Positions 1-64,000 of a DNA stretch of 64,000 bases are shown piece after piece; the first letter of the stretch is position 1; each line of letters starts with the position of its first letter. Source of the DNA: Candidatus Brocadiaceae bacterium (GTDB lineage: Bacteria > Planctomycetota > Brocadiia > SM23-32); contig JAAYEJ010000069.1 of NCBI GenBank assembly GCA_012728835.1, positions 1 to 64,000 on the forward strand, in the 5' to 3' direction. The position numbers and the translations under genes were made by a program. The notes under the pieces are model-generated. The model saw only the letters and a program-made list of their open reading frames with translations. It was not told where the DNA came from and searched no databases.

Positions 1-18
1 CTTGAGCACGTTTGCCAT
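1..18 (-). CDS. Start of probable istA-type transposase (partial)
   Basis: The first six codons read M-A-N-V-L-K, beginning at ATG 18-16 behind AAAGGAGG at 34-27 with 8 nt spacing. IstA proteins of IS21 elements often begin in this way, and the flanking terminal-type repeats support the reading. Only six residues are visible, so this is an inference from context rather than homology. Confidence 0.35.
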
Positions 19-125
19 CCACCACGCCTCCTTTCGGAGACGACAGTAGACGGCAACACGCCTTTCCCTCAAGGTGGCCGGTTTTGAAGTGTTCGGTCGT
101 GGCCGGTTTTAGGTGACCGATGACA
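1..125 (-). mobile_element. End of an IS21-family-like insertion sequence
   Basis: Two direct copies of GTGGCCGGTTTT lie at 74-85 and 99-110, 25 bp apart. Multiple short subterminal repeats of this kind are typical of IS21-family ends. Inside them, on the minus strand, a strong ribosome binding site (AAAGGAGG, 34-27) leads into an ATG at 18 that reads off the left edge. The minus strand reads TGTCA from 125, which would fit the TG terminus of IS21 elements, so I place the tip near 125; the exact boundary is inferred. The transposase genes lie outside the window. Confidence 0.5.
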
Positions 126-706
126 GTGGCGCGGCCGCGCTGGTTGTAGCTCTGGTGTTCCTGCTGAGGAACTACGTTGGCGAGCGAATACGGCAGGATG
201 TTAGGGCCACGTACGAGAAGCAACTCGCAGAGCATCGGGCAGCACTGAGCCAGGAACTGGATGGATTCCGCGCACGCCTCCAGCAGGAAGCCGAGAAGCA
301 CAGGATGGAGCTTCAGACGCTTGTGAAACAGCGCGAAGCCAGCGCCTGCTTGGCCGAGTTGCTGGAGCAGCGCTACTTCGCGTACGACGCCCAGCACGAG
401 AACGAGTGGCGGGCCCATACGGCTGCGGCCTACTGGAAGCTGATCCCCTGGCTAAGCGCTGATCTCGTAGTGGCGTTGAGCGACTGCTTGGCAGATAATG
501 GTCAGCACAAAGACGATGTTCGGCGTCTTCTGGAGGTAATGCGCCAGGAAACGCAGGGAGAATCCTACGAGCCACTCGACCCGCTGCGCATGATCAACTG
601 GCCGCTCATCCCTGCGAATTTGGACGTCTCCACAACTACTCCACCCACGTCAGGCGGCGGACCCAGCGAGGCAGGCCATCGACAGCAGTCCCCCGAAGCG
701 GAGTAG
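113..706 (+). CDS. Membrane-anchored coiled-coil protein of unknown function, possibly 5'-truncated
   Basis: About 197 aa starting at GTG 113. A short hydrophobic stretch (residues 8-18, AALVVALVFLL) is followed by a charged, probably coiled-coil helix (about 25-75), then a helical domain with a W-K-L-I-P-W motif near 110 and a low-complexity Pro/Ser/Gly tail. I do not recognise a characterised family; the single N-terminal helix plus coiled coil suggests a membrane-tethered cytoplasmic protein. The GTG start and first few codons fall inside the presumed IS21 end, so the native start was probably lost or replaced when the element inserted. Base composition matches the neighbouring low-GC cassette, not the bulk of the window. 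Confidence 0.6.
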   Translation: MTDDSGAAALVVALVFLLRNYVGERIRQDVRATYEKQLAEHRAALSQELDGFRARLQQEAEKHRMELQTLVKQREASACLAELLEQRYFAYDAQHENEWRAHTAAAYWKLIPWLSADLVVALSDCLADNGQHKDDVRRLLEVMRQETQGESYEPLDPLRMINWPLIPANLDVSTTTPPTSGGGPSEAGHRQQSPEAE

Positions 707-765
707 TCGACTTTGTTCAAGGAGCTTACAGGATGCCATGCGCGAGAGTGCTCGTTGGCGGGGTT

Positions 766-2064
766 TCAGATCAGGTCGTATGATTCAAGGTACTCCTCAT
801 ACGCAGACCGCCACACTTCGACATGGGCACCAGACTCGTACAGAGGGTCCTCCTGAAACCGCCCATTCAGGTAGGACGCGTTCCGCTCTGCGTCCTGCAA
901 CCATTGTAGGACTGCCGCACGCCTGGTGTCCTCATCCATACCGTCCAGTTCGTGTTCCGCTGCTGAGAGGCGCTGCAAGTAATGCTTGCGCGCCTCCGTC
1001 ACCACGTTGAGATCCTCTTGCCAACCAAGCACTGAACTGGCATCCCGTCCAGCTTGCAGTGCGTCCAGCAGCGGTTCTCCAGCGGGTGTTCGGTCATCCT
1101 CAAACAACCACAGGAGGCGTTGGTCGCGCAGCCGCTCGAGGTCTGTTGCCGTCAAGTACTCTGCGATACACGCCGCCGAGAAGAAGCGAGGGAGGGCCCC
1201 ACCACCCCCTCTCTGTACAAAATCTGCGAAGTTGAGCCTGCGCCCTTTGTTCTCGTAGCCGCCGGCAAACCCCATGGCACCAGCGCCGCGGCACACCATG
1301 CCGAACTCGGCTGCGAAGTTGACGAAGACGCCCAATCCCGCATCCTGGCCAAGTACGTGGGAGAGCGTCAGCAGAGCCCTGGCCACCTCTCGGTGCATTA
1401 GCCGTCGGGACTCACCACGCGTCTGCTCCAGCACCACGTAGACGCCATCGAGATGCTCGCGTACCGTGAGCTGATCGATAGCAATGGCTATGATCGGGTT
1501 GTCCTCGCTTCCGTCGCGGAGCAGGCAGCTGTCGGATATGGCTAACGTGGCAAATCTGGGCAGGTCGACTGTCTGGGACGCCTGCAGACCGGCGTCGATC
1601 CACAGCATCACGTCATCGAGGTCGCTGTTGATGTCAGACACTAGGGGCGAAGGTAGTATGAGATGCGAAACTGGGAAACCCACCTGGAATTCAACAGCAG
1701 CTTGAGCATAGGGCTGAATCTCTGTTCGACTGGTTGGCAGCCGGGCTGGCCACCGTCCCTCCAGATCGTCGGTCACGCCCCTCACCCACTCAAGCCTCCC
1801 CATTTCGTCGCTGTCGTATTCCTCGACCTCCAGGGGGAACCACGGGTATGTGGCAAGGCGAGCACATGTCCGCTCGCAGTCCTCAAGTGGCAGAGCCGAC
1901 ATGTACAGCTGCGGGTCGAAGAACAGAGCACCCGGGTCCTGGATCGGAAGCGCCCGTCGTTCAGCGGATGCGATGTCGACTGCGCTTGCCGCGCAGAGCA
2001 ATCCACTCACACCCGCGTCTGGAGCAACGTCTCCCCACCGGTAACCGAGGTTGGCGCAGAACAC
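766..2064 (-). CDS. Unknown 432-aa protein, third gene of kinase/nuclease-like cassette
   Basis: Start chosen at GTG 2064: AAAGGAG sits just upstream and the preceding kinase gene ends 14 nt before; the frame is open further upstream but would overlap the kinase. Alternating hydrophobic strands and helices (for example D-G-V-Y-V-V-L-E, then G-L-G-V-F-V-N-F) suggest an alpha/beta, possibly barrel-like core over the first 290 residues, followed by an acidic helical C-terminal region (about 300-432) with many E/D/R residues. No signal peptide or membrane helix. I cannot assign a family. Tight coupling to the kinase suggests it is either the kinase's substrate or the effector of the module; that is inference. 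Confidence 0.6.
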   Translation of the reverse strand: MFCANLGYRWGDVAPDAGVSGLLCAASAVDIASAERRALPIQDPGALFFDPQLYMSALPLEDCERTCARLATYPWFPLEVEEYDSDEMGRLEWVRGVTDDLEGRWPARLPTSRTEIQPYAQAAVEFQVGFPVSHLILPSPLVSDINSDLDDVMLWIDAGLQASQTVDLPRFATLAISDSCLLRDGSEDNPIIAIAIDQLTVREHLDGVYVVLEQTRGESRRLMHREVARALLTLSHVLGQDAGLGVFVNFAAEFGMVCRGAGAMGFAGGYENKGRRLNFADFVQRGGGGALPRFFSAACIAEYLTATDLERLRDQRLLWLFEDDRTPAGEPLLDALQAGRDASSVLGWQEDLNVVTEARKHYLQRLSAAEHELDGMDEDTRRAAVLQWLQDAERNASYLNGRFQEDPLYESGAHVEVWRSAYEEYLESYDLI

Positions 2065-2078
2065 GTTCGGCTCCTTTC

Positions 2079-2891
2079 TTACTCGGACAAATCGGCGATG
2101 AGCGCAGCCCCGGATGAGGGGCGGTCTACCGGTCGCGCCTTCAGGAGCCAATGAATCGATGAGGCCACCCGCGCTGAGACGCCGCACCGATCGCGCACGT
2201 GTGGTGGGTCGACCCGGCCGATCAAGTCTTGGCGACCGCCGAATGGGTGCGATCCACTGACCGCCTCGTAGGCGACGATGCCGAGAGAGAACAGGTCCGA
2301 CCGGAGAGTCAGCCCCGGCCTCCCTGCCATTTGCTCAGGGGACATGTACCCGGGCGTCCCCCATACCCGCCCGTACAGCGTGAGCGTCGTCTTGTCAAGG
2401 TGCTTGGCGATGCCAAGGTCTATGAGGAACACGCTCCCATCCCGGGCGACGACTATGTTCTCCGGCTTGACGTCTCGATGGACGATGCGCAGAGCCCACA
2501 TGGCGTCAATCGCCTGAGCGATGCGCTGGCAGACACGGACGACACGGGACTCAGCAAGCTGCCCGGCCCCGAGGAGTTCGTGTAGATTGGGGCCATCGAT
2601 GTACCCCGTGAGCGTGTACACACAGTCCTCGCCCCTGATCTGCGTCTGCCCCCAGTCGACCAGCTCGACAATGCTGTCGCACCTTAGGTCCCTCAGGGCT
2701 TCGACCTCCCGCTCAACCCGGACCTGGACGTTGTCCCTCCTTGCGTAGACTTTGAGGGCAGCGGGGCTCCCGTCTGAAGCTTCAGCAAGCCAGACACACC
2801 CCTGGCCCCCTTCCCCCAGAGAGCGGATTGCCCGAAGCCCCCCGACCGCCGCCTCAATCTCGTCCTGTGTGAGTGGCGGGACGAAGGCCAT
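2079..2891 (-). CDS. Hanks-type serine/threonine protein kinase (soluble, kinase domain only)
   Basis: 270 aa, essentially one complete kinase domain. Visible motifs in order: glycine loop G-E-G-G-Q-G, the Lys strand A-L-K-V-Y, helix-C Glu in V-E-R-E-V-E-A, the catalytic loop HRDVKPEN, D-L-G in place of D-F-G, S-P-E-Q-M (APE region) and a D-L-F-S-L-G-I helix F. There is no transmembrane segment or extracellular sensor, unlike most bacterial PknB-type kinases. The start is the ATG at 2891, which overlaps the stop of the upstream gene as TGATG, so the two are translationally coupled; a longer start at 2957 would run inside that gene. All key catalytic residues are present, so an active kinase is expected. 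Confidence 0.9.
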   Translation of the reverse strand: MAFVPPLTQDEIEAAVGGLRAIRSLGEGGQGCVWLAEASDGSPAALKVYARRDNVQVRVEREVEALRDLRCDSIVELVDWGQTQIRGEDCVYTLTGYIDGPNLHELLGAGQLAESRVVRVCQRIAQAIDAMWALRIVHRDVKPENIVVARDGSVFLIDLGIAKHLDKTTLTLYGRVWGTPGYMSPEQMAGRPGLTLRSDLFSLGIVAYEAVSGSHPFGGRQDLIGRVDPPHVRDRCGVSARVASSIHWLLKARPVDRPSSGAALIADLSE

Positions 2892-3625
2892 CACTTCCTG
2901 CCTTTGGCTGTCGCTGGAATAACTGCCCAGCGGCCAGTATCTGCGCAGAGATCGCACAGGACACGGAGCCGCGCGAAGTGTGGCTTGATTCCGCGCATAC
3001 TCCCACCTCCGCGAGCCAGAAGACGAACCGACACACCATCTCCCGGGTCGACCAGTGCGACGCCAACGCGCGCGGACCTGAATGCATTGAGCGACTGCTC
3101 AATCCGCACAGTCTCGGAAGCGGGGAAGGCAACATACGAATCGGACGTGTAGGCCCTGTTGTAGCTCGCCTGCTGCAAGGCGTCCCGCCAATCAGTCAGT
3201 TTGGCCTCAACCGTCAATACTCTTGTCGGCAGGAAACTCACCCATTCAGTCGGCTCGAACGTTGCCTCGCCGTACTGGCGTAGCAGGCCGGCTTCGACCA
3301 AGCCATCCAGGAATCGCTCCTTCAGCGTCTGCCAGTCTATCCAGAAATGCTGGAGCAAGAGGTGCCTGTTCACCCTCCTGCCGGACGCGAAGCGAGCCAG
3401 GACCAGCATCTCTGAGCCCGATAGGTTTGACAGAGAGATCGCGAAATCTGCGTCCGTCAGGCCATCGAGACACGGGAACTCAGCGTACGCAATGTCGACG
3501 GAACGGCGGCCCAACGGGAACTCCACGGTCATTACGTGCGGGGAGGCCAGATCGACCACCTCGGACATCGCATCCTTAAGGCAGTCAACAAGCGCCGATT
3601 CTGATGGGAAAGTGGCGGTCCTCAC
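2891..3625 (-). CDS. Probable PD-(D/E)XK nuclease-fold protein, first gene of cassette
   Basis: About 244 aa. The start is uncertain: GTG 3625 has GGGAGG about 10 nt upstream, while ATG 3643 (250 aa) lacks a visible ribosome binding site. An N-terminal region with R-R-S-V-D-I-A-Y (about 40-50), a winged-helix-like middle (L-S-G-S-E-M-L-V-L-A-R onward) and a C-terminal strand T-V-E-A-K-L followed by D-W-R-D-A-L-Q-Q-A are arranged like the D...ExK core of restriction-endonuclease-like proteins. The assignment is by motif pattern only. It overlaps the kinase gene by one base. A nuclease-like protein coupled to a kinase in a mobile island is suggestive of defence, but no function is proven. Confidence 0.6.
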   Translation of the reverse strand: MRTATFPSESALVDCLKDAMSEVVDLASPHVMTVEFPLGRRSVDIAYAEFPCLDGLTDADFAISLSNLSGSEMLVLARFASGRRVNRHLLLQHFWIDWQTLKERFLDGLVEAGLLRQYGEATFEPTEWVSFLPTRVLTVEAKLTDWRDALQQASYNRAYTSDSYVAFPASETVRIEQSLNAFRSARVGVALVDPGDGVSVRLLARGGGSMRGIKPHFARLRVLCDLCADTGRWAVIPATAKGRK

Positions 3626-3961
3626 AGTGTCTAATCCTCCCATGGGCCGGGAAAGCGTCCACCAGCTCTATTCAATGATACCACGTACTCGAAGGTGAAC
3701 GCACCTTGCGACAGCGGATCCTCCTGGCCAGCGGGTCTACCATGTCCCTCGTGCGCTCGTCTTGGGCCAGAGCACCGTCACCCGCCCTCCTCGCCTGAGC
3801 CGCAGCCCCTGTCCAGTCAGGCCCGTGGCAGCATCCTAAGGTCTCTATCCGGGATGTCAATGGTGAGTCTCCGACATGGTGGCACTTGCGCCAGACCAGC
3901 TGCTGCCGCAGCGCGGGTGTTGGCTCGGCGCGGGGGGCCAACGCCCAACACTTGGGCCTGG
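3626..3961. other. Intergenic stretch between cassette and integrase remnant
   Basis: No convincing gene on either strand. It contains the upstream region of the three-gene cassette (the AT-richer stretch around 3660-3685 may hold its promoter, but no good -35/-10 pair is apparent). No tRNA, attachment-site repeat or other structure was recognised. Confidence 0.4.
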
Positions 3962-4423
3962 TCACTGCGCTTGTCGCTCGTCGTCTGCCCCTCCCGCGCT
4001 GGGTACATGAGCAGTCAGGCCTGGCAACGCCTTCAGCGCACCGGCAACATCGAGGAGGGTCGGGTCGGTGTATGCGTTCATGGTGAGGTCGAGGGAGGAG
4101 TGGCGCAGGGCGGCTTGGGCGGTGCGGGGCGCCACGCCGTTCTTGCTGAGGTGGGTGCCGAAGGTGTGGCGGAGGGCATGGAGGTCGACCGTGCGGCCGC
4201 GCTCGTCCTCCTTCGAGATGCTGGCCGCAGCCAGGTCCAAGTTGAAGCTCTTGATCAGGTTGCGCGGCACCGCGAACAGCGGCTCCTGCTCCGACAGGTT
4301 CAGCGGTAGGGGAGTACCGACCTCTTCCGCCTCGACCCGCAGGGCCTCGAGCTTCTCGCGCAGCCAGTCGCGCAGGTCCTCGACATGGCCCGCAGGGGGA
4401 TCCGAGTTCCTTGCTCCGGTCAT
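3962..4423 (-). pseudogene. Truncated tyrosine recombinase/integrase (C-terminal catalytic half)
   Basis: The reading frame encodes the C-terminal part of a phage-type integrase: H-A-L-R-H-T-F-G-T-H-L gives the catalytic His and second Arg, A-L-R-H-S-S the third His, and M-N-A-Y-T-D the nucleophilic Tyr. The N-terminal SAM-like DNA-binding domain and the first catalytic Arg are absent, because within 40 bp upstream the sequence becomes the 3' end of an unrelated secreted protein gene. With about 153 aa where roughly 350-400 are usual, it is very unlikely to be active. It marks the right border of the low-GC island and suggests integrase-mediated acquisition followed by decay. Confidence 0.8.
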
Positions 4424-4459
4424 CCCGCTGGAGACGTGCGTGTGGCCGGAGCGGTCGGG

Positions 4460-7400
4460 TCAGTCCGCTTCCGGCACCAATGCAGCGAGTATCAAGGGGG
4501 TGGACAACCGGGTCAACTGCTCGACCACGTCCCCGTAGACCGCGCTGGCGGCCTGCGTTTCCGCCTTCGCATCGGCCGACGACGTCTCCACGAGCCGGTT
4601 CGGCGGATACCAGTTCGCGGCGAGTTCGCCGCGCGAGTAGCGATGCACCTGCTGCCACTCCCAGAGCAGGAGAAGGGCCAGATGCCAGTTGCCCGGGCTT
4701 TGCACGAACTCGACGGCACCCAGCGCCCGGTAGTCGATCTGGTGCTGTTCCAGCACGCTGCTGTCGGGATGGCCGCCGATCACCAGGCTGCGGATGTTGT
4801 TCAGCGCGGCACGCGTGGCCGCCGGATCGTTGCCGGCCCGGGCGCCTTCCGGACCGCAGATCGTCTCCACGTGCGGCCGGGCCGCATCGAGGATGGCGCC
4901 GACCTGACGGAAGAACCGGTTGTGATCCGGCACCCAGGAGAGGAGCTGGTTGTAGCCGGCCATGGCCCGGCCTTCCTGCACAACGTCGTCGAGCTGCAGG
5001 CCCCAGTCCGCGGCCGAGAGCAGCGCCGTCAGTGAGGTGCTGAAGCCGGCGACGACCTGGTTGGAGACCGAATTGCCCGCCACGGTGAGTGCGTTGGCGA
5101 GACGGTCCACGACGAAGATCCCCGTGGCGGTTGTGAGCCGGAGGCGCAGCAGGTCGTCCGGCACGGCGCCGAAGATGCCGATCGCGTCGCGGCCGTACGA
5201 GGTCACCACCGCCATCGCCGCGTCATAGGCGGCCGTGCTGGTGTTGCGCGCGCGCAGGTCGTCGGCGATCTGGCGGTGCCGGGAACCCTCACCGTTGCCG
5301 AAGAAGAGCTTCGTGCTGGCCTTCAGCGGCGCCAGCAGGGCCACGGCCTGGGCCTCGCGCTCGTAGCCTACCCAGTTGCTCGGGAAGACCCAGACGGTCG
5401 TCTCACGCTGCGCGTCATCGCCCTGTTGGAGGACGATGTCCAGCGGCAGCGGTCCCCGGGTCTCCACCAGGGAGGCATCGATCGCCTCCCCCCAGTCCAC
5501 GGCCGTCAGGTAAGGGAACACGGCGGTGCCCGGTCCCGTCCGATCACGGCGGGCCAGTATAACGCCTTCCGGGCTGAACACCTCGACCTGTTCCCGCCGA
5601 TCCAGCGAGAGGATGTGGAAGGTCTCGATGTCCGGGGGCAGGATGAACACGTTGTCGCTGGCGGCCGTGATGCCGTGCGACCGCTGCGTGCCCCCGAACA
5701 GGATGGCGGGCGGCGTCTCCGGCAGGGGCTCGAGGCGGACATAGGTGTTCGAATCGCGGCCCCGCTCCAGCCATTGCTCGGCCCGGAAGAGCCATTCGCG
5801 GCCGTCCGCCGCATCCCGGACCCGGAGGCCGACCACGTGCCACCCGGGGTTCTTCCGGGCATTGTCGTGGCGCAGCACGGCGAACGCGACATCGGGCACG
5901 GCGGGTTGGTCCGGAAGGGTGAATGCGTCCGTGGCGCCCCGCTCCATGGGATCGGTGTTCATCACGACGTGGCGCGCCGCCGTCAGCAGCATGTCGCCCG
6001 TGCCCCACCGATCCCCGTTCTCGTCCGGCGCACTGATCAGCGCCAGCCGGACCTCGGCGTCGGTGCCGGCCCGGTCCAGGTCACCCGTGACGACTTCGAC
6101 CTCGTAACTTGTTGTCCGACCGGTATCGAACGAGGCGGGATAGGCGGTGCCGAACAGCGCCCGACCCACACGGAGTGTCCGCGTCACGCTGCCCTCAAAG
6201 CCCTGCACGTCCGTCACCGTCAGCGTAACACCGATGGGGCCGCCGTCGCCGAACGTGCGAACCGGCGCCCGCGAGACATGGGGCACGCGTTCGCCGAAGT
6301 CCCAGCTGTAGCGGAACAACGGGTATCCCTCCGGATCGCGGGACCGTGCGGGGTCGAATCGGATGGCCGGGTCCCAGAAGCGGTCTTCGGCCGGGTCGAC
6401 GAGGCCGAAACCGGCCACGGGCGGCGCGTCGCCGGGCCTGCGCTGCTCCCGCAACGGTCGCTCACCCCAGCGTCCGTCCCGGGTCGCGACCGGCCCTTCG
6501 ACAACCGCGAGCGTAAGCTCCTCCCAGACCGGTTCCGCCGGTTCCACGCGTACGGGCGGATGCTGCACGTCCACGGCGCGCTCGCGAGCGTCGAGCGGCG
6601 GCGCCAGGCCGAGGTTCGGCGACGGGCCGAACCCGATGCTCGCGACCTCCCCTCCCGCTCCAAGCCGGGCCGTCAGCAGTTCCGGGTGCGAGGTCAACGC
6701 CTGCACGTAGCGGATGCCTTCCGGGAAAGGGTGGGAGAAGGAGTCCGAGGAACCGGCAATCGCCGCGCCGCCGTCGGCCAGCGGCACGATCGCATGGCCG
6801 TAATCGTCGGAGTGCTCGCTCTGGGCCCCGCTCTGGCGTTTGGCCCCGAGCACGCGCACCCAGTCCACGGCCCCCGCCGCGCTCAGCCGCGCGACGACGG
6901 CGCCCCAGTTCCAGTGCCCTTCGTCCTGCCCCCAGTGGCTCGTCGCGCCCGTCAGGAACAGCGCCCCGCCGGACACCGCCAGGTCGCGGATCTCCGTGAT
7001 CATCCCGTAACCCGTGTCCTCGGTCAGCATCGTGCTCCACGCCACGGCCGGTTCGTCGCCCCCGGGCGTCAGGCACACCACAAGGGCCTCCTGCGAACTG
7101 GTCGCGGTCTGCGTGCTCCTTAGTTCATAGGTGGCTCCGAAGAACAGCGACCCCCCGCCCGCGGCCAGCGCACGGTATACCAGGCCCCGGCCCACCCCGT
7201 GGCCTGCGTGGCAGGCGAACGGCTGGGGGACAACGCGCCACGCGCCCAGCAGGTCGCCGTCGGCGCCGATGCCCAGCACCAGGTCCGGCGCCGTGCCGAG
7301 CCAGACCGTCCCATCCGGCATCCCGGCGAGGTCCGCCCTCTGCCGGAGCACGTTGATCGACCCCCGGCCGAGACTTCTCAGCCGCCGTGCCCAGACGGCC

Positions 7401-8104
7401 CGCGGCGCCGCCCCTTCCAGCCCGGTCAAGCGCGCGACGATCAGGACCGGTTCCTCCCCCGCGCCCGGGCGCGACATGGCCAGGCGCGTCGTGCCGACCA
7501 CAATCAGATCGCCCGACGCGTGGAGCAGCACGTCTGTGAAACGCACGATGTCGTTGAAGGCCAGGGCGCGCACCACCGATCCGTCGCCGGACAGGAGCAG
7601 GAGATGGTCGCGCCACGCCAATGCATACGACGCGGCCGATCCAGGCGGCAGCGTGCAGATGTGAGCCCACCCGCCATGCCGCGCATGGCCGGCGTCGTCG
7701 GCGGACGGGCGGCCGGGCGGGTCCGTGATGTACTCGTGCGACCAGACGACGGAGCCGTCCGGCCCGACCAGGCCCAGCGCCACGTCGGCCGGCGGCGTGC
7801 CCTCGGGCATCGGATCGCCGACGAACGCCGCGACGAGCACGCCGTCCCCGGCGCCCGGAGAGATGTCGGTGCCCACGAGGTGACCGGCCGGCGCCGGATG
7901 GACGCCGGGCTCGCGGGACTGCAACTCCTGGCGGCCCGTGGTGAAGACGCGCATCCACGTGGACCCGCCCGGTGCGTCGGCCAGAGCGGGCGCTGCAAGC
8001 AGGCCTGCGGCCGGCAGCATCAGAAGCCATCTGAGCAGCGCCTTCCGGAATCCGGCAGCCGATCCCACGACTCCCCATCCGTCTCTCCGCGCACCACTTC
8101 TCAT
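4460..8104 (-). CDS. Large secreted protein: N-terminal propeller-like repeats, PKD domain, unknown helical C-terminus
   Basis: 1214 aa from ATG 8104, chosen because AAGGAGG lies 7 nt upstream and a signal peptide follows (Arg-rich n-region, then L-L-R-W-L-L-M-L-P-A-A-G-L-L-A-A-P-A-L-A). Residues about 45-500 contain repeated propeller-type segments (D-G-T-V-W-L-G, D-G-G-A-A-I-A-G). A PKD-like module follows near 570-650 (F-D-P-A-R-S-R-D-P-E-G with W-D-F-G and T-L-T-V-T-D). The last 350 residues are helical and resemble nothing I know. Probably an exported, surface or periplasmic protein. It reads toward, and ends 36 bp from, the integrase remnant. Substrate unknown. Confidence 0.8.
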   Translation of the reverse strand: MRSGARRDGWGVVGSAAGFRKALLRWLLMLPAAGLLAAPALADAPGGSTWMRVFTTGRQELQSREPGVHPAPAGHLVGTDISPGAGDGVLVAAFVGDPMPEGTPPADVALGLVGPDGSVVWSHEYITDPPGRPSADDAGHARHGGWAHICTLPPGSAASYALAWRDHLLLLSGDGSVVRALAFNDIVRFTDVLLHASGDLIVVGTTRLAMSRPGAGEEPVLIVARLTGLEGAAPRAVWARRLRSLGRGSINVLRQRADLAGMPDGTVWLGTAPDLVLGIGADGDLLGAWRVVPQPFACHAGHGVGRGLVYRALAAGGGSLFFGATYELRSTQTATSSQEALVVCLTPGGDEPAVAWSTMLTEDTGYGMITEIRDLAVSGGALFLTGATSHWGQDEGHWNWGAVVARLSAAGAVDWVRVLGAKRQSGAQSEHSDDYGHAIVPLADGGAAIAGSSDSFSHPFPEGIRYVQALTSHPELLTARLGAGGEVASIGFGPSPNLGLAPPLDARERAVDVQHPPVRVEPAEPVWEELTLAVVEGPVATRDGRWGERPLREQRRPGDAPPVAGFGLVDPAEDRFWDPAIRFDPARSRDPEGYPLFRYSWDFGERVPHVSRAPVRTFGDGGPIGVTLTVTDVQGFEGSVTRTLRVGRALFGTAYPASFDTGRTTSYEVEVVTGDLDRAGTDAEVRLALISAPDENGDRWGTGDMLLTAARHVVMNTDPMERGATDAFTLPDQPAVPDVAFAVLRHDNARKNPGWHVVGLRVRDAADGREWLFRAEQWLERGRDSNTYVRLEPLPETPPAILFGGTQRSHGITAASDNVFILPPDIETFHILSLDRREQVEVFSPEGVILARRDRTGPGTAVFPYLTAVDWGEAIDASLVETRGPLPLDIVLQQGDDAQRETTVWVFPSNWVGYEREAQAVALLAPLKASTKLFFGNGEGSRHRQIADDLRARNTSTAAYDAAMAVVTSYGRDAIGIFGAVPDDLLRLRLTTATGIFVVDRLANALTVAGNSVSNQVVAGFSTSLTALLSAADWGLQLDDVVQEGRAMAGYNQLLSWVPDHNRFFRQVGAILDAARPHVETICGPEGARAGNDPAATRAALNNIRSLVIGGHPDSSVLEQHQIDYRALGAVEFVQSPGNWHLALLLLWEWQQVHRYSRGELAANWYPPNRLVETSSADAKAETQAASAVYGDVVEQLTRLSTPLILAALVPEAD

Positions 8105-8318
8105 GACGCGCCTCCTTGACGGGCCGGCACTCACTCGCAGCCGGGCGCTCAACTGTCGCGAACCTTCCGCTACAACGCCGCCGATCACATGCTTTCGCAT
8201 CGAGGAGCACTGACCATGCGGTCTGCTCCTGCGCATCCTCCCTTTCGCATGAGGCGGCGCCGCATGTCAGAAACTCCGACGCCACAGCCGGGTGGAAGGG
8301 GGCGCTCTCATGGAGAGA

Positions 8319-8348
8319 ATCTTAGCTGATGCGGGTTGCAGACATCAA
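8319..8348 (-). promoter_or_regulatory. Candidate sigma70-type promoter for the PKD protein gene
   Basis: TTGATG (8348-8343), 18-bp spacer, TAAGAT (8324-8319), about 215 nt upstream of the ATG at 8104, implying a long leader. Confidence 0.4.
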
Positions 8349-8612
8349 TGGGGCGACGCGGCCGCGGCGACGGAGCCAGCCACTGGCTGGAGGGCGAAGA
8401 TGACGCACGTCAGAGCCCTCATTGCCGGCCCTGTTGCGGCACCCGGCAAAGCTCAGGGGCCCGGAGCGGGCGGCAGGCAGGCATCGGCGCTTCGGGAGTC
8501 CCGCACTCCTTCGCAGGTCATCCCGAGCTTGCTGCAGAAGGCGCCGCTCGCCGTCCGGTCGAAGGGATCGACCGGCGACGGGCAGTCATCGATGAGCCTT
8601 TCTGCGCTGTGG

Positions 8613-8641
8613 TTCCCGCGGCCGTGCCTATGAGTTAGAAT
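8613..8641 (+). promoter_or_regulatory. Weak candidate promoter for the metallo-hydrolase gene
   Basis: TTCCCG (8613-8618), 17-bp spacer, TAGAAT (8636-8641), 28 nt before the start codon at 8669. The -35 match is poor. Confidence 0.3.
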
Positions 8642-8668
8642 GGCTGCGCACCTCGGGGATCGTGTGAG

Positions 8669-9532
8669 ATGAACGTCGGCAACATGGAAGTGCTTCCGAT
8701 TGAATGCGGGGGTTTCCGGCTGGATGGGGGCTCCATGTTCGGCGTGGTCCCCAAGGGACAGTGGGAACGGCATGCGCCGGCGGATGAAGACAACCGCATC
8801 GCGATCGCGTTGCGGGCGATGCTGGTGCGGGCCGGGCCGGACGTCATCCTTGTCGATACGGGCATCGGCGAGGATCTTCCCCACAAGATGCGCGATACCT
8901 ACGCGGTGGATCATGAGGACTCCTCACTCGCCCGATCGCTGAAGGAGGCAGGGCTGGGCCTGGCGGACATCACCCACGTCATCCTGACTCACCTGCACTT
9001 CGACCACGCGGGCGGCGCGACCAGGATCGCCCCCTCGGGGCGGATGGCCCCGACGTTCCCGAACGCGACCTACTACGTGCAGAGGAGGCAGTATGACTGG
9101 GCCGTCGCCCCCGAGGACTACGACGGCGCGAGCTACCTCCCGGAGAACTTCGCCTCCCTGAAGGAGAAGGGCTGCCTCGAGCTTCTGGACGGCGAGGCGG
9201 AGATCGCCGCAGGGGTCACCGTGGTGCCGGTGCACGGGCACACGCCGGGGCAGCAACTGGTGGAGGTGTCGGCGAAGGGCGAGTCGCTGCTGTACTGCGC
9301 CGATCTCATCCCGACGACGGCGCACGTGCACGTGCCCTGGATCATGAGCTACGACCTCGAGCCGCTTGTGACGGTGCGTGAGAAGCGGGCCCTTCTGGAG
9401 GTCGCGTCGGCGGGAGGATGGACGCTCTTCTACGAGCACGATCCGCGGGTCGTGGCTTCGGCCGTGGCGAAGACCGCCAAGGGCTACCGGATCGCGGAGC
9501 CGATCGTCCGGGCGCACTCCGCAGCCGGATGA
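8669..9532 (+). CDS. Metallo-beta-lactamase-fold hydrolase
   Basis: 287 aa, soluble, no signal peptide. It has the family metal motif HLHFDH followed by A-G-G (about residues 105-113), an upstream D-T-G-I-G turn, a later H-G-H-T-P-G-Q motif (third metal His) and C-A-D-L-I-P in place of the usual bridging Asp loop. This fits the quorum-quenching-lactonase-like branch of the superfamily (dinuclear Zn hydrolases), but the substrate cannot be told from sequence. Start ATG 8669 has only a weak ribosome binding site (GGGGATCG). It stands alone, followed by a separately promoted DHOD-like gene. Confidence 0.85.
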   Translation: MNVGNMEVLPIECGGFRLDGGSMFGVVPKGQWERHAPADEDNRIAIALRAMLVRAGPDVILVDTGIGEDLPHKMRDTYAVDHEDSSLARSLKEAGLGLADITHVILTHLHFDHAGGATRIAPSGRMAPTFPNATYYVQRRQYDWAVAPEDYDGASYLPENFASLKEKGCLELLDGEAEIAAGVTVVPVHGHTPGQQLVEVSAKGESLLYCADLIPTTAHVHVPWIMSYDLEPLVTVREKRALLEVASAGGWTLFYEHDPRVVASAVAKTAKGYRIAEPIVRAHSAAG

Positions 9533-9570
9533 AGTCCTTGGGGCGGCCGGTTGGCGAGTGCCGCGTGTGC

Positions 9571-9599
9571 TTGCGCGAGGCGGCGGCGCCTGGGATACT
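9571..9599 (+). promoter_or_regulatory. Candidate promoter for the DHOD-like gene
   Basis: TTGCGC (9571-9576), 17-bp spacer, GATACT (9594-9599), about 80 nt upstream of the GTG start at 9680. Confidence 0.4.
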
Positions 9600-9679
9600 C
9601 GCACGGCGCAGGAGCCCCGGCCGGGGGCGCAGTTGCCGCCGTACCTCGTGCCCACACGCAGACGGAAGGAGCCGCAGAA

Positions 9680-10666
9680 GTGACAGACCTGAGGACTGCA
9701 TACATGGGCCTGGAGCTGGCCAACCCCATCATCGTCGGGAGCTGCGGACTGACGGGCAGCGTCCGCGGGGTCGAGAGGTGTGCCGAAGCGGGAGCCGGCG
9801 CCGTGATCCTCAAGTCCATCTTCGAAGAGCAGATCGCGTACGAGGTGGACGCGGCGATGGCCGCGAGCGCCGACAGCATATGGCACTCGGAGGCCATTGC
9901 ATACGTGGCGAACTACACCGAGAAGGGCTCGGTGGGCCGGTATCTCTCGCTCATCTCGGATGCCAAGAAGGCGGTTGACATCCCGGTCATCGCGAGTGTC
10001 CACTGCGTCTCCGCCGAGATATGGGCCGACTTCGCCGCTCGGGCGGAGAACGCCGGGGCCGACGCCCTGGAGCTGAACGCGTTCATCCTGCCTTCGGATC
10101 CGCAGGTCGACGGGGCGTCGATTGAGGGGGTCTACTTCGACGTGGTCAGGGCGGTGACCGAGAAGGTGTCGATCCCCGTGGCCCTGAAGCTGGGCAGCTA
10201 CTTCAGCGGGCTGGCGAACGCCCTGTGCAAGCTGGGCGACAGTGGAATCGGGGCCGTGACCTTGTTCAACCGCTTCTTCGCGTCCGACATAGACACGGAG
10301 AAGCTGGAACTCTCGGCAGCCCGGAGCCTCAGCGACGCGAACGAGTACCTGCTGCCCCTGCGGTGGGTGTCGATCCTCCATGGCCGAATCGGGTGCGACA
10401 TCAGCGCGACCACGGGCGTCCATGACGTTCAGACGATCGTGAAGCTCCTGCTGGCGGGTGCCGATACGGTGCAGGTGGCGTCCGCCCTCTACAAGCACGG
10501 CATCGACTACCTGGCCAGGCTGGTGGAAGACCTGCGGGCCTGGGCGAGCGCCCACGGCTTCGCGGCGATCGACGACTTCCGGGGTATGCTCAGCCAGAGG
10601 AACGCGGCGAATCCAGCCGCCTACGAGCGTGTGCAGTTCATGAAGTTCTCCTCGGGCATGGAGTGA
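9680..10666 (+). CDS. Dihydroorotate dehydrogenase-like flavoprotein
   Basis: 328 aa. The start is GTG 9680, with GAAGGAG 8 nt upstream; the frame is open further up but there is no better signal. The N-terminus (L-R-T-A-Y-M-G-L-E-L-A-N-P-I-I-V-G-S-C-G-L-T) and later segments (A-L-K-L-G-S-Y, V-T-L-F-N-R-F, A-G-A-D-T-V-Q-V-A-S-A-L-Y) are those of the FMN TIM-barrel DHOD class 1-like proteins. Members like this are usually annotated as DHOD-like because they are often separate from pyrimidine genes; nothing pyrimidine-related is nearby. It converges with the GH10-like gene 22 bp downstream. Confidence 0.8.
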   Translation: MTDLRTAYMGLELANPIIVGSCGLTGSVRGVERCAEAGAGAVILKSIFEEQIAYEVDAAMAASADSIWHSEAIAYVANYTEKGSVGRYLSLISDAKKAVDIPVIASVHCVSAEIWADFAARAENAGADALELNAFILPSDPQVDGASIEGVYFDVVRAVTEKVSIPVALKLGSYFSGLANALCKLGDSGIGAVTLFNRFFASDIDTEKLELSAARSLSDANEYLLPLRWVSILHGRIGCDISATTGVHDVQTIVKLLLAGADTVQVASALYKHGIDYLARLVEDLRAWASAHGFAAIDDFRGMLSQRNAANPAAYERVQFMKFSSGME

Positions 10667-10685
10667 CCGCCGCCCGAGCCGGCGG
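10667..10685. terminator. Possible bidirectional hairpin between convergent genes
   Basis: CCGCCG (10667-10672) and CGGCGG (10680-10685) form a 6-bp stem with a 7-nt loop, directly between two facing stop codons. No T tract, so intrinsic termination is uncertain. Confidence 0.35.
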
Positions 10686-10687
10686 GC

Positions 10688-15046
<4,359 letters not shown>

Positions 15047-15077
15047 AGGGCCCGGGCCGGTCTTCATAGGCCCAATG

Positions 15078-15110
15078 CCGGGCGCTCCGTGCTGTCGGCA
15101 GGACGCCCGG
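15078..15110. terminator. Hairpin between katG and the type III PKS gene
   Basis: CCGGGCG (15078-15084) pairs with CGCCCGG (15104-15110) between two convergent genes. No T tract, so it may only attenuate readthrough. Confidence 0.4.
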
Positions 15111-15140
15111 CCGAGGGCGGGGTTGCGGGAGGGGGCCGGG

Positions 15141-16214
15141 TCAGCCGACCGGGCCCTCTTCGCAGCCGTTCCCGAAGGCCACGAGGGTGGCGTAGGCGGT
15201 GAACCCGGCTCCGAAGGACAGGAGCATCCCGAGTTCGCCGGGCCGCGGCCGACGCAGGTCCAGGATGCGGCGCAGCACGAAGAGCACGGACGGCGAGGAC
15301 ATGTTGCCGAACTCCCGGAAGACGTCATAGGAGTCCTGGAGGTCGCCCCGCTCCAGGCCGAACACGTCGGCCACGCGGTCCAGAACGACCGTGCCCCCCG
15401 GATGGACGGCCCAGTGGGCCACGTCCGCGATTGTCAGCCCTCGGCGCTGCAGCAGGCGGCCGGCAACCTGCAGAGCCGTTCGCGCGCCGATGGCGGGTAC
15501 CCGTGCGCTCAGGCTGTTGCGGAGGCGTCCGTCCTCCCAGCGGTATCTGAGCGCCTCGCGATGCTGTGGGAAGACGCCGCCTTCCGAATCCAGGAGGCAC
15601 GCCGGCCCCGTTGTGCCCGAGCGGTCCAGTACGGCGGCAGCGGCTCCGTCGGCGAAGATGCAGTTGCTGACGACCAGATCCGGGGCGGCGCCCATGAAGA
15701 GCGTGGCGCTGCAGACCTCGAATGCGACCGACAGCACGGGGCCTCCGCGGGCGAGCGCGGCAGCGGCGCAGTCCAGATTCGGCAGTGCGCCTCCGCAGCC
15801 CATGCCCATCAGGTCGAAGACCCGCACGGACTCTTCCAACTGGAGGTCTTCGACCAGGTACGAGGACATCCCGGGACAGATGTAGCCCGTGCACGTGTTG
15901 GTCACGAGTGCGCGCACTTCCTCGGGTTCCACCCCTGCCTGGCGGAGGGCGTCCCGGCCCGCGGCGGCGGCGATCCGCCGCCCGAAGCGCTCGAAGCGGC
16001 CGATCAGATCGTCCTGATCGGCCCGGGCGACGTCCATCGGGCTGTCCATGCCGATGTAGCGTCCGCGGCCCGGCCCGTCCAGGAGGATGCGCCGGTACAG
16101 CTCACGCTCCTCCGGCTCCAGCTCATAGCAGGAGTCGTAGCCCTCATAGGCCTCCTGCTGAGTGACGTACAGCGGTGGATTGGCCGTCGTCAGCGAGCGA
16201 ATCACAGCGTTCAT
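15141..16214 (-). CDS. Type III polyketide synthase (chalcone/stilbene synthase family)
   Basis: 357 aa from ATG 16214 (GAGGG upstream). Thiolase-fold enzyme that extends an acyl-CoA with malonyl-CoA. The catalytic triad is visible: Cys in G-M-G-C-G-G-A-L, His in H-W-A-V-H-P-G-G, Asn in E-F-G-N-M-S-S-P-S. The C-terminus has the family G-F-G-P-G-like loop as S-F-G-A-G-F-T-A-Y. It is divergent from a flavin hydroxylase and two methyltransferases, matching the content of the Streptomyces srs cluster (type III PKS, methyltransferase, flavoprotein hydroxylase), which makes alkylresorcinols and derived quinones. The product here is therefore probably an alkylresorcinol or pyrone lipid (inference). 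Confidence 0.93.
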   Translation of the reverse strand: MNAVIRSLTTANPPLYVTQQEAYEGYDSCYELEPEERELYRRILLDGPGRGRYIGMDSPMDVARADQDDLIGRFERFGRRIAAAAGRDALRQAGVEPEEVRALVTNTCTGYICPGMSSYLVEDLQLEESVRVFDLMGMGCGGALPNLDCAAAALARGGPVLSVAFEVCSATLFMGAAPDLVVSNCIFADGAAAAVLDRSGTTGPACLLDSEGGVFPQHREALRYRWEDGRLRNSLSARVPAIGARTALQVAGRLLQRRGLTIADVAHWAVHPGGTVVLDRVADVFGLERGDLQDSYDVFREFGNMSSPSVLFVLRRILDLRRPRPGELGMLLSFGAGFTAYATLVAFGNGCEEGPVG

Positions 16215-16260
16215 GGGCGGCCCTCTGTGCCGGTATTTCCCCTGCCTCCCCGTACAATGG

Positions 16261-16289
16261 AGTATACACGTGCCCAAGGGGCCGGACAA
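16261..16289 (-). promoter_or_regulatory. Promoter of the type III PKS gene
   Basis: TTGTCC (16289-16284), 17-bp spacer, TATACT (16266-16261), 47 nt upstream of the ATG. The same hexamer pair occurs upstream of efp. Confidence 0.6.
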
Positions 16290-16333
16290 ATGATCCCGCG
16301 CACAGGCCCTCAGCGTCGGAGGCCGCCCGCGTC

Positions 16334-16363
16334 TTGCCGCCACCGGGCGGATTCGACGATAAT
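16334..16363 (+). promoter_or_regulatory. Promoter of the flavin hydroxylase/methyltransferase unit
   Basis: TTGCCG (16334-16339), 18-bp spacer, GATAAT (16358-16363), about 68 nt before the ATG at 16432. Confidence 0.5.
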
Positions 16364-16431
16364 GCGCGGAGGGACGTCCTTCGAACGGCGGGGGCGTCGG
16401 CAGTCACGTGCGCGTCAGCGGGGGCCATCGG

Positions 16432-17649
16432 ATGCGCGCTGAGGGCGATGTCCTCATCATCGGCGCCGGCCCCGTCGGGCTGACGCTGGCCAATCTGCTG
16501 GGGGCCGCGGGCATTCCCTGTCTGCTGCTCGATCGGCGCACGGAGACCCCGCTGCAGTCGCGGGCCATCGGAGTGGCGCCGCCCTCGCTGGCGATCATGG
16601 AGTCGGTCGGCTGCCTGGAGGCACTGATGGGGCGGGGCGTTCCGATTCGAGACGCCGTGGTCTGGGACGGCCGCCGGACGCGGGGGACGCTCACCTTTCG
16701 CCACCTGCCGGGACGCTACCCTATGGTGCTGGCGGTGCCGCAGCGGGAGACGATGCGAATCCTGGAGGACCGCCTCCCTGCCTGGTCGTGCGTGTGCTAC
16801 CAGGACGGCATGGAGTTCCTGGGGCTGCGGGATGCCGGGCCTCGTCCGGAGATCCGGCTCAGAGACCTGAGGTCGGGCCGCGAGTCCACCGTGGCGCCGT
16901 CTCTGCTGATCGGATGCGACGGGCACCGAAGCGCCGTTCGGGAGGCCGCCGGTTTCGCGTGCGCACGCAAGCGATACCGGACGGCGTTCTCGATGGCGGA
17001 CTTCGAGGGCGGCCCCTCCATGGGCTCACCGGCCCATCTCTTCTTCACCGAGAAGGGGGCCGTGGAGTCGTTTCCCTTGCCGGGTGGCCGGCGGCGGTGG
17101 ATCGTGCAGATGCAGGACCTCCGCGATCGTCTGGACGGGCCGGGCCTGGTCGAGTGCGTGCGGGCGCGAACCGGAGCGGACCTGGCGGCGGCGGACGGCT
17201 CGGACGTCTCGTGGTTCCAGCCCCAGCGTCAGTGCGCCGGGCGCTTCGCCGCAGGTCGGATCGTGCTCTGCGGGGACAGCGCCCACGTGATGACGCCCAT
17301 CGGCGGGCAGGGCATGAACACGGGCCTGGCCGACGCCCGGCATGCGGCCGAGATGATCGGGCGGTGGCGGGCAGGGGCTTCATGGAAGCGCCTGTGCGCC
17401 GCCTATGACCGGAGGCGCCGGCGGGCATTCCGTTTCGCGGCCGACCGTGCGGCCCTGGGCATGTGGATCGGCACGCGGAAGGGGCCTCTCGCGCGGCCCC
17501 GCAGTGCGCTCGTGGCGCGCTGCCTTCGGTCCGAGCGGCTGGCACGGGCCATGGCGATGCACTACGCGATGTTGACGGTGCCCCCCGACGGGCCGGCCCG
17601 GTCCGGCCGAACGTGTGGCGGGCGGCGCGATCCGGGGGGCACGGGATGA
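16432..17649 (+). CDS. FAD-dependent aromatic hydroxylase (UbiH/PHBH family)
   Basis: 405 aa from ATG 16432; GTG 16408 is a possible earlier start. Single-component flavoprotein monooxygenase: FAD-binding D-V-L-I-I-G-A-G-P-V-G-L-T at the N-terminus, a D-G-H-R-S-A-V-R motif corresponding to the DG fingerprint, and G-R-I-V-L-C-G-D-S-A-H-V-M-T-P-I-G-G-Q-G-M-N for the second FAD (GD) motif. Such enzymes hydroxylate phenolic rings with NAD(P)H and oxygen. Beside a type III PKS, ring hydroxylation of a resorcinol toward a quinone is the likely role. The stop overlaps the next start (ATGA). Confidence 0.9.
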   Translation: MRAEGDVLIIGAGPVGLTLANLLGAAGIPCLLLDRRTETPLQSRAIGVAPPSLAIMESVGCLEALMGRGVPIRDAVVWDGRRTRGTLTFRHLPGRYPMVLAVPQRETMRILEDRLPAWSCVCYQDGMEFLGLRDAGPRPEIRLRDLRSGRESTVAPSLLIGCDGHRSAVREAAGFACARKRYRTAFSMADFEGGPSMGSPAHLFFTEKGAVESFPLPGGRRRWIVQMQDLRDRLDGPGLVECVRARTGADLAAADGSDVSWFQPQRQCAGRFAAGRIVLCGDSAHVMTPIGGQGMNTGLADARHAAEMIGRWRAGASWKRLCAAYDRRRRRAFRFAADRAALGMWIGTRKGPLARPRSALVARCLRSERLARAMAMHYAMLTVPPDGPARSGRTCGGRRDPGGTG

Positions 17650-18392
17650 CCCGGCCGCGCTCCCGGATCAGTATCGGCGACTGCCTGGACGCGCCGGCGG
17701 CCAAGCGGGTGCTCAACGAGCGGCTGTTCACGGCGATCGCCGCCGAGTACGCCCGCGTCAGCGTCGGGCTGTCGTTCGGACGCGATGCCGCCTGGAAGCG
17801 GCGTCTTGTGCGGGCACTGCCTCGCGTGGCCCGGCCGGCGTGCGTGGACATCGCCTGCGGCACCGGGGACCTGACCCGCCTGCTCGCGCGGCGTTTTCCG
17901 GACGGGGGCGTGGCCGGGATCGACCTGACTCCCGCCATGCTGGTGCGGGCGCGTGCCGCCACCTGCGAGGCGAACGTGCGCTACGAGGTCGGCGACATGA
18001 TGAGCCTTCCCCTGCCGGACGCCTCGGCGGACCTGGCCACGGGCGGGTACGCGCTGCGCAACGCCCCCGACCTGCAGGGCGCCATCTCCGAGGTCGCGCG
18101 CATACTGCGGGTCGGCGGGCATGCGGCGTTTCTGGAGTTCGTGCACTGGCCCGGCCGGTTGTCCGGCGGAGTCGAGCTGTTCGTGCTGGGGGCGTGGTGC
18201 GGGCTCTGGGGCCTTCTCGTGCACGGCAATCCCCAGGTCTACGGGTACATCGCGGCCAGCCTCCGTCGGTTTCCGACCCCGGCGGGGCTGGTTGAGCGCT
18301 TCGAGCGCGCGGGCCTTCGGACGGTCAAGATGATCCCCTGTCTCTTCGGCATCATGTCCATACTGCTCCTGCGCAAGGAGCGCTCGCCCTGA
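17646..18392 (+). CDS. UbiE/MenG-like class I SAM methyltransferase
   Basis: 248 aa. The start ATG 17646 overlaps the hydroxylase stop (ATGA), so the genes are coupled. SAM site V-D-I-A-C-G-T-G-D (about residue 70), acidic loop G-I-D-L-T, and a UbiE-like D-A-S-A-D-L-A-T-G-G-Y-A-L-R-N motif, followed by a hydrophobic C-terminal third that may touch the membrane (G-A-W-C-G-L-W-G-L-L-V-H-G). UbiE-type enzymes C-methylate quinone rings; coupling to a flavin hydroxylase supports ring methylation of a polyketide-derived quinol. The substrate is inferred. Confidence 0.87.
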   Translation: MTRPRSRISIGDCLDAPAAKRVLNERLFTAIAAEYARVSVGLSFGRDAAWKRRLVRALPRVARPACVDIACGTGDLTRLLARRFPDGGVAGIDLTPAMLVRARAATCEANVRYEVGDMMSLPLPDASADLATGGYALRNAPDLQGAISEVARILRVGGHAAFLEFVHWPGRLSGGVELFVLGAWCGLWGLLVHGNPQVYGYIAASLRRFPTPAGLVERFERAGLRTVKMIPCLFGIMSILLLRKERSP

Positions 18393-18448
18393 AGCGGCAA
18401 GCACCACGGTCTGCCGGCTACTTCCCCGACCTGTCCGTTCGGGCCTCC

Positions 18449-19207
18449 GTGCCCGAGTTGATGGACGACGAATGCTGCGATGCGGACCGGCTTCTGCGCA
18501 CGGTGGACAGGTTCCCCCTCATCAACCGGCTGCTGACCCGATACCGGCGCGTTCTGCGGAGGTGGCTGCTGGCGGACATGCTGACGGAACCCGGGCGTCC
18601 GTACCGGGTCGCCGATCTCGGGGCGGGTGGTTGCGACATTCCGGCGTGGCTCCTGGATGAGGCGTCGCGCCTGGGGCTTCGGGTGTCCGTGCTCGCCGTG
18701 GAGGCCGACGCGCGCATCGCCGCCCACGCACGGGCGAGGTGGAAGCGGAAGGCCGGCCTGGAGGTGGTCTGCCGTGACGCCACCGATCCGGCCTCCCTGG
18801 GGCCGGTCGACTACGTCATCGGCAACCACTTCCTCCATCATCTGGAATGCGGCCGGATCGGGCGGCTGTTCCGGGAGGTGCTGCAGTTGCCGACTCGCCG
18901 GTTCGTCTTCACGGACCTGGTGCGCAGCTACGCGGCGTTCTACGCCCACAGCGTCTTTGCGGCGCTCGTCTGCCCGCGCACGTTCGTGGGCGAAGACGGC
19001 CGCCGCTCCATCCGGCGCGGGTTTCGACCCTCCGAGATCGCGTCCCTCCTGAACAGGACGGGGTTGCAGGACCGCGTCCGCGTCTACACGATGACCCCCG
19101 CCCGCATCGTCATCGTCGGCGAAGGGGAGGGCCGAAGGCCGGCCCCGGACGCCGGGTCTTCCCGCATGGGACCCCACGCTCCTCGTCAGTCACCGGCAAT
19201 GCAGTAG
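18449..19207 (+). CDS. Second class I SAM methyltransferase of the polyketide cluster
   Basis: 252 aa from GTG 18449. SAM motif V-A-D-L-G-A-G-G-C-D-I-P (about 52-63), then V-E-A-D and a G-N-H-F-L-H-H-L motif. The frame stays open upstream to the stop of the previous gene and encodes a plausible N-terminal extension (Y-F-P-D-L-S-V-R-A before the P-E-L-M-D-D segment), so translation may begin earlier, perhaps at an unusual codon near 18389. A partner methyltransferase next to type III PKS genes commonly O-methylates the resorcinol ring. The 3' end overlaps the convergent propeller gene by 22 bp. Confidence 0.85.
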   Translation: MPELMDDECCDADRLLRTVDRFPLINRLLTRYRRVLRRWLLADMLTEPGRPYRVADLGAGGCDIPAWLLDEASRLGLRVSVLAVEADARIAAHARARWKRKAGLEVVCRDATDPASLGPVDYVIGNHFLHHLECGRIGRLFREVLQLPTRRFVFTDLVRSYAAFYAHSVFAALVCPRTFVGEDGRRSIRRGFRPSEIASLLNRTGLQDRVRVYTMTPARIVIVGEGEGRRPAPDAGSSRMGPHAPRQSPAMQ

Positions 19208-20481
19208 AGAAACCGGTCCGAGCGCAGCAGCAGCCGGTCGCCGGACGGGGCAGGGCTCGCGTTGAAGGTGCTTCCGTCCGCCAGGTCGTTGACGGCAAGC
19301 AGTTCGAACGTGGGCGACGCGGCCAGGACGAAGGTCTGTCCCTTTCGGTTGAGGTAGAACAGGCGGCCGTCGGCCAGGACGGGGGAGGCATACACCTGGC
19401 CCGCTCGCGGCCGGATCGCCTGTTCATACACGATCCGCCCGGTTGCCGCCTCCGCGCAGAACGCCGTGCCGCGGCCCTCGTGCATCCAGTAGAGGTGTCC
19501 GTCGTGCACGATCGGCGAGGGCACGTTGGAGCCCCTGGCGCCGGTCCAGAGCCGGTGGGTGGCGGTCACGTCGCCGCGTCCGCCGGCGCGCACGGCGACC
19601 GCGGCCGTCCCCGAGCGGCCGCCGAGGCACCAGACCACGTCCTCGTGGGCCACGACGCTGGGGACGATGTACCAGGTGATGTCGCTCGCACAGTTCCACA
19701 GCTCCCGGCCGCCGGCGGGGTCCAGCCCCACGACCTTGCCCTGCATGGCCAGGACCAGTTCGGACGTGCCGTCCGGAAGCGTGAGGACCAGCGGCGTGTT
19801 CCACGCCTCCCGGATGCCCTGGGCGCGCCAGACCTCCTGGCCCGACTGCCTGTTGAGGGCCACCGCGCACCCGCTCTCGATGCTGGCATTGACGATCAGC
19901 AGGTCCTGCCACAGGATGGGGGAGGCGCCCGAACCCCAGGGGTGCAGCTTGCTGCCGACGTCTCGATGCCACAACTGCTCGCCCTGGAAGTCGAAGGCGT
20001 AGACGCCCGAGTTGCCGAAGTACACGTAGAGCCGTTCGTCGTCGGCGACCGGCGTGCTCGAGGCGTACCCGTGCGCCTCGCGGATCCCGGGCTGCTCGGG
20101 CAGTCGGGGCTGGAGCGTCCTGTTCCACAGGATCTCCCCGGTGTCGCGGTCCAGGCACAGGACGTGGAGCCTCAGATCCTCCTGGGTCCCCGTCGGCAGG
20201 CCGGGCACGCCGAAACCGCTGTAACAGGTCAGGAAGACCCGCCGGCCCACAACGACCGGGCTCGACGTGCCCGGGCCCGGCAGGGGGGTCTTCCAGCGGA
20301 CGTTCTCCGTCGAGCTCCACTTCAGGGGCAGACCGGCGGCGGTGCTGACACCCTGGCCGCCCGGTCCGCGGAACCGCGGCCAGTCCGTGTCCCCGCGTTC
20401 CGCCGCCGCCGCGATACTCAGCCATCCGACGGACAGACCCACGAGGGCGATTCGCGCGATCCTCGAGCCCACACCAGCCAT
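19186..20481 (-). CDS. Exported PQQ-like beta-propeller protein
   Basis: 431 aa from ATG 20481 (GGAGG upstream). Signal peptide (R-I-A-L-V-G-L-S-V-G-W-L-S-I-A-A-A-A-E), then D-W-P-R-F-R-G-P-G and repeated propeller blades (D-R-D-T-G-E-I-L-W-N, N-R-Q-S-G-Q-E-V-W-R, D-P-A-G-G-R-E-L-W-N, with V-Y-A-S-P-V-L-A-D-G-R near the end). Proteins of this PQQ_2/PQQ_3-repeat type are numerous in Planctomycetota; most lack a known substrate, and bound PQQ cannot be assumed. Divergent from another propeller gene, with back-to-back promoters between them. Confidence 0.85.
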   Translation of the reverse strand: MAGVGSRIARIALVGLSVGWLSIAAAAERGDTDWPRFRGPGGQGVSTAAGLPLKWSSTENVRWKTPLPGPGTSSPVVVGRRVFLTCYSGFGVPGLPTGTQEDLRLHVLCLDRDTGEILWNRTLQPRLPEQPGIREAHGYASSTPVADDERLYVYFGNSGVYAFDFQGEQLWHRDVGSKLHPWGSGASPILWQDLLIVNASIESGCAVALNRQSGQEVWRAQGIREAWNTPLVLTLPDGTSELVLAMQGKVVGLDPAGGRELWNCASDITWYIVPSVVAHEDVVWCLGGRSGTAAVAVRAGGRGDVTATHRLWTGARGSNVPSPIVHDGHLYWMHEGRGTAFCAEAATGRIVYEQAIRPRAGQVYASPVLADGRLFYLNRKGQTFVLAASPTFELLAVNDLADGSTFNASPAPSGDRLLLRSDRFLYCIAGD

Positions 20482-20554
20482 GCCGTTTCCTCCATGCGGG
20501 GACGGCCGCCGCGTCCGGGTAGCCGGTTCGTGCCGGACGGGCGGCCGGGCCTTC

Positions 20555-20583
20555 AGCGTAGTGTGCGCGTGCCGGGGTGTCAA
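20555..20583 (-). promoter_or_regulatory. Promoter of minus-strand propeller gene
   Basis: Perfect TTGACA (20583-20578), 17-bp spacer, TACGCT (20560-20555), about 74 nt before the ATG at 20481. Confidence 0.6.
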
Positions 20584-20603
20584 CCCGCCGGGCCGTGCCG
20601 ACC

Positions 20604-20632
20604 TTGTGGACATCGCGAGCCCGCGTTAGGAT
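20604..20632 (+). promoter_or_regulatory. Promoter of plus-strand propeller gene
   Basis: TTGTGG (20604-20609), 17-bp spacer, TAGGAT (20627-20632), 64 nt before the ATG at 20697 and only 20 bp from the opposing promoter. It may also feed the long downstream operon. Confidence 0.55.
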
Positions 20633-20696
20633 GAAACGATGTGGAGAGTGCCGTTTCGGCGCTTCGGAGGGTATCTCGTGTGCCTGGAGGATGCCT

Positions 20697-21968
20697 ATGT
20701 GCGGTCTGTACGCGCGGAGCCGGGAGTCCGGCCTGAGGCGGGTGTGCGGGTTGATCGTGCTGGCGGCGGCGGCCGTCGGCGCGTCGGTCGGCGAATGCGT
20801 CGACTGGCCGCAGTTCAGGGGGCCCGGTCGCGACGGCAAGTCTCCTGAGACAGGCCTGTTGCGGCAGTGGCCCGACGGCGGGCCGGGACTGCTCTGGGCC
20901 GTGGACGGCCTGGGCATCGGGTTCTCCTCCTGCGCGGTGGCGGACGGGATGGTCTACACCACCGGGATGGAAGACGGCGTGGGGTACATCTGCGCCGTCG
21001 ACACCGAGGGACGGCCCATCTGGAAGATGCCGTACGGCGCCGAGTGGACGGGCCAGCACCCGGGCAGCCGGACCACGCCCACGGTGGACGGCGCGCTGCT
21101 CTACGTCATGACGGCCTACGGGCGGGTCGGCTGCTTCGACGCGAAGACGGGCGAGGAGAAGTGGGCGGTCGACACGGCGCAGACGTTCGGGGCGCGCACG
21201 CTGACCTGGGGACTCGCCGAATCGCTCCTGATCGACGGCGACCGCGTGATCTGCACTCCCGGCGGCCCCGACGCCACGATGGTGGCGCTCGACAAGATGA
21301 CCGGCCGGACCGTCTGGGTCAGCACGGGCTTGAGCGACAAGGCGGGGTACTGCTCGCCGATCCTGATCGAGCGCGGCGGGCGGCGCATCATCTGCACGCT
21401 CACGGGCAGCGCCGTGGTCGGGATCGATGCCGACACGGGCCGACTCCTCTGGCGGTCCGAGCGCAGCGTCCCGTACGACATCCACGCGACGGCGCCGGAG
21501 TACTCCAACGGCCGTCTCTACGTGACCAGCGGGTACGGCGGCGTCCGGGGGCAGATGTTCGAGTTGTCTCCGGACGGCTCGCAGATCGCCCTGCGCTGGA
21601 CCGACAGCAACCTGGACGTGCAGCACGGCGGCACCATCCTGCACCAGGAGAGGGTCTACGGCTCCAGCGACCGCAACCGGCCGGGTCGCTGGCTCTGCCT
21701 GGACATCGCCGCGGGGCAGGTGCTTGCGGAGACCCCCGGGGTGGGCAAGGGCTCGCTGTCCTTCGCCGACGGGATGATCTACGCCTACGGAGAACGGGGC
21801 GGCGTGGTCGGGCTGGTCAACCCGGATCCTCGCGAGTACGGGCTGGTGTCCTCGTTCCGGATCACCCGCGGCGCGGGGCAGCACTGGGCCCATCCTGCCA
21901 TAGCGAACGGGCGGCTCTACATCCGCCGCGGCGACGTTCTGATGGCCTTCGACATCCGGGCCCGGTGA
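20697..21968 (+). CDS. Exported PQQ-like beta-propeller protein preceding the redox operon
   Basis: 423 aa. Start ATG 20697 is preferred over ATG 20691 because GGAGG ends at 20690, giving a normal spacing only for the later codon. Signal peptide (L-R-R-V-C-G-L-I-V-L-A-A-A-A-V-G-A-S-V-G), then D-W-P-Q-F-R-G-P-G-R-D-G-K and blades such as D-A-K-T-G-E-E-K-W-A, D-K-M-T-G-R-T-V-W-V and D-A-D-T-G-R-L-L-W-R. Similar opening sequence to the divergent neighbour, so probably paralogues. It lies 41 bp upstream of the ferredoxin gene and could be co-transcribed with it. Confidence 0.85.
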   Translation: MCGLYARSRESGLRRVCGLIVLAAAAVGASVGECVDWPQFRGPGRDGKSPETGLLRQWPDGGPGLLWAVDGLGIGFSSCAVADGMVYTTGMEDGVGYICAVDTEGRPIWKMPYGAEWTGQHPGSRTTPTVDGALLYVMTAYGRVGCFDAKTGEEKWAVDTAQTFGARTLTWGLAESLLIDGDRVICTPGGPDATMVALDKMTGRTVWVSTGLSDKAGYCSPILIERGGRRIICTLTGSAVVGIDADTGRLLWRSERSVPYDIHATAPEYSNGRLYVTSGYGGVRGQMFELSPDGSQIALRWTDSNLDVQHGGTILHQERVYGSSDRNRPGRWLCLDIAAGQVLAETPGVGKGSLSFADGMIYAYGERGGVVGLVNPDPREYGLVSSFRITRGAGQHWAHPAIANGRLYIRRGDVLMAFDIRAR

Positions 21969-22009
21969 GCGCGCCCGTGCGCCCCCGACCGTCTCGAGGA
22001 GGAAACGCG

Positions 22010-22762
22010 ATGCCGTCGCTCACGGTCGTGATCAGCCGGCACCCCGTCCCCGGCGAAGGGAGGCGGTTGGAGGACGCCGTGGAGGCTGCGTGCCTGGCAC
22101 GCGGGGCGGACGTCCTCCTCGTGCCCCACGTCTACTACCTGCGTCCCGACAGCCTCGCTGTCGGGCTCCTGCGCGGCGTCGCACGCGGCCGGCTGGCCGT
22201 GGCCGCATGGCTCCATCCGCGGGCGACCCGCTGGACGCTGCATGCCCTGGGTGCGGCCGATGCGGAGGCCGGGCCCCTGTGCTTCGACCTGCGCGACTAC
22301 GCCGCGGCGGCCGATTGCGCCGAAGACATCCTGAAGGCCGCGCCCCCGGGCACACGGTCCGCCGGCGCCCGGCGCGACCTCAGCGACCCGGAGCCCGAAC
22401 GGTGGTACCCGGTGCTCGACTACTCCCGTTGCGTGTCCTGCGGGCAGTGCATGGACTTCTGCCTGTTCGGCACCTACACGCGCGAGGCCGACCGCGTGGT
22501 CGCCAGCAGCCCCGACAACTGCAAGCCCGGATGCCCGGCCTGCGCGCGCGTCTGCCCGGTCGGTGCCATCATGTTCCCGCACTATGCGGACGACCCTGCC
22601 ATCGCCGGGGCGCTTCCGGACGAGGGTCCTGCGGCGGGGGCGGGCGATGCTTCGCACGGCGGCCGGAGCGACCGGGCGGCCGCCGCCGACGCGCGGACCG
22701 CGGCGGCGGATCGCGGCGACCTCGAGGACCTGATGAGGGCTCTGGACGAGTTCGATGACTGA
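22010..22762 (+). CDS. Two-cluster 4Fe-4S ferredoxin-like protein, first gene of the long operon
   Basis: 250 aa; strong ribosome binding site (GAGGAGGAAACGCG) before ATG 22010. The N-terminal half (about 1-120) is an alpha/beta domain (L-T-V-V-I-S-R-H, D-V-L-L-V-P-H-V-Y-Y-L) that I cannot assign. The C-terminal half has C-V-S-C-G-Q-C-M-D-F-C and C-K-P-G-C-P-A-C-A-R-V-C-P, enough Cys for two 4Fe-4S clusters, then a disordered Ala/Asp-rich tail. Soluble and cytoplasmic. It overlaps the radical SAM gene by 8 bp, so it may be its electron donor. Confidence 0.8.
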   Translation: MPSLTVVISRHPVPGEGRRLEDAVEAACLARGADVLLVPHVYYLRPDSLAVGLLRGVARGRLAVAAWLHPRATRWTLHALGAADAEAGPLCFDLRDYAAAADCAEDILKAAPPGTRSAGARRDLSDPEPERWYPVLDYSRCVSCGQCMDFCLFGTYTREADRVVASSPDNCKPGCPACARVCPVGAIMFPHYADDPAIAGALPDEGPAAGAGDASHGGRSDRAAAADARTAAADRGDLEDLMRALDEFDD

Positions 22763-24305
22763 CCCGCGCGGCCCATCCGTGGAGAGCGGTTCCGGCACCC
22801 CGGCCGGGGTGCCGGTGGTGCTCACGGCCGACCGCTCGCTCATGGCCGACTACGCGATGCTCTTCGACGCGATGGTGGCGGGCAGTCAGACGTCGCGGAT
22901 TCCGTACTGGGTGACGCGCCTTTTGTTCGCGCCGTCCGGGCGCACGAGGGCCGGCCGTGCGGACCGAGCGCCGCTCGGGCTCCGGCGGATCGAGTCGGCG
23001 CTGCTGCGCGACGGCTGGGGAGAGGAGGCTGTCGCGGTGGTCACCCCCGCCGCTCTGGAGAGGTCTCTGGGGCCCGAGACGCGCGTGATCGGCCTGTCCT
23101 GCGGCGATCCGCTCGGCCGGGGGATGAACAGCACCACCATGACTGCGTTCACGGGCGGGGTCAGCGAGCCGAGCCGGAGCTTCCGGGCCTTCATGCGGCG
23201 CCTCGCCCGGCTGCGGCGCCGGGCGCCCCGTGCGAAGGTCGTGGCGGGGGGGCCGGGGGCATGGCAACTGGCCGCCGACGCCGGGGCGCGCGAGGCCGCC
23301 GGAGTGGACCACGTCGTGCTCGGCTACTGCGAGGGCAACGTCGCGGAGCTGTTCCGTCGCGTGGCCGGCGGCGAGAGGCCGGCCGCCGTGCTGGACGGGC
23401 GGGGCGTGGCGGCCGCCGACATACCGCCCATCCGGCGTCCGGCCCTTCTGGGGGCTGCGGAGGTGAGCCGCGGCTGCGGAATGGGGTGCGGGTTCTGCGC
23501 GCTCGGGCGCGCGCCGATGGAGCACCTTCCGGCCGACACCGTCCTGTCCGACCTGGAGACGAACCTGGCCGGGGGCGCGCGGTCGCTGAGCCTGAGCACC
23601 GAGGACCTCTTCCGTTACGGCGCGCGGGGCATGTCCGTCCGGCCGGAGGCGCTGCTCGGCCTTCTGCAGGCCGTCCGCCGGGTCGCAGGCGACGTTCTGG
23701 TCCAGGCCGACCACGCCAACGTGGCGTCCGTCTCGCAGTTGTCGGACGGCGAACTGGCCGAGGTCTTCCGCCTTCTGGTGGGCAAGGGGCGTCCCGACTC
23801 CTTCGTGTGGCTCAACGTCGGCGTCGAGACCGCCTCCGGGCCACTCCTGGCCGCTGCGGGCGGGCGGGCGAAGATGGCGGGGTGCGCGCCGGAGGACTGG
23901 GGCGAGTTCTGCCGCGAGCAGGTCGCCAGGCTCTGCCGGCTCGGCTTCCTGCCGCTGGTGAGCCTCATGCTCGGGCTGCCGGGCGAGAGCCGGGACGACG
24001 TGGCGGCGTCCCTGGGCTGGGTCCGCCGCCTGAGCGATGCGCGCGTGAGCGTCTTCCCGCTGCTCTACGCCCCGCTGGACGGACGGGAGGCCTTCGGCCC
24101 CGGGGCGATGACGCCGCTGCACTGGCAGCTCATCCGCGAGTGCTATCGGCTGAACTTCCGGTGGATTCCGGCGCTCATCCGGGAGAATCAACGACGGGCC
24201 GGCGTGCCGGCCTGGCGCAGGCTGGCGGTCGGGCAGTTGAGCAAGGTGCAGCGGATGATCTGGGGCACGGGCTTCTTCCTCCGGGCGCGAGGGCACGACG
24301 CATGA
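22755..24305 (+). CDS. Radical SAM enzyme with B12-binding-like N-terminal domain
   Basis: 516 aa. Residues about 20-220 form a Rossmann-like region resembling the B12-binding domain of class B radical SAM proteins (V-I-G-L-S-C-G-D, V-V-A-G-G-P-G-A-W), though no D-x-H-x-x-G cobalamin ligand is evident. The radical SAM core follows with S-R-G-C-G-M-G-C-G-F-C-A-L (CxxxCxxC, near 237-244) and L-G-L-P-G-E-S-R-D. Sandwiched between a ferredoxin and a terpene cyclase, it probably modifies a terpenoid or quinone precursor (inference). The start overlaps the ferredoxin 3' end and the stop overlaps the cyclase start (ATGA). Confidence 0.85.
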   Translation: MTDPRGPSVESGSGTPAGVPVVLTADRSLMADYAMLFDAMVAGSQTSRIPYWVTRLLFAPSGRTRAGRADRAPLGLRRIESALLRDGWGEEAVAVVTPAALERSLGPETRVIGLSCGDPLGRGMNSTTMTAFTGGVSEPSRSFRAFMRRLARLRRRAPRAKVVAGGPGAWQLAADAGAREAAGVDHVVLGYCEGNVAELFRRVAGGERPAAVLDGRGVAAADIPPIRRPALLGAAEVSRGCGMGCGFCALGRAPMEHLPADTVLSDLETNLAGGARSLSLSTEDLFRYGARGMSVRPEALLGLLQAVRRVAGDVLVQADHANVASVSQLSDGELAEVFRLLVGKGRPDSFVWLNVGVETASGPLLAAAGGRAKMAGCAPEDWGEFCREQVARLCRLGFLPLVSLMLGLPGESRDDVAASLGWVRRLSDARVSVFPLLYAPLDGREAFGPGAMTPLHWQLIRECYRLNFRWIPALIRENQRRAGVPAWRRLAVGQLSKVQRMIWGTGFFLRARGHDA

Positions 24306-26113
24306 GCCCAGGGGCCACGACATCGCACCGTGTGGACGTGCGCCGACTGGCGCGCGCCTACGCCCGCGCGCGCGGCTTGCTGCGGGACCGCCGGCAGGAG
24401 GACGGCTGCTGGGCGGGGGAGCTGTCGTCCTCCGCGCTCTCGACCGCCACGAGCGTCAGCGCGCTCTCGGTCGTGTCGAAGGAGCGGTTCGCCGCGCTGA
24501 TCGGCCGGGCGGTCCGATGGCTGGTGCGGGACCAGAACGAGGATGGCGGATGGGGCGACACCCCCGAGAGCCCCAGCAACCTGTCCACGTCTCTCCTGGT
24601 CGAGGCGGCGTTGCGGCTCAGTGGCCGGCCGTTGCCGGGCGACGGCCGCGCGCGCCTGGCGGGGTTCCTGCGCGCCCACGGCGTGGCCGCCGGCAAGGAT
24701 GTGCCCCGGGCGTTGCGCCGCATCTACGGCGAGGACCGGACCTTCGCCGTGCCGATCCTCTGCAACCTGGCGCTGGCGGGCGAGGCCGCCGGCAGCGGCC
24801 CGTCGGTCGAATGGCGGATGGTGCCGGACCTGCCGTTCGAACTGGCCTGCCTGCCCGGGTCCGTCCTGGGCGCGTTGCGGATCCACGTGGTGAGCTACGC
24901 ACTGCCGGCGCTCATTGCCATGGGGCGCCTGATCGACTGCCGGCGGGGGAGCGGGCGCGCGTCGATCCGTGCGCTGCGGCGGCTGGCCGTCCGTCCCGCC
25001 ATGCGCAGGCTGACGGCCATTCAGCCCCCCGGCGGCGGCTTCCTCGAAGCGGTGCCGCTGACGGCCTTTGTGACGATGAGCCTGGCGGCTTGCGGGCGGG
25101 AGGGCCACCCTGTGGCCGGCCGGTGCCTGGAGTTCCTGCAGGCGTCGGTCCGGCCCGACGGCTCCTGGCCGATCGACAGCAACCTGTCCGTCTGGCTGAC
25201 CTCGCTGAGCGTCGATGCGCTGTGCTGCGGCGGCCGGTCGTTCGGGGCCGGGGCCGGGCGGACGCTCGGCTGGCTGCTGGACCGGCAGCACGTCCGGCGC
25301 CATCCGTACACGGGCAGCCCGCCGGGCGGGTGGGCGTGGACGCACCTGCCGGGGGGCGTCCCGGACGCCGACGATACGTCGGGTGCGCTGCGGGCGCTGG
25401 CCCTTCTGGACCGGGCGGAATCGGAGCAGGCGGCCGGGGCGGGGCTGCGGTGGCTGCTCGGCCTGCAGAACCGCGACGGAGGCTGGCCGGCGTTCTGTCG
25501 CGGCTGGGGCCGGCTGCCGTTCGACCGGAGCGCGCCCGATCTGACCGCGCACGCGCTCGGCGCCCTGCGGATGTGGCCCCGCGCGAACGCCCGGGCGGCC
25601 GCCGCCCTCCGGTGCGGCTACGACTACCTGCGCCGCACGCAGAGGCCTGACGGCGCATGGCTCCCGCTGTGGTTCGGCAATCAGAAGGCCGAGGATCTGT
25701 CCAACCCCGTCTACGGCACCGCGCGCGTTCTGCCGGCCTATGCGGGCACCGAGCGGGCCGGCGCCGCCGAGGCGGGCCGTGGCGTGGCCTTTCTGGCGGG
25801 GTGTCAGAACGCCGACGGCGGCTGGGGCGGCGACCGGGGCGTCGAATCGTCGGTGGAGGAGACGGCGCAGGCCGTGTGCGCGCTCTCTCACTGGCGGGGG
25901 GCCCGGCATGAGGCCGCCCTGGCGGCCGGCGCAGCCTACCTGGCCCGAGCCGTCGAGGATGGGCGGGTCGAACAGCCCGGCCCGATCGGCCTCTACTTCG
26001 CCCAGTTGTGGTATTCCGAGGCGCTCTATCCGATCATCTGGACCGTCGCCGCGCTCGGGAGTGCCCTGCCGACACGGCGGGGCGCCGGCCATCCGCACGG
26101 AGGCGGCGTATGA
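24302..26113 (+). CDS. Squalene/hopene-cyclase-like class II terpene cyclase
   Basis: 603 aa, within the family's 600-700 range. The alpha/alpha-barrel class II motif is D-A-D-D-T (residues 355-359), matching D-x-D-D with the catalytic acid. Several QW-type repeats are visible (Q-N-E-D-G-G-W, Q-N-R-D-G-G-W, Q-R-P-D-G-A-W, Q-N-A-D-G-G-W-G). Known members protonate squalene or related polyprenes to make hopanoid-type products, peripherally on the membrane. No hpn genes for squalene synthesis lie in the window, so the substrate may be a prenyl chain made by the next gene. ATGA overlaps at both ends show tight coupling. Confidence 0.9.
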   Translation: MSPGATTSHRVDVRRLARAYARARGLLRDRRQEDGCWAGELSSSALSTATSVSALSVVSKERFAALIGRAVRWLVRDQNEDGGWGDTPESPSNLSTSLLVEAALRLSGRPLPGDGRARLAGFLRAHGVAAGKDVPRALRRIYGEDRTFAVPILCNLALAGEAAGSGPSVEWRMVPDLPFELACLPGSVLGALRIHVVSYALPALIAMGRLIDCRRGSGRASIRALRRLAVRPAMRRLTAIQPPGGGFLEAVPLTAFVTMSLAACGREGHPVAGRCLEFLQASVRPDGSWPIDSNLSVWLTSLSVDALCCGGRSFGAGAGRTLGWLLDRQHVRRHPYTGSPPGGWAWTHLPGGVPDADDTSGALRALALLDRAESEQAAGAGLRWLLGLQNRDGGWPAFCRGWGRLPFDRSAPDLTAHALGALRMWPRANARAAAALRCGYDYLRRTQRPDGAWLPLWFGNQKAEDLSNPVYGTARVLPAYAGTERAGAAEAGRGVAFLAGCQNADGGWGGDRGVESSVEETAQAVCALSHWRGARHEAALAAGAAYLARAVEDGRVEQPGPIGLYFAQLWYSEALYPIIWTVAALGSALPTRRGAGHPHGGGV

Positions 26114-27813
26114 AGAGGTCACAGGCCGACCAGGCGGCACACGACCATGAGCCGGCGGGCCTCGCGCGGGAGAAACGCGTGCCGCAGGATGCGGCGACGC
26201 GCGAGCGCATTCGGCAGAAGGCCCGCGATGCCGCCGGACTTCTTGACCGGCGGGTGCCCCCGGGCCGCGACCGGCTGCGCGTCCATGCCCGCCGGACGCT
26301 GGACGCGTTGGGACTCGGAGAGGAGTTCCTCGGGTTCACCATGGTCTGCATCAGCAACGAGTTCTGGTGCGGCCAGTTCGCTGCTGTCCGCCCGGAGGAT
26401 CGGCTGCTGCTCCTGCCGCACTGCCTGCGCAATGCGGAGGTCTGCCGGGGCACCTACAATGCCGACGGGCTGGTGTGCGGCGGCTGCGGTGCGTGCGTGC
26501 TGTATGACCTGCGCGCCGAGGCGGAGGCCATGGGCTATACCGTGCTGGTGGCGGAGGGCACTCCCGTGGTCGTGCGCGTGGCGCTCGACGGGCATGCGCG
26601 CGCGATCCTGGGCGTGGCGTGCCTGGATTCCCTGGACAAGGCGTTCGACCGCATCGCGCAACTCGGCATACCGAACGTGGCCGTCCCGCTGCTCGTCGAC
26701 GGGTGCCGGGACACCGTGGCCGAGGTCGGCGTCGTCCGCCGGTGGCTGCATTGCCGGGCGGGGCCGGCCGCAGTGCGCACGCGGACTTACGCCCCGCTGC
26801 TGCGCCGGGCGCGGGGTCTGTTCGACCCGGAGGCGGTCTCCAGGCTTCTGGCGCCGCTCGACCCCCCGGGGCCGCCGGGCGGGGAGACCGCCGCGATCGC
26901 CCGGGACTGGCTGACCGCCGGGGGGAAGCGGTTCCGCCCCTTCGTGACCCTGGCCGCCTACGCGGCGCTCGCGCTGGGCCCGGAGGCCCTGCATCCCGAC
27001 GCGGACCTCTCCCGGGCGTTCTCGCCGGCCCTGGAGCGCCTGGCCGTAGCCGTCGAGATCCTCCACAAGGCATCGCTCGTGCACGACGACATCGAGGACG
27101 GCGACAGCTTCCGCGATGGGCGGGAGACCGTGCACAGGCGGCACGGGGTGCCCGTGGCCGTCAACGTGGGCGACTACCTGGTGGGGCTCGGCTACCGGTG
27201 CGTCAGCGCGTGTGCGGAGGAGCTGGGCGCCGAGTGCGCGCACGAGATGATCGGCGGGCTGGTCCGGGCCCACCTGAAGCTCTGCCGGGGGCAGGGAGCC
27301 GAACTGCAGCCCCGGGTCGGCGGCACGCGTGCCTGGACCTCGGTCGATCTGCAGGCGGTGTACGCCCTGAAGACCGCCCCCGCGTTCGAGGCGGCGATCT
27401 ACGTCGGCGTGCGGGCGGCCATCGCCGGGGGGGCCGAGGCGGACCTGAGCCCCCTGGGCGCGTTTGCGCGTTACCTGGGCGTCGCCTATCAGGTGTCCAA
27501 CGACGTGCAGGACTGGACGGACGACGAGCACCACAGACGCATCGCCGGCCGGGACTGGCTGGCCGGCCGGCCCACCATGCTGAGCGCCTTCGCCGCAGAA
27601 GCGGCCGGAGGGGCGGTGGATCTTCCGGCGCGCGGGCGGCCGCCCTCCGAACAGGTCGACGCGCTGCGCCGGATCTACCACGAACTCGGAGTGTTCGAGA
27701 AGGCACGCCGCCTGGTCGACGCCTACCGGCGGCGCGCGTTCGAACTCGCGGCCGAGGCCCGCCCGGCACCCCTGGCGGAGGTCATGCGGTTCATTGCGGA
27801 GACCGTTCTGTGA
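26110..27813 (+). CDS. Fusion: DUF116-like Cys-rich domain plus trans-polyprenyl diphosphate synthase
   Basis: 567 aa. Residues about 60-240 resemble DUF116, with the Cys-rich run C-R-G-T-Y and C-G-G-C-G-A-C. Residues about 265-567 are an all-helical isoprenyl diphosphate synthase: G-G-K-R-F-R-P-F, first Asp-rich motif D-D-I-E-D (326-330), and a second one altered to N-D-V-Q-D (464-468). Known enzymes condense IPP with allylic diphosphates to build C10-C50 chains. The fusion of a probable metal- or cluster-binding DUF116 to a prenyl synthase is unusual. Start overlaps the cyclase stop (ATGA); the next gene starts at an overlapping GTGA. Confidence 0.88.
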   Translation: MKRSQADQAAHDHEPAGLAREKRVPQDAATRERIRQKARDAAGLLDRRVPPGRDRLRVHARRTLDALGLGEEFLGFTMVCISNEFWCGQFAAVRPEDRLLLLPHCLRNAEVCRGTYNADGLVCGGCGACVLYDLRAEAEAMGYTVLVAEGTPVVVRVALDGHARAILGVACLDSLDKAFDRIAQLGIPNVAVPLLVDGCRDTVAEVGVVRRWLHCRAGPAAVRTRTYAPLLRRARGLFDPEAVSRLLAPLDPPGPPGGETAAIARDWLTAGGKRFRPFVTLAAYAALALGPEALHPDADLSRAFSPALERLAVAVEILHKASLVHDDIEDGDSFRDGRETVHRRHGVPVAVNVGDYLVGLGYRCVSACAEELGAECAHEMIGGLVRAHLKLCRGQGAELQPRVGGTRAWTSVDLQAVYALKTAPAFEAAIYVGVRAAIAGGAEADLSPLGAFARYLGVAYQVSNDVQDWTDDEHHRRIAGRDWLAGRPTMLSAFAAEAAGGAVDLPARGRPPSEQVDALRRIYHELGVFEKARRLVDAYRRRAFELAAEARPAPLAEVMRFIAETVL

Positions 27814-28790
27814 GCGTCTCAGCCCCGAAGGACTGGCTTGCCCACGTGGCCGGCCCGGCCGCGGCGGGGCTGCGGAGCCTGCCCGGACGCTTCCGCTCAC
27901 GCGCCGCCGCCTACCTGACGGCCGCGCGCAACCCCGGCGGCGGCTGGCCGGGGCCGAGGGGAGGCTCCGACGTCTACTACACGGCCTTCGCCCTTCGGGC
28001 CATGGACCTTCTGCGCCTGCCCGACGCGGCCCTCTGGCATGCGGCGGCCCGATACCTGGCGGGCCCCGGGGCGTCCCCGGCGGACCTGGTCGACTGGCAG
28101 TCGTTCCTCCAGGCGCTCGAGATCGTGCAGCGGCATGGCGGCCCGGCCGGAGAAGGGGTCTCGATCCCGCGTGTGACGACGGCCGCGCTGGGCGCGCTGG
28201 CGAGTCGGCGGCTGGCCGGCGGCGGGTTCGCCAAGATGCCGGGGGGCGGCGCCAGCCTCTATCACACGTTTCTGGCGGCCCTCTGCTACGGTCTGCTGGA
28301 GGAGCCGATGCCCGGGTGGGATGCGGTGGCCGACGTCGTGCTGTCGCATCGGGGGCGAGACGGCGGTTTCGCCGATCTGCGGACCGCCTCGGGCCGGCCG
28401 CCCGCCGGTGTGAACCCGACGGCCGCCGGCGTGCAGCTCCTGGCGATGGCCGACGCCCTGGCGCCCGACGTGGCGGACGGGGCCGCGCGGTTCGTGCTCG
28501 CGTGCCGCCGGCCGGACGGCGGATTCGGCGCATGGCCGGGAGCGCCCTTCTCGGACCTTCTGTCCACGTTCACGGCGCTGGTGACGCTGATCACGACGGG
28601 TCGCGGGCTGCCGGAGGCTCCGGCGGCCACAGTGCGCTTTATCCGGGGCCTGTATGCGGACGGAGGCTTCTGCGGGGCGCCGCCCGACCGCCGGCCCGAC
28701 GCGGAGTACACGTATTACGGGATCGCCTCGCTCGGGCTGATGGGCTCTCTGCTGGAGGGAGGCACGGGCGATGTCCCGCTGGAGGAGTGA
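27810..28790 (+). CDS. Prenyltransferase-beta-subunit/squalene-oxidase-repeat protein
   Basis: 326 aa, GTG start overlapping the previous stop (GTGA). An alpha/alpha-barrel protein with repeats of the prenyltransferase type (R-N-P-G-G-G-W, G-R-D-G-G-F-A-D, R-R-P-D-G-G-F-G-A-W, Y-A-D-G-G-F-C-G) and a C-terminal Y-T-Y-Y-G motif. In eukaryotic protein prenyltransferase beta subunits Asp, Cys and His ligands bind Zn; D and C appear near the C-terminus here but I cannot confirm a full site. It has no D-x-D-D motif, so it is not a second cyclase of the same class. Likely handles the prenyl chain made upstream. Confidence 0.83.
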   Translation: MSVSAPKDWLAHVAGPAAAGLRSLPGRFRSRAAAYLTAARNPGGGWPGPRGGSDVYYTAFALRAMDLLRLPDAALWHAAARYLAGPGASPADLVDWQSFLQALEIVQRHGGPAGEGVSIPRVTTAALGALASRRLAGGGFAKMPGGGASLYHTFLAALCYGLLEEPMPGWDAVADVVLSHRGRDGGFADLRTASGRPPAGVNPTAAGVQLLAMADALAPDVADGAARFVLACRRPDGGFGAWPGAPFSDLLSTFTALVTLITTGRGLPEAPAATVRFIRGLYADGGFCGAPPDRRPDAEYTYYGIASLGLMGSLLEGGTGDVPLEE

Positions 28791-29502
28791 GAGGCGACCG
28801 GATCAGCCGGCGGCGGGCGGGGCGTCCGAGCAGGCGCTGATCGTGCGGGACGTGTGCAAGGACTACGAGTCGCCGGCGGGGCCTCTGCGCGTGCTCCGGG
28901 GTGTGTCCCTGGAACTGGATGCCGGGCAGACGCTGGCCGTGCTGGGTGCGTCGGGCTGCGGCAAGAGCACGCTGCTGAACATCGTCGGTTCGCTGGACCG
29001 GCCCACGTCGGGGGAGGTCCGGCTGGCGGGCCGGTCGCTTGCGGAGTTGCGGGGCGAGGCCCTGGCGGCCTTTCGCAGCCGGCAGGTCGGCTTCGTCTTC
29101 CAGGATCACCACCTGCTGCCGCAGTGCACCGCGGTGGAGAACGTCCTGTTGCCCACGCTGGCCGTCGGCGCGTCGGGCACGGATGCGGACAGGGCGGCGG
29201 AGCTTCTGGAGCGGGTGGGCCTGGCGGGGCGCCGTGACCACCTGCCCGGGCGCCTATCAGGCGGCGAGCGGCAGCGGGTGGCCATCGCCCGGGCCATGAT
29301 GAACGGCCCGCGGCTGCTTCTGTGCGACGAACCGACCGGCAACCTCGACCGGGCGACCGGGGACGCGGTGGCGGAGCTGTTCCTGGAACTGGCCCGCGAA
29401 CGCGGCATGATGGTGCTGATGGTGACGCATGACCTGGAGCTGGCCTCCCGGTCCGAGCGTCGCATGGAGTTGAGGGAAGGCGCGCTCCATGGGGTGGATT
29501 AG
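28771..29502 (+). CDS. ABC transporter ATP-binding protein (LolD/MacB type)
   Basis: 243 aa. Walker A G-A-S-G-C-G-K-S-T, Q loop F-Q-D-H-H-L-L, signature L-S-G-G-E-R-Q, Walker B L-L-L-C-D-E-P-T-G, and switch H in M-V-T-H-D. The L-P-x-C-T-A-V-E-N-V-L-L-P segment is characteristic of the lipoprotein-release/MacB branch, which powers mechanotransmission rather than classic import. It overlaps the upstream gene by 20 bp and the permease by 14 bp. In context it may move a terpenoid or lipoprotein to the outer membrane. Confidence 0.93.
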   Translation: MSRWRSERRPDQPAAGGASEQALIVRDVCKDYESPAGPLRVLRGVSLELDAGQTLAVLGASGCGKSTLLNIVGSLDRPTSGEVRLAGRSLAELRGEALAAFRSRQVGFVFQDHHLLPQCTAVENVLLPTLAVGASGTDADRAAELLERVGLAGRRDHLPGRLSGGERQRVAIARAMMNGPRLLLCDEPTGNLDRATGDAVAELFLELARERGMMVLMVTHDLELASRSERRMELREGALHGVD

Positions 29503-32500
29503 CCGCCGGAGGACCCGGGCCGTGCCGATGACGGCGTGGCGCATTGCGCTGCGGAGCGTGGCGCACTACCGGCGGTCCGATCTGGCGGTGGCGCTGGGCG
29601 TGGCCGTGGCCGTGGCGGTCCTGGCCGGGTCGCTTCTGGTCGGCGATTCGGTGCGCGGCAGCCTGCGTGCCATCGCGCTGGAGAGGCTGGGGCCGGTCTG
29701 GTGTTCCCTGTCGGCGGACGGCGGCCTGACCGACGGGCTGATCGAGCGTCTGGATGCCTCGGCGGGGTTCGCCCGTCGGTATGGCCGCGCGGCCCCGCTT
29801 CTGCTCCTGGGCGGCAGCGTGCAGCCGGCCGAGGCGGCGCGCGTCGTTCCGGGCGTCTCGATCGTCGGTGCCGACGAGGCGTTCTGGCACCTCTACGGTG
29901 CCGGCCCCGGGCCGGTCGGGCGACAGGTCTTCCTGAACCGCCGCCTGGCCGATGACCTGAGTGCGTCCGTCGGGGACGACATCCTCCTCTCGTTCGGGCG
30001 CAGCGGCCGGACGCCGGCCTACTCCATCCTGGGCCGTCGGCGGCGGGAGGATACGGTGGCCGCGATGCGTCTGAACGTGGGACGGGTGCTCGACGCGGGG
30101 CCTGCGGAGTTCGACCTCCGCGCCGATCCGCACGGATGCCCCGCGGCGTTCGTGCCGCTGCGGCGTCTCCAGGAGGCGCTCGGCCTGGCCGGACGGGTCA
30201 ACACGATCGTGTTCGCGCTGCCTGAAGGCGGCCTCCCGCGCACCGCCGGGCAGAGGGAACGGACGGCCGAACTGGCCGCGCGCCTGCCGGACCTTCTGAG
30301 GCTCGACGACCTGGGACTGCACGTCGAATCGGATGCGGAGCAGCGGATCCTGGCCGTTCAGAGCCGTCGTCTGGCCCTGCCTGCGAGTGCCGAGGACGCC
30401 GTCCGCGCGGCCGCCGACGTGCCGATGGCGGCAACGTCCATCTACCTGGCCAACTCGCTGCGGATCGTGCGGGGCGGCGCCGAGACCGGCGTGGAGACTC
30501 CGTACTCGGTCGTCCTGGGGGTCGAGAGCCTGGAGACGCCTCCGCTCGGGCCGGCCGACCCGGTCAGCGGCCGGCCGACGCTCGGCCCCGGGGAGATCGT
30601 CCTCAACTCGTGGGCGGCGGAAGACCTCGGGGCCCGGCCGGGCGACGACGTCGCGCTCCGTTACTACATCGCCGGCGACGACGGCGCCGTCCGGGAGGTC
30701 CGCCGCACGTTCGCCCTTTCGGGCGTCGTTCCCACGGGGGGGGCGGCGGCGTCTCCGGTCCTCGTGCCCGAGTTCGAGGGCATCACCGATGCCGAGACGA
30801 TGGCGGACTGGGATCCGCCGTTCGCGATCGATCTGGACAGGATACGGCCCAAGGACGAGGAGTACTGGGACCGATGGCGCACGGCTCCGAAGGCGTTCCT
30901 CCCGCTGGAGGCGGTGCGCGAGATGTGGCACGAGGGGGCGGCCAGCGGCACGGAGGTCGACTGGCGCACCGGGCTGGTGCTGTCTCCGCCCGTCGGCGTC
31001 GGGCTGGACGAACTGGAGGCGCAACTGCTCGGGGCTCTGTCGGAGGAGCTGGCCGTGCGCGAGCCGGGCTGCGAGCTGCGCGCCGTGCGTGCGGATGCGC
31101 TGGATGCGGCCGGCGGCTCCAGCGACTTCGGCCTGCTGTTCGCGTCGATGAGCGCCTTCCTCGTGGCCGCCGCCGCGATCCTGGTGGGCCTGCTGTTCCG
31201 CCTGGCGATCGGCCGCCGTGCGGCGCAGTATGGGCTGATGGCGGCCGTCGGCCTGTCGCCGGGGGCGGCGGCGCGCGTGCTGCTGCGGGAGGGCGTCCTG
31301 CTGGCGGCGGCCGGCGGCGTGGCCGGCGTCCTTCTGGCGGTCCTGTACGCGCGCGGCCTCGTGCACGCGCTGGGTTCGCGGTGGAGCGGGGCGGTGGCCG
31401 AACTGCCGCTGGCGCTGCACGTGGAGGCCGGCAGCCTGCTTGCGGGGGCGGGGCTGGGGCTGGCGGCGTCCGCAGGGGCCATGGTCTGGGCCTGCCGATC
31501 GCTGAAGCGGGCGGGCGTCCTGCAACTGCTGGCGGGCTGGCGCTTCATGGAGATGCTGCCGTCCGGGCCGTCGGGACGGGCGCTGCGGATCGCGGGCCTG
31601 GCGGTGCCCGCCTGCGGCCTGGGGCTGCTGCTGGCGGCGGGGCTGCGAATGGTCTCCGCCCTGGGGGCGTTCTTCGTCGGCGGCGCCGCGCTCCTTCTGG
31701 GGGGCGTTCTCCTGATGGCGGACGGTCTGCAGCGGGCGGGGGGGCGGAGGGGGCGCCGCTCGGGCGTCTCGCTCTGGAGGCTCGCCTGGCACGGGGCGGC
31801 CCGCAACCGCACGCGGAGCGTGCTGACGGCCGGGCTCCTGGCTTCGGCGAGTTTCGTGATCGTGGCTGTTGCCGCGAACCGGCGCGATGTCTCGGCGCTG
31901 GACGTGAGGAACCCCACCTCGGGCGCCGGCGGGTTTGCGCTGAGGCTCACCTGCGACGTGCCGGTCTACGTGGACCTGACGACGGCCGAGGGGCAGTCGG
32001 CCCTGGGCTTCTCGTCGTCCTCGGCGGCCGGACTCCAGGGCGTGCGCGTCGTGTCGTTCCGCCTGAGCGACGGCGACGATGCCAGTTGCCTGAACATGCG
32101 GCAGCCGGACCGGCCGCGTGTGCTCGGGGTGCCGGACGATCTGATCGAGCGCGATGCCTTCACGTTCTCGGCGACCGTCCCGATGGGCGCGGGGGCCGGG
32201 AGCCCCTGGCGGCTCCTGAATGCACGGCTGCCGGACGCGGACGGCGGCGTGCCCGTCATCCCGGCGATTGCCGACGCGGCCAGTGCCCGGTGGATTCTCA
32301 AGAAGGAGCTGGGCGACGAGATCGCCCTGGTGGGGGCGCATGGCCGCGAGGTGCGGCTGCGCATCGTCGGGCTTGTGGCCTCGAGCGTCTTCCAGAGCGA
32401 GCTGCTGGTCTCGGACGCCGACTTCCGGCGCCACTTCGGGGCGGATGGCGGCTACCGTTACTTCCTGGCGGACGTGCCCCCCGGGCGGGCCGAGGCCGTG

Positions 32501-32971
32501 AGGAAGGCGTTCAGGACCGAACTGGGGGAGTTGGGCGTCCGGATCGATGACACGGCGGAGGTCCTGGCGGCCTTCGCCCGTGTGCAGAACACCTACCTGG
32601 CTGCGTTCGAGACGCTGGGCGGTCTGGGCCTGCTGTTGGGCACCTTCGGGGTGGTGACCGTGCTGCTGCGAGGCGTCCTTGAGCGGCGGAGCGAACTGGC
32701 GGTGCTCATGGCCTTTGGGTTGCGCCGGCGGACGATCGTCGCCATGATAGTGACGGAGAGCGCCCTGCTCCTGTCGGCCGGCATGGCCCTCGGTGCGGCC
32801 TGTGCGCTGATCGCCGTGGCGCCGCACCTGGCCGGCCCGACGGCCGACGTCAACACAGTTCGCCTGGGTGCGATCCTGGCGGGCTGCCTGCTGACCGGGC
32901 TGGCGGCTTCGGCGGTTGCGGCGGCGCTGTCGGTGCGCCGCGACCTCATCCCCGCCCTGCGTTCGGAGTAG
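29489..32971 (+). CDS. FtsX/LolE-type ABC transporter permease
   Basis: 1160 aa from ATG 29489 (GGGAAGG upstream); ATG 29528 is an alternative. One N-terminal membrane helix (about 32-52), a large periplasmic domain (about 60-540), a central group of helices (about 545-750, e.g. A-F-L-V-A-A-A-A-I-L-V-G-L-L-F), a second periplasmic domain, and a C-terminal helix bundle (about 1040-1150). This is the ten-helix duplicated FtsX architecture of large permeases, in which periplasmic domains pass cargo on. Partner of the adjacent ATPase. The cargo is unknown; the four neighbouring lipoprotein or exported propellers are candidates. Confidence 0.9.
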   Translation: MGWISRRRTRAVPMTAWRIALRSVAHYRRSDLAVALGVAVAVAVLAGSLLVGDSVRGSLRAIALERLGPVWCSLSADGGLTDGLIERLDASAGFARRYGRAAPLLLLGGSVQPAEAARVVPGVSIVGADEAFWHLYGAGPGPVGRQVFLNRRLADDLSASVGDDILLSFGRSGRTPAYSILGRRRREDTVAAMRLNVGRVLDAGPAEFDLRADPHGCPAAFVPLRRLQEALGLAGRVNTIVFALPEGGLPRTAGQRERTAELAARLPDLLRLDDLGLHVESDAEQRILAVQSRRLALPASAEDAVRAAADVPMAATSIYLANSLRIVRGGAETGVETPYSVVLGVESLETPPLGPADPVSGRPTLGPGEIVLNSWAAEDLGARPGDDVALRYYIAGDDGAVREVRRTFALSGVVPTGGAAASPVLVPEFEGITDAETMADWDPPFAIDLDRIRPKDEEYWDRWRTAPKAFLPLEAVREMWHEGAASGTEVDWRTGLVLSPPVGVGLDELEAQLLGALSEELAVREPGCELRAVRADALDAAGGSSDFGLLFASMSAFLVAAAAILVGLLFRLAIGRRAAQYGLMAAVGLSPGAAARVLLREGVLLAAAGGVAGVLLAVLYARGLVHALGSRWSGAVAELPLALHVEAGSLLAGAGLGLAASAGAMVWACRSLKRAGVLQLLAGWRFMEMLPSGPSGRALRIAGLAVPACGLGLLLAAGLRMVSALGAFFVGGAALLLGGVLLMADGLQRAGGRRGRRSGVSLWRLAWHGAARNRTRSVLTAGLLASASFVIVAVAANRRDVSALDVRNPTSGAGGFALRLTCDVPVYVDLTTAEGQSALGFSSSSAAGLQGVRVVSFRLSDGDDASCLNMRQPDRPRVLGVPDDLIERDAFTFSATVPMGAGAGSPWRLLNARLPDADGGVPVIPAIADAASARWILKKELGDEIALVGAHGREVRLRIVGLVASSVFQSELLVSDADFRRHFGADGGYRYFLADVPPGRAEAVRKAFRTELGELGVRIDDTAEVLAAFARVQNTYLAAFETLGGLGLLLGTFGVVTVLLRGVLERRSELAVLMAFGLRRRTIVAMIVTESALLLSAGMALGAACALIAVAPHLAGPTADVNTVRLGAILAGCLLTGLAASAVAAALSVRRDLIPALRSE

Positions 32972-32974
32972 ACG

Positions 32975-34132
32975 ATGATGGATGGCACGTGCACCGCGCG
33001 GCGGACCGGATGGCGGCCTGCCGTGCTGGCCGTGACGGCGCTGGTCGTTCTGGTCGGCGGCTGCTCGGAGCCGGGATGGCCGACGTTCCGCGGCGACCCG
33101 GCGCAGACGGGCAGCGCCGCATCCGCCCTGCCCGATCTGCTCGGCCTGCTCTGGACCTACGAGGCCGGCAGTGCCGTCAAGTCGACGGCCGCCATCGTGG
33201 ACGGCGCGGTGCACGTGGGCACGATGGGCGGGGACCTGCTCTCGCTGGATCTCGCCACGGGGGAGCTGAACTGGTCCTACGAGGCGGGGGCGTCCATCGA
33301 GGCCGCGCCGGCCGTGCGTGAAGGGCGCGTCTTCGTGGGCGACGCCGACGGCGTCTTCCATGCCGTGGACGCTCGGACGGGCGGCCTGGTCTGGCAGCAG
33401 CGTGTCGAGGGCGAGATCGTCTCGTCCGCCAACTTTGCCGGGGATCGCGTCGTGGTCGGGTCCAACGACTACTTCCTGTACTGTTTTCGGGCCGCCGACG
33501 GCCACAAGGTCTGGGCGTATGAGACCCTGAACTTCGTCTACTGCGCCCCCTGCGTTGCCGACGGCGGCGCGGTGATTGCCGGCTGCGACGGCCTGCTGCG
33601 CGTGATCGACGTCACCCGCGGCGTGCAGACCGCCTCGTATGAGATCGGGGGTAACCTCTCGGCCGCCCCCGCCTATCGCGGCGGCCGCTTCTACCTGGGC
33701 ACGCTGGACGGCCGCATGCTGGGCATCGATGCGGTGCGCATGCAGCCAATCTGGCAGACGGAGGTTCCTGCGGGCGCGGCGTTCGTCGCCTCGGCGGCGG
33801 TGAACGACGGGGCCGTCGTGCTGGCGGATCGCGACAGTGCCGTCTACTGCCTCTGCCCCGAGACGGGGCAGCAGCGGTGGGTCTTCCGGACGCGGGGAGG
33901 CGTGGACTCCTCACCGGTCATCGTCGGGGACAGGGTGTTCTTCGGCTGCAACGACGGGAACGTGTACGGCGTGAGCATGGCGGACGGACAGGAGGTCTGG
34001 AGGTTTCGGGCCGGCGGCCCCGTCTCCGCATCGCCCGCCGTCGGGCAGGGCCGCCTGGTGATCGGGGCCGAGGACGGGGCCGTCTACTGCATCGGCGCCA
34101 ACGCGGAGTCAGAGGCGAGGCCGACCGGATGA
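32975..34132 (+). CDS. Propeller lipoprotein (PQQ-like repeats)
   Basis: 385 aa. Lipoprotein signal peptide ending in a lipobox (L-V-V-L-V-G-G-C, Cys near residue 29), then P-T-F-R-G-D-P-A-Q-T-G and about seven blades with the D-x-x-T-G-x-x-x-W pattern (D-L-A-T-G-E-L-N-W-S, D-A-R-T-G-G-L-V-W-Q, C-P-E-T-G-Q-Q-R-W-V). It resembles BamB-type propellers in shape. Three bases separate it from the permease stop and it overlaps the next gene (ATGA). Probably anchored in the periplasm as part of the electron-transfer or transport assembly. Confidence 0.87.
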   Translation: MMDGTCTARRTGWRPAVLAVTALVVLVGGCSEPGWPTFRGDPAQTGSAASALPDLLGLLWTYEAGSAVKSTAAIVDGAVHVGTMGGDLLSLDLATGELNWSYEAGASIEAAPAVREGRVFVGDADGVFHAVDARTGGLVWQQRVEGEIVSSANFAGDRVVVGSNDYFLYCFRAADGHKVWAYETLNFVYCAPCVADGGAVIAGCDGLLRVIDVTRGVQTASYEIGGNLSAAPAYRGGRFYLGTLDGRMLGIDAVRMQPIWQTEVPAGAAFVASAAVNDGAVVLADRDSAVYCLCPETGQQRWVFRTRGGVDSSPVIVGDRVFFGCNDGNVYGVSMADGQEVWRFRAGGPVSASPAVGQGRLVIGAEDGAVYCIGANAESEARPTG

Positions 34133-35511
34133 TCTGCAGGTACCTTCCCGCTGTCGCTGCTGTGCTGGGTGGGTGCGCGGTCCTGGTCTGGCTGGCGGCC
34201 AGCGCACCCCGGCCGGTTGCGGTCCGGGCGCCGGAGGCCGTGCCGAGCCCGCCCCGGGCGGTTGCCGACACCGTTGGGCGGAACGAGGGGACCCTGGTCA
34301 TGGGCGACGGGGTGCCGTCGGCCCTGGCCGGGTCGTGGCAGCAGTTTCGCGGTCCGGACCGCACGAACGTCGTGCGCGACGTCCCGCCTCTGGCCAGGTC
34401 GTTTCCCTCCGAGGGGCCGAACGTCCTGTGGCGGATCGAGGCCGGCGAGGGCCATGCGGGGGCCGCCGTCCACAACGGCCGGGTGTACATGATGGACTAC
34501 GACCGCGACCGGCAGGAGGACGTCGTCCGCTGCCTGTCCCTGGACGACGGGCGCGAGATATGGCGCCACACGTACTCGGTCGTCGTCCGGCGCAACCACG
34601 GCATGTCGCGAACGGTGCCGGCCGTCACCGATGACTACGTGGTGACGCTCGGGCCGAAGTGCCATGTCGTCTGCCTCGAGGCACGGGACGGAACGCTCCT
34701 CTGGAAGAAGGACCTCGTGGAGGAGAACGGCACACGGGTGCCCCCGTGGTACGCGGGGCAGTGCCCGCTGATCGACGGCGACAGGGTGATCCTGGCCCCC
34801 GGGGCGGATCCGCTGATGATGGCGGTGGACCTTGCGACGGGCGAGCCGGTCTGGGAGACGGAGAACCCCGGCGAATGGGGCATGACGCACTCCTCCGTGG
34901 CCATCGTCCAGGACGCCGGCCCACGCCAGTACGTCTACTGCACCACCCAGGGCGTGGTCGGGGTGGAGGCGGAGACGGGCAGGCTGCTGTGGACGACCAC
35001 CGACTGGCGGATCACGCTGGCCAACGTCCCCACGCCGGTGCCGCTGGGCGACGGGCGGGTTCTGTTCTCCGGCGGCTACAACAGCGGCGCCGTGCTGTTG
35101 CAGATCAGCGAAGACGGCCCGCCGACCGTGCTGTGGCGGACGCCGGCCGAGACCTTCGCGTCCGACCAGCAGACGCCCATCTTCTACAAGGGGCACATCT
35201 ACGGCGTCATCCCATCCGGCCAGATGGCCTGCATGGATCCGGACGGCCGCGTGCTCTGGACCAGCGGGGCGGCAAATCGCTTCGGGCTGGGGCCGTTTCT
35301 GATCGCCGACGGCCTTCTCTACGTACTGCATGACCAGTCGTGTACGCTGTATGTGATCGAGGCCGCTCCGGACGGCTACCGGGAACTGGCGTCCCGGAAG
35401 CTGATGGACGGCCATGACGCCTGGGCGCCGATGGCGGTGGCGGCGGGCCGGCTCATCCTGCGCGACGTCACGCAGGTCCTGTGCATCGAGATGCCGAGGG
35501 AGACGGGCTGA
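34129..35511 (+). CDS. Exported or anchored PQQ-like beta-propeller protein
   Basis: 460 aa. The N-terminal hydrophobic segment (A-V-A-A-V-L-G-G-C-A-V-L-V-W-L-A-A) could be a signal anchor or a lipobox-like signal (L-G-G-C). A Pro/Ala linker follows, then W-Q-Q-F-R-G-P-D-R-T and propeller blades (D-D-G-R-E-I-W-R, A-R-D-G-T-L-L-W-K, D-L-A-T-G-E-P-V-W-E, E-A-E-T-G-R-L-L-W-T, D-P-D-G-R-V-L-W-T). The start overlaps the preceding stop (ATGA) and its stop shares a base with the next start (TGATG). Confidence 0.86.
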   Translation: MICRYLPAVAAVLGGCAVLVWLAASAPRPVAVRAPEAVPSPPRAVADTVGRNEGTLVMGDGVPSALAGSWQQFRGPDRTNVVRDVPPLARSFPSEGPNVLWRIEAGEGHAGAAVHNGRVYMMDYDRDRQEDVVRCLSLDDGREIWRHTYSVVVRRNHGMSRTVPAVTDDYVVTLGPKCHVVCLEARDGTLLWKKDLVEENGTRVPPWYAGQCPLIDGDRVILAPGADPLMMAVDLATGEPVWETENPGEWGMTHSSVAIVQDAGPRQYVYCTTQGVVGVEAETGRLLWTTTDWRITLANVPTPVPLGDGRVLFSGGYNSGAVLLQISEDGPPTVLWRTPAETFASDQQTPIFYKGHIYGVIPSGQMACMDPDGRVLWTSGAANRFGLGPFLIADGLLYVLHDQSCTLYVIEAAPDGYRELASRKLMDGHDAWAPMAVAAGRLILRDVTQVLCIEMPRETG

Positions 35512-36500
35512 TGGACGCGAAGCGGCGCGAGTTCGCGTGGGTGGTTGCGTTCGGCCTGGCGGCGGCCGTTCTGGCGGCCGGCGGCTGCGGCGAGGAGCCG
35601 GCGGCGGTCCCTGCGGCGACGGCGGAGCCCGACGGCCTGCCCCTCCGATACCGTCCGGCGGCCACGTGGCCGGGCGGGGCGGGCGACCTGGGCGGGATCG
35701 CGCTGGATGCCGAGGGGCGGCTCTACGTGGCCGGCTCCGAGCGGCTGCGCATCCTGGACGCGGAGGGGGCCGAGGCGGCGATCATCGAGACGGAGGGGCG
35801 GCCGACCTGCGTGGCCGTGGACGACACGGCCGGCCGGATCTACGTCGGCCTCCGCACGCGCGTGCGGACCTATGCGCGCGACGGACGGCTTCTGGCCGAC
35901 TGGGGCACGGCCGGGGCCGGTCCGGGGCAGTTGGCCTACGTGACCGCGATCGCCGTCGACGGACCCGACGTGTACGTGGCCGATGCGGGGAATCGCGTGG
36001 TGCACCGGTTCGACGCCGTGGGGGATTTCATCGGCGCGCTCGGCGAGCGCAGCGACGCCCTGGGCGTGCCGGGCATACTGTGCCCGAGTCCGCATCTGGA
36101 TCTCGTGGCCGTCGGCGACGGTACCCTGTATGTCACCAATCCCGGCCGGCGGCGTCTCGAGACCTACCGGACGGACGGGACGTTCCTGGGCTCGCTGGGC
36201 CGGGGGGGGCCGGAGCCGGAGGCGTTCTGCGGCTGCTGCAACCCGACGGACATCGCGCGAACGCCCGAGGGGAACATCGTCACGGCAGAGAAGGGCATAC
36301 CGCGCGTGAAGGTCTACACGCCGGCGGGGGAGCTGCTCGCCTACATCGGGTCGGCGCACTTCTCGCCCGGCGCCGTCGGGCTGGACCTGGCCGTCGACCC
36401 CCGCGGACGCATCTTCGTGGGCGACCCCGGGGACGGTCAGGTGCGGCTGTTCGAACCGATGGACCCCGTGCGGGACCCCCGTTCAGGAGGCGGCCGATGA
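35511..36500 (+). CDS. NHL-repeat propeller lipoprotein
   Basis: 329 aa. Lipoprotein signal (A-A-A-V-L-A-A-G-G-C, Cys near residue 26). The body is a six-bladed NHL-type propeller (G-I-A-L-D-A-E-G-R-L-Y-V-A, A-I-A-V-D-G-P-D-V-Y-V-A-D-A-G-N-R-V, D-L-A-V-D-P-R-G-R-I-F-V-G-D). A C-G-C-C sequence at about residue 241-244, followed by N-P-T-D, is unusual inside an NHL propeller and might bind a metal or cofactor. It starts on the base shared with the previous stop and overlaps the next gene (ATGA). Confidence 0.85.
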   Translation: MDAKRREFAWVVAFGLAAAVLAAGGCGEEPAAVPAATAEPDGLPLRYRPAATWPGGAGDLGGIALDAEGRLYVAGSERLRILDAEGAEAAIIETEGRPTCVAVDDTAGRIYVGLRTRVRTYARDGRLLADWGTAGAGPGQLAYVTAIAVDGPDVYVADAGNRVVHRFDAVGDFIGALGERSDALGVPGILCPSPHLDLVAVGDGTLYVTNPGRRRLETYRTDGTFLGSLGRGGPEPEAFCGCCNPTDIARTPEGNIVTAEKGIPRVKVYTPAGELLAYIGSAHFSPGAVGLDLAVDPRGRIFVGDPGDGQVRLFEPMDPVRDPRSGGGR

Positions 36501-36760
36501 AGGACACCGTGCCCCTTTCGCGCCGGGAGTGCCTCGGCGGGGCGGTCCGCTGGGGCCTGCTGGGCGGCCTGCTCGGCTGGCTCGGCGCCGTGGCGGCCAC
36601 GGCGCCGGCGGCGTGCGACCAGCCGTGCTCCACGTGCCCGGCCCTGGGCGACTGCCGGCGGGCGTCCGCCGGCGCCGCCCGCCGGCAGGGGGCGCCCGTG
36701 GGGCCGGAGCCGGGCGCCGCGGCGGCCGACCGGCCGTGTGCCGGGGGAGGCGGGCGATGA
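36497..36760 (+). CDS. Small Cys-rich exported protein
   Basis: 87 aa. A Tat- or Sec-like N-terminus (S-R-R-E-C-L-G-G-A-V-R-W followed by G-L-L-G-G-L-L-G-W-L-G-A-V-A-A-T-A) leads into C-D-Q-P-C-S-T-C-P-A-L-G-D-C, four closely spaced Cys able to bind a metal or FeS cluster, and then a disordered Ala/Gly/Pro tail. No named family recognised. ATGA overlaps on both sides show it is a genuine member of the operon; its place just before the Tat-exported ferredoxin suggests a small periplasmic redox or maturation partner. Confidence 0.7.
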   Translation: MKDTVPLSRRECLGGAVRWGLLGGLLGWLGAVAATAPAACDQPCSTCPALGDCRRASAGAARRQGAPVGPEPGAAAADRPCAGGGGR

Positions 36761-37362
36761 CGGCCGGAAGCGACCGCAAGCCTCCGGAAGTGACGCGCCG
36801 GGAGTTTCTCGGCCGGCTGGGGTGCGGCGCGTCCGCGCTTGCGCTGGGGGGCCTGACCGCCGCCCTGGTCACCCGGGCGGAGCCGGAGGGACAGGTCTGG
36901 CAGATCGACCCGTTCAAGTGCGTCCAGTGCGAGCAGTGCCGGACGCACTGCGTGCTGGACCAGTCGGCGGTGCGGTGCGTTCACGACTTCTCCATGTGCG
37001 GGTACTGCGAGTTCTGCTTCGGGTTCTTCCGGCACGACGCCCTGGCGCTGACCGAGGCGGCGGAGAACCAGTCCTGCCCGACCGCCGCCCTGGTGCGGCG
37101 CGGCGTGGGGGATCCGTACTTCGAGTATACCGTCGAGCGCGACCTCTGCATCGGCTGCGGCCGGTGTGTGAAGGGCTGCAACCAGTTCGGGAACGGTGCG
37201 CTCTACCTGCAGGTGCAGCAGGACCTCTGCCTGAACTGCTCGGAGTGCGCGATCGCGGCCGCCTGTCCCGCAGACGCCTTCGTTCGCCTGCCCGCCGGGC
37301 AGCCCTACTTCGTGAAGCACGTGGGGCCCGATCAACTCTCCGACGTGAAGGTCACCTGGTGA
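36757..37362 (+). CDS. Tat-exported multi-cluster 4Fe-4S ferredoxin
   Basis: 201 aa. Twin-arginine signal (T-R-R-E-F-L-G-R-L-G, then A-S-A-L-A-L-G-G-L-T-A-A-L). The mature part has C-V-Q-C-E-Q-C-R-T-H-C, C-G-Y-C-E-F-C, C-I-G-C-G-R-C-V-K-G-C and C-L-N-C-S-E-C-A-I-A-A-A-C-P, consistent with several 4Fe-4S clusters as in HybA/NrfC/RnfB-type electron carriers. Folded FeS proteins need Tat export, so this is predicted to work in the periplasm, next to the membrane polyferredoxin encoded one base downstream. Confidence 0.88.
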   Translation: MTAGSDRKPPEVTRREFLGRLGCGASALALGGLTAALVTRAEPEGQVWQIDPFKCVQCEQCRTHCVLDQSAVRCVHDFSMCGYCEFCFGFFRHDALALTEAAENQSCPTAALVRRGVGDPYFEYTVERDLCIGCGRCVKGCNQFGNGALYLQVQQDLCLNCSECAIAAACPADAFVRLPAGQPYFVKHVGPDQLSDVKVTW

Positions 37363-37363
37363 G

Positions 37364-38233
37364 ATGAGCATGCGTCCGCGCGCCGGCTACGACCGTTTCG
37401 CCCTCAGCGTCGGCGTTCTGTGCGGCCTTCTGGCCGCGCGGGCCTGGGCGCTTGAGCGCTTCCCCCCGCCGGACTTCGAGCCGGGCTACACCATGCCGGA
37501 GGCCGTCCTTCCGGCGGCGTCTCCGGCGGTGGGGGACTGGCCGGCCATCGCCGTCATGTTCGGGGCGCTGAGCGTCGGGACGTTCCTCGTGCACCGGCTG
37601 CGCCGGCGCGCGCCCATGATCGCGCTTTCGGCCTTCTGCCTGGCGTTCTTCGGCTTCCTCCGCAGGGGCTGCGTCTGCCCGGTCGGCGCTACCCAGCACG
37701 TGAGCCTCTCACTCTTCGGCTCGGGGTACGCGATTCCGCTGACGGTCGCGATCCTGTTCGCGCTGCCGCTGGCGTTCGCCCTTCTGTTCGGCAGGGTCTT
37801 CTGCGGAGGCGTCTGCCCCCTCGGGGCGGTCCAGGACCTGGTGCTCCTGAGGCCGTTGAGGCTGCCGGATTGGCTCCGCTCCGGTCTGGGTCTGCTTCCG
37901 GTTCTGTACCTCGGGGTGGCGGTTCTGTACGCGGCGAACGGGACGGGCTTCCTCATCTGCCGGTATGATCCCTTTGTCAGTCTGTTCCGGCTCTCGGGCG
38001 TCACGCCGATGCTGTGGGCCGGGGCGGCGTTCGTCGTGCTTTCCATGTTCGTCGGGCGTCCCTACTGCCGGTTCCTGTGTCCCTACGGCGTGTTGCTGGC
38101 TCTGTGTTCGCGCTGGTCCTGGCGACGGGTCCGTACGACGCCGGACGAGTGCATCGTCTGCAGCCTCTGCGAGGATGCCTGTCCTTTCGGGGCCATCGAA
38201 CCGCCCACTCCCCGGGGGGTGCCCGAGGAATGA
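37364..38233 (+). CDS. NosR/NapH-like membrane polyferredoxin
   Basis: 289 aa with four to five membrane helices. The family signature C-V-C-P-V-G-A near residue 103 and C-G-G-V-C-P-L-G-A near 147 sit at helix ends, F-L-C-P-Y-G-V near 240, followed by a cytoplasmic ferredoxin motif C-I-V-C-S-L-C-E-D-A-C-P. NapH/NosR/CcoG-type proteins pass electrons from quinol or cytoplasmic donors across the membrane to periplasmic FeS partners. In this operon the natural partners are the Tat ferredoxin upstream and the NuoEF-like complex downstream. ATG 37370 is an alternative start. Confidence 0.9.
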   Translation: MSMRPRAGYDRFALSVGVLCGLLAARAWALERFPPPDFEPGYTMPEAVLPAASPAVGDWPAIAVMFGALSVGTFLVHRLRRRAPMIALSAFCLAFFGFLRRGCVCPVGATQHVSLSLFGSGYAIPLTVAILFALPLAFALLFGRVFCGGVCPLGAVQDLVLLRPLRLPDWLRSGLGLLPVLYLGVAVLYAANGTGFLICRYDPFVSLFRLSGVTPMLWAGAAFVVLSMFVGRPYCRFLCPYGVLLALCSRWSWRRVRTTPDECIVCSLCEDACPFGAIEPPTPRGVPEE

Positions 38234-38682
38234 CCGCCGAACGAGCGCCGTTGTTCATCATCCTGGCGGTGGTCCTGGGGGCGCTGGCCGGCCTCTGGGC
38301 CGGGCCGGTGCTGGCGCGGGCCGACCAGCGGGTGGGCCTGGCGGCACGCCTTCACCTGGAGGAGAGCGAACGCCTTGCCGAGCGCACCCTGCGGAGCGAC
38401 GCCTTCCGGCGCACGGGCGAGCCCCTGGAGGGGGCCTATCGGCAGGCGCGGGCCGTGGAGAGGCGCTTCCGCCTCGGGGCGACCGTGCTGGGCGCCTGGT
38501 TCGGCCTGATGCTCGGGCTGCGGTTCGTCTCGCTGGGCCGCGGGGAGCGGCATGCCGAATACGCCGTCAATCCGGCCGCCTGCGTCGCGTGCACCCGCTG
38601 CTTCAGTGCATGTCCGCGCGAACGCCGGCGCCGCAAGGCGCAGCGCTCCGTGACGACCGCAGACCACTCCGACGAGGGATGA
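38230..38682 (+). CDS. Small membrane protein with C-terminal ferredoxin-like motif
   Basis: 150 aa. Two membrane segments (F-I-I-L-A-V-V-L-G-A-L-A-G-L-W-A near 9-24 and a second near 85-100) flank a charged helical loop. After the second helix comes C-V-A-C-T-R-C-F-S-A-C-P, enough for one 4Fe-4S cluster, then a basic tail. Not recognised as a named family; topology suggests a membrane-tethered cytoplasmic one-cluster ferredoxin that could relay electrons between the polyferredoxin and the NuoEF-like proteins. ATGA overlaps on both sides. Confidence 0.75.
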   Translation: MTAERAPLFIILAVVLGALAGLWAGPVLARADQRVGLAARLHLEESERLAERTLRSDAFRRTGEPLEGAYRQARAVERRFRLGATVLGAWFGLMLGLRFVSLGRGERHAEYAVNPAACVACTRCFSACPRERRRRKAQRSVTTADHSDEG

Positions 38683-40487
38683 GTATGGCACCGGACCCGC
38701 AGCGGAGTCAGTCGGCCCGGGATCAGGAGCGGGAACTGCGCGGCCGCCGCTTTGCGGCCCTGTCGCTGGCGATCGTCTGCGCCGTGTTCTGCGGGGTCGT
38801 CATCGGCGCGCTGACGGCCATCCGGGTGCAGGAGGGAGCCGCCGCGCCCGATCAGACGGCCTACGAGGCGCTTCGGCAGGGGCTCGCCTCCGGTCTGGAC
38901 GACCCCCGGCTGGCCGATCTGGTCCGTGCCGAGGACGCGCGCGTGCGCGCGCAGTACCTGGCGAACCGGCGGCGCGTTGCGGTCGGCATGGTTCTGCTGA
39001 TCGCCGGCATGGTCGCCCTTGTCCTTTCGGCGCGCTGGTACGCGGCGCTGGACCGCGCCCTGCCCACGCCCGGTTCGCCGGCCGCTCGCACCAGTGCGGA
39101 CGTCTGGCTTGCACGGCGGGCGCGGAAGGTGGCGGGCCTGGCGGGCATGGCCGCCGTCCTTGTTGTGGCACTGGTCGCGCTGCTTCCGTTGGGGCGGGCG
39201 GACTTCCCGCGCGCGCCGGGCGTCCCGACTCCCCGCGCGCCGGAGGTCCCGACTCGGCGCGCGCCGGACGGGGGGACCGTCGCCGAGGCACCGGCCCACG
39301 TGCAGGCCTGGCCGCTGTTCCGCGGGCCCACCGGCATGGGGCTGGCGGAGGGGGGGGACTGGCCGACGTCCTGGGACGCCGCCGACGGGACCGGCATCGT
39401 CTGGACGGCCGAGGTGCCGGTGATGGGGAAGAGTTCGCCGGTCCTCTGGGGGGATCGGGTCTTCCTGACGGGCGCCGATGAGGGGAGACGCGAGGTGATG
39501 TGCTTCCGGCGGTCCACCGGGGACCTGCTGTGGCGCACTCCCATCCCGTCCCGAGCGGCTTCGGATGCGGGGCGGGTGGAGGTCTTCGAGGACACCGGGT
39601 ATGCGGCGCCCACCCCGGCGACGGACGGGGAGCGCGTCTACGCTTTCTTCGCGACGGCGGACCTGGCCGCGCTCGACTTCAGCGGCCGGATCGTGTGGGT
39701 CCGGAACCTGGGCGATCCGGACAACGTCTACGGGATCAGCACATCGCCGATCGTGCACGATGGCAAGCTGATCCTCCAGTTCGACCGCGGCTACGGCGAG
39801 CACGGCGGGGCCCCGTCGCATCTGCTCGCCCTGGATCCGAGCACCGGCGACCCGGTCTGGCGCACCGCACGGCCGGTGGGCGCCTCGTGGAGTACCCCGC
39901 TGGCGATCCGGACCGACCGGGGGCCTCAGATCGTCACCTGCGCGACGCCGTGGGTCATCGCCTACGATCCGGCCTCGGGCGAGGAGCTCTGGCGGGCGGA
40001 CGTTCTGGCGGAGGACGTGGCGCCGAGCCCGTTCTTCGACGGCACGGCGGTCTACGTCACCGGCGACTACGCCGCAGTGGCCGCGATCAGCCCGAACGGG
40101 CGCGGCGACGTGACCGAGAGCCACGTGCTCTGGAGGAACGAGTCCGTGCCCCTGTCCGATACCCCCAGCCCGGTGTGCGACGGCGAGCTGCTCTTCCAGG
40201 TGACCAGCTACGGCGCCATGGTCTGCCTGGAGGCCGCCACCGGCGAGGCCGTCTGGGAGCGTGATATCGAGAGGGCAACCGTCTGGGCGTCGCCCGTCCT
40301 GGCGGGCCGCCGGGTGTACGTCACGCAGATGAACGGCACGACGCGCATCTGCGAGCTGGCCCGGGAGTACGGCGAGCAGGAAGCCGGTTCTGTCCACGAG
40401 AAGGTCTTCGCCACCCCCGCGTTCGCCGACTCGCGCATCTACATCCGGGGCGACAAGAGCCTCTTCTGCATCGGCACGAAGCCCTGA
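38679..40487 (+). CDS. Membrane-anchored PQQ-like beta-propeller protein
   Basis: 602 aa. Three predicted helices (about 28-48, 98-118, 150-170) precede a Pro-rich repeat linker (39210-39270) and a C-terminal seven- or eight-bladed propeller (about 205-602) with W-P-L-F-R-G-P-T-G, F-R-R-S-T-G-D-L-L-W-R, D-P-S-T-G-D-P-V-W-R, D-P-A-S-G-E-E-L-W-R and E-A-A-T-G-E-A-V-W-E. Propeller domains fused to an N-terminal membrane domain recall membrane glucose dehydrogenases, but here the active-site pattern cannot be confirmed. It bridges the membrane ferredoxin gene and the NuoEF-like gene. Confidence 0.85.
   Translation: MSMAPDPQRSQSARDQERELRGRRFAALSLAIVCAVFCGVVIGALTAIRVQEGAAAPDQTAYEALRQGLASGLDDPRLADLVRAEDARVRAQYLANRRRVAVGMVLLIAGMVALVLSARWYAALDRALPTPGSPAARTSADVWLARRARKVAGLAGMAAVLVVALVALLPLGRADFPRAPGVPTPRAPEVPTRRAPDGGTVAEAPAHVQAWPLFRGPTGMGLAEGGDWPTSWDAADGTGIVWTAEVPVMGKSSPVLWGDRVFLTGADEGRREVMCFRRSTGDLLWRTPIPSRAASDAGRVEVFEDTGYAAPTPATDGERVYAFFATADLAALDFSGRIVWVRNLGDPDNVYGISTSPIVHDGKLILQFDRGYGEHGGAPSHLLALDPSTGDPVWRTARPVGASWSTPLAIRTDRGPQIVTCATPWVIAYDPASGEELWRADVLAEDVAPSPFFDGTAVYVTGDYAAVAAISPNGRGDVTESHVLWRNESVPLSDTPSPVCDGELLFQVTSYGAMVCLEAATGEAVWERDIERATVWASPVLAGRRVYVTQMNGTTRICELAREYGEQEAGSVHEKVFATPAFADSRIYIRGDKSLFCIGTKP
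39208..39270 (+). repeat. In-frame 24-bp tandem repeat (Pro-rich linker)
   Basis: CGCGCGCCGG recurs at exact 24-bp spacing (39210, 39234, 39258), encoding R-A-P-x-V-P-T-x twice plus a partial third copy. It forms the linker between membrane domain and propeller; copy number may vary between strains. Confidence 0.7.
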
Positions 40488-40499
40488 GGACGCAGCCGC

Positions 40500-42908
40500 A
40501 TGTCACGAAGCGACGATCACCCGGACCTTGCCGCACTCGAGCCGGCCGCTCAGGGCCAGGAGGCGATCGACCTGCGGATCGTCGACGAGATCGTGCGGCG
40601 TCATGGAGGGGAGCCGGGGGCGGCCATACCGATCCTCCAGGACATCCAGTCGCGGTACCGGTACCTGCCGGAGGCGGCCCTGAGACGCGTCTGCGCACTG
40701 ACCGAGATCAGCCCCGTGCAGATCCAGGGCATCTCGACCTTCTACGCGCAGTTCCGGCACATGCCGATGGGCAGGCACCTGATCAGCGTCTGCCACGGTA
40801 CCGCCTGCCACGTGGCCGGTGCGCAGCGGATATCCGACGCGCTGGCCCGGCACCTGGGCCTGTCCGACGGGGCGGACACCGACGCGCGGCGGCTCTTCAC
40901 GCTGCAGAAGGTCGCCTGCCTGGGCTGCTGCTCGCTGGCGCCGGTCATGAGCGTCGACGGCGAGATCTACGGCCATCTGACGGCCGGGACCGTCGCGGCG
41001 GCTCTGGACGGGTTCCTGCGCTCGCGCGCAGATGCCGGACGCCGGAGGCGGAGGCCGGCCCTTGCGGCGGCCGACCGGCCGGCGCCCGAGTTCCGCGTCA
41101 GCCTCGTGTCCTGTTGTGTGGCCAACGGCACGCTGGCGGTCAGGGAGGCCCTGGAGCGCGAGCTGGCGCACCTGGGGCGTCCCGTGCGGCTGCGGTGCTC
41201 GGGTTGTGTGGGGCTCTGCGACATCGTGCCGCTGGTGGACTACATCGCGCCGGACGGCATTCTGACGCGCTACACGAACGTCGATCCGGCCTCGGTGCGG
41301 GGCATCGTGCGCCGGCACGTCGCCCCGCGGGGGCTCCTGCGGCGCGTGGAGAGCGGCTACCGGCACGTCGTCCGTGCCCTGTGGGACGGTTCGGCCTGGG
41401 ACCGCCCGGAGGACCATCGCGAGGCACTCCGCGCCGACGAGATCGTCGCGTTCACGGCCAAGCAGACGCAGATCGTGATGGAGGGGACCGACCGGCTGGA
41501 CCCGCTGGACATCGACGAGTACATCGCCCGGGGGGGGTTCCGGGCCCTGGAGCATTGCCTGGCGCACCGGACGCGCGGGGAGGTGATCGACGGGATCGAC
41601 CGGGCCGGCCTGCGCGGGCGGGGGGGCGGCGGCTTCCCCACGGGCCGGAAGTGGCGGACCGTGGCCGAGCAGCCGGGGCCCGTCCGCTACGTGGTGATGA
41701 ACGGCGACGAGGGCGACCCCGGCGCCTTTATGGACCGCACGCTCCTGGAGGCCGTGCCCTACCGCGTGCTGGAGGGCATCGCGATCGCGGCCTATGCGGT
41801 CGGGGCCGAGGAGGGCTACCTCTACGTCCGCAACGAGTATCCGCGGGCCACCGAGAGCATCCGGCTGGCCATTGAGAACGCCTGCGAGCGCGGTTACCTC
41901 GGCGACCGGATGCCGGGGGGGCAGTTTCGGCTGCGCCTGCACGTGCGCGAAGGGGCCGGCGCGTTCGTCTGCGGCGAGGAGACGGGCCTTCTGGCATCCC
42001 TGGAGGGGCGGCGGGGCACTCCGCGCTGCCGCCCGCCGTACCCGTCCGAACAGGGCCTCTGGGGGCGGCCGACGTGCATCAACAACGTGGAGACGTACGC
42101 GAACGTGCCCTGGATCATGCTCCACGGCCCGGAGGAGTTCCGCAGGATCGGCACCGAACGGAGCCGGGGCACCAAGGTTTTCGCCCTGGCCGGGGCGGTC
42201 CGGCGCGGGGGGCTGATCGAGGTGCCGATGGGCATCACGATCGACGAGATCGTCCGGGAGATCGGCGGGGGAGTGCCGGAGGGCCACGAGTTCAAGGCCG
42301 TGCAGGTGGGCGGGCCGTCCGGAGGATGTCTGCCGGCCGCCATGGGCGATACGCCCGTGGACTACGAAGAGCTTACGGACAAGGGCGCGATGATGGGCTC
42401 GGGCGGCATCGTTGTGCTGGACGAGACGGCCTGCATGGTGGACGTTGCCCGGTTCTTCCTTCGGTTCACGCAGAGCGAGTCCTGCGGCAAGTGCACGTTC
42501 TGCCGTGTGGGCACGCGCCGGATGCTGGAGATACTGGACCGGCTCTGCGAGGGCCGGGGGGCAGCCTCCGACCTGGACGAGCTGGAGGCCCTGGGTCGGC
42601 AGGTGGCGGCCGCGAGCCTGTGCGGCCTCGGGCAGACCGCGCCGAATCCGGTCCTGACCACCCTCCGGTACTTCCGCTCCGAGTACGAGGCGCACGTCGA
42701 AGGCCGCTGCCCTGCGCACAAGTGTCCGGACCTGATCCGCTTCGAGATCGGCGACCGGTGCATCGGATGCACCCTCTGCGCGCAGAACTGCCCGGCGGAG
42801 GCCATCCCCATCCGACCCTACGAGCGGCATGAGATCGACCAGGAGAAATGCGTGCGCTGCGGCAGCTGCCGGCGCATCTGTCCTGCCGACGCCGTCGGCG
42901 TGGAATGA
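40500..42908 (+). CDS. NuoE-NuoF-like fusion, NAD(P)H-oxidising flavin/FeS subunit (HydBC type)
   Basis: 802 aa. Residues 1-170: NuoE-like thioredoxin-fold 2Fe-2S domain (C-H-G-T-A-C and C-L-G-C-C). About 190-290: a second thioredoxin-like domain (S-C-C-V-A-N-G, C-S-G-C-V-G-L-C) as in HydB. About 330-690: NuoF core with G-R-G-G-G-G-F-P-T-G (NADH site), N-G-D-E-G-D-P-G-A-F (FMN site) and S-C-G-K-C-T-F-C plus a distal Cys for 4Fe-4S. C-terminus: two ferredoxin motifs (C-I-G-C-T-L-C-A-Q-N-C-P, C-V-R-C-G-S-C-R-R-I-C-P). NuoE and NuoF are usually separate proteins. Expected to exchange electrons between NAD(P)H and FeS partners. Confidence 0.93.
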   Translation: MSRSDDHPDLAALEPAAQGQEAIDLRIVDEIVRRHGGEPGAAIPILQDIQSRYRYLPEAALRRVCALTEISPVQIQGISTFYAQFRHMPMGRHLISVCHGTACHVAGAQRISDALARHLGLSDGADTDARRLFTLQKVACLGCCSLAPVMSVDGEIYGHLTAGTVAAALDGFLRSRADAGRRRRRPALAAADRPAPEFRVSLVSCCVANGTLAVREALERELAHLGRPVRLRCSGCVGLCDIVPLVDYIAPDGILTRYTNVDPASVRGIVRRHVAPRGLLRRVESGYRHVVRALWDGSAWDRPEDHREALRADEIVAFTAKQTQIVMEGTDRLDPLDIDEYIARGGFRALEHCLAHRTRGEVIDGIDRAGLRGRGGGGFPTGRKWRTVAEQPGPVRYVVMNGDEGDPGAFMDRTLLEAVPYRVLEGIAIAAYAVGAEEGYLYVRNEYPRATESIRLAIENACERGYLGDRMPGGQFRLRLHVREGAGAFVCGEETGLLASLEGRRGTPRCRPPYPSEQGLWGRPTCINNVETYANVPWIMLHGPEEFRRIGTERSRGTKVFALAGAVRRGGLIEVPMGITIDEIVREIGGGVPEGHEFKAVQVGGPSGGCLPAAMGDTPVDYEELTDKGAMMGSGGIVVLDETACMVDVARFFLRFTQSESCGKCTFCRVGTRRMLEILDRLCEGRGAASDLDELEALGRQVAAASLCGLGQTAPNPVLTTLRYFRSEYEAHVEGRCPAHKCPDLIRFEIGDRCIGCTLCAQNCPAEAIPIRPYERHEIDQEKCVRCGSCRRICPADAVGVE

Positions 42909-42912
42909 ACCG

Positions 42913-44580
42913 ATGAGCATAGAACTGACCATCAACGGCCGCCGGGTGGCCGTCGCGCCGGGCGCCACGATCCTCGAGGCCGCCCGCCGCCTTGGCGTAG
43001 ACATACCGACCATCTGCCATCGGGACGGGCTGCCGCCGTGGACGTCCTGTTCCCTGTGCGTGGTGCGGGTGCAGGGCCGTCGGAAGCTCCTGCCTGCTTG
43101 CTCGGCACGGGCGGAGGCGGGGATGGCGGTCACGACCGACTCGCCCGAGATCCGCGCCGCCCGCCGCACGGCGCTGGAGCTGCTGCTGTCCGACCACCGG
43201 GGCGACTGCGTGGCGCCGTGCGCCCTGGCCTGCCCGGCGGGGCTGGACATCCCGGGGTTTATCGCAGAAGTGCGGGCCGGCCGCACGCGCGAGGCGGCCG
43301 CGCTGATCAGGAAGCGCATCCCGCTGCCCGGTGTGCTCGGCCGCGTCTGCGCGCGCTACTGCGAGCGCGTCTGTCGCCGGGGCGAGAGCGATGAGGCGAT
43401 CGCCGTCTGCGCACTGAAGCGCTACGCGGCCGACGCCGACCGGCAGGCCGCCGAGCCCTTCCGTCCGCAGTGCGCGTCGCCGTCGGGAAGGAGCGTCGGC
43501 ATCATCGGCGCGGGCCCGGCCGGGCTCTCGGCCGCCTACTACCTGCTGGAGGCGGGGCACGCCTGCACCGTTTACGAGGCCGACGCCGCCGCCGGCGGCA
43601 TGCTGCGGCGCATCCCGTCGTTCCGCCTGCCGAGGGCGGTGGTCAATGCCGAGGTGGACGTGATCCTGCGGATGGGGTGCGACCTGCGCCTGCGAACGGC
43701 CGTCGGACGCGACGTGCCGATGGACGTGCTCCGCCGCGAGCACGACGCCGTCTTCGTGGCGGCGGGTGCCTCGGACCGTCCCGCTCCGGGGATTCCGGGG
43801 GCGAACCTGTGCGTGCCGGCGGACGCGGACCTGCTGCGGACGCTCGGCCTGGACGCGTCCGCCCGGGGCGCCGCAGTCGATCGGCAGACGATGGCCACGT
43901 CGGCCGAGGGCGTCTTTGCCGGCGGCGACGTGGTGAGCGGGCCGGGCTCGGTGGTGCGTGCGGTTGCGGCCGGCCGCCGGGCGGCCGTCTCGATCGGTCA
44001 GTACCTCAGCGGGGCGGAGGTGACGGGCGAGCCTGCGGCGTTCCACGTGCGCATGGGCGGGCTCTCGGAGGCCGACCGGGCGCAGATCCTCGGGTCGGTC
44101 GTTCCCCGGGCGCGCGTGCCGGAGCGCCGTGAGCCGGCCGGGCCGTCGGCGCAGGGCCTGTCCGAGGTCGTGCAGGGCCTCAGCGACGCCGAGGCCCGGC
44201 AGGAGGCCGCGCGCTGCCTGCAGTGCGACTGCCTGGCTCGGGACGACTGCAGGCTGCGGCGCTACGCGCAGGAGTACGGCGCCGACGCCGGGCGTTTCCG
44301 CACGCTGCCGCGGCCGGTCGTGCGCGAGGAGTCCGCCGGCGGGGTCGTCTTCGAGCCGGCCAAGTGCATACTGTGCGGGCTGTGCGTGCGGATCGCCGAG
44401 GCGCACGGCGAGCCGCTCGGCATCGGCTTCCGCCGGCGGGGCCACGACACGCACGTGGACGTGCCGTTCGGGGCCACGCTTTCGGACGGGCTCGCGGCGA
44501 CGATCCGAGCATGCGCGGATGCCTGTCCGACGGGCGCGATCAAGATCCGTGCGTGCACGCCGGAACAGGGCCCTGCCTGA
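42913..44580 (+). CDS. NuoG-type 2Fe-2S domain fused to GltD/NfnB-like flavoprotein lacking the NAD(P)H domain
   Basis: 555 aa. Residues 1-80 are a 2Fe-2S ferredoxin domain (C-H-R-D, S-C-S-L-C), then a NuoG-type D-H-R-G-D-C-V-A-P-C and a GltD-like FeS helical domain (C-A-R-Y-C-E-R-V-C-R-R-G). The FAD site is G-I-I-G-A-G-P-A-G-L-S (about 196-206) and the C-terminal FAD motif G-V-F-A-G-G-D is at about 334. Only about 40 residues separate G-I-P-G-A-N from that motif, where GltD/NfnB relatives carry a pyridine-nucleotide-binding domain of over 100 residues. The C-terminus has one further Cys cluster (C-I-L-C-G-L-C). It lies 4 bp after the NuoEF-like gene and is probably its partner subunit. Confidence 0.88.
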   Translation: MSIELTINGRRVAVAPGATILEAARRLGVDIPTICHRDGLPPWTSCSLCVVRVQGRRKLLPACSARAEAGMAVTTDSPEIRAARRTALELLLSDHRGDCVAPCALACPAGLDIPGFIAEVRAGRTREAAALIRKRIPLPGVLGRVCARYCERVCRRGESDEAIAVCALKRYAADADRQAAEPFRPQCASPSGRSVGIIGAGPAGLSAAYYLLEAGHACTVYEADAAAGGMLRRIPSFRLPRAVVNAEVDVILRMGCDLRLRTAVGRDVPMDVLRREHDAVFVAAGASDRPAPGIPGANLCVPADADLLRTLGLDASARGAAVDRQTMATSAEGVFAGGDVVSGPGSVVRAVAAGRRAAVSIGQYLSGAEVTGEPAAFHVRMGGLSEADRAQILGSVVPRARVPERREPAGPSAQGLSEVVQGLSDAEARQEAARCLQCDCLARDDCRLRRYAQEYGADAGRFRTLPRPVVREESAGGVVFEPAKCILCGLCVRIAEAHGEPLGIGFRRRGHDTHVDVPFGATLSDGLAATIRACADACPTGAIKIRACTPEQGPA

Positions 44581-44593
44581 CGGCAGACTGCGG

Positions 44594-44599
44594 TATAAT
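44594..44599 (+). promoter_or_regulatory. Consensus -10 element before the receiver gene
   Basis: A perfect TATAAT in the 55-bp gap before the ATG at 44636; no good -35 element 16-18 bp upstream. It could give the receiver gene its own transcript. Confidence 0.35.
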
Positions 44600-44635
44600 G
44601 CCCGCCGGAGTCTGTGATCACCCGGGAGGTGCGGC

Positions 44636-45022
44636 ATGGCGAAGCGAGTCCTCCTCGTCGACGACGACGCGGACCTGCTGGCCGCCTTGCGGGTGGTGCT
44701 CGAGGCGGAGGGATACGAGGTCGCGACCGCGACGAACGGGGCCGAAGGCTGGCAGGCCGCCCGCGAGTCGCCGCCGGACCTGGCCGTCGTCGACGCGATG
44801 ATCGACACGTTCAGCGAGGGCGTTCACCTGGCCTGCCGCCTCCGTTCGGACGCCGACCTGAAGGCCATGCCCATCATCATGGTCACGGCCGTCAACGACG
44901 AACTCCCGTACCGGCTCGACGGACGGGGGGGCCCGGGCGGCCCGTGTGCCGACCGCTTCATGGAGAGGCCGGTCGATCCGTCCGAGCTGCTCTCGGCGAT
45001 GGCGGAGCTGCTCCGGTCCTGA
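44636..45022 (+). CDS. Stand-alone response-regulator receiver protein
   Basis: 128 aa, a single receiver domain. Acidic pocket V-D-D-D-A-D, phospho-acceptor Asp in L-A-V-V-D-A-M-I-D, and conserved Thr in I-M-V-T-A. The usual K-P motif is R-P here (M-E-R-P-V-D-P), so the conserved Lys is replaced by Arg. The T-F-S-E-G-V-H-L-A-C-R-L-R segment resembles receiver proteins encoded with electron-bifurcating hydrogenase or NuoEF-like clusters. No output domain, so it probably acts by protein-protein contact. GGGAGG precedes the ATG. Last gene of the long operon. Confidence 0.88.
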   Translation: MAKRVLLVDDDADLLAALRVVLEAEGYEVATATNGAEGWQAARESPPDLAVVDAMIDTFSEGVHLACRLRSDADLKAMPIIMVTAVNDELPYRLDGRGGPGGPCADRFMERPVDPSELLSAMAELLRS

Positions 45023-45087
45023 GGCAACCCGGGCCGGACGCGCCCCGGGCACCCTGCGCGCGGCTTTCGCCGCGCTTGCGGCACGGC

Positions 45088-45093
45088 TACAAT
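45088..45093 (+). promoter_or_regulatory. Candidate -10 element for the AMP-binding/NagA fusion gene
   Basis: TACAAT, 58 nt before the start at 45152; the -35 region (TTTCGC, 45065-45070) is poor. Confidence 0.3.
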
Positions 45094-45151
45094 GGAGTGT
45101 TCGCTCTGCGGACGGTGCGTCGTCCGGGCCTCTCGCAAGGACAGCACGACC

Positions 45152-48043
45152 ATGGATGAACGCCTGAAGACACTGGCCGACCTGCCGGCGCTCGGGGCCG
45201 AAGCGTTCGGCGACCAGCCGGCCTACCGGCCGTCGGGGCGCCTGGCGCCGCCCGTCACCTATCGGCAGGTCTACGACTCCGCGCGGGGCATCGCCGCATT
45301 CCTGCGGGAACACGGCGTCCGGCCCGGCGACAGCGTCGGCATCTACGCCCCGAACATGCACGAGTGGGCCGTGGCGTTCTGGGGCATCGTCCTGGCCGGC
45401 GGCGTCGTCGTGCCGGTCGACTACCACAACGGCCCGGCCGAGATCGCCCATGTCTTCGCCGAGACGGGCGCCCGGTGGGCCTTCACCACGCGCCGTCTGG
45501 TCGCGAACCTGGCCCGCCTCGGCCTCGAGGGCACGATCATCCTGGATGCGGGCGAGGCGGACGGCGGCCTGCGGTTCCGCGACGTGCAGGCGCACCGCCC
45601 CGGCGATGAACCGGTGTGCGCGCCCGAGCCGACCGAGCCGGCCGTCATCATCTCCACGTCCGGAACGGGCAACCGGTCCGTGGGCGTCGTGCTGACGCAC
45701 AGGAGCATCCTGGCCGGTCTGCCCTGTGTGCTCAGCGGCCTGGCGATCACCGGCGCCGACCGCTTCCTGTCCGTCATCCACCTGAGCCACACGTTCGAGA
45801 TCACCTGCGGGCTGGTTCTGCCGTTCATGACCGGTGCATCGGTGGCGTACGCGCGGGACATCAAGTACACGACCGTCTTCCGGTGCATGGAGGAGGTGCG
45901 CCCGACCGTCGTCCTGGGTGTGCCGAGCATGTTCAGGATGCTCCTGGAGAACGCCGTTCAGCGCGTCACGGGCGAGCGGGCGCTGTCGCTGGCCGAGCTG
46001 GAGAGCGACAGGGCCGTGCGGGCGGCCCATGCCGAACAGGTACGGCAGTGCTTCGGCGGGAGCGTGCGGCATCTGGTGAGCGGCGGAGCGCCGCTGGCGG
46101 CATCCGTTTCCCTGGCGTACCGGGACGTCGGCATCGGGCTGCTGCAGGTGTACGGCCTGACGGAGACGTCGGGCGTGTGCGCGTTCACGCCTCCCGCCGG
46201 TTGCGCGCCCGGCTCGGTCGGACGGGCGCTGGAGTGCGCGCGCCTCCGCATCGAGTCTCCGGACGCCCGCGGGATCGGCGAGATCTGCGTCGCCGGCGAT
46301 CAACTGATGGCCGGCTACCACAACGACCCGGCCGCCACCGGCGCGGCCGTTCGGGACGGGTGGCTGCACACGGGCGACCTGGGGCGTCTGGACGAGGACG
46401 GCTTCCTCTTCATCACCGGGCGGTCCAAGGATGTCATCATCACCGGGGCCGGCGTCAACGTGTCGCCGGAGGAACTGGAGGAACGGATCATCCGGAGCCC
46501 GTACATCTCCGAGGTCTGCGTTGTGGGCAGGGAGAAGCCGGACCGCACCGAGACGGTCTTTGCGGTCGTGGTGCCGGACCTGGAGCGGGTCGAGGCGCAC
46601 GCGCGGGAGGAGCGGGAGGCGGGCAGGGGAGCCCCGGCCCTTCAGGAACTGATCCGGCGCGAGATCGGCCGATGTACCGCGGGGCTGGCCCGCTTCAAAC
46701 GTGTGCAGGACATGCAGATCCGCACCCACCCCCTGCCGCGGGGCGCCGACGGCCGCTTCGTGCGCGAGGCCGTCAAGCGGGAGTCCTTCTCCATCCTCGG
46801 CCGGATGGGCGTCGTCGCGCAGCCGGCGCCGGACGCACCGCCCCTCGTGCTGACGAACGCCACGGCGATCACGCCGTTCCGCGTTGCGCACAAGTCGTGC
46901 ATCGTCATCGAAGGGGAGAAGATCACGCAGTTCGGCGACTTCGACAGCGTCTACCTGCCGCCGAACGCAGAGGTTGTGGATCTGCAGGGCCAGTACGTCG
47001 TCCCCGGCTTTGTGGACCTGCACGTGCACGGCGGCGGCGGCCACGCGTTCAACACTGCCGACGAGGCCGGCGTGGAGGCGATCCTGGACTACTTCATCTC
47101 CCACGGCACCACCCGCCTTCTGGCCACGATCCAGGCCGACGAGAGGCACCGATTCCTGGGGGCGATCGAGCAGGTCGCGGACTTCTGCCGGCGGGGCGTG
47201 CGGCACGGCGTGCTGCACGGGATTCACGTGGAGGGGCCGTTCGTCAACAAGGACATGGCCGGCGCCCTGAACCCCGACTACCTGTGGGACGCCACGATCG
47301 ACAACCAGCTCCGGCTCCAGGAGGCGGGACGCGGGCACATCAAGATGATGACGATGGCCCCCGAGGTGCCCGGCGCGCACGACGTCATGCAGGTCGCATC
47401 CCAGGCAGGGATCGTGCTGGCTGTGGCGCATTCCCGGGCGAGCTATGAGGACGTGAACGGCGCCATCGATCTGGGGCTCTCGCAGGTGACGCATATCTTC
47501 AACGCGATGCCGCCCATCCACCACAGGACTCCCGGCGTGCTGACGGCCGCGTTCCTGCGCCGGGAACTGAAGGTCCACCTCATCGCCGACGGCATCCACG
47601 TCCATCCGGCCATCGTCACGCTCCTCCACCGGCTCAAGGGCGAGAGCGGCATCATCCTCATCTCCGATGCCGTCACCCCCAGCGGGTGCGAGGACGGAAC
47701 GTACGAGTTCTCGGACCAGGAGGTGACCGTGCGGCGGGGGCGCGCCTACCTGCGCGACGGCACGCTGGCCGGCAGCACCGTCACGCTCGACCGCTCCGTC
47801 AAGTTCCTCGTCGAGAACACCGACATTCCCATCCAGGAGGCCGTGCGGATGGCCACCCTGAATCCTGCGCGCGCCCTGGCGCTGGACCGGCAGAAGGGCG
47901 TCATCGCCGTCGGGCGCGATGCCGACCTGGTGGTGCTTGACAAGGGACTGGAGGTCGACACGGTGTTGATCGGCGGGCGGGCCGTCTACCGGCGGCCGGA
48001 GGGGACCGCGCTGCGGCCGCCCGGCATGCCCGCCGGGTCCTGA
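45152..48043 (+). CDS. Fusion: AMP-binding (acyl-CoA synthetase-like) enzyme plus N-acetylglucosamine-6-phosphate deacetylase-like domain
   Basis: 963 aa in one uninterrupted frame; ATG 45152 has AAGGA 10 nt upstream. Residues 1-560: ANL-superfamily adenylation domain with Y-G-L-T-E-T-S-G, H-T-G-D-L-G and G-R-S-K-D-V-I-I-T. The P-loop reads T-S-G-T-G-N-R-S-V (not T-S-G-T-T-G-x-P-K) and the C-terminal catalytic Lys position reads G-A-D-G-R, so adenylation may be impaired. Residues about 566-963: NagA amidohydrolase with D-L-H-V-H-G, H-V-E-G-P-F, V-A-H-S-R-A, T-H-I-F-N-A-M and I-S-D-A-V, all metal and catalytic positions present. No such fusion is familiar to me. The deacetylase half is probably active in amino-sugar metabolism. 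Confidence 0.9.
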   Translation: MDERLKTLADLPALGAEAFGDQPAYRPSGRLAPPVTYRQVYDSARGIAAFLREHGVRPGDSVGIYAPNMHEWAVAFWGIVLAGGVVVPVDYHNGPAEIAHVFAETGARWAFTTRRLVANLARLGLEGTIILDAGEADGGLRFRDVQAHRPGDEPVCAPEPTEPAVIISTSGTGNRSVGVVLTHRSILAGLPCVLSGLAITGADRFLSVIHLSHTFEITCGLVLPFMTGASVAYARDIKYTTVFRCMEEVRPTVVLGVPSMFRMLLENAVQRVTGERALSLAELESDRAVRAAHAEQVRQCFGGSVRHLVSGGAPLAASVSLAYRDVGIGLLQVYGLTETSGVCAFTPPAGCAPGSVGRALECARLRIESPDARGIGEICVAGDQLMAGYHNDPAATGAAVRDGWLHTGDLGRLDEDGFLFITGRSKDVIITGAGVNVSPEELEERIIRSPYISEVCVVGREKPDRTETVFAVVVPDLERVEAHAREEREAGRGAPALQELIRREIGRCTAGLARFKRVQDMQIRTHPLPRGADGRFVREAVKRESFSILGRMGVVAQPAPDAPPLVLTNATAITPFRVAHKSCIVIEGEKITQFGDFDSVYLPPNAEVVDLQGQYVVPGFVDLHVHGGGGHAFNTADEAGVEAILDYFISHGTTRLLATIQADERHRFLGAIEQVADFCRRGVRHGVLHGIHVEGPFVNKDMAGALNPDYLWDATIDNQLRLQEAGRGHIKMMTMAPEVPGAHDVMQVASQAGIVLAVAHSRASYEDVNGAIDLGLSQVTHIFNAMPPIHHRTPGVLTAAFLRRELKVHLIADGIHVHPAIVTLLHRLKGESGIILISDAVTPSGCEDGTYEFSDQEVTVRRGRAYLRDGTLAGSTVTLDRSVKFLVENTDIPIQEAVRMATLNPARALALDRQKGVIAVGRDADLVVLDKGLEVDTVLIGGRAVYRRPEGTALRPPGMPAGS

Positions 48044-48050
48044 GGAGTCG

Positions 48051-48737
48051 ATGCCCATGACTCGGCTTCGGGAGCGGCTGCGCCCGCTCGGCGCATGGCT
48101 GGTGCCGGCCCTTCTGGTCGGTGTGACGGTTGCGTGCGCACTCCCGAAGGCGGACGGCGGGGCCGTGCACGGCCTCGACGGTGCCGTGCTGACCGCGCTG
48201 CGACAGCCGGGCGACCCGCGGGCACCCGTCGGGCCCGCGTGGCTGACGGGCATGGTCCGCGACGTCACGGCGCTCGGCTCCACCGGAGTGCTGGTGTTCG
48301 TGACGGCCGCCGCCCTGGGCATCCTGCTGCTGGTCGACGAACGGCGGGGCGCCTGGCTGCTGGCGGCGTCGGTCGGCGGGGGGTTTCTCCTGAGCTATCT
48401 GCTGAAGGCGTGGATCGGCCGCGCACGGCCCGAGATGGCCGCGCCCGGAGTCGTCGCGTTCGGGGCCAGCTTCCCCAGCGGGCACAGCACGATGTCGACC
48501 GTCGTGTACGCCACGATCGCGCTGCTGCCGGCGCGTGCGCACGTCCGACGCGCCCTCCGGCTCTACCTGATCTCGATCGCCGTCGTTCTGGCCGCCCTCG
48601 TGGGGGCCAGCCGCGTGTACCTGGGGGTACACTGGCTGTCCGACGTTCTGGGCGGATGGTGCGTGGGGGCCGCCTGGGTGCTGCTCTGCCGCCGCGTCGG
48701 CCGGGCGGCAGAACGGCCGGCGCCGCCTTCCGGCTGA
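48051..48737 (+). CDS. PAP2-family membrane phosphatase
   Basis: 228 aa with about five to six membrane helices. The three phosphatase motifs are complete: K-A-W-I-G-R-A-R-P, S-F-P-S-G-H-S, and S-R-V-Y-L-G-V-H-W-L-S-D. Relatives dephosphorylate lipid phosphates such as undecaprenyl pyrophosphate or phosphatidic acid on the outer face of the membrane. Starts 7 bp after the fusion gene behind GAGGAG, so co-transcribed. It ends 13 bp from the convergent peptidase gene. Confidence 0.93.
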   Translation: MPMTRLRERLRPLGAWLVPALLVGVTVACALPKADGGAVHGLDGAVLTALRQPGDPRAPVGPAWLTGMVRDVTALGSTGVLVFVTAAALGILLLVDERRGAWLLAASVGGGFLLSYLLKAWIGRARPEMAAPGVVAFGASFPSGHSTMSTVVYATIALLPARAHVRRALRLYLISIAVVLAALVGASRVYLGVHWLSDVLGGWCVGAAWVLLCRRVGRAAERPAPPSG

Positions 48738-48750
48738 CGGCGTGCAGCCC

Positions 48751-49836
48751 CTATCGGCTCAACGCGAACTCGAGCATGCTGCAATAGAGCGCGAGCTGGA
48801 CCTCCAGGATCTCCTCCAGTCCCAGCAGGCGCACGCGGTCCGTGCGGACGCCGTGCGGGCACTCGAACGTGAACGGCACGCCTCCGCAGACGTGGTAGAG
48901 CATGCCGGTCAGGTTGAGCGAGGCCGGGAACTCGCCTCCTTCGGGCCGAGGCTCCGGCGCGCCGCCCGACGGGATGCCGAGCGGCTCCAGGCGGGCCTGG
49001 AAGACCCGGTAGAGCGCCCTGACGTGTTCCTGCACCGCCAGGGGGGTGTAGGCGGGCCGGCCGAAGTGCGGGGCGTGGCCGCTGCTGTGCAGGACGGCGG
49101 TCAGGTCCGGCCCCTCGCGGCGCGCCACGTCGAGGATGGCCGGCGCGGAGGCGCTCATCGCCCGCGTGAACTCGTCGTGCATCGGGTTCACGCCCGCGTC
49201 GTCGTAGTAGCATCCCAGGAAGCTCACCTGGTCGGCGCGCATCGGGTGCACGCGCTTGCACTGGGGCCAGCCGCACAGCCGGCCGTCGCTCCAGGTGCCC
49301 TGCCCCCAGAAGCGGATGTCGTCGCCCTCGAGGCCCTGCAGCGTGCCGGGCTCGAAGCGGGCCAGACCGTCCGGATTGCCCGTGGGCAGGATCAGAAGGC
49401 GGCACCGTTCGGCCAGGGCCCTCAACTCGTCCTGGGGGCGGCCGCGCAGGTCGGCGCCCGTCTCCATGACGTGCATCAGGTTCACCAGGCCGGTCAGACC
49501 CTCCACCTCGTGTCCGTGCACCGGGCCGACGAAGAAGACGACCGGCTTCGTGCGCGAGGCCCGGTCCATGTAGGCCGACGGCTCGCGGGCCGCCACGGCG
49601 GAGTTGAAGTTGGCCTTTCCGCCGGCGGACTCCCGCTCGCCGTAGGCGACCAGCCGGATGGGGCGGCCGCCCGGCGAGGTCCCCATGGTGCTCACCTCGC
49701 CCGCCTGCACGGCCGCAAGGTGTTCGTCCAGCCGGGCCAGACCGCCGCACCAGAATCCGGGCAGCGTGCGCTCGGGGATGCGGCTCCGGGCTTCCTCCAG
49801 GGTCATCAGCCGCCACGGTCGCGTCTCTTCGGCCAT
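48751..49836 (-). CDS. M14-type zinc carboxypeptidase-like protein
   Basis: 361 aa, no signal peptide. Zn site H-G-H-E-V-E-G (HxxE, near residues 108-114), and P-T-G-N-P-D-G-L-A-R carrying the substrate-binding N-P-D-G motif of M14 peptidases; V-L-H-S-S-G-H contains a His that could be the third ligand. Cytoplasmic M14 proteins of this type are often amidases or dipeptide hydrolases, with unknown substrates. Last gene of a three-gene minus-strand operon with the M19 dipeptidase (24 bp upstream) and an MBL hydrolase. Confidence 0.85.
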   Translation of the reverse strand: MAEETRPWRLMTLEEARSRIPERTLPGFWCGGLARLDEHLAAVQAGEVSTMGTSPGGRPIRLVAYGERESAGGKANFNSAVAAREPSAYMDRASRTKPVVFFVGPVHGHEVEGLTGLVNLMHVMETGADLRGRPQDELRALAERCRLLILPTGNPDGLARFEPGTLQGLEGDDIRFWGQGTWSDGRLCGWPQCKRVHPMRADQVSFLGCYYDDAGVNPMHDEFTRAMSASAPAILDVARREGPDLTAVLHSSGHAPHFGRPAYTPLAVQEHVRALYRVFQARLEPLGIPSGGAPEPRPEGGEFPASLNLTGMLYHVCGGVPFTFECPHGVRTDRVRLLGLEEILEVQLALYCSMLEFALSR

Positions 49837-49860
49837 CGTGGATTCCCTTCCGTGGTCCGT

Positions 49861-50853
49861 CTACGCCGGGAGCATGCGCAGGAAGTTGTCGTGCGCGATC
49901 TTCACCAGCACTCTGCGGGGGATTCCCCGCCGGTCGAGCGCCTCCCAGAGGTCGCCCATGCGCGAGGGCTCGGGGACGGCCATCACCGCGCCCTCCGGCA
50001 CGCCGTCGAAGTCCGTGCCGATGCCGACTCCGTCCTCGCCCATCAGATCCAGCGCGTGGAGCACGTGCTCGACGTAGTCATCGAGGGTCGGGTCGTCCTG
50101 ACTGACGAACGGTCCATAGAAGCAGAGGCCAACGACGCCGCCCTTCCCGGCCAGCGCGGTCATCATCTCATCGGTCATGTTCCGCGTGTGGGGGCAGAGG
50201 GCGGCGCAGTTCCCGTGCGTATAGCAGACCGGGCCGGTCGCGCATTCCAGCGTCTCCCAGAACGTCACCTCGTTGGCGTGCGCCAGGTCGCAGGCCAGGC
50301 CGAGCCGGCCCATCTCCGCCAGCGACGTGCGCGCGAAGTCCGTCAGGCCCTTCTGCTCCCTGCGCAGAGCGGCCCGCTCGGCAGGGGAGAGATAGCCGAA
50401 GTGGCTGCGGCTGACCTGGAGCGCGTGGGGCGTATCCTCCGTGCCCTCGTTGTGCGTCAGGCTGCAGACGCGCACGCCGAGCCGGTGCCAGTTGCGCAGT
50501 TGCTCGATCTGCTCCGCGAACATCGACTGGCCCTCGATCGTCATGACGATCGCCGCCCGGCCGGCTTCGACGGCCGTCCGCACGTCGGCCGCCGTCGTGC
50601 AGAGCGCCAGCTCGTCGGGATGGGCGGCCGCGATCCGGTAGACCCCGTCGATCATGCGCAGGCTGGCCAGGAGATCCTGTTCACCGACCATGGCGAACAG
50701 GCCGCGCAGGTTGCCCGCGCGCAGGCGCGCCGTGTTCACGTGGCAGCCGTCCTCGGCCACGCAGAGGTCGAGCGAGAGCCCCCGCGAGGACCGCCGTTCG
50801 ATGCTGTCGCAGTGGGCGTCCAGCGTCCACAGTTCGTCCGGGACATCCGCCAT
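49861..50853 (-). CDS. Membrane dipeptidase-like (M19/renal dipeptidase family) amidohydrolase
   Basis: 330 aa, soluble despite the family name. L-D-A-H-C-D-S gives the first metal ligands (HxD), T-I-E-G-Q the bridging Glu, C-Y-T-H-G-N a later His, and G-I-G-T-D-F-D-G the catalytic Asp region. Family members hydrolyse dipeptides, including mixed L,D forms. GGAGGAG lies just upstream of ATG 50853. 15 bp downstream of the MBL hydrolase gene and 24 bp before the M14 gene, suggesting joint peptide or amide catabolism. Confidence 0.92.
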   Translation of the reverse strand: MADVPDELWTLDAHCDSIERRSSRGLSLDLCVAEDGCHVNTARLRAGNLRGLFAMVGEQDLLASLRMIDGVYRIAAAHPDELALCTTAADVRTAVEAGRAAIVMTIEGQSMFAEQIEQLRNWHRLGVRVCSLTHNEGTEDTPHALQVSRSHFGYLSPAERAALRREQKGLTDFARTSLAEMGRLGLACDLAHANEVTFWETLECATGPVCYTHGNCAALCPHTRNMTDEMMTALAGKGGVVGLCFYGPFVSQDDPTLDDYVEHVLHALDLMGEDGVGIGTDFDGVPEGAVMAVPEPSRMGDLWEALDRRGIPRRVLVKIAHDNFLRMLPA

Positions 50854-50868
50854 TGCGTATCTCCTCCG

Positions 50869-51624
50869 TCAGGAAGCGTTCCTCGCGCGCTGCCGGGCCT
50901 GGAACTCCCGGGCCGACTGTGCGCAGAGATCGGCGGCCTTGTAGTGGTCAACCATCTGGAAGATGCCTTCCCCGAGCGATTCGGACATCCTCTCCCAGTA
51001 GTCCTCCACGTCGCCGCCGCAGAGCGAGTGGCCGCCGCAGACGAGGCCCGCCCCGAGCCTGCGGACCTTCTCCACCGACGCGACCATCTGTTCGTAATCC
51101 GAACCCCGCGCGGGGAAGAACCAGCCCGTCATGTCGCCCGTGAAGAGCACGCGCTGCCCCGAGATCTCGAGGAGGAACGAACTGCTGTCCGGCGTGTGGC
51201 CGGGCGTGTGATACGCCTCAAGGCGGACCCCGGCGGCTTCCAGGACGTCGCCTTCGCGGAAGAACCGATCCGCAGGCACGGTGGCGCGGCCCCAGTAATC
51301 CGCCTTCCTGTTCGTCTCGTGGATGGCCGCCGTCGCCCCGTGCTGCTGGAAGAACTCGCAGCTCTCGGCATGATCGCCGTGGCCGTGCGTGTAGGCCACG
51401 AGCCTGATGTCGGCCGGCGTCACCCCCAGCGGCTCCATCAGCGCCACGACGGCATCCGTGTAGCGCCGGAAGCCCGAGTCCACGAGGACGCATTCGCCGC
51501 CCCGGCCGCGAATCAGGTACACGCAGGCGCCCGAGTAATCGGGAATCGGCCGGGGATCGCACGGATAGCCCGTGACCAGGTAGAGGCCATCGACCAGTTC
51601 CATGACGCCTTCGGGGACCTGCAT
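50869..51624 (-). CDS. Metallo-beta-lactamase-fold hydrolase, first gene of the peptidase operon
   Basis: 251 aa. Zn-binding motif T-H-G-H-G-D-H (near 80-86), T-P-G-H-T-P-D as the third His motif, F-T-G-D-M-T with the bridging Asp, and C-G-G-H-S for the last His. Cytoplasmic. Substrate not predictable. GGGAGG sits 6 nt before ATG 51624. Not close in sequence to the MBL-fold protein at 8.7-9.5 kb, so not a recent duplicate. Confidence 0.88.
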   Translation of the reverse strand: MQVPEGVMELVDGLYLVTGYPCDPRPIPDYSGACVYLIRGRGGECVLVDSGFRRYTDAVVALMEPLGVTPADIRLVAYTHGHGDHAESCEFFQQHGATAAIHETNRKADYWGRATVPADRFFREGDVLEAAGVRLEAYHTPGHTPDSSSFLLEISGQRVLFTGDMTGWFFPARGSDYEQMVASVEKVRRLGAGLVCGGHSLCGGDVEDYWERMSESLGEGIFQMVDHYKAADLCAQSAREFQARQRARNAS

Positions 51625-51662
51625 TGCCTACCTCCCATCCTCCGGCCTGATATGGAGCGACG

Positions 51663-51691
51663 CATGAGGCTCGCACGGGACGCCCCTCATG
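51663..51691. repeat. Inverted repeat upstream of the MBL hydrolase gene
   Basis: CATGAGG (51663-51669) and CCTCATG (51685-51691) are perfect arms around a 15-nt centre, 39-67 nt upstream of the start at 51624. It could be an operator or a terminator stem; no T tract. A minus-strand TTGACA overlaps it at 51695-51690. Confidence 0.35.
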
Positions 51692-51729
51692 TCAAGGCCA
51701 GGTGCGTTCGGACGCGTTCCCCGAGCCAC

Positions 51730-51966
51730 TCACGGCCAATCGGCCGGGATCGTGTAGAGGTGGGCGGATCGGCCAAGCCGGGTGAGGAGGAGGTGCGTCC
51801 CGTCCGGCGAGAGGGGGGACGTTGCCGGCGTCAATCCAGTCGGCCACGCGCCCCCGCCTTCTGCGGCGTTCGGCAGACGGATGGCAGCGCCCAGTTCCTC
51901 CTGCCGAATGAGATGCCCTCCGGCCACAGCCATCTCCTCGTGCCTCCCGTCGGGCGTTCCGAAGCG
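51730..51966 (-). pseudogene. 3' remnant of a propeller-type (TolB/oligogalacturonate lyase-like) gene
   Basis: An open stretch of about 78 codons, ending at 51730, encodes F-G-T-P-D-G-R-H-E-E, A-I-R-L-P-N-A-A and S-P-L-S-P-D-G-T-H-L-L-L-T, followed by H-L-Y-T-I-P. The S-P-D-G-T-H-L-L-L pattern is the classic blade motif of WD40-like/TolB propellers near their C-terminus. There is no start codon or ribosome binding site, and the intact ChbG-like gene ends 6 bp away. It looks like the surviving tail of a deleted gene. Confidence 0.45.
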
Positions 51967-51971
51967 CGACG

Positions 51972-52736
51972 TCAGTCCGGGAAGTCCGCGCAGGATATCA
52001 ACTCCACGCCGTTCTCTTCGCACAGCTCCCGCAGGCCGGGAGCGCACACCGCCTCGGTGTCCGTCAGGCGGTAGGGTTCGGCCCAGGGGGATGCCGTCGA
52101 GGACACGGAGCGCAGCTCGGGGCTGCTCTCGGCCAGGTGACAGCAGACGAAGTGGACGCCTTCGCCCAGGTTCTGGATGTGGCGGCGCAGCCACTCCGTC
52201 TTGTCCATCTTCTGTGCGCGGGCATCGTTGGTCAGAGAGGTCCTGGTCGTGAACGGGAAGGCGCAGTCCTCGTAAGCTGGTCCCATGTTGCTGCGGCATC
52301 GCACGCCGTAGCGCCGGATCAGGCGGGCCGTGACTTCGAGGTCGACTGGACGCATGTGCATGTCGACGTGGCATGGTTCGATCCCGCGCGCGCGCACCAG
52401 CTCGATCTGCGCGACGTACTCCGCCTCGAGTTCGGCGGGATCGGCCTTCTGCTCGACTTCCTCGACGCTGCGGGGAAACGTGCCGTCGTCCTTGACGAGG
52501 GACGGCGCGTGCGTGAGGGGGCGCCAGCGGTAGTTGTCCCACTCGCACGTGACCGTCAGGTGAACGCCGACCGGCAGGCCATTCTGCCGGGCCATCGCCA
52601 TCGCCTCCTCGGCCCAGGGGCAGGGCACCATGAGCGACGCCTGCGTCAGGATGCCCTCGCGGAACCCGCGCAGGATGCCCTCATTGGCGGAGTGGCACAT
52701 GCCGAAATCGTCGCTGTTGATCACAAGCCTCTTCAC
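51972..52736 (-). CDS. ChbG/YdjC-family carbohydrate deacetylase
   Basis: 254 aa. The start is GTG 52736 with CGGGAGG 6 nt upstream. N-terminal metal-site motif N-S-D-D-F-G-M-C-H-S-A-N, then G-V-H-L-T-V and H-V-D-M-H-M, as in chitooligosaccharide deacetylase ChbG and HpnK. These enzymes remove an N-acetyl group from oligosaccharides or glycolipids. With a NagA-like domain 4 kb away, amino-sugar turnover is plausible; HpnK-like action on a hopanoid is another possibility given the cyclase in the window. Confidence 0.88.
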   Translation of the reverse strand: MKRLVINSDDFGMCHSANEGILRGFREGILTQASLMVPCPWAEEAMAMARQNGLPVGVHLTVTCEWDNYRWRPLTHAPSLVKDDGTFPRSVEEVEQKADPAELEAEYVAQIELVRARGIEPCHVDMHMRPVDLEVTARLIRRYGVRCRSNMGPAYEDCAFPFTTRTSLTNDARAQKMDKTEWLRRHIQNLGEGVHFVCCHLAESSPELRSVSSTASPWAEPYRLTDTEAVCAPGLRELCEENGVELISCADFPD

Positions 52737-52809
52737 GGCCGCCTCCCGATGTGGACGAAGGGGGGAGCGCGGGAGCGGTCACAAGACCGGACCGCAGCGC
52801 CCGGGCTCA

Positions 52810-52838
52810 ATCATAGCCAGCGGGTGCCGCCGGCACAA
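52810..52838 (-). promoter_or_regulatory. Promoter of the ChbG-like gene
   Basis: TTGTGC (52838-52833), 17-bp spacer, TATGAT (52815-52810), 74 nt before the GTG at 52736. Confidence 0.55.
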
Positions 52839-52850
52839 GCTGCGCCCGCC

Positions 52851-52890
52851 GTCCGTGCCCGTCCGTGTGCGTCCGTGTGTGTCCGTGCCG
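52851..52890. repeat. 10-bp tandem repeat, four copies
   Basis: Four consecutive 10-mers beginning GTCCGTG (52851, 52861, 52871, 52881) with variable last three bases, just beyond the efp stop codon. Function unknown; may be slippage-prone. Confidence 0.75.
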
Positions 52891-52902
52891 GCCCCCCCGG
52901 CG

Positions 52903-53472
52903 CTATCCATGGTGGGCCGCGCGGCCGAGGTACTCGCCCGAACGGGTGTCGATCTCGACGATCTCGCCGACGTCGATGAAGGCCGGGACCTTGATCTTCA
53001 GGCCCGTCTCGGTGACGGCGGGCTTGTACTGGGCCTGGGCCGTGGCGCCTTTGAGGCCCGGCTCGGTCTCCGTGATGCGGTGGCGGACGGACGTGGGCAG
53101 TTCGACGACGATGGGGCGGCCCTCGTGCATCTTGACCTGCACGCGGGAGTCGGCGGTGAGGTAGAGGACGTCGTCGCCGAGCAGTTCCTCCGGGAACGCC
53201 TCCTGCTCGAAGTTGTCCGTGAACATGAAGTGGTGGTGCATGCCGTCGCTGTAGAGATACTGCGCCTCCCTGGTGTCGACGAACGCCACCTCGACCTTGT
53301 CCTGCGGGCGCACGCGCCGGTCGGTGATGGCGCCGGAGCGCAGGCTCTTGAGCGTCAGGTGCAGGATGGCCCGCCAGTTCCCCGGGTTGCGGAACTCCGT
53401 CTTCATGACGGCGAACAGTTCGTTGTCAATCTTGACCACCGCGCCGCGCCGCACGTTTCCGAATGCCTCCAC
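52903..53472 (-). CDS. efp: Translation elongation factor P
   Basis: 189 aa, the normal size. Start GTG 53472 with AGGAG 7 nt upstream, preferred over the open frame that extends to 53619. EF-P binds between P and E sites and relieves stalling on polyproline. The three beta-barrel domains are recognisable (V-K-I-D-N-E-L-F, Y-L-Y-S-D-G, G-L-K-I-K-V-P-A-F-I-D-V-G-E). The loop that normally reads P-G-K-G or P-G-R-G reads P30-G31-N32-W33-R34, so the residue aligned to the modified Lys34 of E. coli is Asn. No EpmA/EpmB/EarP/YmfI gene is visible in the window. Confidence 0.95.
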   Translation of the reverse strand: MEAFGNVRRGAVVKIDNELFAVMKTEFRNPGNWRAILHLTLKSLRSGAITDRRVRPQDKVEVAFVDTREAQYLYSDGMHHHFMFTDNFEQEAFPEELLGDDVLYLTADSRVQVKMHEGRPIVVELPTSVRHRITETEPGLKGATAQAQYKPAVTETGLKIKVPAFIDVGEIVEIDTRSGEYLGRAAHHG

Positions 53473-53589
53473 GGCTTGCTCCTGTGGGGATAGCGTCGGA
53501 CGGATCAGGGGAAGGGCTTCCGCCGGCGGTGCGTCCGCCCGTCCTATGCAGACGGCCGCTCGCGTCGGAAGCGTGGACGACAGGCGTTC

Positions 53590-53619
53590 AGTATACCGGC
53601 GGCGCCCCGAGGCGGACAA
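53590..53619 (-). promoter_or_regulatory. Promoter of efp
   Basis: TTGTCC (53619-53614), 18-bp spacer, TATACT (53595-53590), about 118 nt before the GTG. Same hexamers as the type III PKS promoter. Confidence 0.6.
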
Positions 53620-53650
53620 ATGAAACGTGCGCAGGCGCCGGCAGGGGCGG

Positions 53651-54775
53651 TCACCCGGAGCGGTCCGCTGCGGGCGTCCCGTCCGGATCGGCGGCGTCCG
53701 GCTCGTCGTCCGCCCGGCGACGGCGGCCTCCGATGGCGGCCAGCGAGCCCCTGACGGTGCTGAGCATCATCCTCATCATGCCCTGCCGGCGGGCGGCGGG
53801 CATGGCCAGGGGGCGGCACTGTTCCTGGCACTTGAGCCCGACGCGGATCGTCAGGAGCGCGTTGGTGGCGCCCTGGGCGGCGTGGGCGCCGATGAGCGAG
53901 GTGACCGAGCGCGTTGTGCCCAGGAGCGCCAAGGAAGCCTCGTGGGCCAGGTCGGCCAGCGCGGCGGCCGCGATGGTGCGCCGGAGGATGACGAACGTGC
54001 CGTACCGGCCGGCCCGGAGGCGGTATATGGCGGCGATCCGACCGACGAGACGGATGTTGCGCCAGAGCGCGATGAGGGCGTCCAGGAACCCGTAGGGCGA
54101 CAGCGCCGTCGCGACCGCCACGTTGACGGCCTCCCGCCGGATGGCCTGGTAGGCCTCCTCGTCCATGGGACGCAGGAGGATGCGCTCGATGTCTTCCTCC
54201 CATTCCGCCGTGCTCTCGGCGATGGCCAGCCGCTCGCGCAGCCGCTCGATCCGGACGGACAGTTCCGCTTCCGGCGGGGTCTCGAGTGCCGCGAGGAACT
54301 GGCGGACCTCGCGGCGCACCTCCCGGTCGGCGTCCGGGTCCCGTGGCCGCATCCCCAGCTCGTGGAAGACCCCGCGGAGCCCGTCGACCGTCTTGAGCCG
54401 CAGGTAGCCGCGCACCTCCCGGGCCACCACAAGGCCGATCAGCCCGGCCAGCACGGCCGTGAGCACGCCCGTGACCACGCCGAGCACGGCGTTCATGCGG
54501 TAGGCGCGCAGGACGAGGTCATGGATCTCCACGACGGCGACGGCGGCCGCCACCCCCACGACGGCGAGGGCCACCAGGGTGGCGGTGCGGGCGACGGCGC
54601 CGCTCCGGCGCGCCGCCTCCGCTGCGGGCGGCGCCCCGGGGGCAGGCTCCGGGGCATCGGGCAGGTCGCCGACGTCCTCGGGCACCGGCGCGGCGGGGGG
54701 CAGCGGGGCCGCCCCGAGTTCCTCCGACTGCACGTCGGGCAGGTCGCTCAGGTCTTCCGGTATGCGGGTGTTCAT
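53651..54775 (-). CDS. ycjF: YcjF-like DUF697 membrane protein
   Basis: 374 aa. A disordered acidic/Pro-rich N-terminus (1-60), two membrane helices (about 63-82 and 95-118), a helical cytoplasmic part and a DUF697-type C-terminal domain (Y-G-F-L-D-A-L-I-A-L-W-R-N-I-R-L-V, then I-A-A-A-A-L-A-D-L) as in YcjF/TIGR01620 proteins. YcjF is the partner of YcjX; function is poorly defined, linked to stress and envelope in Proteobacteria. The start ATG 54775 overlaps the ycjX stop (ATGA). Confidence 0.82.
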   Translation of the reverse strand: MNTRIPEDLSDLPDVQSEELGAAPLPPAAPVPEDVGDLPDAPEPAPGAPPAAEAARRSGAVARTATLVALAVVGVAAAVAVVEIHDLVLRAYRMNAVLGVVTGVLTAVLAGLIGLVVAREVRGYLRLKTVDGLRGVFHELGMRPRDPDADREVRREVRQFLAALETPPEAELSVRIERLRERLAIAESTAEWEEDIERILLRPMDEEAYQAIRREAVNVAVATALSPYGFLDALIALWRNIRLVGRIAAIYRLRAGRYGTFVILRRTIAAAALADLAHEASLALLGTTRSVTSLIGAHAAQGATNALLTIRVGLKCQEQCRPLAMPAARRQGMMRMMLSTVRGSLAAIGGRRRRADDEPDAADPDGTPAADRSG

Positions 54776-56094
54776 GGCACAATGTCCTCGATCGTATGCC
54801 AGAAGACTTTGTCCAGGTTGATGTGCGGCGCCGTGGCGCCGTCCCGCATGGGGAGGCGTGCGGGCAGGAAGTCCGGGAAGATGAACTGGCTCTCCTCCGG
54901 GTTCCACTGGTCGTCCGGCCAGGCGGGCGGGATCTCCCCCGGGAACCAGGGGCCGTCCCTGTCGGCCGGTCGATCCGCCCGGCGGCCGCGCAGGCAGCTC
55001 AACTGCCGGCCCTCGAACTCCTTGGCCGCGTCTTCGGTGGAGCGGTGGGCCGCGCAGAACGTGACGCGGGGCCGGCCATTGGGCAGGCCGACGGCCAGCT
55101 CCCGCCGCTTCGGCTCCACCAGGTCCTCCAGCAGGTAGCGCAGGTTGCCGCGGGTGGCCCGGGTGCACTGGTCCGCCTTCGTGGCCACGAACAGCATCCG
55201 GTCGACCCGCGTCTGGAACATGTCGATGATCCGCAGGGGCGAGAGGGGATGGCGCTGTTCGGCGTATCCGAAGGCGTCCAGGATGCGGCGGAGCGCCCGC
55301 CGTGTGTCGTTGTAGGAGTGCACGCCCCGGCGGAGGATGTGCAGCACGTCGACCAGCACGATCTGGCGGGAGCAGCGCGCGGCCTTGCGGAAGAACGGGC
55401 GCACGTAGCCGCGCAGGTACTGGCCGTAGCGGACCCCGTATTCCCGCGCCAGTTCGGGCAGCCGTCGGCGGACGTCGTCGGGCAGGGGACAGAAGCGGAA
55501 GCGGTCCTGCCCGACGGCGTCGGCCTCCAGGAGCAGGGCCGACGGCTGCAGGTAGCCGAGGCCTTCGCGGCGGCAGTCCCGCAGGTAGTCGGCGTAGTGC
55601 TCGACGGCGGGGCGGTCGTCGGCGCCGGGGTGCAGTTGGGCGCATGTCTCGAGCCACGGCGCGCTGAGTTCCTTGCGCAGGCCCACGCGGGCTTCTTCCG
55701 ACACCTGGTCGGACCACTCCTCGTAGCCCATGCTCACCAGCGGCAGGTCCAGGAGGCGCTCGCCCGGGTAGTCCACCAGCTCGAGGGTCACGGTGCGTGC
55801 GCGGTGGTTCTTCAGGTTGCGCACGGTCAGGGCCAGGGGGAACTCCGAGACGTCGGACGTGCGGGCGGGCCAGGAGGGGCTGTCGCCGCGCAACTGGTCC
55901 AGGTACTGCAGGTAGGGGAACGGCGTGGCCTCGGACCTGCGCCGCAGGGGAGCGGCTGAGAACGCGATGGCCTCGTCGCGGAAGGCCGGAAGGGTCTCTT
56001 CGCTGCCGTCGAGCAGGTGGTTGATGAGGGAGGTCAGGAAGACCGTCTTCCCGGCCCTCCGCAGTCCCGTCACGGCCACTCGCAGTGTTCTCAT
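54772..56094 (-). CDS. ycjX: YcjX-family P-loop GTPase/ATPase
   Basis: 440 aa from ATG 56094. Walker A G-L-R-R-A-G-K-T near the N-terminus (residues 10-17), a D-Y-P-G-E-R-L-L-D motif equivalent to the G3 region, and V-A-T-K-A-D-Q as the T-K-x-D-type nucleotide-specificity motif. Length fits the family (about 460 aa). The frame is open upstream, but no better start is evident. Encoded immediately before ycjF with overlapping codons, the standard arrangement of this pair in Proteobacteria. Confidence 0.9.
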   Translation of the reverse strand: MRTLRVAVTGLRRAGKTVFLTSLINHLLDGSEETLPAFRDEAIAFSAAPLRRRSEATPFPYLQYLDQLRGDSPSWPARTSDVSEFPLALTVRNLKNHRARTVTLELVDYPGERLLDLPLVSMGYEEWSDQVSEEARVGLRKELSAPWLETCAQLHPGADDRPAVEHYADYLRDCRREGLGYLQPSALLLEADAVGQDRFRFCPLPDDVRRRLPELAREYGVRYGQYLRGYVRPFFRKAARCSRQIVLVDVLHILRRGVHSYNDTRRALRRILDAFGYAEQRHPLSPLRIIDMFQTRVDRMLFVATKADQCTRATRGNLRYLLEDLVEPKRRELAVGLPNGRPRVTFCAAHRSTEDAAKEFEGRQLSCLRGRRADRPADRDGPWFPGEIPPAWPDDQWNPEESQFIFPDFLPARLPMRDGATAPHINLDKVFWHTIEDIVP

Positions 56095-56127
56095 GGATGC
56101 GTTCGCCCGCTGTGGGTGTTCTCTGTG

Positions 56128-56157
56128 AGCGTACGCGGCCGGGGCGGGCGGAGTCAA
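56128..56157 (-). promoter_or_regulatory. Promoter of the ycjX-ycjF operon
   Basis: TTGACT (56157-56152), 18-bp spacer, TACGCT (56133-56128), 34 nt before the ATG at 56094. Confidence 0.5.
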
Positions 56158-56194
56158 CCGTCTTGAGGCCGGGGTGCTGCCGTCCGTGTGCCGG

Positions 56195-56581
56195 TCATGG
56201 CGTCCGTCGGATGGCGGCCAGCAGGTCCTCCGGCGGCGCACTCTTCGTGACGTAGTCGTCGGCGCCGGCCCCCAGCATGCTCTGGCGCACGCCGTCCATC
56301 TCGTGCATGGACAGGCCGATCACGCGCGTGATCGGCCGTTCCGCCTTGATCGCCCGGGTGGCGTCCACCCCGCTCACCCCGGGCATGGACACGTCCATGA
56401 TGACCACGTCCGGCTTCAGATCGCGGGCCAGTTCGATGCCCTGTGCGGCCTCGCCCGCCTGGCCCACGACGCGGATGCCGGGCGTCGATTCGAGCAGCAG
56501 CGCCAGCCCCCGGCGCGTCAGCTCATGGTCGTCGACGAGGAGCACGCGGATCGTCCTGTCCTGCTCGCCTGCCTGTGTCAT
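56195..56581 (-). CDS. Receiver-only response regulator coupled to the histidine kinase
   Basis: 128 aa. Receiver domain of NarL type: V-D-D-H, phospho-Asp in V-V-I-M-D-V-S-M-P-G, S in L-S-M-H, K in V-T-K-S. The protein stops at A-I-R-R-T-P, exactly where the linker to a LuxR-type HTH would begin in NarL relatives, so the output domain is missing. ATG 56581 overlaps the kinase stop (ATGA) and has GAAGGG upstream. Probably receives phosphate from the adjacent kinase. Confidence 0.88.
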   Translation of the reverse strand: MTQAGEQDRTIRVLLVDDHELTRRGLALLLESTPGIRVVGQAGEAAQGIELARDLKPDVVIMDVSMPGVSGVDATRAIKAERPITRVIGLSMHEMDGVRQSMLGAGADDYVTKSAPPEDLLAAIRRTP

Positions 56582-58251
56582 TGCCGTTGTGCCCTTCCCC
56601 CGTGTGCGACGCGTTCGTCCGGAGCCCCCGCCGGATTCGGCTCCCGGTTGTCCGGAATCGGCCGGCGCGGCAGTTGGAGGAGGCATCCGGTGCCCCGCCC
56701 GGGCGCGCTGTCGATCCGGAGTTCCCCGCCCAGGAAGCGCGCGCGCCGGGCCAGCGTGCTCAGGCCGAAGCTCTCGGCGGCGCCGCCGCCGACATCGTAG
56801 GCGGCCGGGTCGAATCCCGCCCCTTCGTCCCGGACCGACACGCGGACCTCGTCCTCCCGGGCGTCCAGCGTCAGCAGTGCGCGGCCCGTTCCGGCGTGTT
56901 TGGCGCAGTTGAACAGGAGTTCGGCCGCAGCGCGGAAGGCGAACAGCCGCAGTTCCTCGGGCAGTTCGGCGTCCGCCTGCTCGTCGATCTCCGTCCGGAT
57001 GTCCAGGGCGAAGCGCTCCCTGGCCTGCGCGGCCACGTGCAGCAGTCCGGCGGGCAGGCCGGCCGCGTGCGTGCGGTGCGGATGCAGGTCGTGGCTCATG
57101 TTCCGGCAGGTCCGGATCGCGGCCGACAGGGCATCCATGACGTCCTGGGCCGCCTGCGGGTGCTCCGCCGCCTTGTCCGGCTGCTTCAGGCAGTGGGTGC
57201 GCAGCGTGGCGTAGGCGAGCACCTGCTGGAGGTCGTCATGGAGCACCTGGGCGATGCGGTAACGTTCGTGCTCCTCGGCCCTGGTCAGCTCGCGCGCGAG
57301 GCGCTGCAGTTCGGCCGTGCGCTCGGCCACGCGCCGTTCGAGCTGGTCGTGCGACCGTCTCAGGGCCTCCTCGGCCTGCTTGCGCTCGGAGATGTCGCGG
57401 GCCAGGTGCACGACGCCGACGCGGTGGCCCCCGGCGTCCGTCAGCGGCACGGTCGTCACGAGGAAGTCGCCGCCGAGCCGGTCTTCGTGGACCTCGACCG
57501 TGTGCTCGCCTCCGTCCCGCCGGGTCATCACCAGGGGGCAGAACGGGGGTGGCCCGTCGGTGCCGTGCACGATCTCGTAGCAGGGCCGCCCCGCGCACTG
57601 CTCGGGGGACAGGCCGGCGCGCCGCGCCATCGCGCGGTTCACGCGCACGATCCGATGCTCCATGTCGAGGATGGCGATGAGGTCGGGCACGGTGTCGAAT
57701 GTCCGCTCCCATTCGTCCTTTGCGTGCCGCAGGGCCTCCTCCATCCTTTTGCGGCCGGAGATGTCGCGACCGTAGAAGTTGACGTAGCCGTCCTCCGGGA
57801 CGGGCACGACGGCGATGGCGAAGTGGGCGCCGTTCAGCTCGACGTCCTCCTCGAGGCCCCGGCTGCTCTCGACGGCTTGGGCGGCCAGCCGCTCCAGCGT
57901 CTCGTGCGGCAGGCGTCCGCCGGCCTCGCATCGCCAGGAAGGGGTTCCGGCGGCGGCGGCGTTCCGGTACAGCACCGTGCCGTCCAGTGCGACCCGGACG
58001 ACGGGGTTGGGGTTCTCCTCGGGGAAGCGGGCCAGGCGACGCACCTCTTCTTCGGTACTCTGCAGCGCCTCCTCGGTGCGTCGGGACGCGCCGCTCGTCG
58101 AGACCAGGACCACCGTCGTCAGCACGGCGGCCGCTGCGGCGAGCGCTGCCGCATGCCACCGCGGGCCGCCCACGGACTCCGTCAGGATGATCAGCAGGCC
58201 GAAGGCAATCGGGATCAGGGCCGCGAATGTCAGACGCCTTGCGATCGTCAT
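56578..58251 (-). CDS. NarL-type (HisKA_3) PAS sensor histidine kinase
   Basis: 557 aa from ATG 58251. Two membrane helices (about 6-24 and 33-52) with almost no periplasmic loop, then two PAS domains (about 75-175 and 190-310); the second holds C-Y-E-I-V-H-G...C-P-L, a common Cys pair in PAS domains. The H-box is R-I-A-Q-V-L-H-D-D-L-Q-Q, the N-box E-L-L-F-N-C-A-K-H-A, and the G-box D-E-G-A-G-F-D. Cytoplasmic or membrane-proximal signals are likely. In an operon with two receiver-only proteins, one upstream and one overlapping downstream. Confidence 0.9.
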   Translation of the reverse strand: MTIARRLTFAALIPIAFGLLIILTESVGGPRWHAAALAAAAAVLTTVVLVSTSGASRRTEEALQSTEEEVRRLARFPEENPNPVVRVALDGTVLYRNAAAAGTPSWRCEAGGRLPHETLERLAAQAVESSRGLEEDVELNGAHFAIAVVPVPEDGYVNFYGRDISGRKRMEEALRHAKDEWERTFDTVPDLIAILDMEHRIVRVNRAMARRAGLSPEQCAGRPCYEIVHGTDGPPPFCPLVMTRRDGGEHTVEVHEDRLGGDFLVTTVPLTDAGGHRVGVVHLARDISERKQAEEALRRSHDQLERRVAERTAELQRLARELTRAEEHERYRIAQVLHDDLQQVLAYATLRTHCLKQPDKAAEHPQAAQDVMDALSAAIRTCRNMSHDLHPHRTHAAGLPAGLLHVAAQARERFALDIRTEIDEQADAELPEELRLFAFRAAAELLFNCAKHAGTGRALLTLDAREDEVRVSVRDEGAGFDPAAYDVGGGAAESFGLSTLARRARFLGGELRIDSAPGRGTGCLLQLPRRPIPDNREPNPAGAPDERVAHGGRAQRQ

Positions 58252-58303
58252 CTTGCCTCGCGTGCCGGGCGGCCCCGGTGCCTGGGGGCGGTGCGCCCGG
58301 CAG

Positions 58304-58735
58304 TCACCTCCGTTCGGGGCCTCGCACTGCTGCCAGCAGCCGCTCCGGCGAAGAGGTCTTCCTGACATACTCGTCGGCGCCGGCGGCCAGCATGCGCCGG
58401 CGCACGTCGTCCATGTTGTGCATGGACAGGGCCACGACGCGCACGTGCGGCATCTCCTTCTTGATGCGGTCGGCGGCCTCGATTCCGTTCATCCCGGGCA
58501 TGGCCACGTCCATCAGGACCACGTCGGGCTTCAGTCGGCGCGTCAGTTCGACGCCCTCTGCGCCGTCGGCCGCCTGGCCGACCACGCGGATGTCGGCTTC
58601 CGCTGCGAACAACTGGGTCAACCCATACCGTACCATGGCATGGTCGTCCACCAGGAGCACCCGCAGGCGGGGATCGTCCTCTATCGTTCCCACCGTGTCA
58701 CCCCACTGCACGATGATCGGGGAGTGTTCCGTCAT
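58304..58735 (-). CDS. Receiver-only response regulator upstream of the histidine kinase
   Basis: 143 aa. A 24-residue N-terminal extension, then a NarL-type receiver: V-D-D-H-A-M-V-R, phospho-Asp in V-V-L-M-D-V-A-M-P-G-M-N-G, S in L-S-M-H-N-M, K in V-R-K-T. It ends at V-R-G-P-E-R-R before any HTH. 52 bp separate it from the kinase. Closely similar to the receiver at 56195-56581, consistent with duplication. Confidence 0.87.
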   Translation of the reverse strand: MTEHSPIIVQWGDTVGTIEDDPRLRVLLVDDHAMVRYGLTQLFAAEADIRVVGQAADGAEGVELTRRLKPDVVLMDVAMPGMNGIEAADRIKKEMPHVRVVALSMHNMDDVRRRMLAAGADEYVRKTSSPERLLAAVRGPERR

Positions 58736-58843
58736 CCCGTTCGTTCGACGCCGGTTGCGCTTGCCGAGCCCGGTTCCCCCCACCTGGAGACGCGTCGATG
58801 CGCCGGTTGCCGTCCCCCGTCACGTTCGGATCCAGACCTCATC

Positions 58844-58872
58844 AGCGTACGGGGTTCGGTGTGCCGCGTCAA
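58844..58872 (-). promoter_or_regulatory. Promoter of the receiver/kinase operon
   Basis: TTGACG (58872-58867), 17-bp spacer, TACGCT (58849-58844), about 110 nt before the ATG at 58735. Same -10 as the ycjX and 20.5-kb propeller promoters. Confidence 0.55.
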
Positions 58873-58906
58873 CCTCCGGCGGGGGTTTCGGGCAGGGGCC
58901 GCAGCG

Positions 58907-59356
58907 TCAGCTTCGGGTCCCGCGGATCATGGCCAGCAGTTCGGGAGGGGCGCCGTCCTTCGCGACGAAGCCGGCTGCGCCCGCCCTGAGCATGCGGGCG
59001 CGCGCGCTGCGCGGCTCGTGCATCGAGAACCCGATCACGCGCACCTCGGGCATCTCGGCCGTGATCACGCAGGTTGCCTCGATGCCGTCCATCCGGGGCA
59101 TCGACAGGTCCATCAGGACCACCTCGGGGCGGAGGCGCCGGGCGGATTCCACGGCGTCCCGGCCGTCGGCCGCCTCGCCGACCACCTCGATGTCCTCCTC
59201 TGCGGCCAGCATCCGGGCCAGTCCACGCCGCACCGTTGCGTGATCGTCGGCTACCAGGATGCGGATCCGCGCGGGGTCGGCGTGCGCGGGGGCGGCGCCG
59301 GGCGAGCCGGGAGTGGGGCTGCCGTCAGGGCGGCAGTCGCTTGCCGATCTGGCCAC
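58907..59356 (-). CDS. Receiver-only response regulator
   Basis: 149 aa from GTG 59356 (GGGAG upstream). A Pro/Ala-rich N-terminal tail of about 28 residues, then V-A-D-D-H-A-T-V-R, phospho-Asp in V-V-L-M-D-L-S-M-P-R-M-D-G, S in F-S-M-H-E-P, K in V-A-K-D. Ends at M-I-R-G-T-R-S with no DNA-binding domain. It follows the small helical gene by 62 bp and may be transcribed with it. Confidence 0.86.
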   Translation of the reverse strand: MARSASDCRPDGSPTPGSPGAAPAHADPARIRILVADDHATVRRGLARMLAAEEDIEVVGEAADGRDAVESARRLRPEVVLMDLSMPRMDGIEATCVITAEMPEVRVIGFSMHEPRSARARMLRAGAAGFVAKDGAPPELLAMIRGTRS

Positions 59357-59418
59357 GAATGCATTCTCCCGCTGATGGCCGGGCGGCGTCCCGGCGGCTC
59401 ACGGCATTCCCTGATCCG

Positions 59419-59823
59419 TCAGGAGGGCGGTGTCCAGTCTCCGGGTTCCTCGCTCGACCGGCCGATCACCGCAAGGAGGGCCTCGTTGGCGGGTTCGCCG
59501 CGCCAGGGCCACAGGCGCGCCCGCCGCAGTAGCCGCACCGCCTCGCTCAGCCTCTGCCGCGTGCGCGTGCTCTCGGCCTCGCTGAGCGCGCGCGCATACC
59601 AGGCCGCCTCGCCGTCGCCGTCGTAGGCGGCCAGAGCGGCGTCCGCAGCCACCAGCAGGGCGGCGGGGCAGGTCGTGGGGATGTACACGGTGTCGACGAC
59701 TCCCTTGAGCGCTCTGAGCCGGCAGACCGCCCGGTGGTCTCTGCGGGCGGCGGCCGAATCGATCTCCGTCTGCAGCTCCTCCGACATCCGGCTCAGCATC
59801 TGCAGCAGACTCGGGTTGTCCAT
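59419..59823 (-). CDS. Small helical protein of unknown function
   Basis: 134 aa from ATG 59823, with GGGAGAGGA immediately upstream. Predicted almost entirely helical: charged N-terminal helices (R-M-S-E-E-L-Q-T-E-I), a hydrophobic centre (T-C-P-A-A-L-L-V-A-A-D-A-A-L) and a W-P-W-R motif near the C-terminus. No signal peptide or known motif. Real-gene evidence is the good promoter, ribosome binding site and codon pattern. Located among response-regulator genes; a role in that signalling cluster is only a guess. Confidence 0.65.
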   Translation of the reverse strand: MDNPSLLQMLSRMSEELQTEIDSAAARRDHRAVCRLRALKGVVDTVYIPTTCPAALLVAADAALAAYDGDGEAAWYARALSEAESTRTRQRLSEAVRLLRRARLWPWRGEPANEALLAVIGRSSEEPGDWTPPS

Positions 59824-59884
59824 GGTCCTCTCCCCCGGCCGGGCCCTCCCCCCCCCATGAACAGCCGGCACACGCCGGGCATTG

Positions 59885-59912
59885 AAGATAACCGATTGCC
59901 GGGTTCCCTCAA
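59885..59912 (-). promoter_or_regulatory. Promoter of the small helical protein gene
   Basis: TTGAGG (59912-59907), 16-bp spacer, TATCTT (59890-59885), 62 nt before the ATG at 59823. Confidence 0.5.
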
Positions 59913-59968
59913 TCGGGGGAAACCGTAGGCCGGTTCTCCCGAAACCGCAGGCCGGTCCGGGCCAGAAC

Positions 59969-59996
59969 TTGACATCTCGCCGCGGACGGGTAGGAT
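59969..59996 (+). promoter_or_regulatory. Promoter of the LuxR-type response regulator
   Basis: Perfect TTGACA (59969-59974), 16-bp spacer, TAGGAT (59991-59996), about 80 nt before the ATG at 60076. Confidence 0.55.
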
Positions 59997-60075
59997 AGTG
60001 GCGGTTTCTTGGACAGGAGGAGGGCTGTGCACGAGACCTGGGAGTCCCCGACGCCCGAACCTGGAGAGCGGCGTG

Positions 60076-60729
60076 ATGGCCATCCGGATCGTGCTTGTTG
60101 ATGATCATCAGTTGATGCGCAAGGGCCTGCGGTCCATCCTGGCGGATGAGCCGGACATCGAGGTGGTCGGCGAGGCCGAGGACGGGCGCTCCGCGCTCGA
60201 ACTCGTCGAGCGGACCGCCCCCGACGTGGTCCTCATGGACATCAGCATGCCGGACCTGAATGGGATCGATGCCACCCGGCGCATCCTGTCCGAGTCGCCG
60301 CGCACGCGCATCCTGCCGCTGTCCATGCACACCGACAGGCAACTGGTCGGCATGGTGCTCGAGGCCGGCGCCAGCGGGTTCGTCATGAAGGACGCCGACC
60401 CGCAGCAACTGGTCGAGGCGATCCGCCAGGTCGCCGTGGGCCGGGTGTACCTGAGCCCGGCCGTGGCGGACCTGGTGCTGGACCGATACGTACGCCACCG
60501 CCCCGGCGACCGCCCCGGCACCATCTCCAAACTGACCACGCGCGAGCGCGAGATCCTGCAACTGATCGCGGAGGGTGTGCATACCAAGACGATCGCATCC
60601 AAGCTGGACGTCAGCCCGAAGACCGTCGAGACCCACCGCCGGAACATCATGAAGAAGCTCGGAGTCGACAACGTGGCCGAACTCACGAAGCACGCCATCC
60701 GGGCGGGGCTGACGTCCCTGGAGACCTGA
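60076..60729 (+). CDS. NarL/FixJ-family response regulator with LuxR-type HTH
   Basis: 217 aa. Receiver (1-120): V-D-D-H-Q-L-M, phospho-Asp in V-V-L-M-D-I-S-M-P-D, S in L-S-M-H, K in V-M-K-D. The C-terminal HTH (about 150-212) reads L-T-T-R-E-R-E-I-L-Q-L-I-A-E-G and V-S-P-K-T-V-E-T-H-R-R-N-I-M-K-K-L, a typical LuxR-type DNA-binding domain. It is the only full-length regulator among the four NarL-type receivers here, so it is the likely transcriptional output of the kinase. GGAGAG precedes ATG 60076. Confidence 0.95.
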   Translation: MAIRIVLVDDHQLMRKGLRSILADEPDIEVVGEAEDGRSALELVERTAPDVVLMDISMPDLNGIDATRRILSESPRTRILPLSMHTDRQLVGMVLEAGASGFVMKDADPQQLVEAIRQVAVGRVYLSPAVADLVLDRYVRHRPGDRPGTISKLTTREREILQLIAEGVHTKTIASKLDVSPKTVETHRRNIMKKLGVDNVAELTKHAIRAGLTSLET

Positions 60730-60735
60730 GCGCGT

Positions 60736-60760
60736 CGGGCCGCCCGGGCCGCCCGGCCCG
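60736..60760 (+). terminator. Candidate terminator of the LuxR-type regulator gene
   Basis: CGGGCCG (60736-60742) pairs with CGGCCCG (60754-60760), 7 nt after the stop codon; a weak T-rich run (CCTTTTCCTT) follows at 60771-60780. Confidence 0.45.
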
Positions 60761-61179
60761 CGCGGCTGCGCCTTTTCCTTAGTCCCGGTCAGGTTTCTGC
60801 CGGCATGGAGTGCGGAGCGCCCCGATTGTGCGGCCTGCGCCTGCCGCGTATCATCCGCTTCCAGCGTGGGAGCCTGCCGGATGCGGCACGCCGAGACGTG
60901 GCCACTGCCACGTGAGCCGAACCAGTGGACATGCCGCAAGCACGTGTGGCCGCAAAGAGCCGCGCACGGGATGGAGCGGGCCGACCAGAAGAGGCCCGCT
61001 CCGTCCCGCTGGCAGCCTGCCCTCCCCGCACATGCCTTCCATTCCTTCCTCGCGCCAGACGGCAACGGCCACGAGCGTGACGCCAGGCCGCCGGGATGCC
61101 GGGAACGGCATTCTCCGTCCGTCCTCTTCGGCCGTGCCTCGCGTGGCCCTTCCGCTCGTTCTCCGTGCGGCGGCGGGGT

Positions 61180-61208
61180 TTGACCCCTGCGGGGGGCGCG
61201 GGTAGAAT
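61180..61208 (+). promoter_or_regulatory. Promoter of the ceramidase-like gene
   Basis: TTGACC (61180-61185), 17-bp spacer, TAGAAT (61203-61208), about 73 nt before the ATG at 61281. Confidence 0.6.
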
Positions 61209-61280
61209 CCGTGCCGGGCCCGTGCCGTTGGATGGACGGGCGGGCCGGAGGCCGTGCGTCTTTCCCGGATGGGGAGTGCG

Positions 61281-62750
61281 ATGACCGATCGATTGCCGAG
61301 GACGGGGCCGATGCGCGCGGGCGCAGCCGTTGAGAGCATACTGAAGGACGAGCCGACGTCGGCCGTGCATGACGCGCTGCACGCCAGAGCGGTCGTGTTC
61401 GACAACGGGAGCACCCGGCTGGCCGTGGTCGGACTGGACATGGGCAACGCGTCCGATGAGCTGATGGCCGCCGTGCGCGGCCTGGTGGCCGAACAGGCGT
61501 CGGTGCCGCCCGAGAACCTGCTGGTCAACGCCTCCCACAACCATCGCACCCACGGCCAGGTCGCCGACGACGTGGCCGTGCGCATCGCCCGGGCCGTGCG
61601 CCGGGCGGCCGACGGCATGGTCCCCGTCACGCTCGGCGTCTGCAAGGGACGCGAGGACCGAGTGACGATGAACCGCCGGGTGCGGCTGCAGGACGGAACG
61701 GCCTGGACGATCCGGCGCGCCAACCCGTCGCCGCCCGACAAAGACGTGGCCGGCGTGGGGCCGATGGACCCGGAGATCGGCCTCCTGCGGGTCGACCGCG
61801 CGGAGGGCGGCACGCTGGCCGTGCTCTACAACTTCGCCTGCCACCCGTATGCGGGCGTCGCGGACGGCGGCGTCACGGCCGACCTGCCCGGGTTCGCCTC
61901 TCGCGTCGTCGAGGGCGGCTTGGGCGGCGAAGGAACGGTGGCCCTGTTCGTTCAGGGCGGGGCCGGCGACGTCACGCCCGTGCGCTACAAGGACTGGGAT
62001 GCGCCGCCGCACACCGAGCGGCTGGGCACGATGCTGGGGCTGAGCGTTCTGGAGGCGGCTCGCCGAGCCGTGATGTGCAGCGACGCCCGGCTGCAGGCGC
62101 TCGCCGAGACCGTCGAGCTGCCCCGTCGGACCGATCTGAGGGATCGGCTGGCGGCCCTGGAGGCCCAGCAGGAGGAGATTCTTCAGTTCTTCAGCGGCGT
62201 GAACTGCGAGCACGGCTGGGAGTCCAGCCTCAACTTCAAGACCTTTCTGCCCCTCTACCTGAAGCACCTTCTGGACCCGGACGGCCCCGCGTATGCCTCC
62301 TACCTGTACCTGCAGGAGGAGAAGATCGGGCGCGGCGACCTGCGGAACCTGGACGCCGCCAACCGGCAGCGGATCGGCAAGTACCTGGAGTCCATCGCGC
62401 GGATGGAGCGCCTGATCCGCCTGCGGAACCGGATGGACCTGATCCGGCGCCAGATCGACGAGGGCGAGGAGGGCCCGTTGCGCGCGCACGTGGCGGTGAT
62501 GCGCATCGGCGACTTCGTGCTGGCCGGATTCCCGGGCGAGGCATTCTGCCGGGTGGGGCTGAACGTGAAGGCGCAGTCGCCGTTCGAGCACACCTATCTG
62601 GCGGCCTACACCAACGGCTCCCTGGGCTATGCTCCCACGGCCGACGAGTACGGCGGGGATGCCTACGAGGACACGCTGACGAGGCTGGCTCCGGAGTGGC
62701 AGGAGGTCTACGAGCGGACGGTGCGCGAGATGATCGGGCGGCTGGCCTGA
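61281..62750 (+). CDS. Neutral/alkaline ceramidase-like N-terminal-domain protein
   Basis: 489 aa from ATG 61281, with GGGGAG just upstream; ATG 61254 is an earlier alternative. Opens with M-R-A-G-A-A-V and contains N-A-S-H-N-H-R-T-H-G and N-F-A-C-H-P, the His-rich Zn-site pattern of the neutral ceramidase superfamily, plus F-V-Q-G-G-A-G-D-V-T-P. No signal peptide is visible, unlike secreted ceramidases. Such proteins are abundant in Planctomycetota and usually have unknown substrates; hydrolysis of an amide-linked lipid or sugar is possible. Confidence 0.82.
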   Translation: MTDRLPRTGPMRAGAAVESILKDEPTSAVHDALHARAVVFDNGSTRLAVVGLDMGNASDELMAAVRGLVAEQASVPPENLLVNASHNHRTHGQVADDVAVRIARAVRRAADGMVPVTLGVCKGREDRVTMNRRVRLQDGTAWTIRRANPSPPDKDVAGVGPMDPEIGLLRVDRAEGGTLAVLYNFACHPYAGVADGGVTADLPGFASRVVEGGLGGEGTVALFVQGGAGDVTPVRYKDWDAPPHTERLGTMLGLSVLEAARRAVMCSDARLQALAETVELPRRTDLRDRLAALEAQQEEILQFFSGVNCEHGWESSLNFKTFLPLYLKHLLDPDGPAYASYLYLQEEKIGRGDLRNLDAANRQRIGKYLESIARMERLIRLRNRMDLIRRQIDEGEEGPLRAHVAVMRIGDFVLAGFPGEAFCRVGLNVKAQSPFEHTYLAAYTNGSLGYAPTADEYGGDAYEDTLTRLAPEWQEVYERTVREMIGRLA

Positions 62751-62835
62751 GGCGGGGCGTGCGCCCCTGCCGCGTGGGGACCTTCCGATCCGGGCTGCGC
62801 ATCGGGCGGACGGGCGTCTTCGGAGGGACGGCGCT

Positions 62836-64000
62836 ATGGAGAACGGAGGGGTGTCCGGGGCGGCGGCCGGCGCATGGCGCGCCCGTCTACCGACCGCGGC
62901 GACCCTCCTGGTCGTCGTCGGCCTGGCCCTGGCCGCTGTGGTCGTCGTCCTGGTACTCACGCCCGTCCATCCCTACTGCACGCGCGACTCGGCCAGCTAC
63001 CTGGGCGCGGCGCGGAACCTGGCGGCGGGCCGGGGGCTGACGATCCCCTGGGGCACGCCCGCGGGCCGGCCGCTCGTGCACTTCCCGCCGCTCTATCCGG
63101 CGGTCCTCGGGGCCGTCGGCCGGCTCGGCGCGGACGTGCTGGCCGTCAGCCGCTGGCTGAACGCGCTGCTGTTCGGCGCGAACGCGGCGCTGGCTGCCCT
63201 GGCCGTCTACGGCGTGGCGGGGAACCGCCGGCTGTCGTGCCTGGCGGCGCTCCTGATGGCCGGCGCGCAGTGCATGCTGCGCATCCACACGGCCGTGTGG
63301 TCGGAGGCGCTGTTCATCTCTCTTCTGCTGGCGGCGCTCATCTCGCTGCACGCGTACACGCAGAGGCCGCTGCGGCGGTTCTTCCTTTCGGCATGCGCCG
63401 CGACGGCGCTGGCGCTGCTGTGCCGCTGGACCGGCCCCCCGCTTGTGGCGACCGGCGTCCTGGTGTTCTGTGTCTTCGGCCCGGGGGGCGTCTGGAAGCG
63501 GCTGGGGCGGGCGGCGGCGTTCGGGTCCCTCAGCGTGCTCCCCACGGCGCTCTGGCTGCTCCGGAACCTCCTGGCGGGGGGCACGGCCACGAACAGGACG
63601 TTCGCTTTCAACCCGATCTCCCCGAAGACCTTCCTCGCCGGTCTGGCCACCGTGTCGGGGTGGGCCGTGCCGAAGTTCCACCCGGGTTGGGTGGGGGAGC
63701 GGCAGTCGCTCATCCCGATGGCGCTGCTCTGCCTGGGGGCTGCCTGTGTGGCCGTGCGCTTCGTGTTCCGGCGAGGCGAGGGGACCGCCGGCCGACGTCT
63801 CGGTCGGCTCCCCTGGGCCTACGTCTGGTTCTGGTTCCTCTACTGCGGGTTCCTCCTGGTCAGCCTCTTGTTCTTCGACCGCCTGACCCCCCTGGACGAC
63901 CGCATCCTGGCGCCCGCCTATGCGGCCTGGGTGGTGGGCCTGCTGGGGCTGTGGTCGGCGGCGTGGCTGCCGGGCGTCAGCCCGTGGCCTGTGCGGGGGA
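62836..64000 (+). CDS. Polytopic membrane glycosyltransferase-like (GT-C/ArnT type) protein, partial
   Basis: At least 388 codons from ATG 62836 with no stop before the right edge. The first helix (A-T-L-L-V-V-V-G-L-A-L-A-A-V-V-V-V-L) is followed by the periplasmic loop Y-C-T-R-D-S-A-S-Y-L, whose Asp sits where GT39/GT83-type enzymes keep a catalytic acidic residue, then F-P-P-L-Y-P. At least eight further hydrophobic helices follow, with W-L-L-R-N between them. Such enzymes transfer sugars from polyprenyl-phosphate donors on the outer face of the membrane. The C-terminal part is missing from the window. Confidence 0.8.
   Translation, partial: MENGGVSGAAAGAWRARLPTAATLLVVVGLALAAVVVVLVLTPVHPYCTRDSASYLGAARNLAAGRGLTIPWGTPAGRPLVHFPPLYPAVLGAVGRLGADVLAVSRWLNALLFGANAALAALAVYGVAGNRRLSCLAALLMAGAQCMLRIHTAVWSEALFISLLLAALISLHAYTQRPLRRFFLSACAATALALLCRWTGPPLVATGVLVFCVFGPGGVWKRLGRAAAFGSLSVLPTALWLLRNLLAGGTATNRTFAFNPISPKTFLAGLATVSGWAVPKFHPGWVGERQSLIPMALLCLGAACVAVRFVFRRGEGTAGRRLGRLPWAYVWFWFLYCGFLLVSLLFFDRLTPLDDRILAPAYAAWVVGLLGLWSAAWLPGVSPWPVRG

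Follow-up and report, generated by a model that had tools for sequence, protein, structure and literature searches.

A single gene joining an acyl-CoA ligase-like domain with altered adenylation motifs to a NagA deacetylase in a Brocadiaceae bacterium

The closest described systems to the protein reported here are the N-acetylglucosamine-6-phosphate (GlcNAc-6-P) deacetylase NagA (TIGR00221; solved examples 2VHL and 3EGJ) and the class I acyl-CoA ligases of the ANL (AMP-binding) type, such as PRK06187-type proteins, 4-coumarate:CoA ligase and FadD13. In the adenylation step the A10 lysine touches the alpha-phosphate, and it is highly conserved among acyl-CoA ligases; tabulated mutants of the P-loop proline have no activity, and those of the P-loop lysine have fourfold less (review, PMC8388817). 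We analyzed a window of 64,000 nucleotides from Candidatus Brocadiaceae bacterium (GCA_012728835.1, contig JAAYEJ010000069.1, positions 1 to 64,000 of the forward strand), in which one gene encodes domains of both classes. We take the residue numbering of the review's mutant table to be that of 4-chlorobenzoate:CoA ligase. The protein has the whole NagA domain in common with TIGR00221 members, including the HxH metal, EGP, FNAM, DGxH and SDA motifs, but it bears in addition a 545-residue N-terminal ANL domain. With the class I ligases it has in common the fold, the A5, A7 and A8 motifs and both PF00501 and PF13193, whereas it lacks the P-loop P-K and the A10 lysine and is joined to NagA. Among the best-scoring relatives of its ANL half are AMP-binding/ACP/PlsC-acyltransferase proteins of the same phylum (L057, L066, L068 and L072; 30–37% identity), in which the A10 lysine is intact and an ACP and an acyltransferase follow rather than NagA. 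An AMP-binding protein from Kiritimatiellia (L006, JAOZMZ010000028.1) is 36% identical over residues 36–538 of the fused protein but stands alone, with the P-loop and A10 lysines intact. The ANL-NagA protein is a new architecture built from known parts, unusual and a singleton in our searches.

One reading frame with two complete domains

The features discussed below are as follows.
45137..45141, + strand: likely ribosome-binding site of the fused gene, AAGGA, from direct reading
45152..48043, + strand: fused gene, ANL (AMP-binding) domain plus NagA domain; single 963-codon open frame from ATG 45152, stop ending at 48043
45152..46786, + strand: ANL, or acyl-CoA ligase-like, half, residues 1–545 (Pfam, AlphaFold2 model)
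45656..45688, + strand: altered P-loop (A3) TSGTGNRSVGV, with P176S and K177V
46754..46756, + strand: A10 position, Arg535 replacing the catalytic lysine
46787..46837, + strand: linker between the ANL and NagA halves, residues 546–562 (about 20 residues)
46838..48001, + strand: NagA half, residues 563–950; HVHG, HVEGP, AHSRAS, THIFNAMPPIHHR, ADGIHVHP and ISDAV all kept
48051..48737, + strand: PAP2-family membrane phosphatase gene, starting 7 bases 3' of the fused gene's stop

An earlier note on this DNA had described an uninterrupted 963-codon frame that joins two enzyme classes, and the open reading frame and the Pfam and NCBIfam domains agree with it. The frame, the domain matches and the motif departures are far beyond chance. 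The AAGGA lies 10 bases 5' of ATG 45152; a longer alternative frame starts at ATG 45092 (983 aa), ahead of which no Shine-Dalgarno-like sequence was seen. A reverse-strand open frame at 44618–48322 (1234 aa) was rejected as a gene, being the usual mirror of high-GC3 coding.

It is nearly certain that the fusion is real. GC3 is 0.88–0.97 in every full 60-codon bin, alike in both halves and at the junction, and no Shine-Dalgarno-like sequence was seen just upstream of the internal ATG 46807, which together make a hidden frameshift or two genes unlikely. Both domains are also complete, the ligase half running through the A10 region and the NagA half beginning as stand-alone NagAs do. On these three grounds we rejected the two-gene reading and, with it, the frameshift correction that the earlier note had named as a possible refutation. 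Alternative frames read by eye in the P-loop restore no canonical P-K motif, so a compensating pair of frameshifts there was likewise rejected. That an assembly or base-calling artefact fused two adjacent genes would suit a draft genome of 82 contigs and a fusion without a second copy, but it is highly improbable given the flat GC3, the lack of a ribosome site inside the frame, two domains with neither end truncated and a junction far from either end of a 75.5-kb contig.

Motifs of the two halves

In the ANL half, Pfam places PF00501 (AMP-binding) at residues 34–390 (E 3e-70) and PF13193 (AMP-binding_C) at residues 441–487 (E 9e-7). Its NCBIfam matches to acyl-CoA ligases are all below threshold, the best being the long-chain-fatty-acid--CoA ligase PRK06187 with 279 bits against a curated cut-off of 476. 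An AlphaFold2 model of residues 1–551, covering the ANL half only, is a confident ANL fold (pLDDT 88.3, pTM 0.87), to which solved CoA ligases are the closest structures.

We aligned this half with 23 relatives from other genomes and called a column conserved when at least 90% of the relatives agreed. The fused protein keeps 43 of the 50 conserved columns and departs at seven: P176S, K177V, L209I, P210H, G333V, P383D and K535R. The P-loop is altered where T-S-G-T-T-G-x-P-K-G-V is usual, with its TSGT part retained, and the A10 region reads G-R-F-V-R in place of G-K-x-x-R. The position of Val177 is lysine in 22 of the 23 relatives and arginine in the other, and that of Arg535 is lysine in all 23; nearly every relative of the wider alignment set has both lysines. 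The missing P-loop P-K and the G-R for G-K that the earlier note had pointed out are therefore borne out against the relatives. The A5 Glu, A7 Asp and A8 Arg are kept in the alignment (E338, D409 and R424), and these are presumably the residues that hold Mg and ribose.

With both the P-loop P-K pair and the lysine of A10 lost, acyl-adenylate formation at a normal rate is probably impossible, and on these sequence grounds adenylation by the ANL half is likely reduced or lost. Arginine at A10 keeps the positive charge and may therefore retain some activity. One AMP-binding protein from Desulfarculaceae (L015:6547-8127) has arginine at A10 with an intact P-loop and is a possible comparison for the lysine-to-arginine change.

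The NagA half matches PF01979 (Amidohydro_1) at residues 615–945 (E 9e-28) and passes the TIGR00221 nagA equivalog cut-off of 225.65 bits, both in the whole protein (304 bits) and alone (306 bits). Its metal and substrate residues are all present (HxH, E in EGP, H, FNAM..R, DGxH and the catalytic D), and no column that is invariant in a 13-member alignment is changed, in line with the earlier statement that this half retains its key residues. Closest to it is L022, a NagA encoded on its own in another family of the same class (42% identity, tree support 95/92). The only further NagA-like gene of the genome, L002, reaches 219.9 bits, just below the nagA cut-off, and falls in a separate clade, and a nagB gene elsewhere in the genome passes its own cut-off (299 bits). 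With the better nagA score of the two and nagB present, the fused protein may supply most of this genome's GlcNAc-6-P deacetylation.

Distribution and genomic surroundings

The fusion occurs in one copy in its own genome. No second frame with both halves was found in the rest of the class (74 other genomes) or in approximately 390 other genomes sampled from the phylum; the phylum sample came from two largely overlapping draws, with scoring limited to the top two candidates of each genome, a depth at which a true orthologue should still be caught. Nor was a second case found among the 16 loci of a GTDB contig scan or on plasmids at 80% coverage, and our literature search on ANL-NagA fusions or ANL pseudoenzymes returned nothing relevant. 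The impression that the two classes are not known as a fusion thus holds across all of these searches. Relatives do have separate genes, a pattern that the earlier note had named as a refutation, but this makes the fusion derived rather than false.

Relatives of the ANL half are often AMP-binding/ACP/acyltransferase proteins and otherwise separate ligases, and this half has no supported sister in the tree. One such chain (L057:412-4599) carries a fatty-acyl reductase-like domain (NAD_binding_4/Sterile), AMP-binding, ACP and a PlsC acyltransferase, and frames of similar length occur in other genomes of the phylum (L058, L059, L061, L063, L064, L067 and L069). A locus with NagA near AMP-binding genes (L097) was considered but is not a clear precedent, given that its genes lie on opposite strands or kilobases apart. 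That locus holds a 1345-aa frame of MFS transporter, PlsC acyltransferase, ACP and AMP-binding (L097:9777-13814), and its NagA-like gene (L097:5268-6473) has FNAL and DFFH where FNAM and DGIH are usual.

By its spacing, the PAP2 gene is likely in the same operon as the fused gene. It has no match in the nine other genomes of the order, where the fusion is likewise absent. Upstream, a response-regulator gene ends approximately 130 bases away and is preceded by iron-sulphur oxidoreductase genes. These are NADH/ferredoxin-type subunits at 40500–44580 (+ strand) of the window, one of 802 aa that is NuoE/NuoF-like and a Fer2/Fer4/FAD protein of 583 aa, and they resemble a segment of a gene cluster for an electron-bifurcating hydrogenase. 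On the minus strand, 48751–52736 holds M14 carboxypeptidase, M19 dipeptidase, metallo-beta-lactamase-fold and YdjC (chito-oligosaccharide deacetylase family) genes, possibly a cell-wall or amino-sugar salvage group.

Possible roles of the ligase-like half

We tentatively favor a lineage-specific fusion in which a working NagA is joined to an ANL domain that still folds but is impaired in adenylation, and that would now act as a module for binding nucleotides or acyl-nucleotides, for regulation or for scaffolding. The NagA half would, on strong sequence grounds, take acetate off GlcNAc-6-P and supply the NagB encoded elsewhere. The ANL half would descend from an acyl-CoA or acyl-ACP ligase of the 4-coumarate/long-chain type; judging from the model and alignment it appears still folded, with the nucleotide-holding residues kept (Glu338, Asp409, Arg424 and TSGT), and it is probably unable to make acyl-adenylates at a normal rate. 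That it might serve the NagA half as such a module is the weaker step, although it was reasonable for the earlier note to suggest a binding or regulatory role. Against this account, no homologue shares the architecture, so that nothing speaks for selection on either the fusion or its changed positions, and no regulatory ligand is indicated by the results. A more specific version, in which a pseudo-adenylation domain senses adenine nucleotides or acyl-adenylates and exerts allosteric control over the fused NagA and its breakdown of amino sugars, is distinctly unlikely.

The serious rival, though a rather unlikely one, is a neutral accident in which an ancestral ligase gene and nagA were joined, selection acts on NagA only, leaving the ligase half to erode as a passenger. 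The fusion is a singleton in everything searched, its seven departures equal those of the most divergent relative, and its NagA relatives are stand-alone, the nearest, L022, being 42% identical. Erosion sits less well with an ANL fold kept whole together with 43 conserved positions, with 545 codons free of stops and frameshifts, and with several of the lost residues lying in catalytic motifs.

It is unlikely that the ligase still works, with Arg535 and the changed P-loop allowing slow or specialized acyl activation, for example of NagA-released acetate to acetyl-CoA. Acetate recapture is attractive because neither AcsA nor AckA was found above the cut-off in the genome; the nucleotide-contact residues are kept, and a deacetylase fused to acyl activation would channel its product. 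However, the catalytic lysine is missing, an ADP-forming acetyl-CoA synthetase is present and the ANL half is nearest to long-chain/aryl ligases, not Acs. Gly335 occupies what we take to be the position of the acetate-specific Trp in Acs, and a Gly there would presumably favor larger acids, which counts against acetate.

Quite improbable is a lipid or glycolipid pathway in which the NagA-like half would act as deacylase on a lipid precursor carrying an amino sugar, with an acyl chain bound by the ligase-like half and the product taken up by the adjacent PAP2 phosphatase. This reading gains from the PAP2 gene, which starts 7 bases beyond the fused gene and is just as absent from the order's other genomes, and from the joining of several of the phylum's ligase relatives to ACP and PlsC-type acyltransferases, but the NagA half exceeds the GlcNAc-6-P equivalog cut-off with its usual motifs, the fused protein carries no ACP or acyltransferase domain and operon membership is read from spacing only.

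If the ANL half is a passenger, this is ordinary domain joining. If it is a binding domain, an acyl-CoA-ligase fold would have gained a new role in regulating a catabolic deacetylase, and the case would caution against annotating this domain as a ligase.
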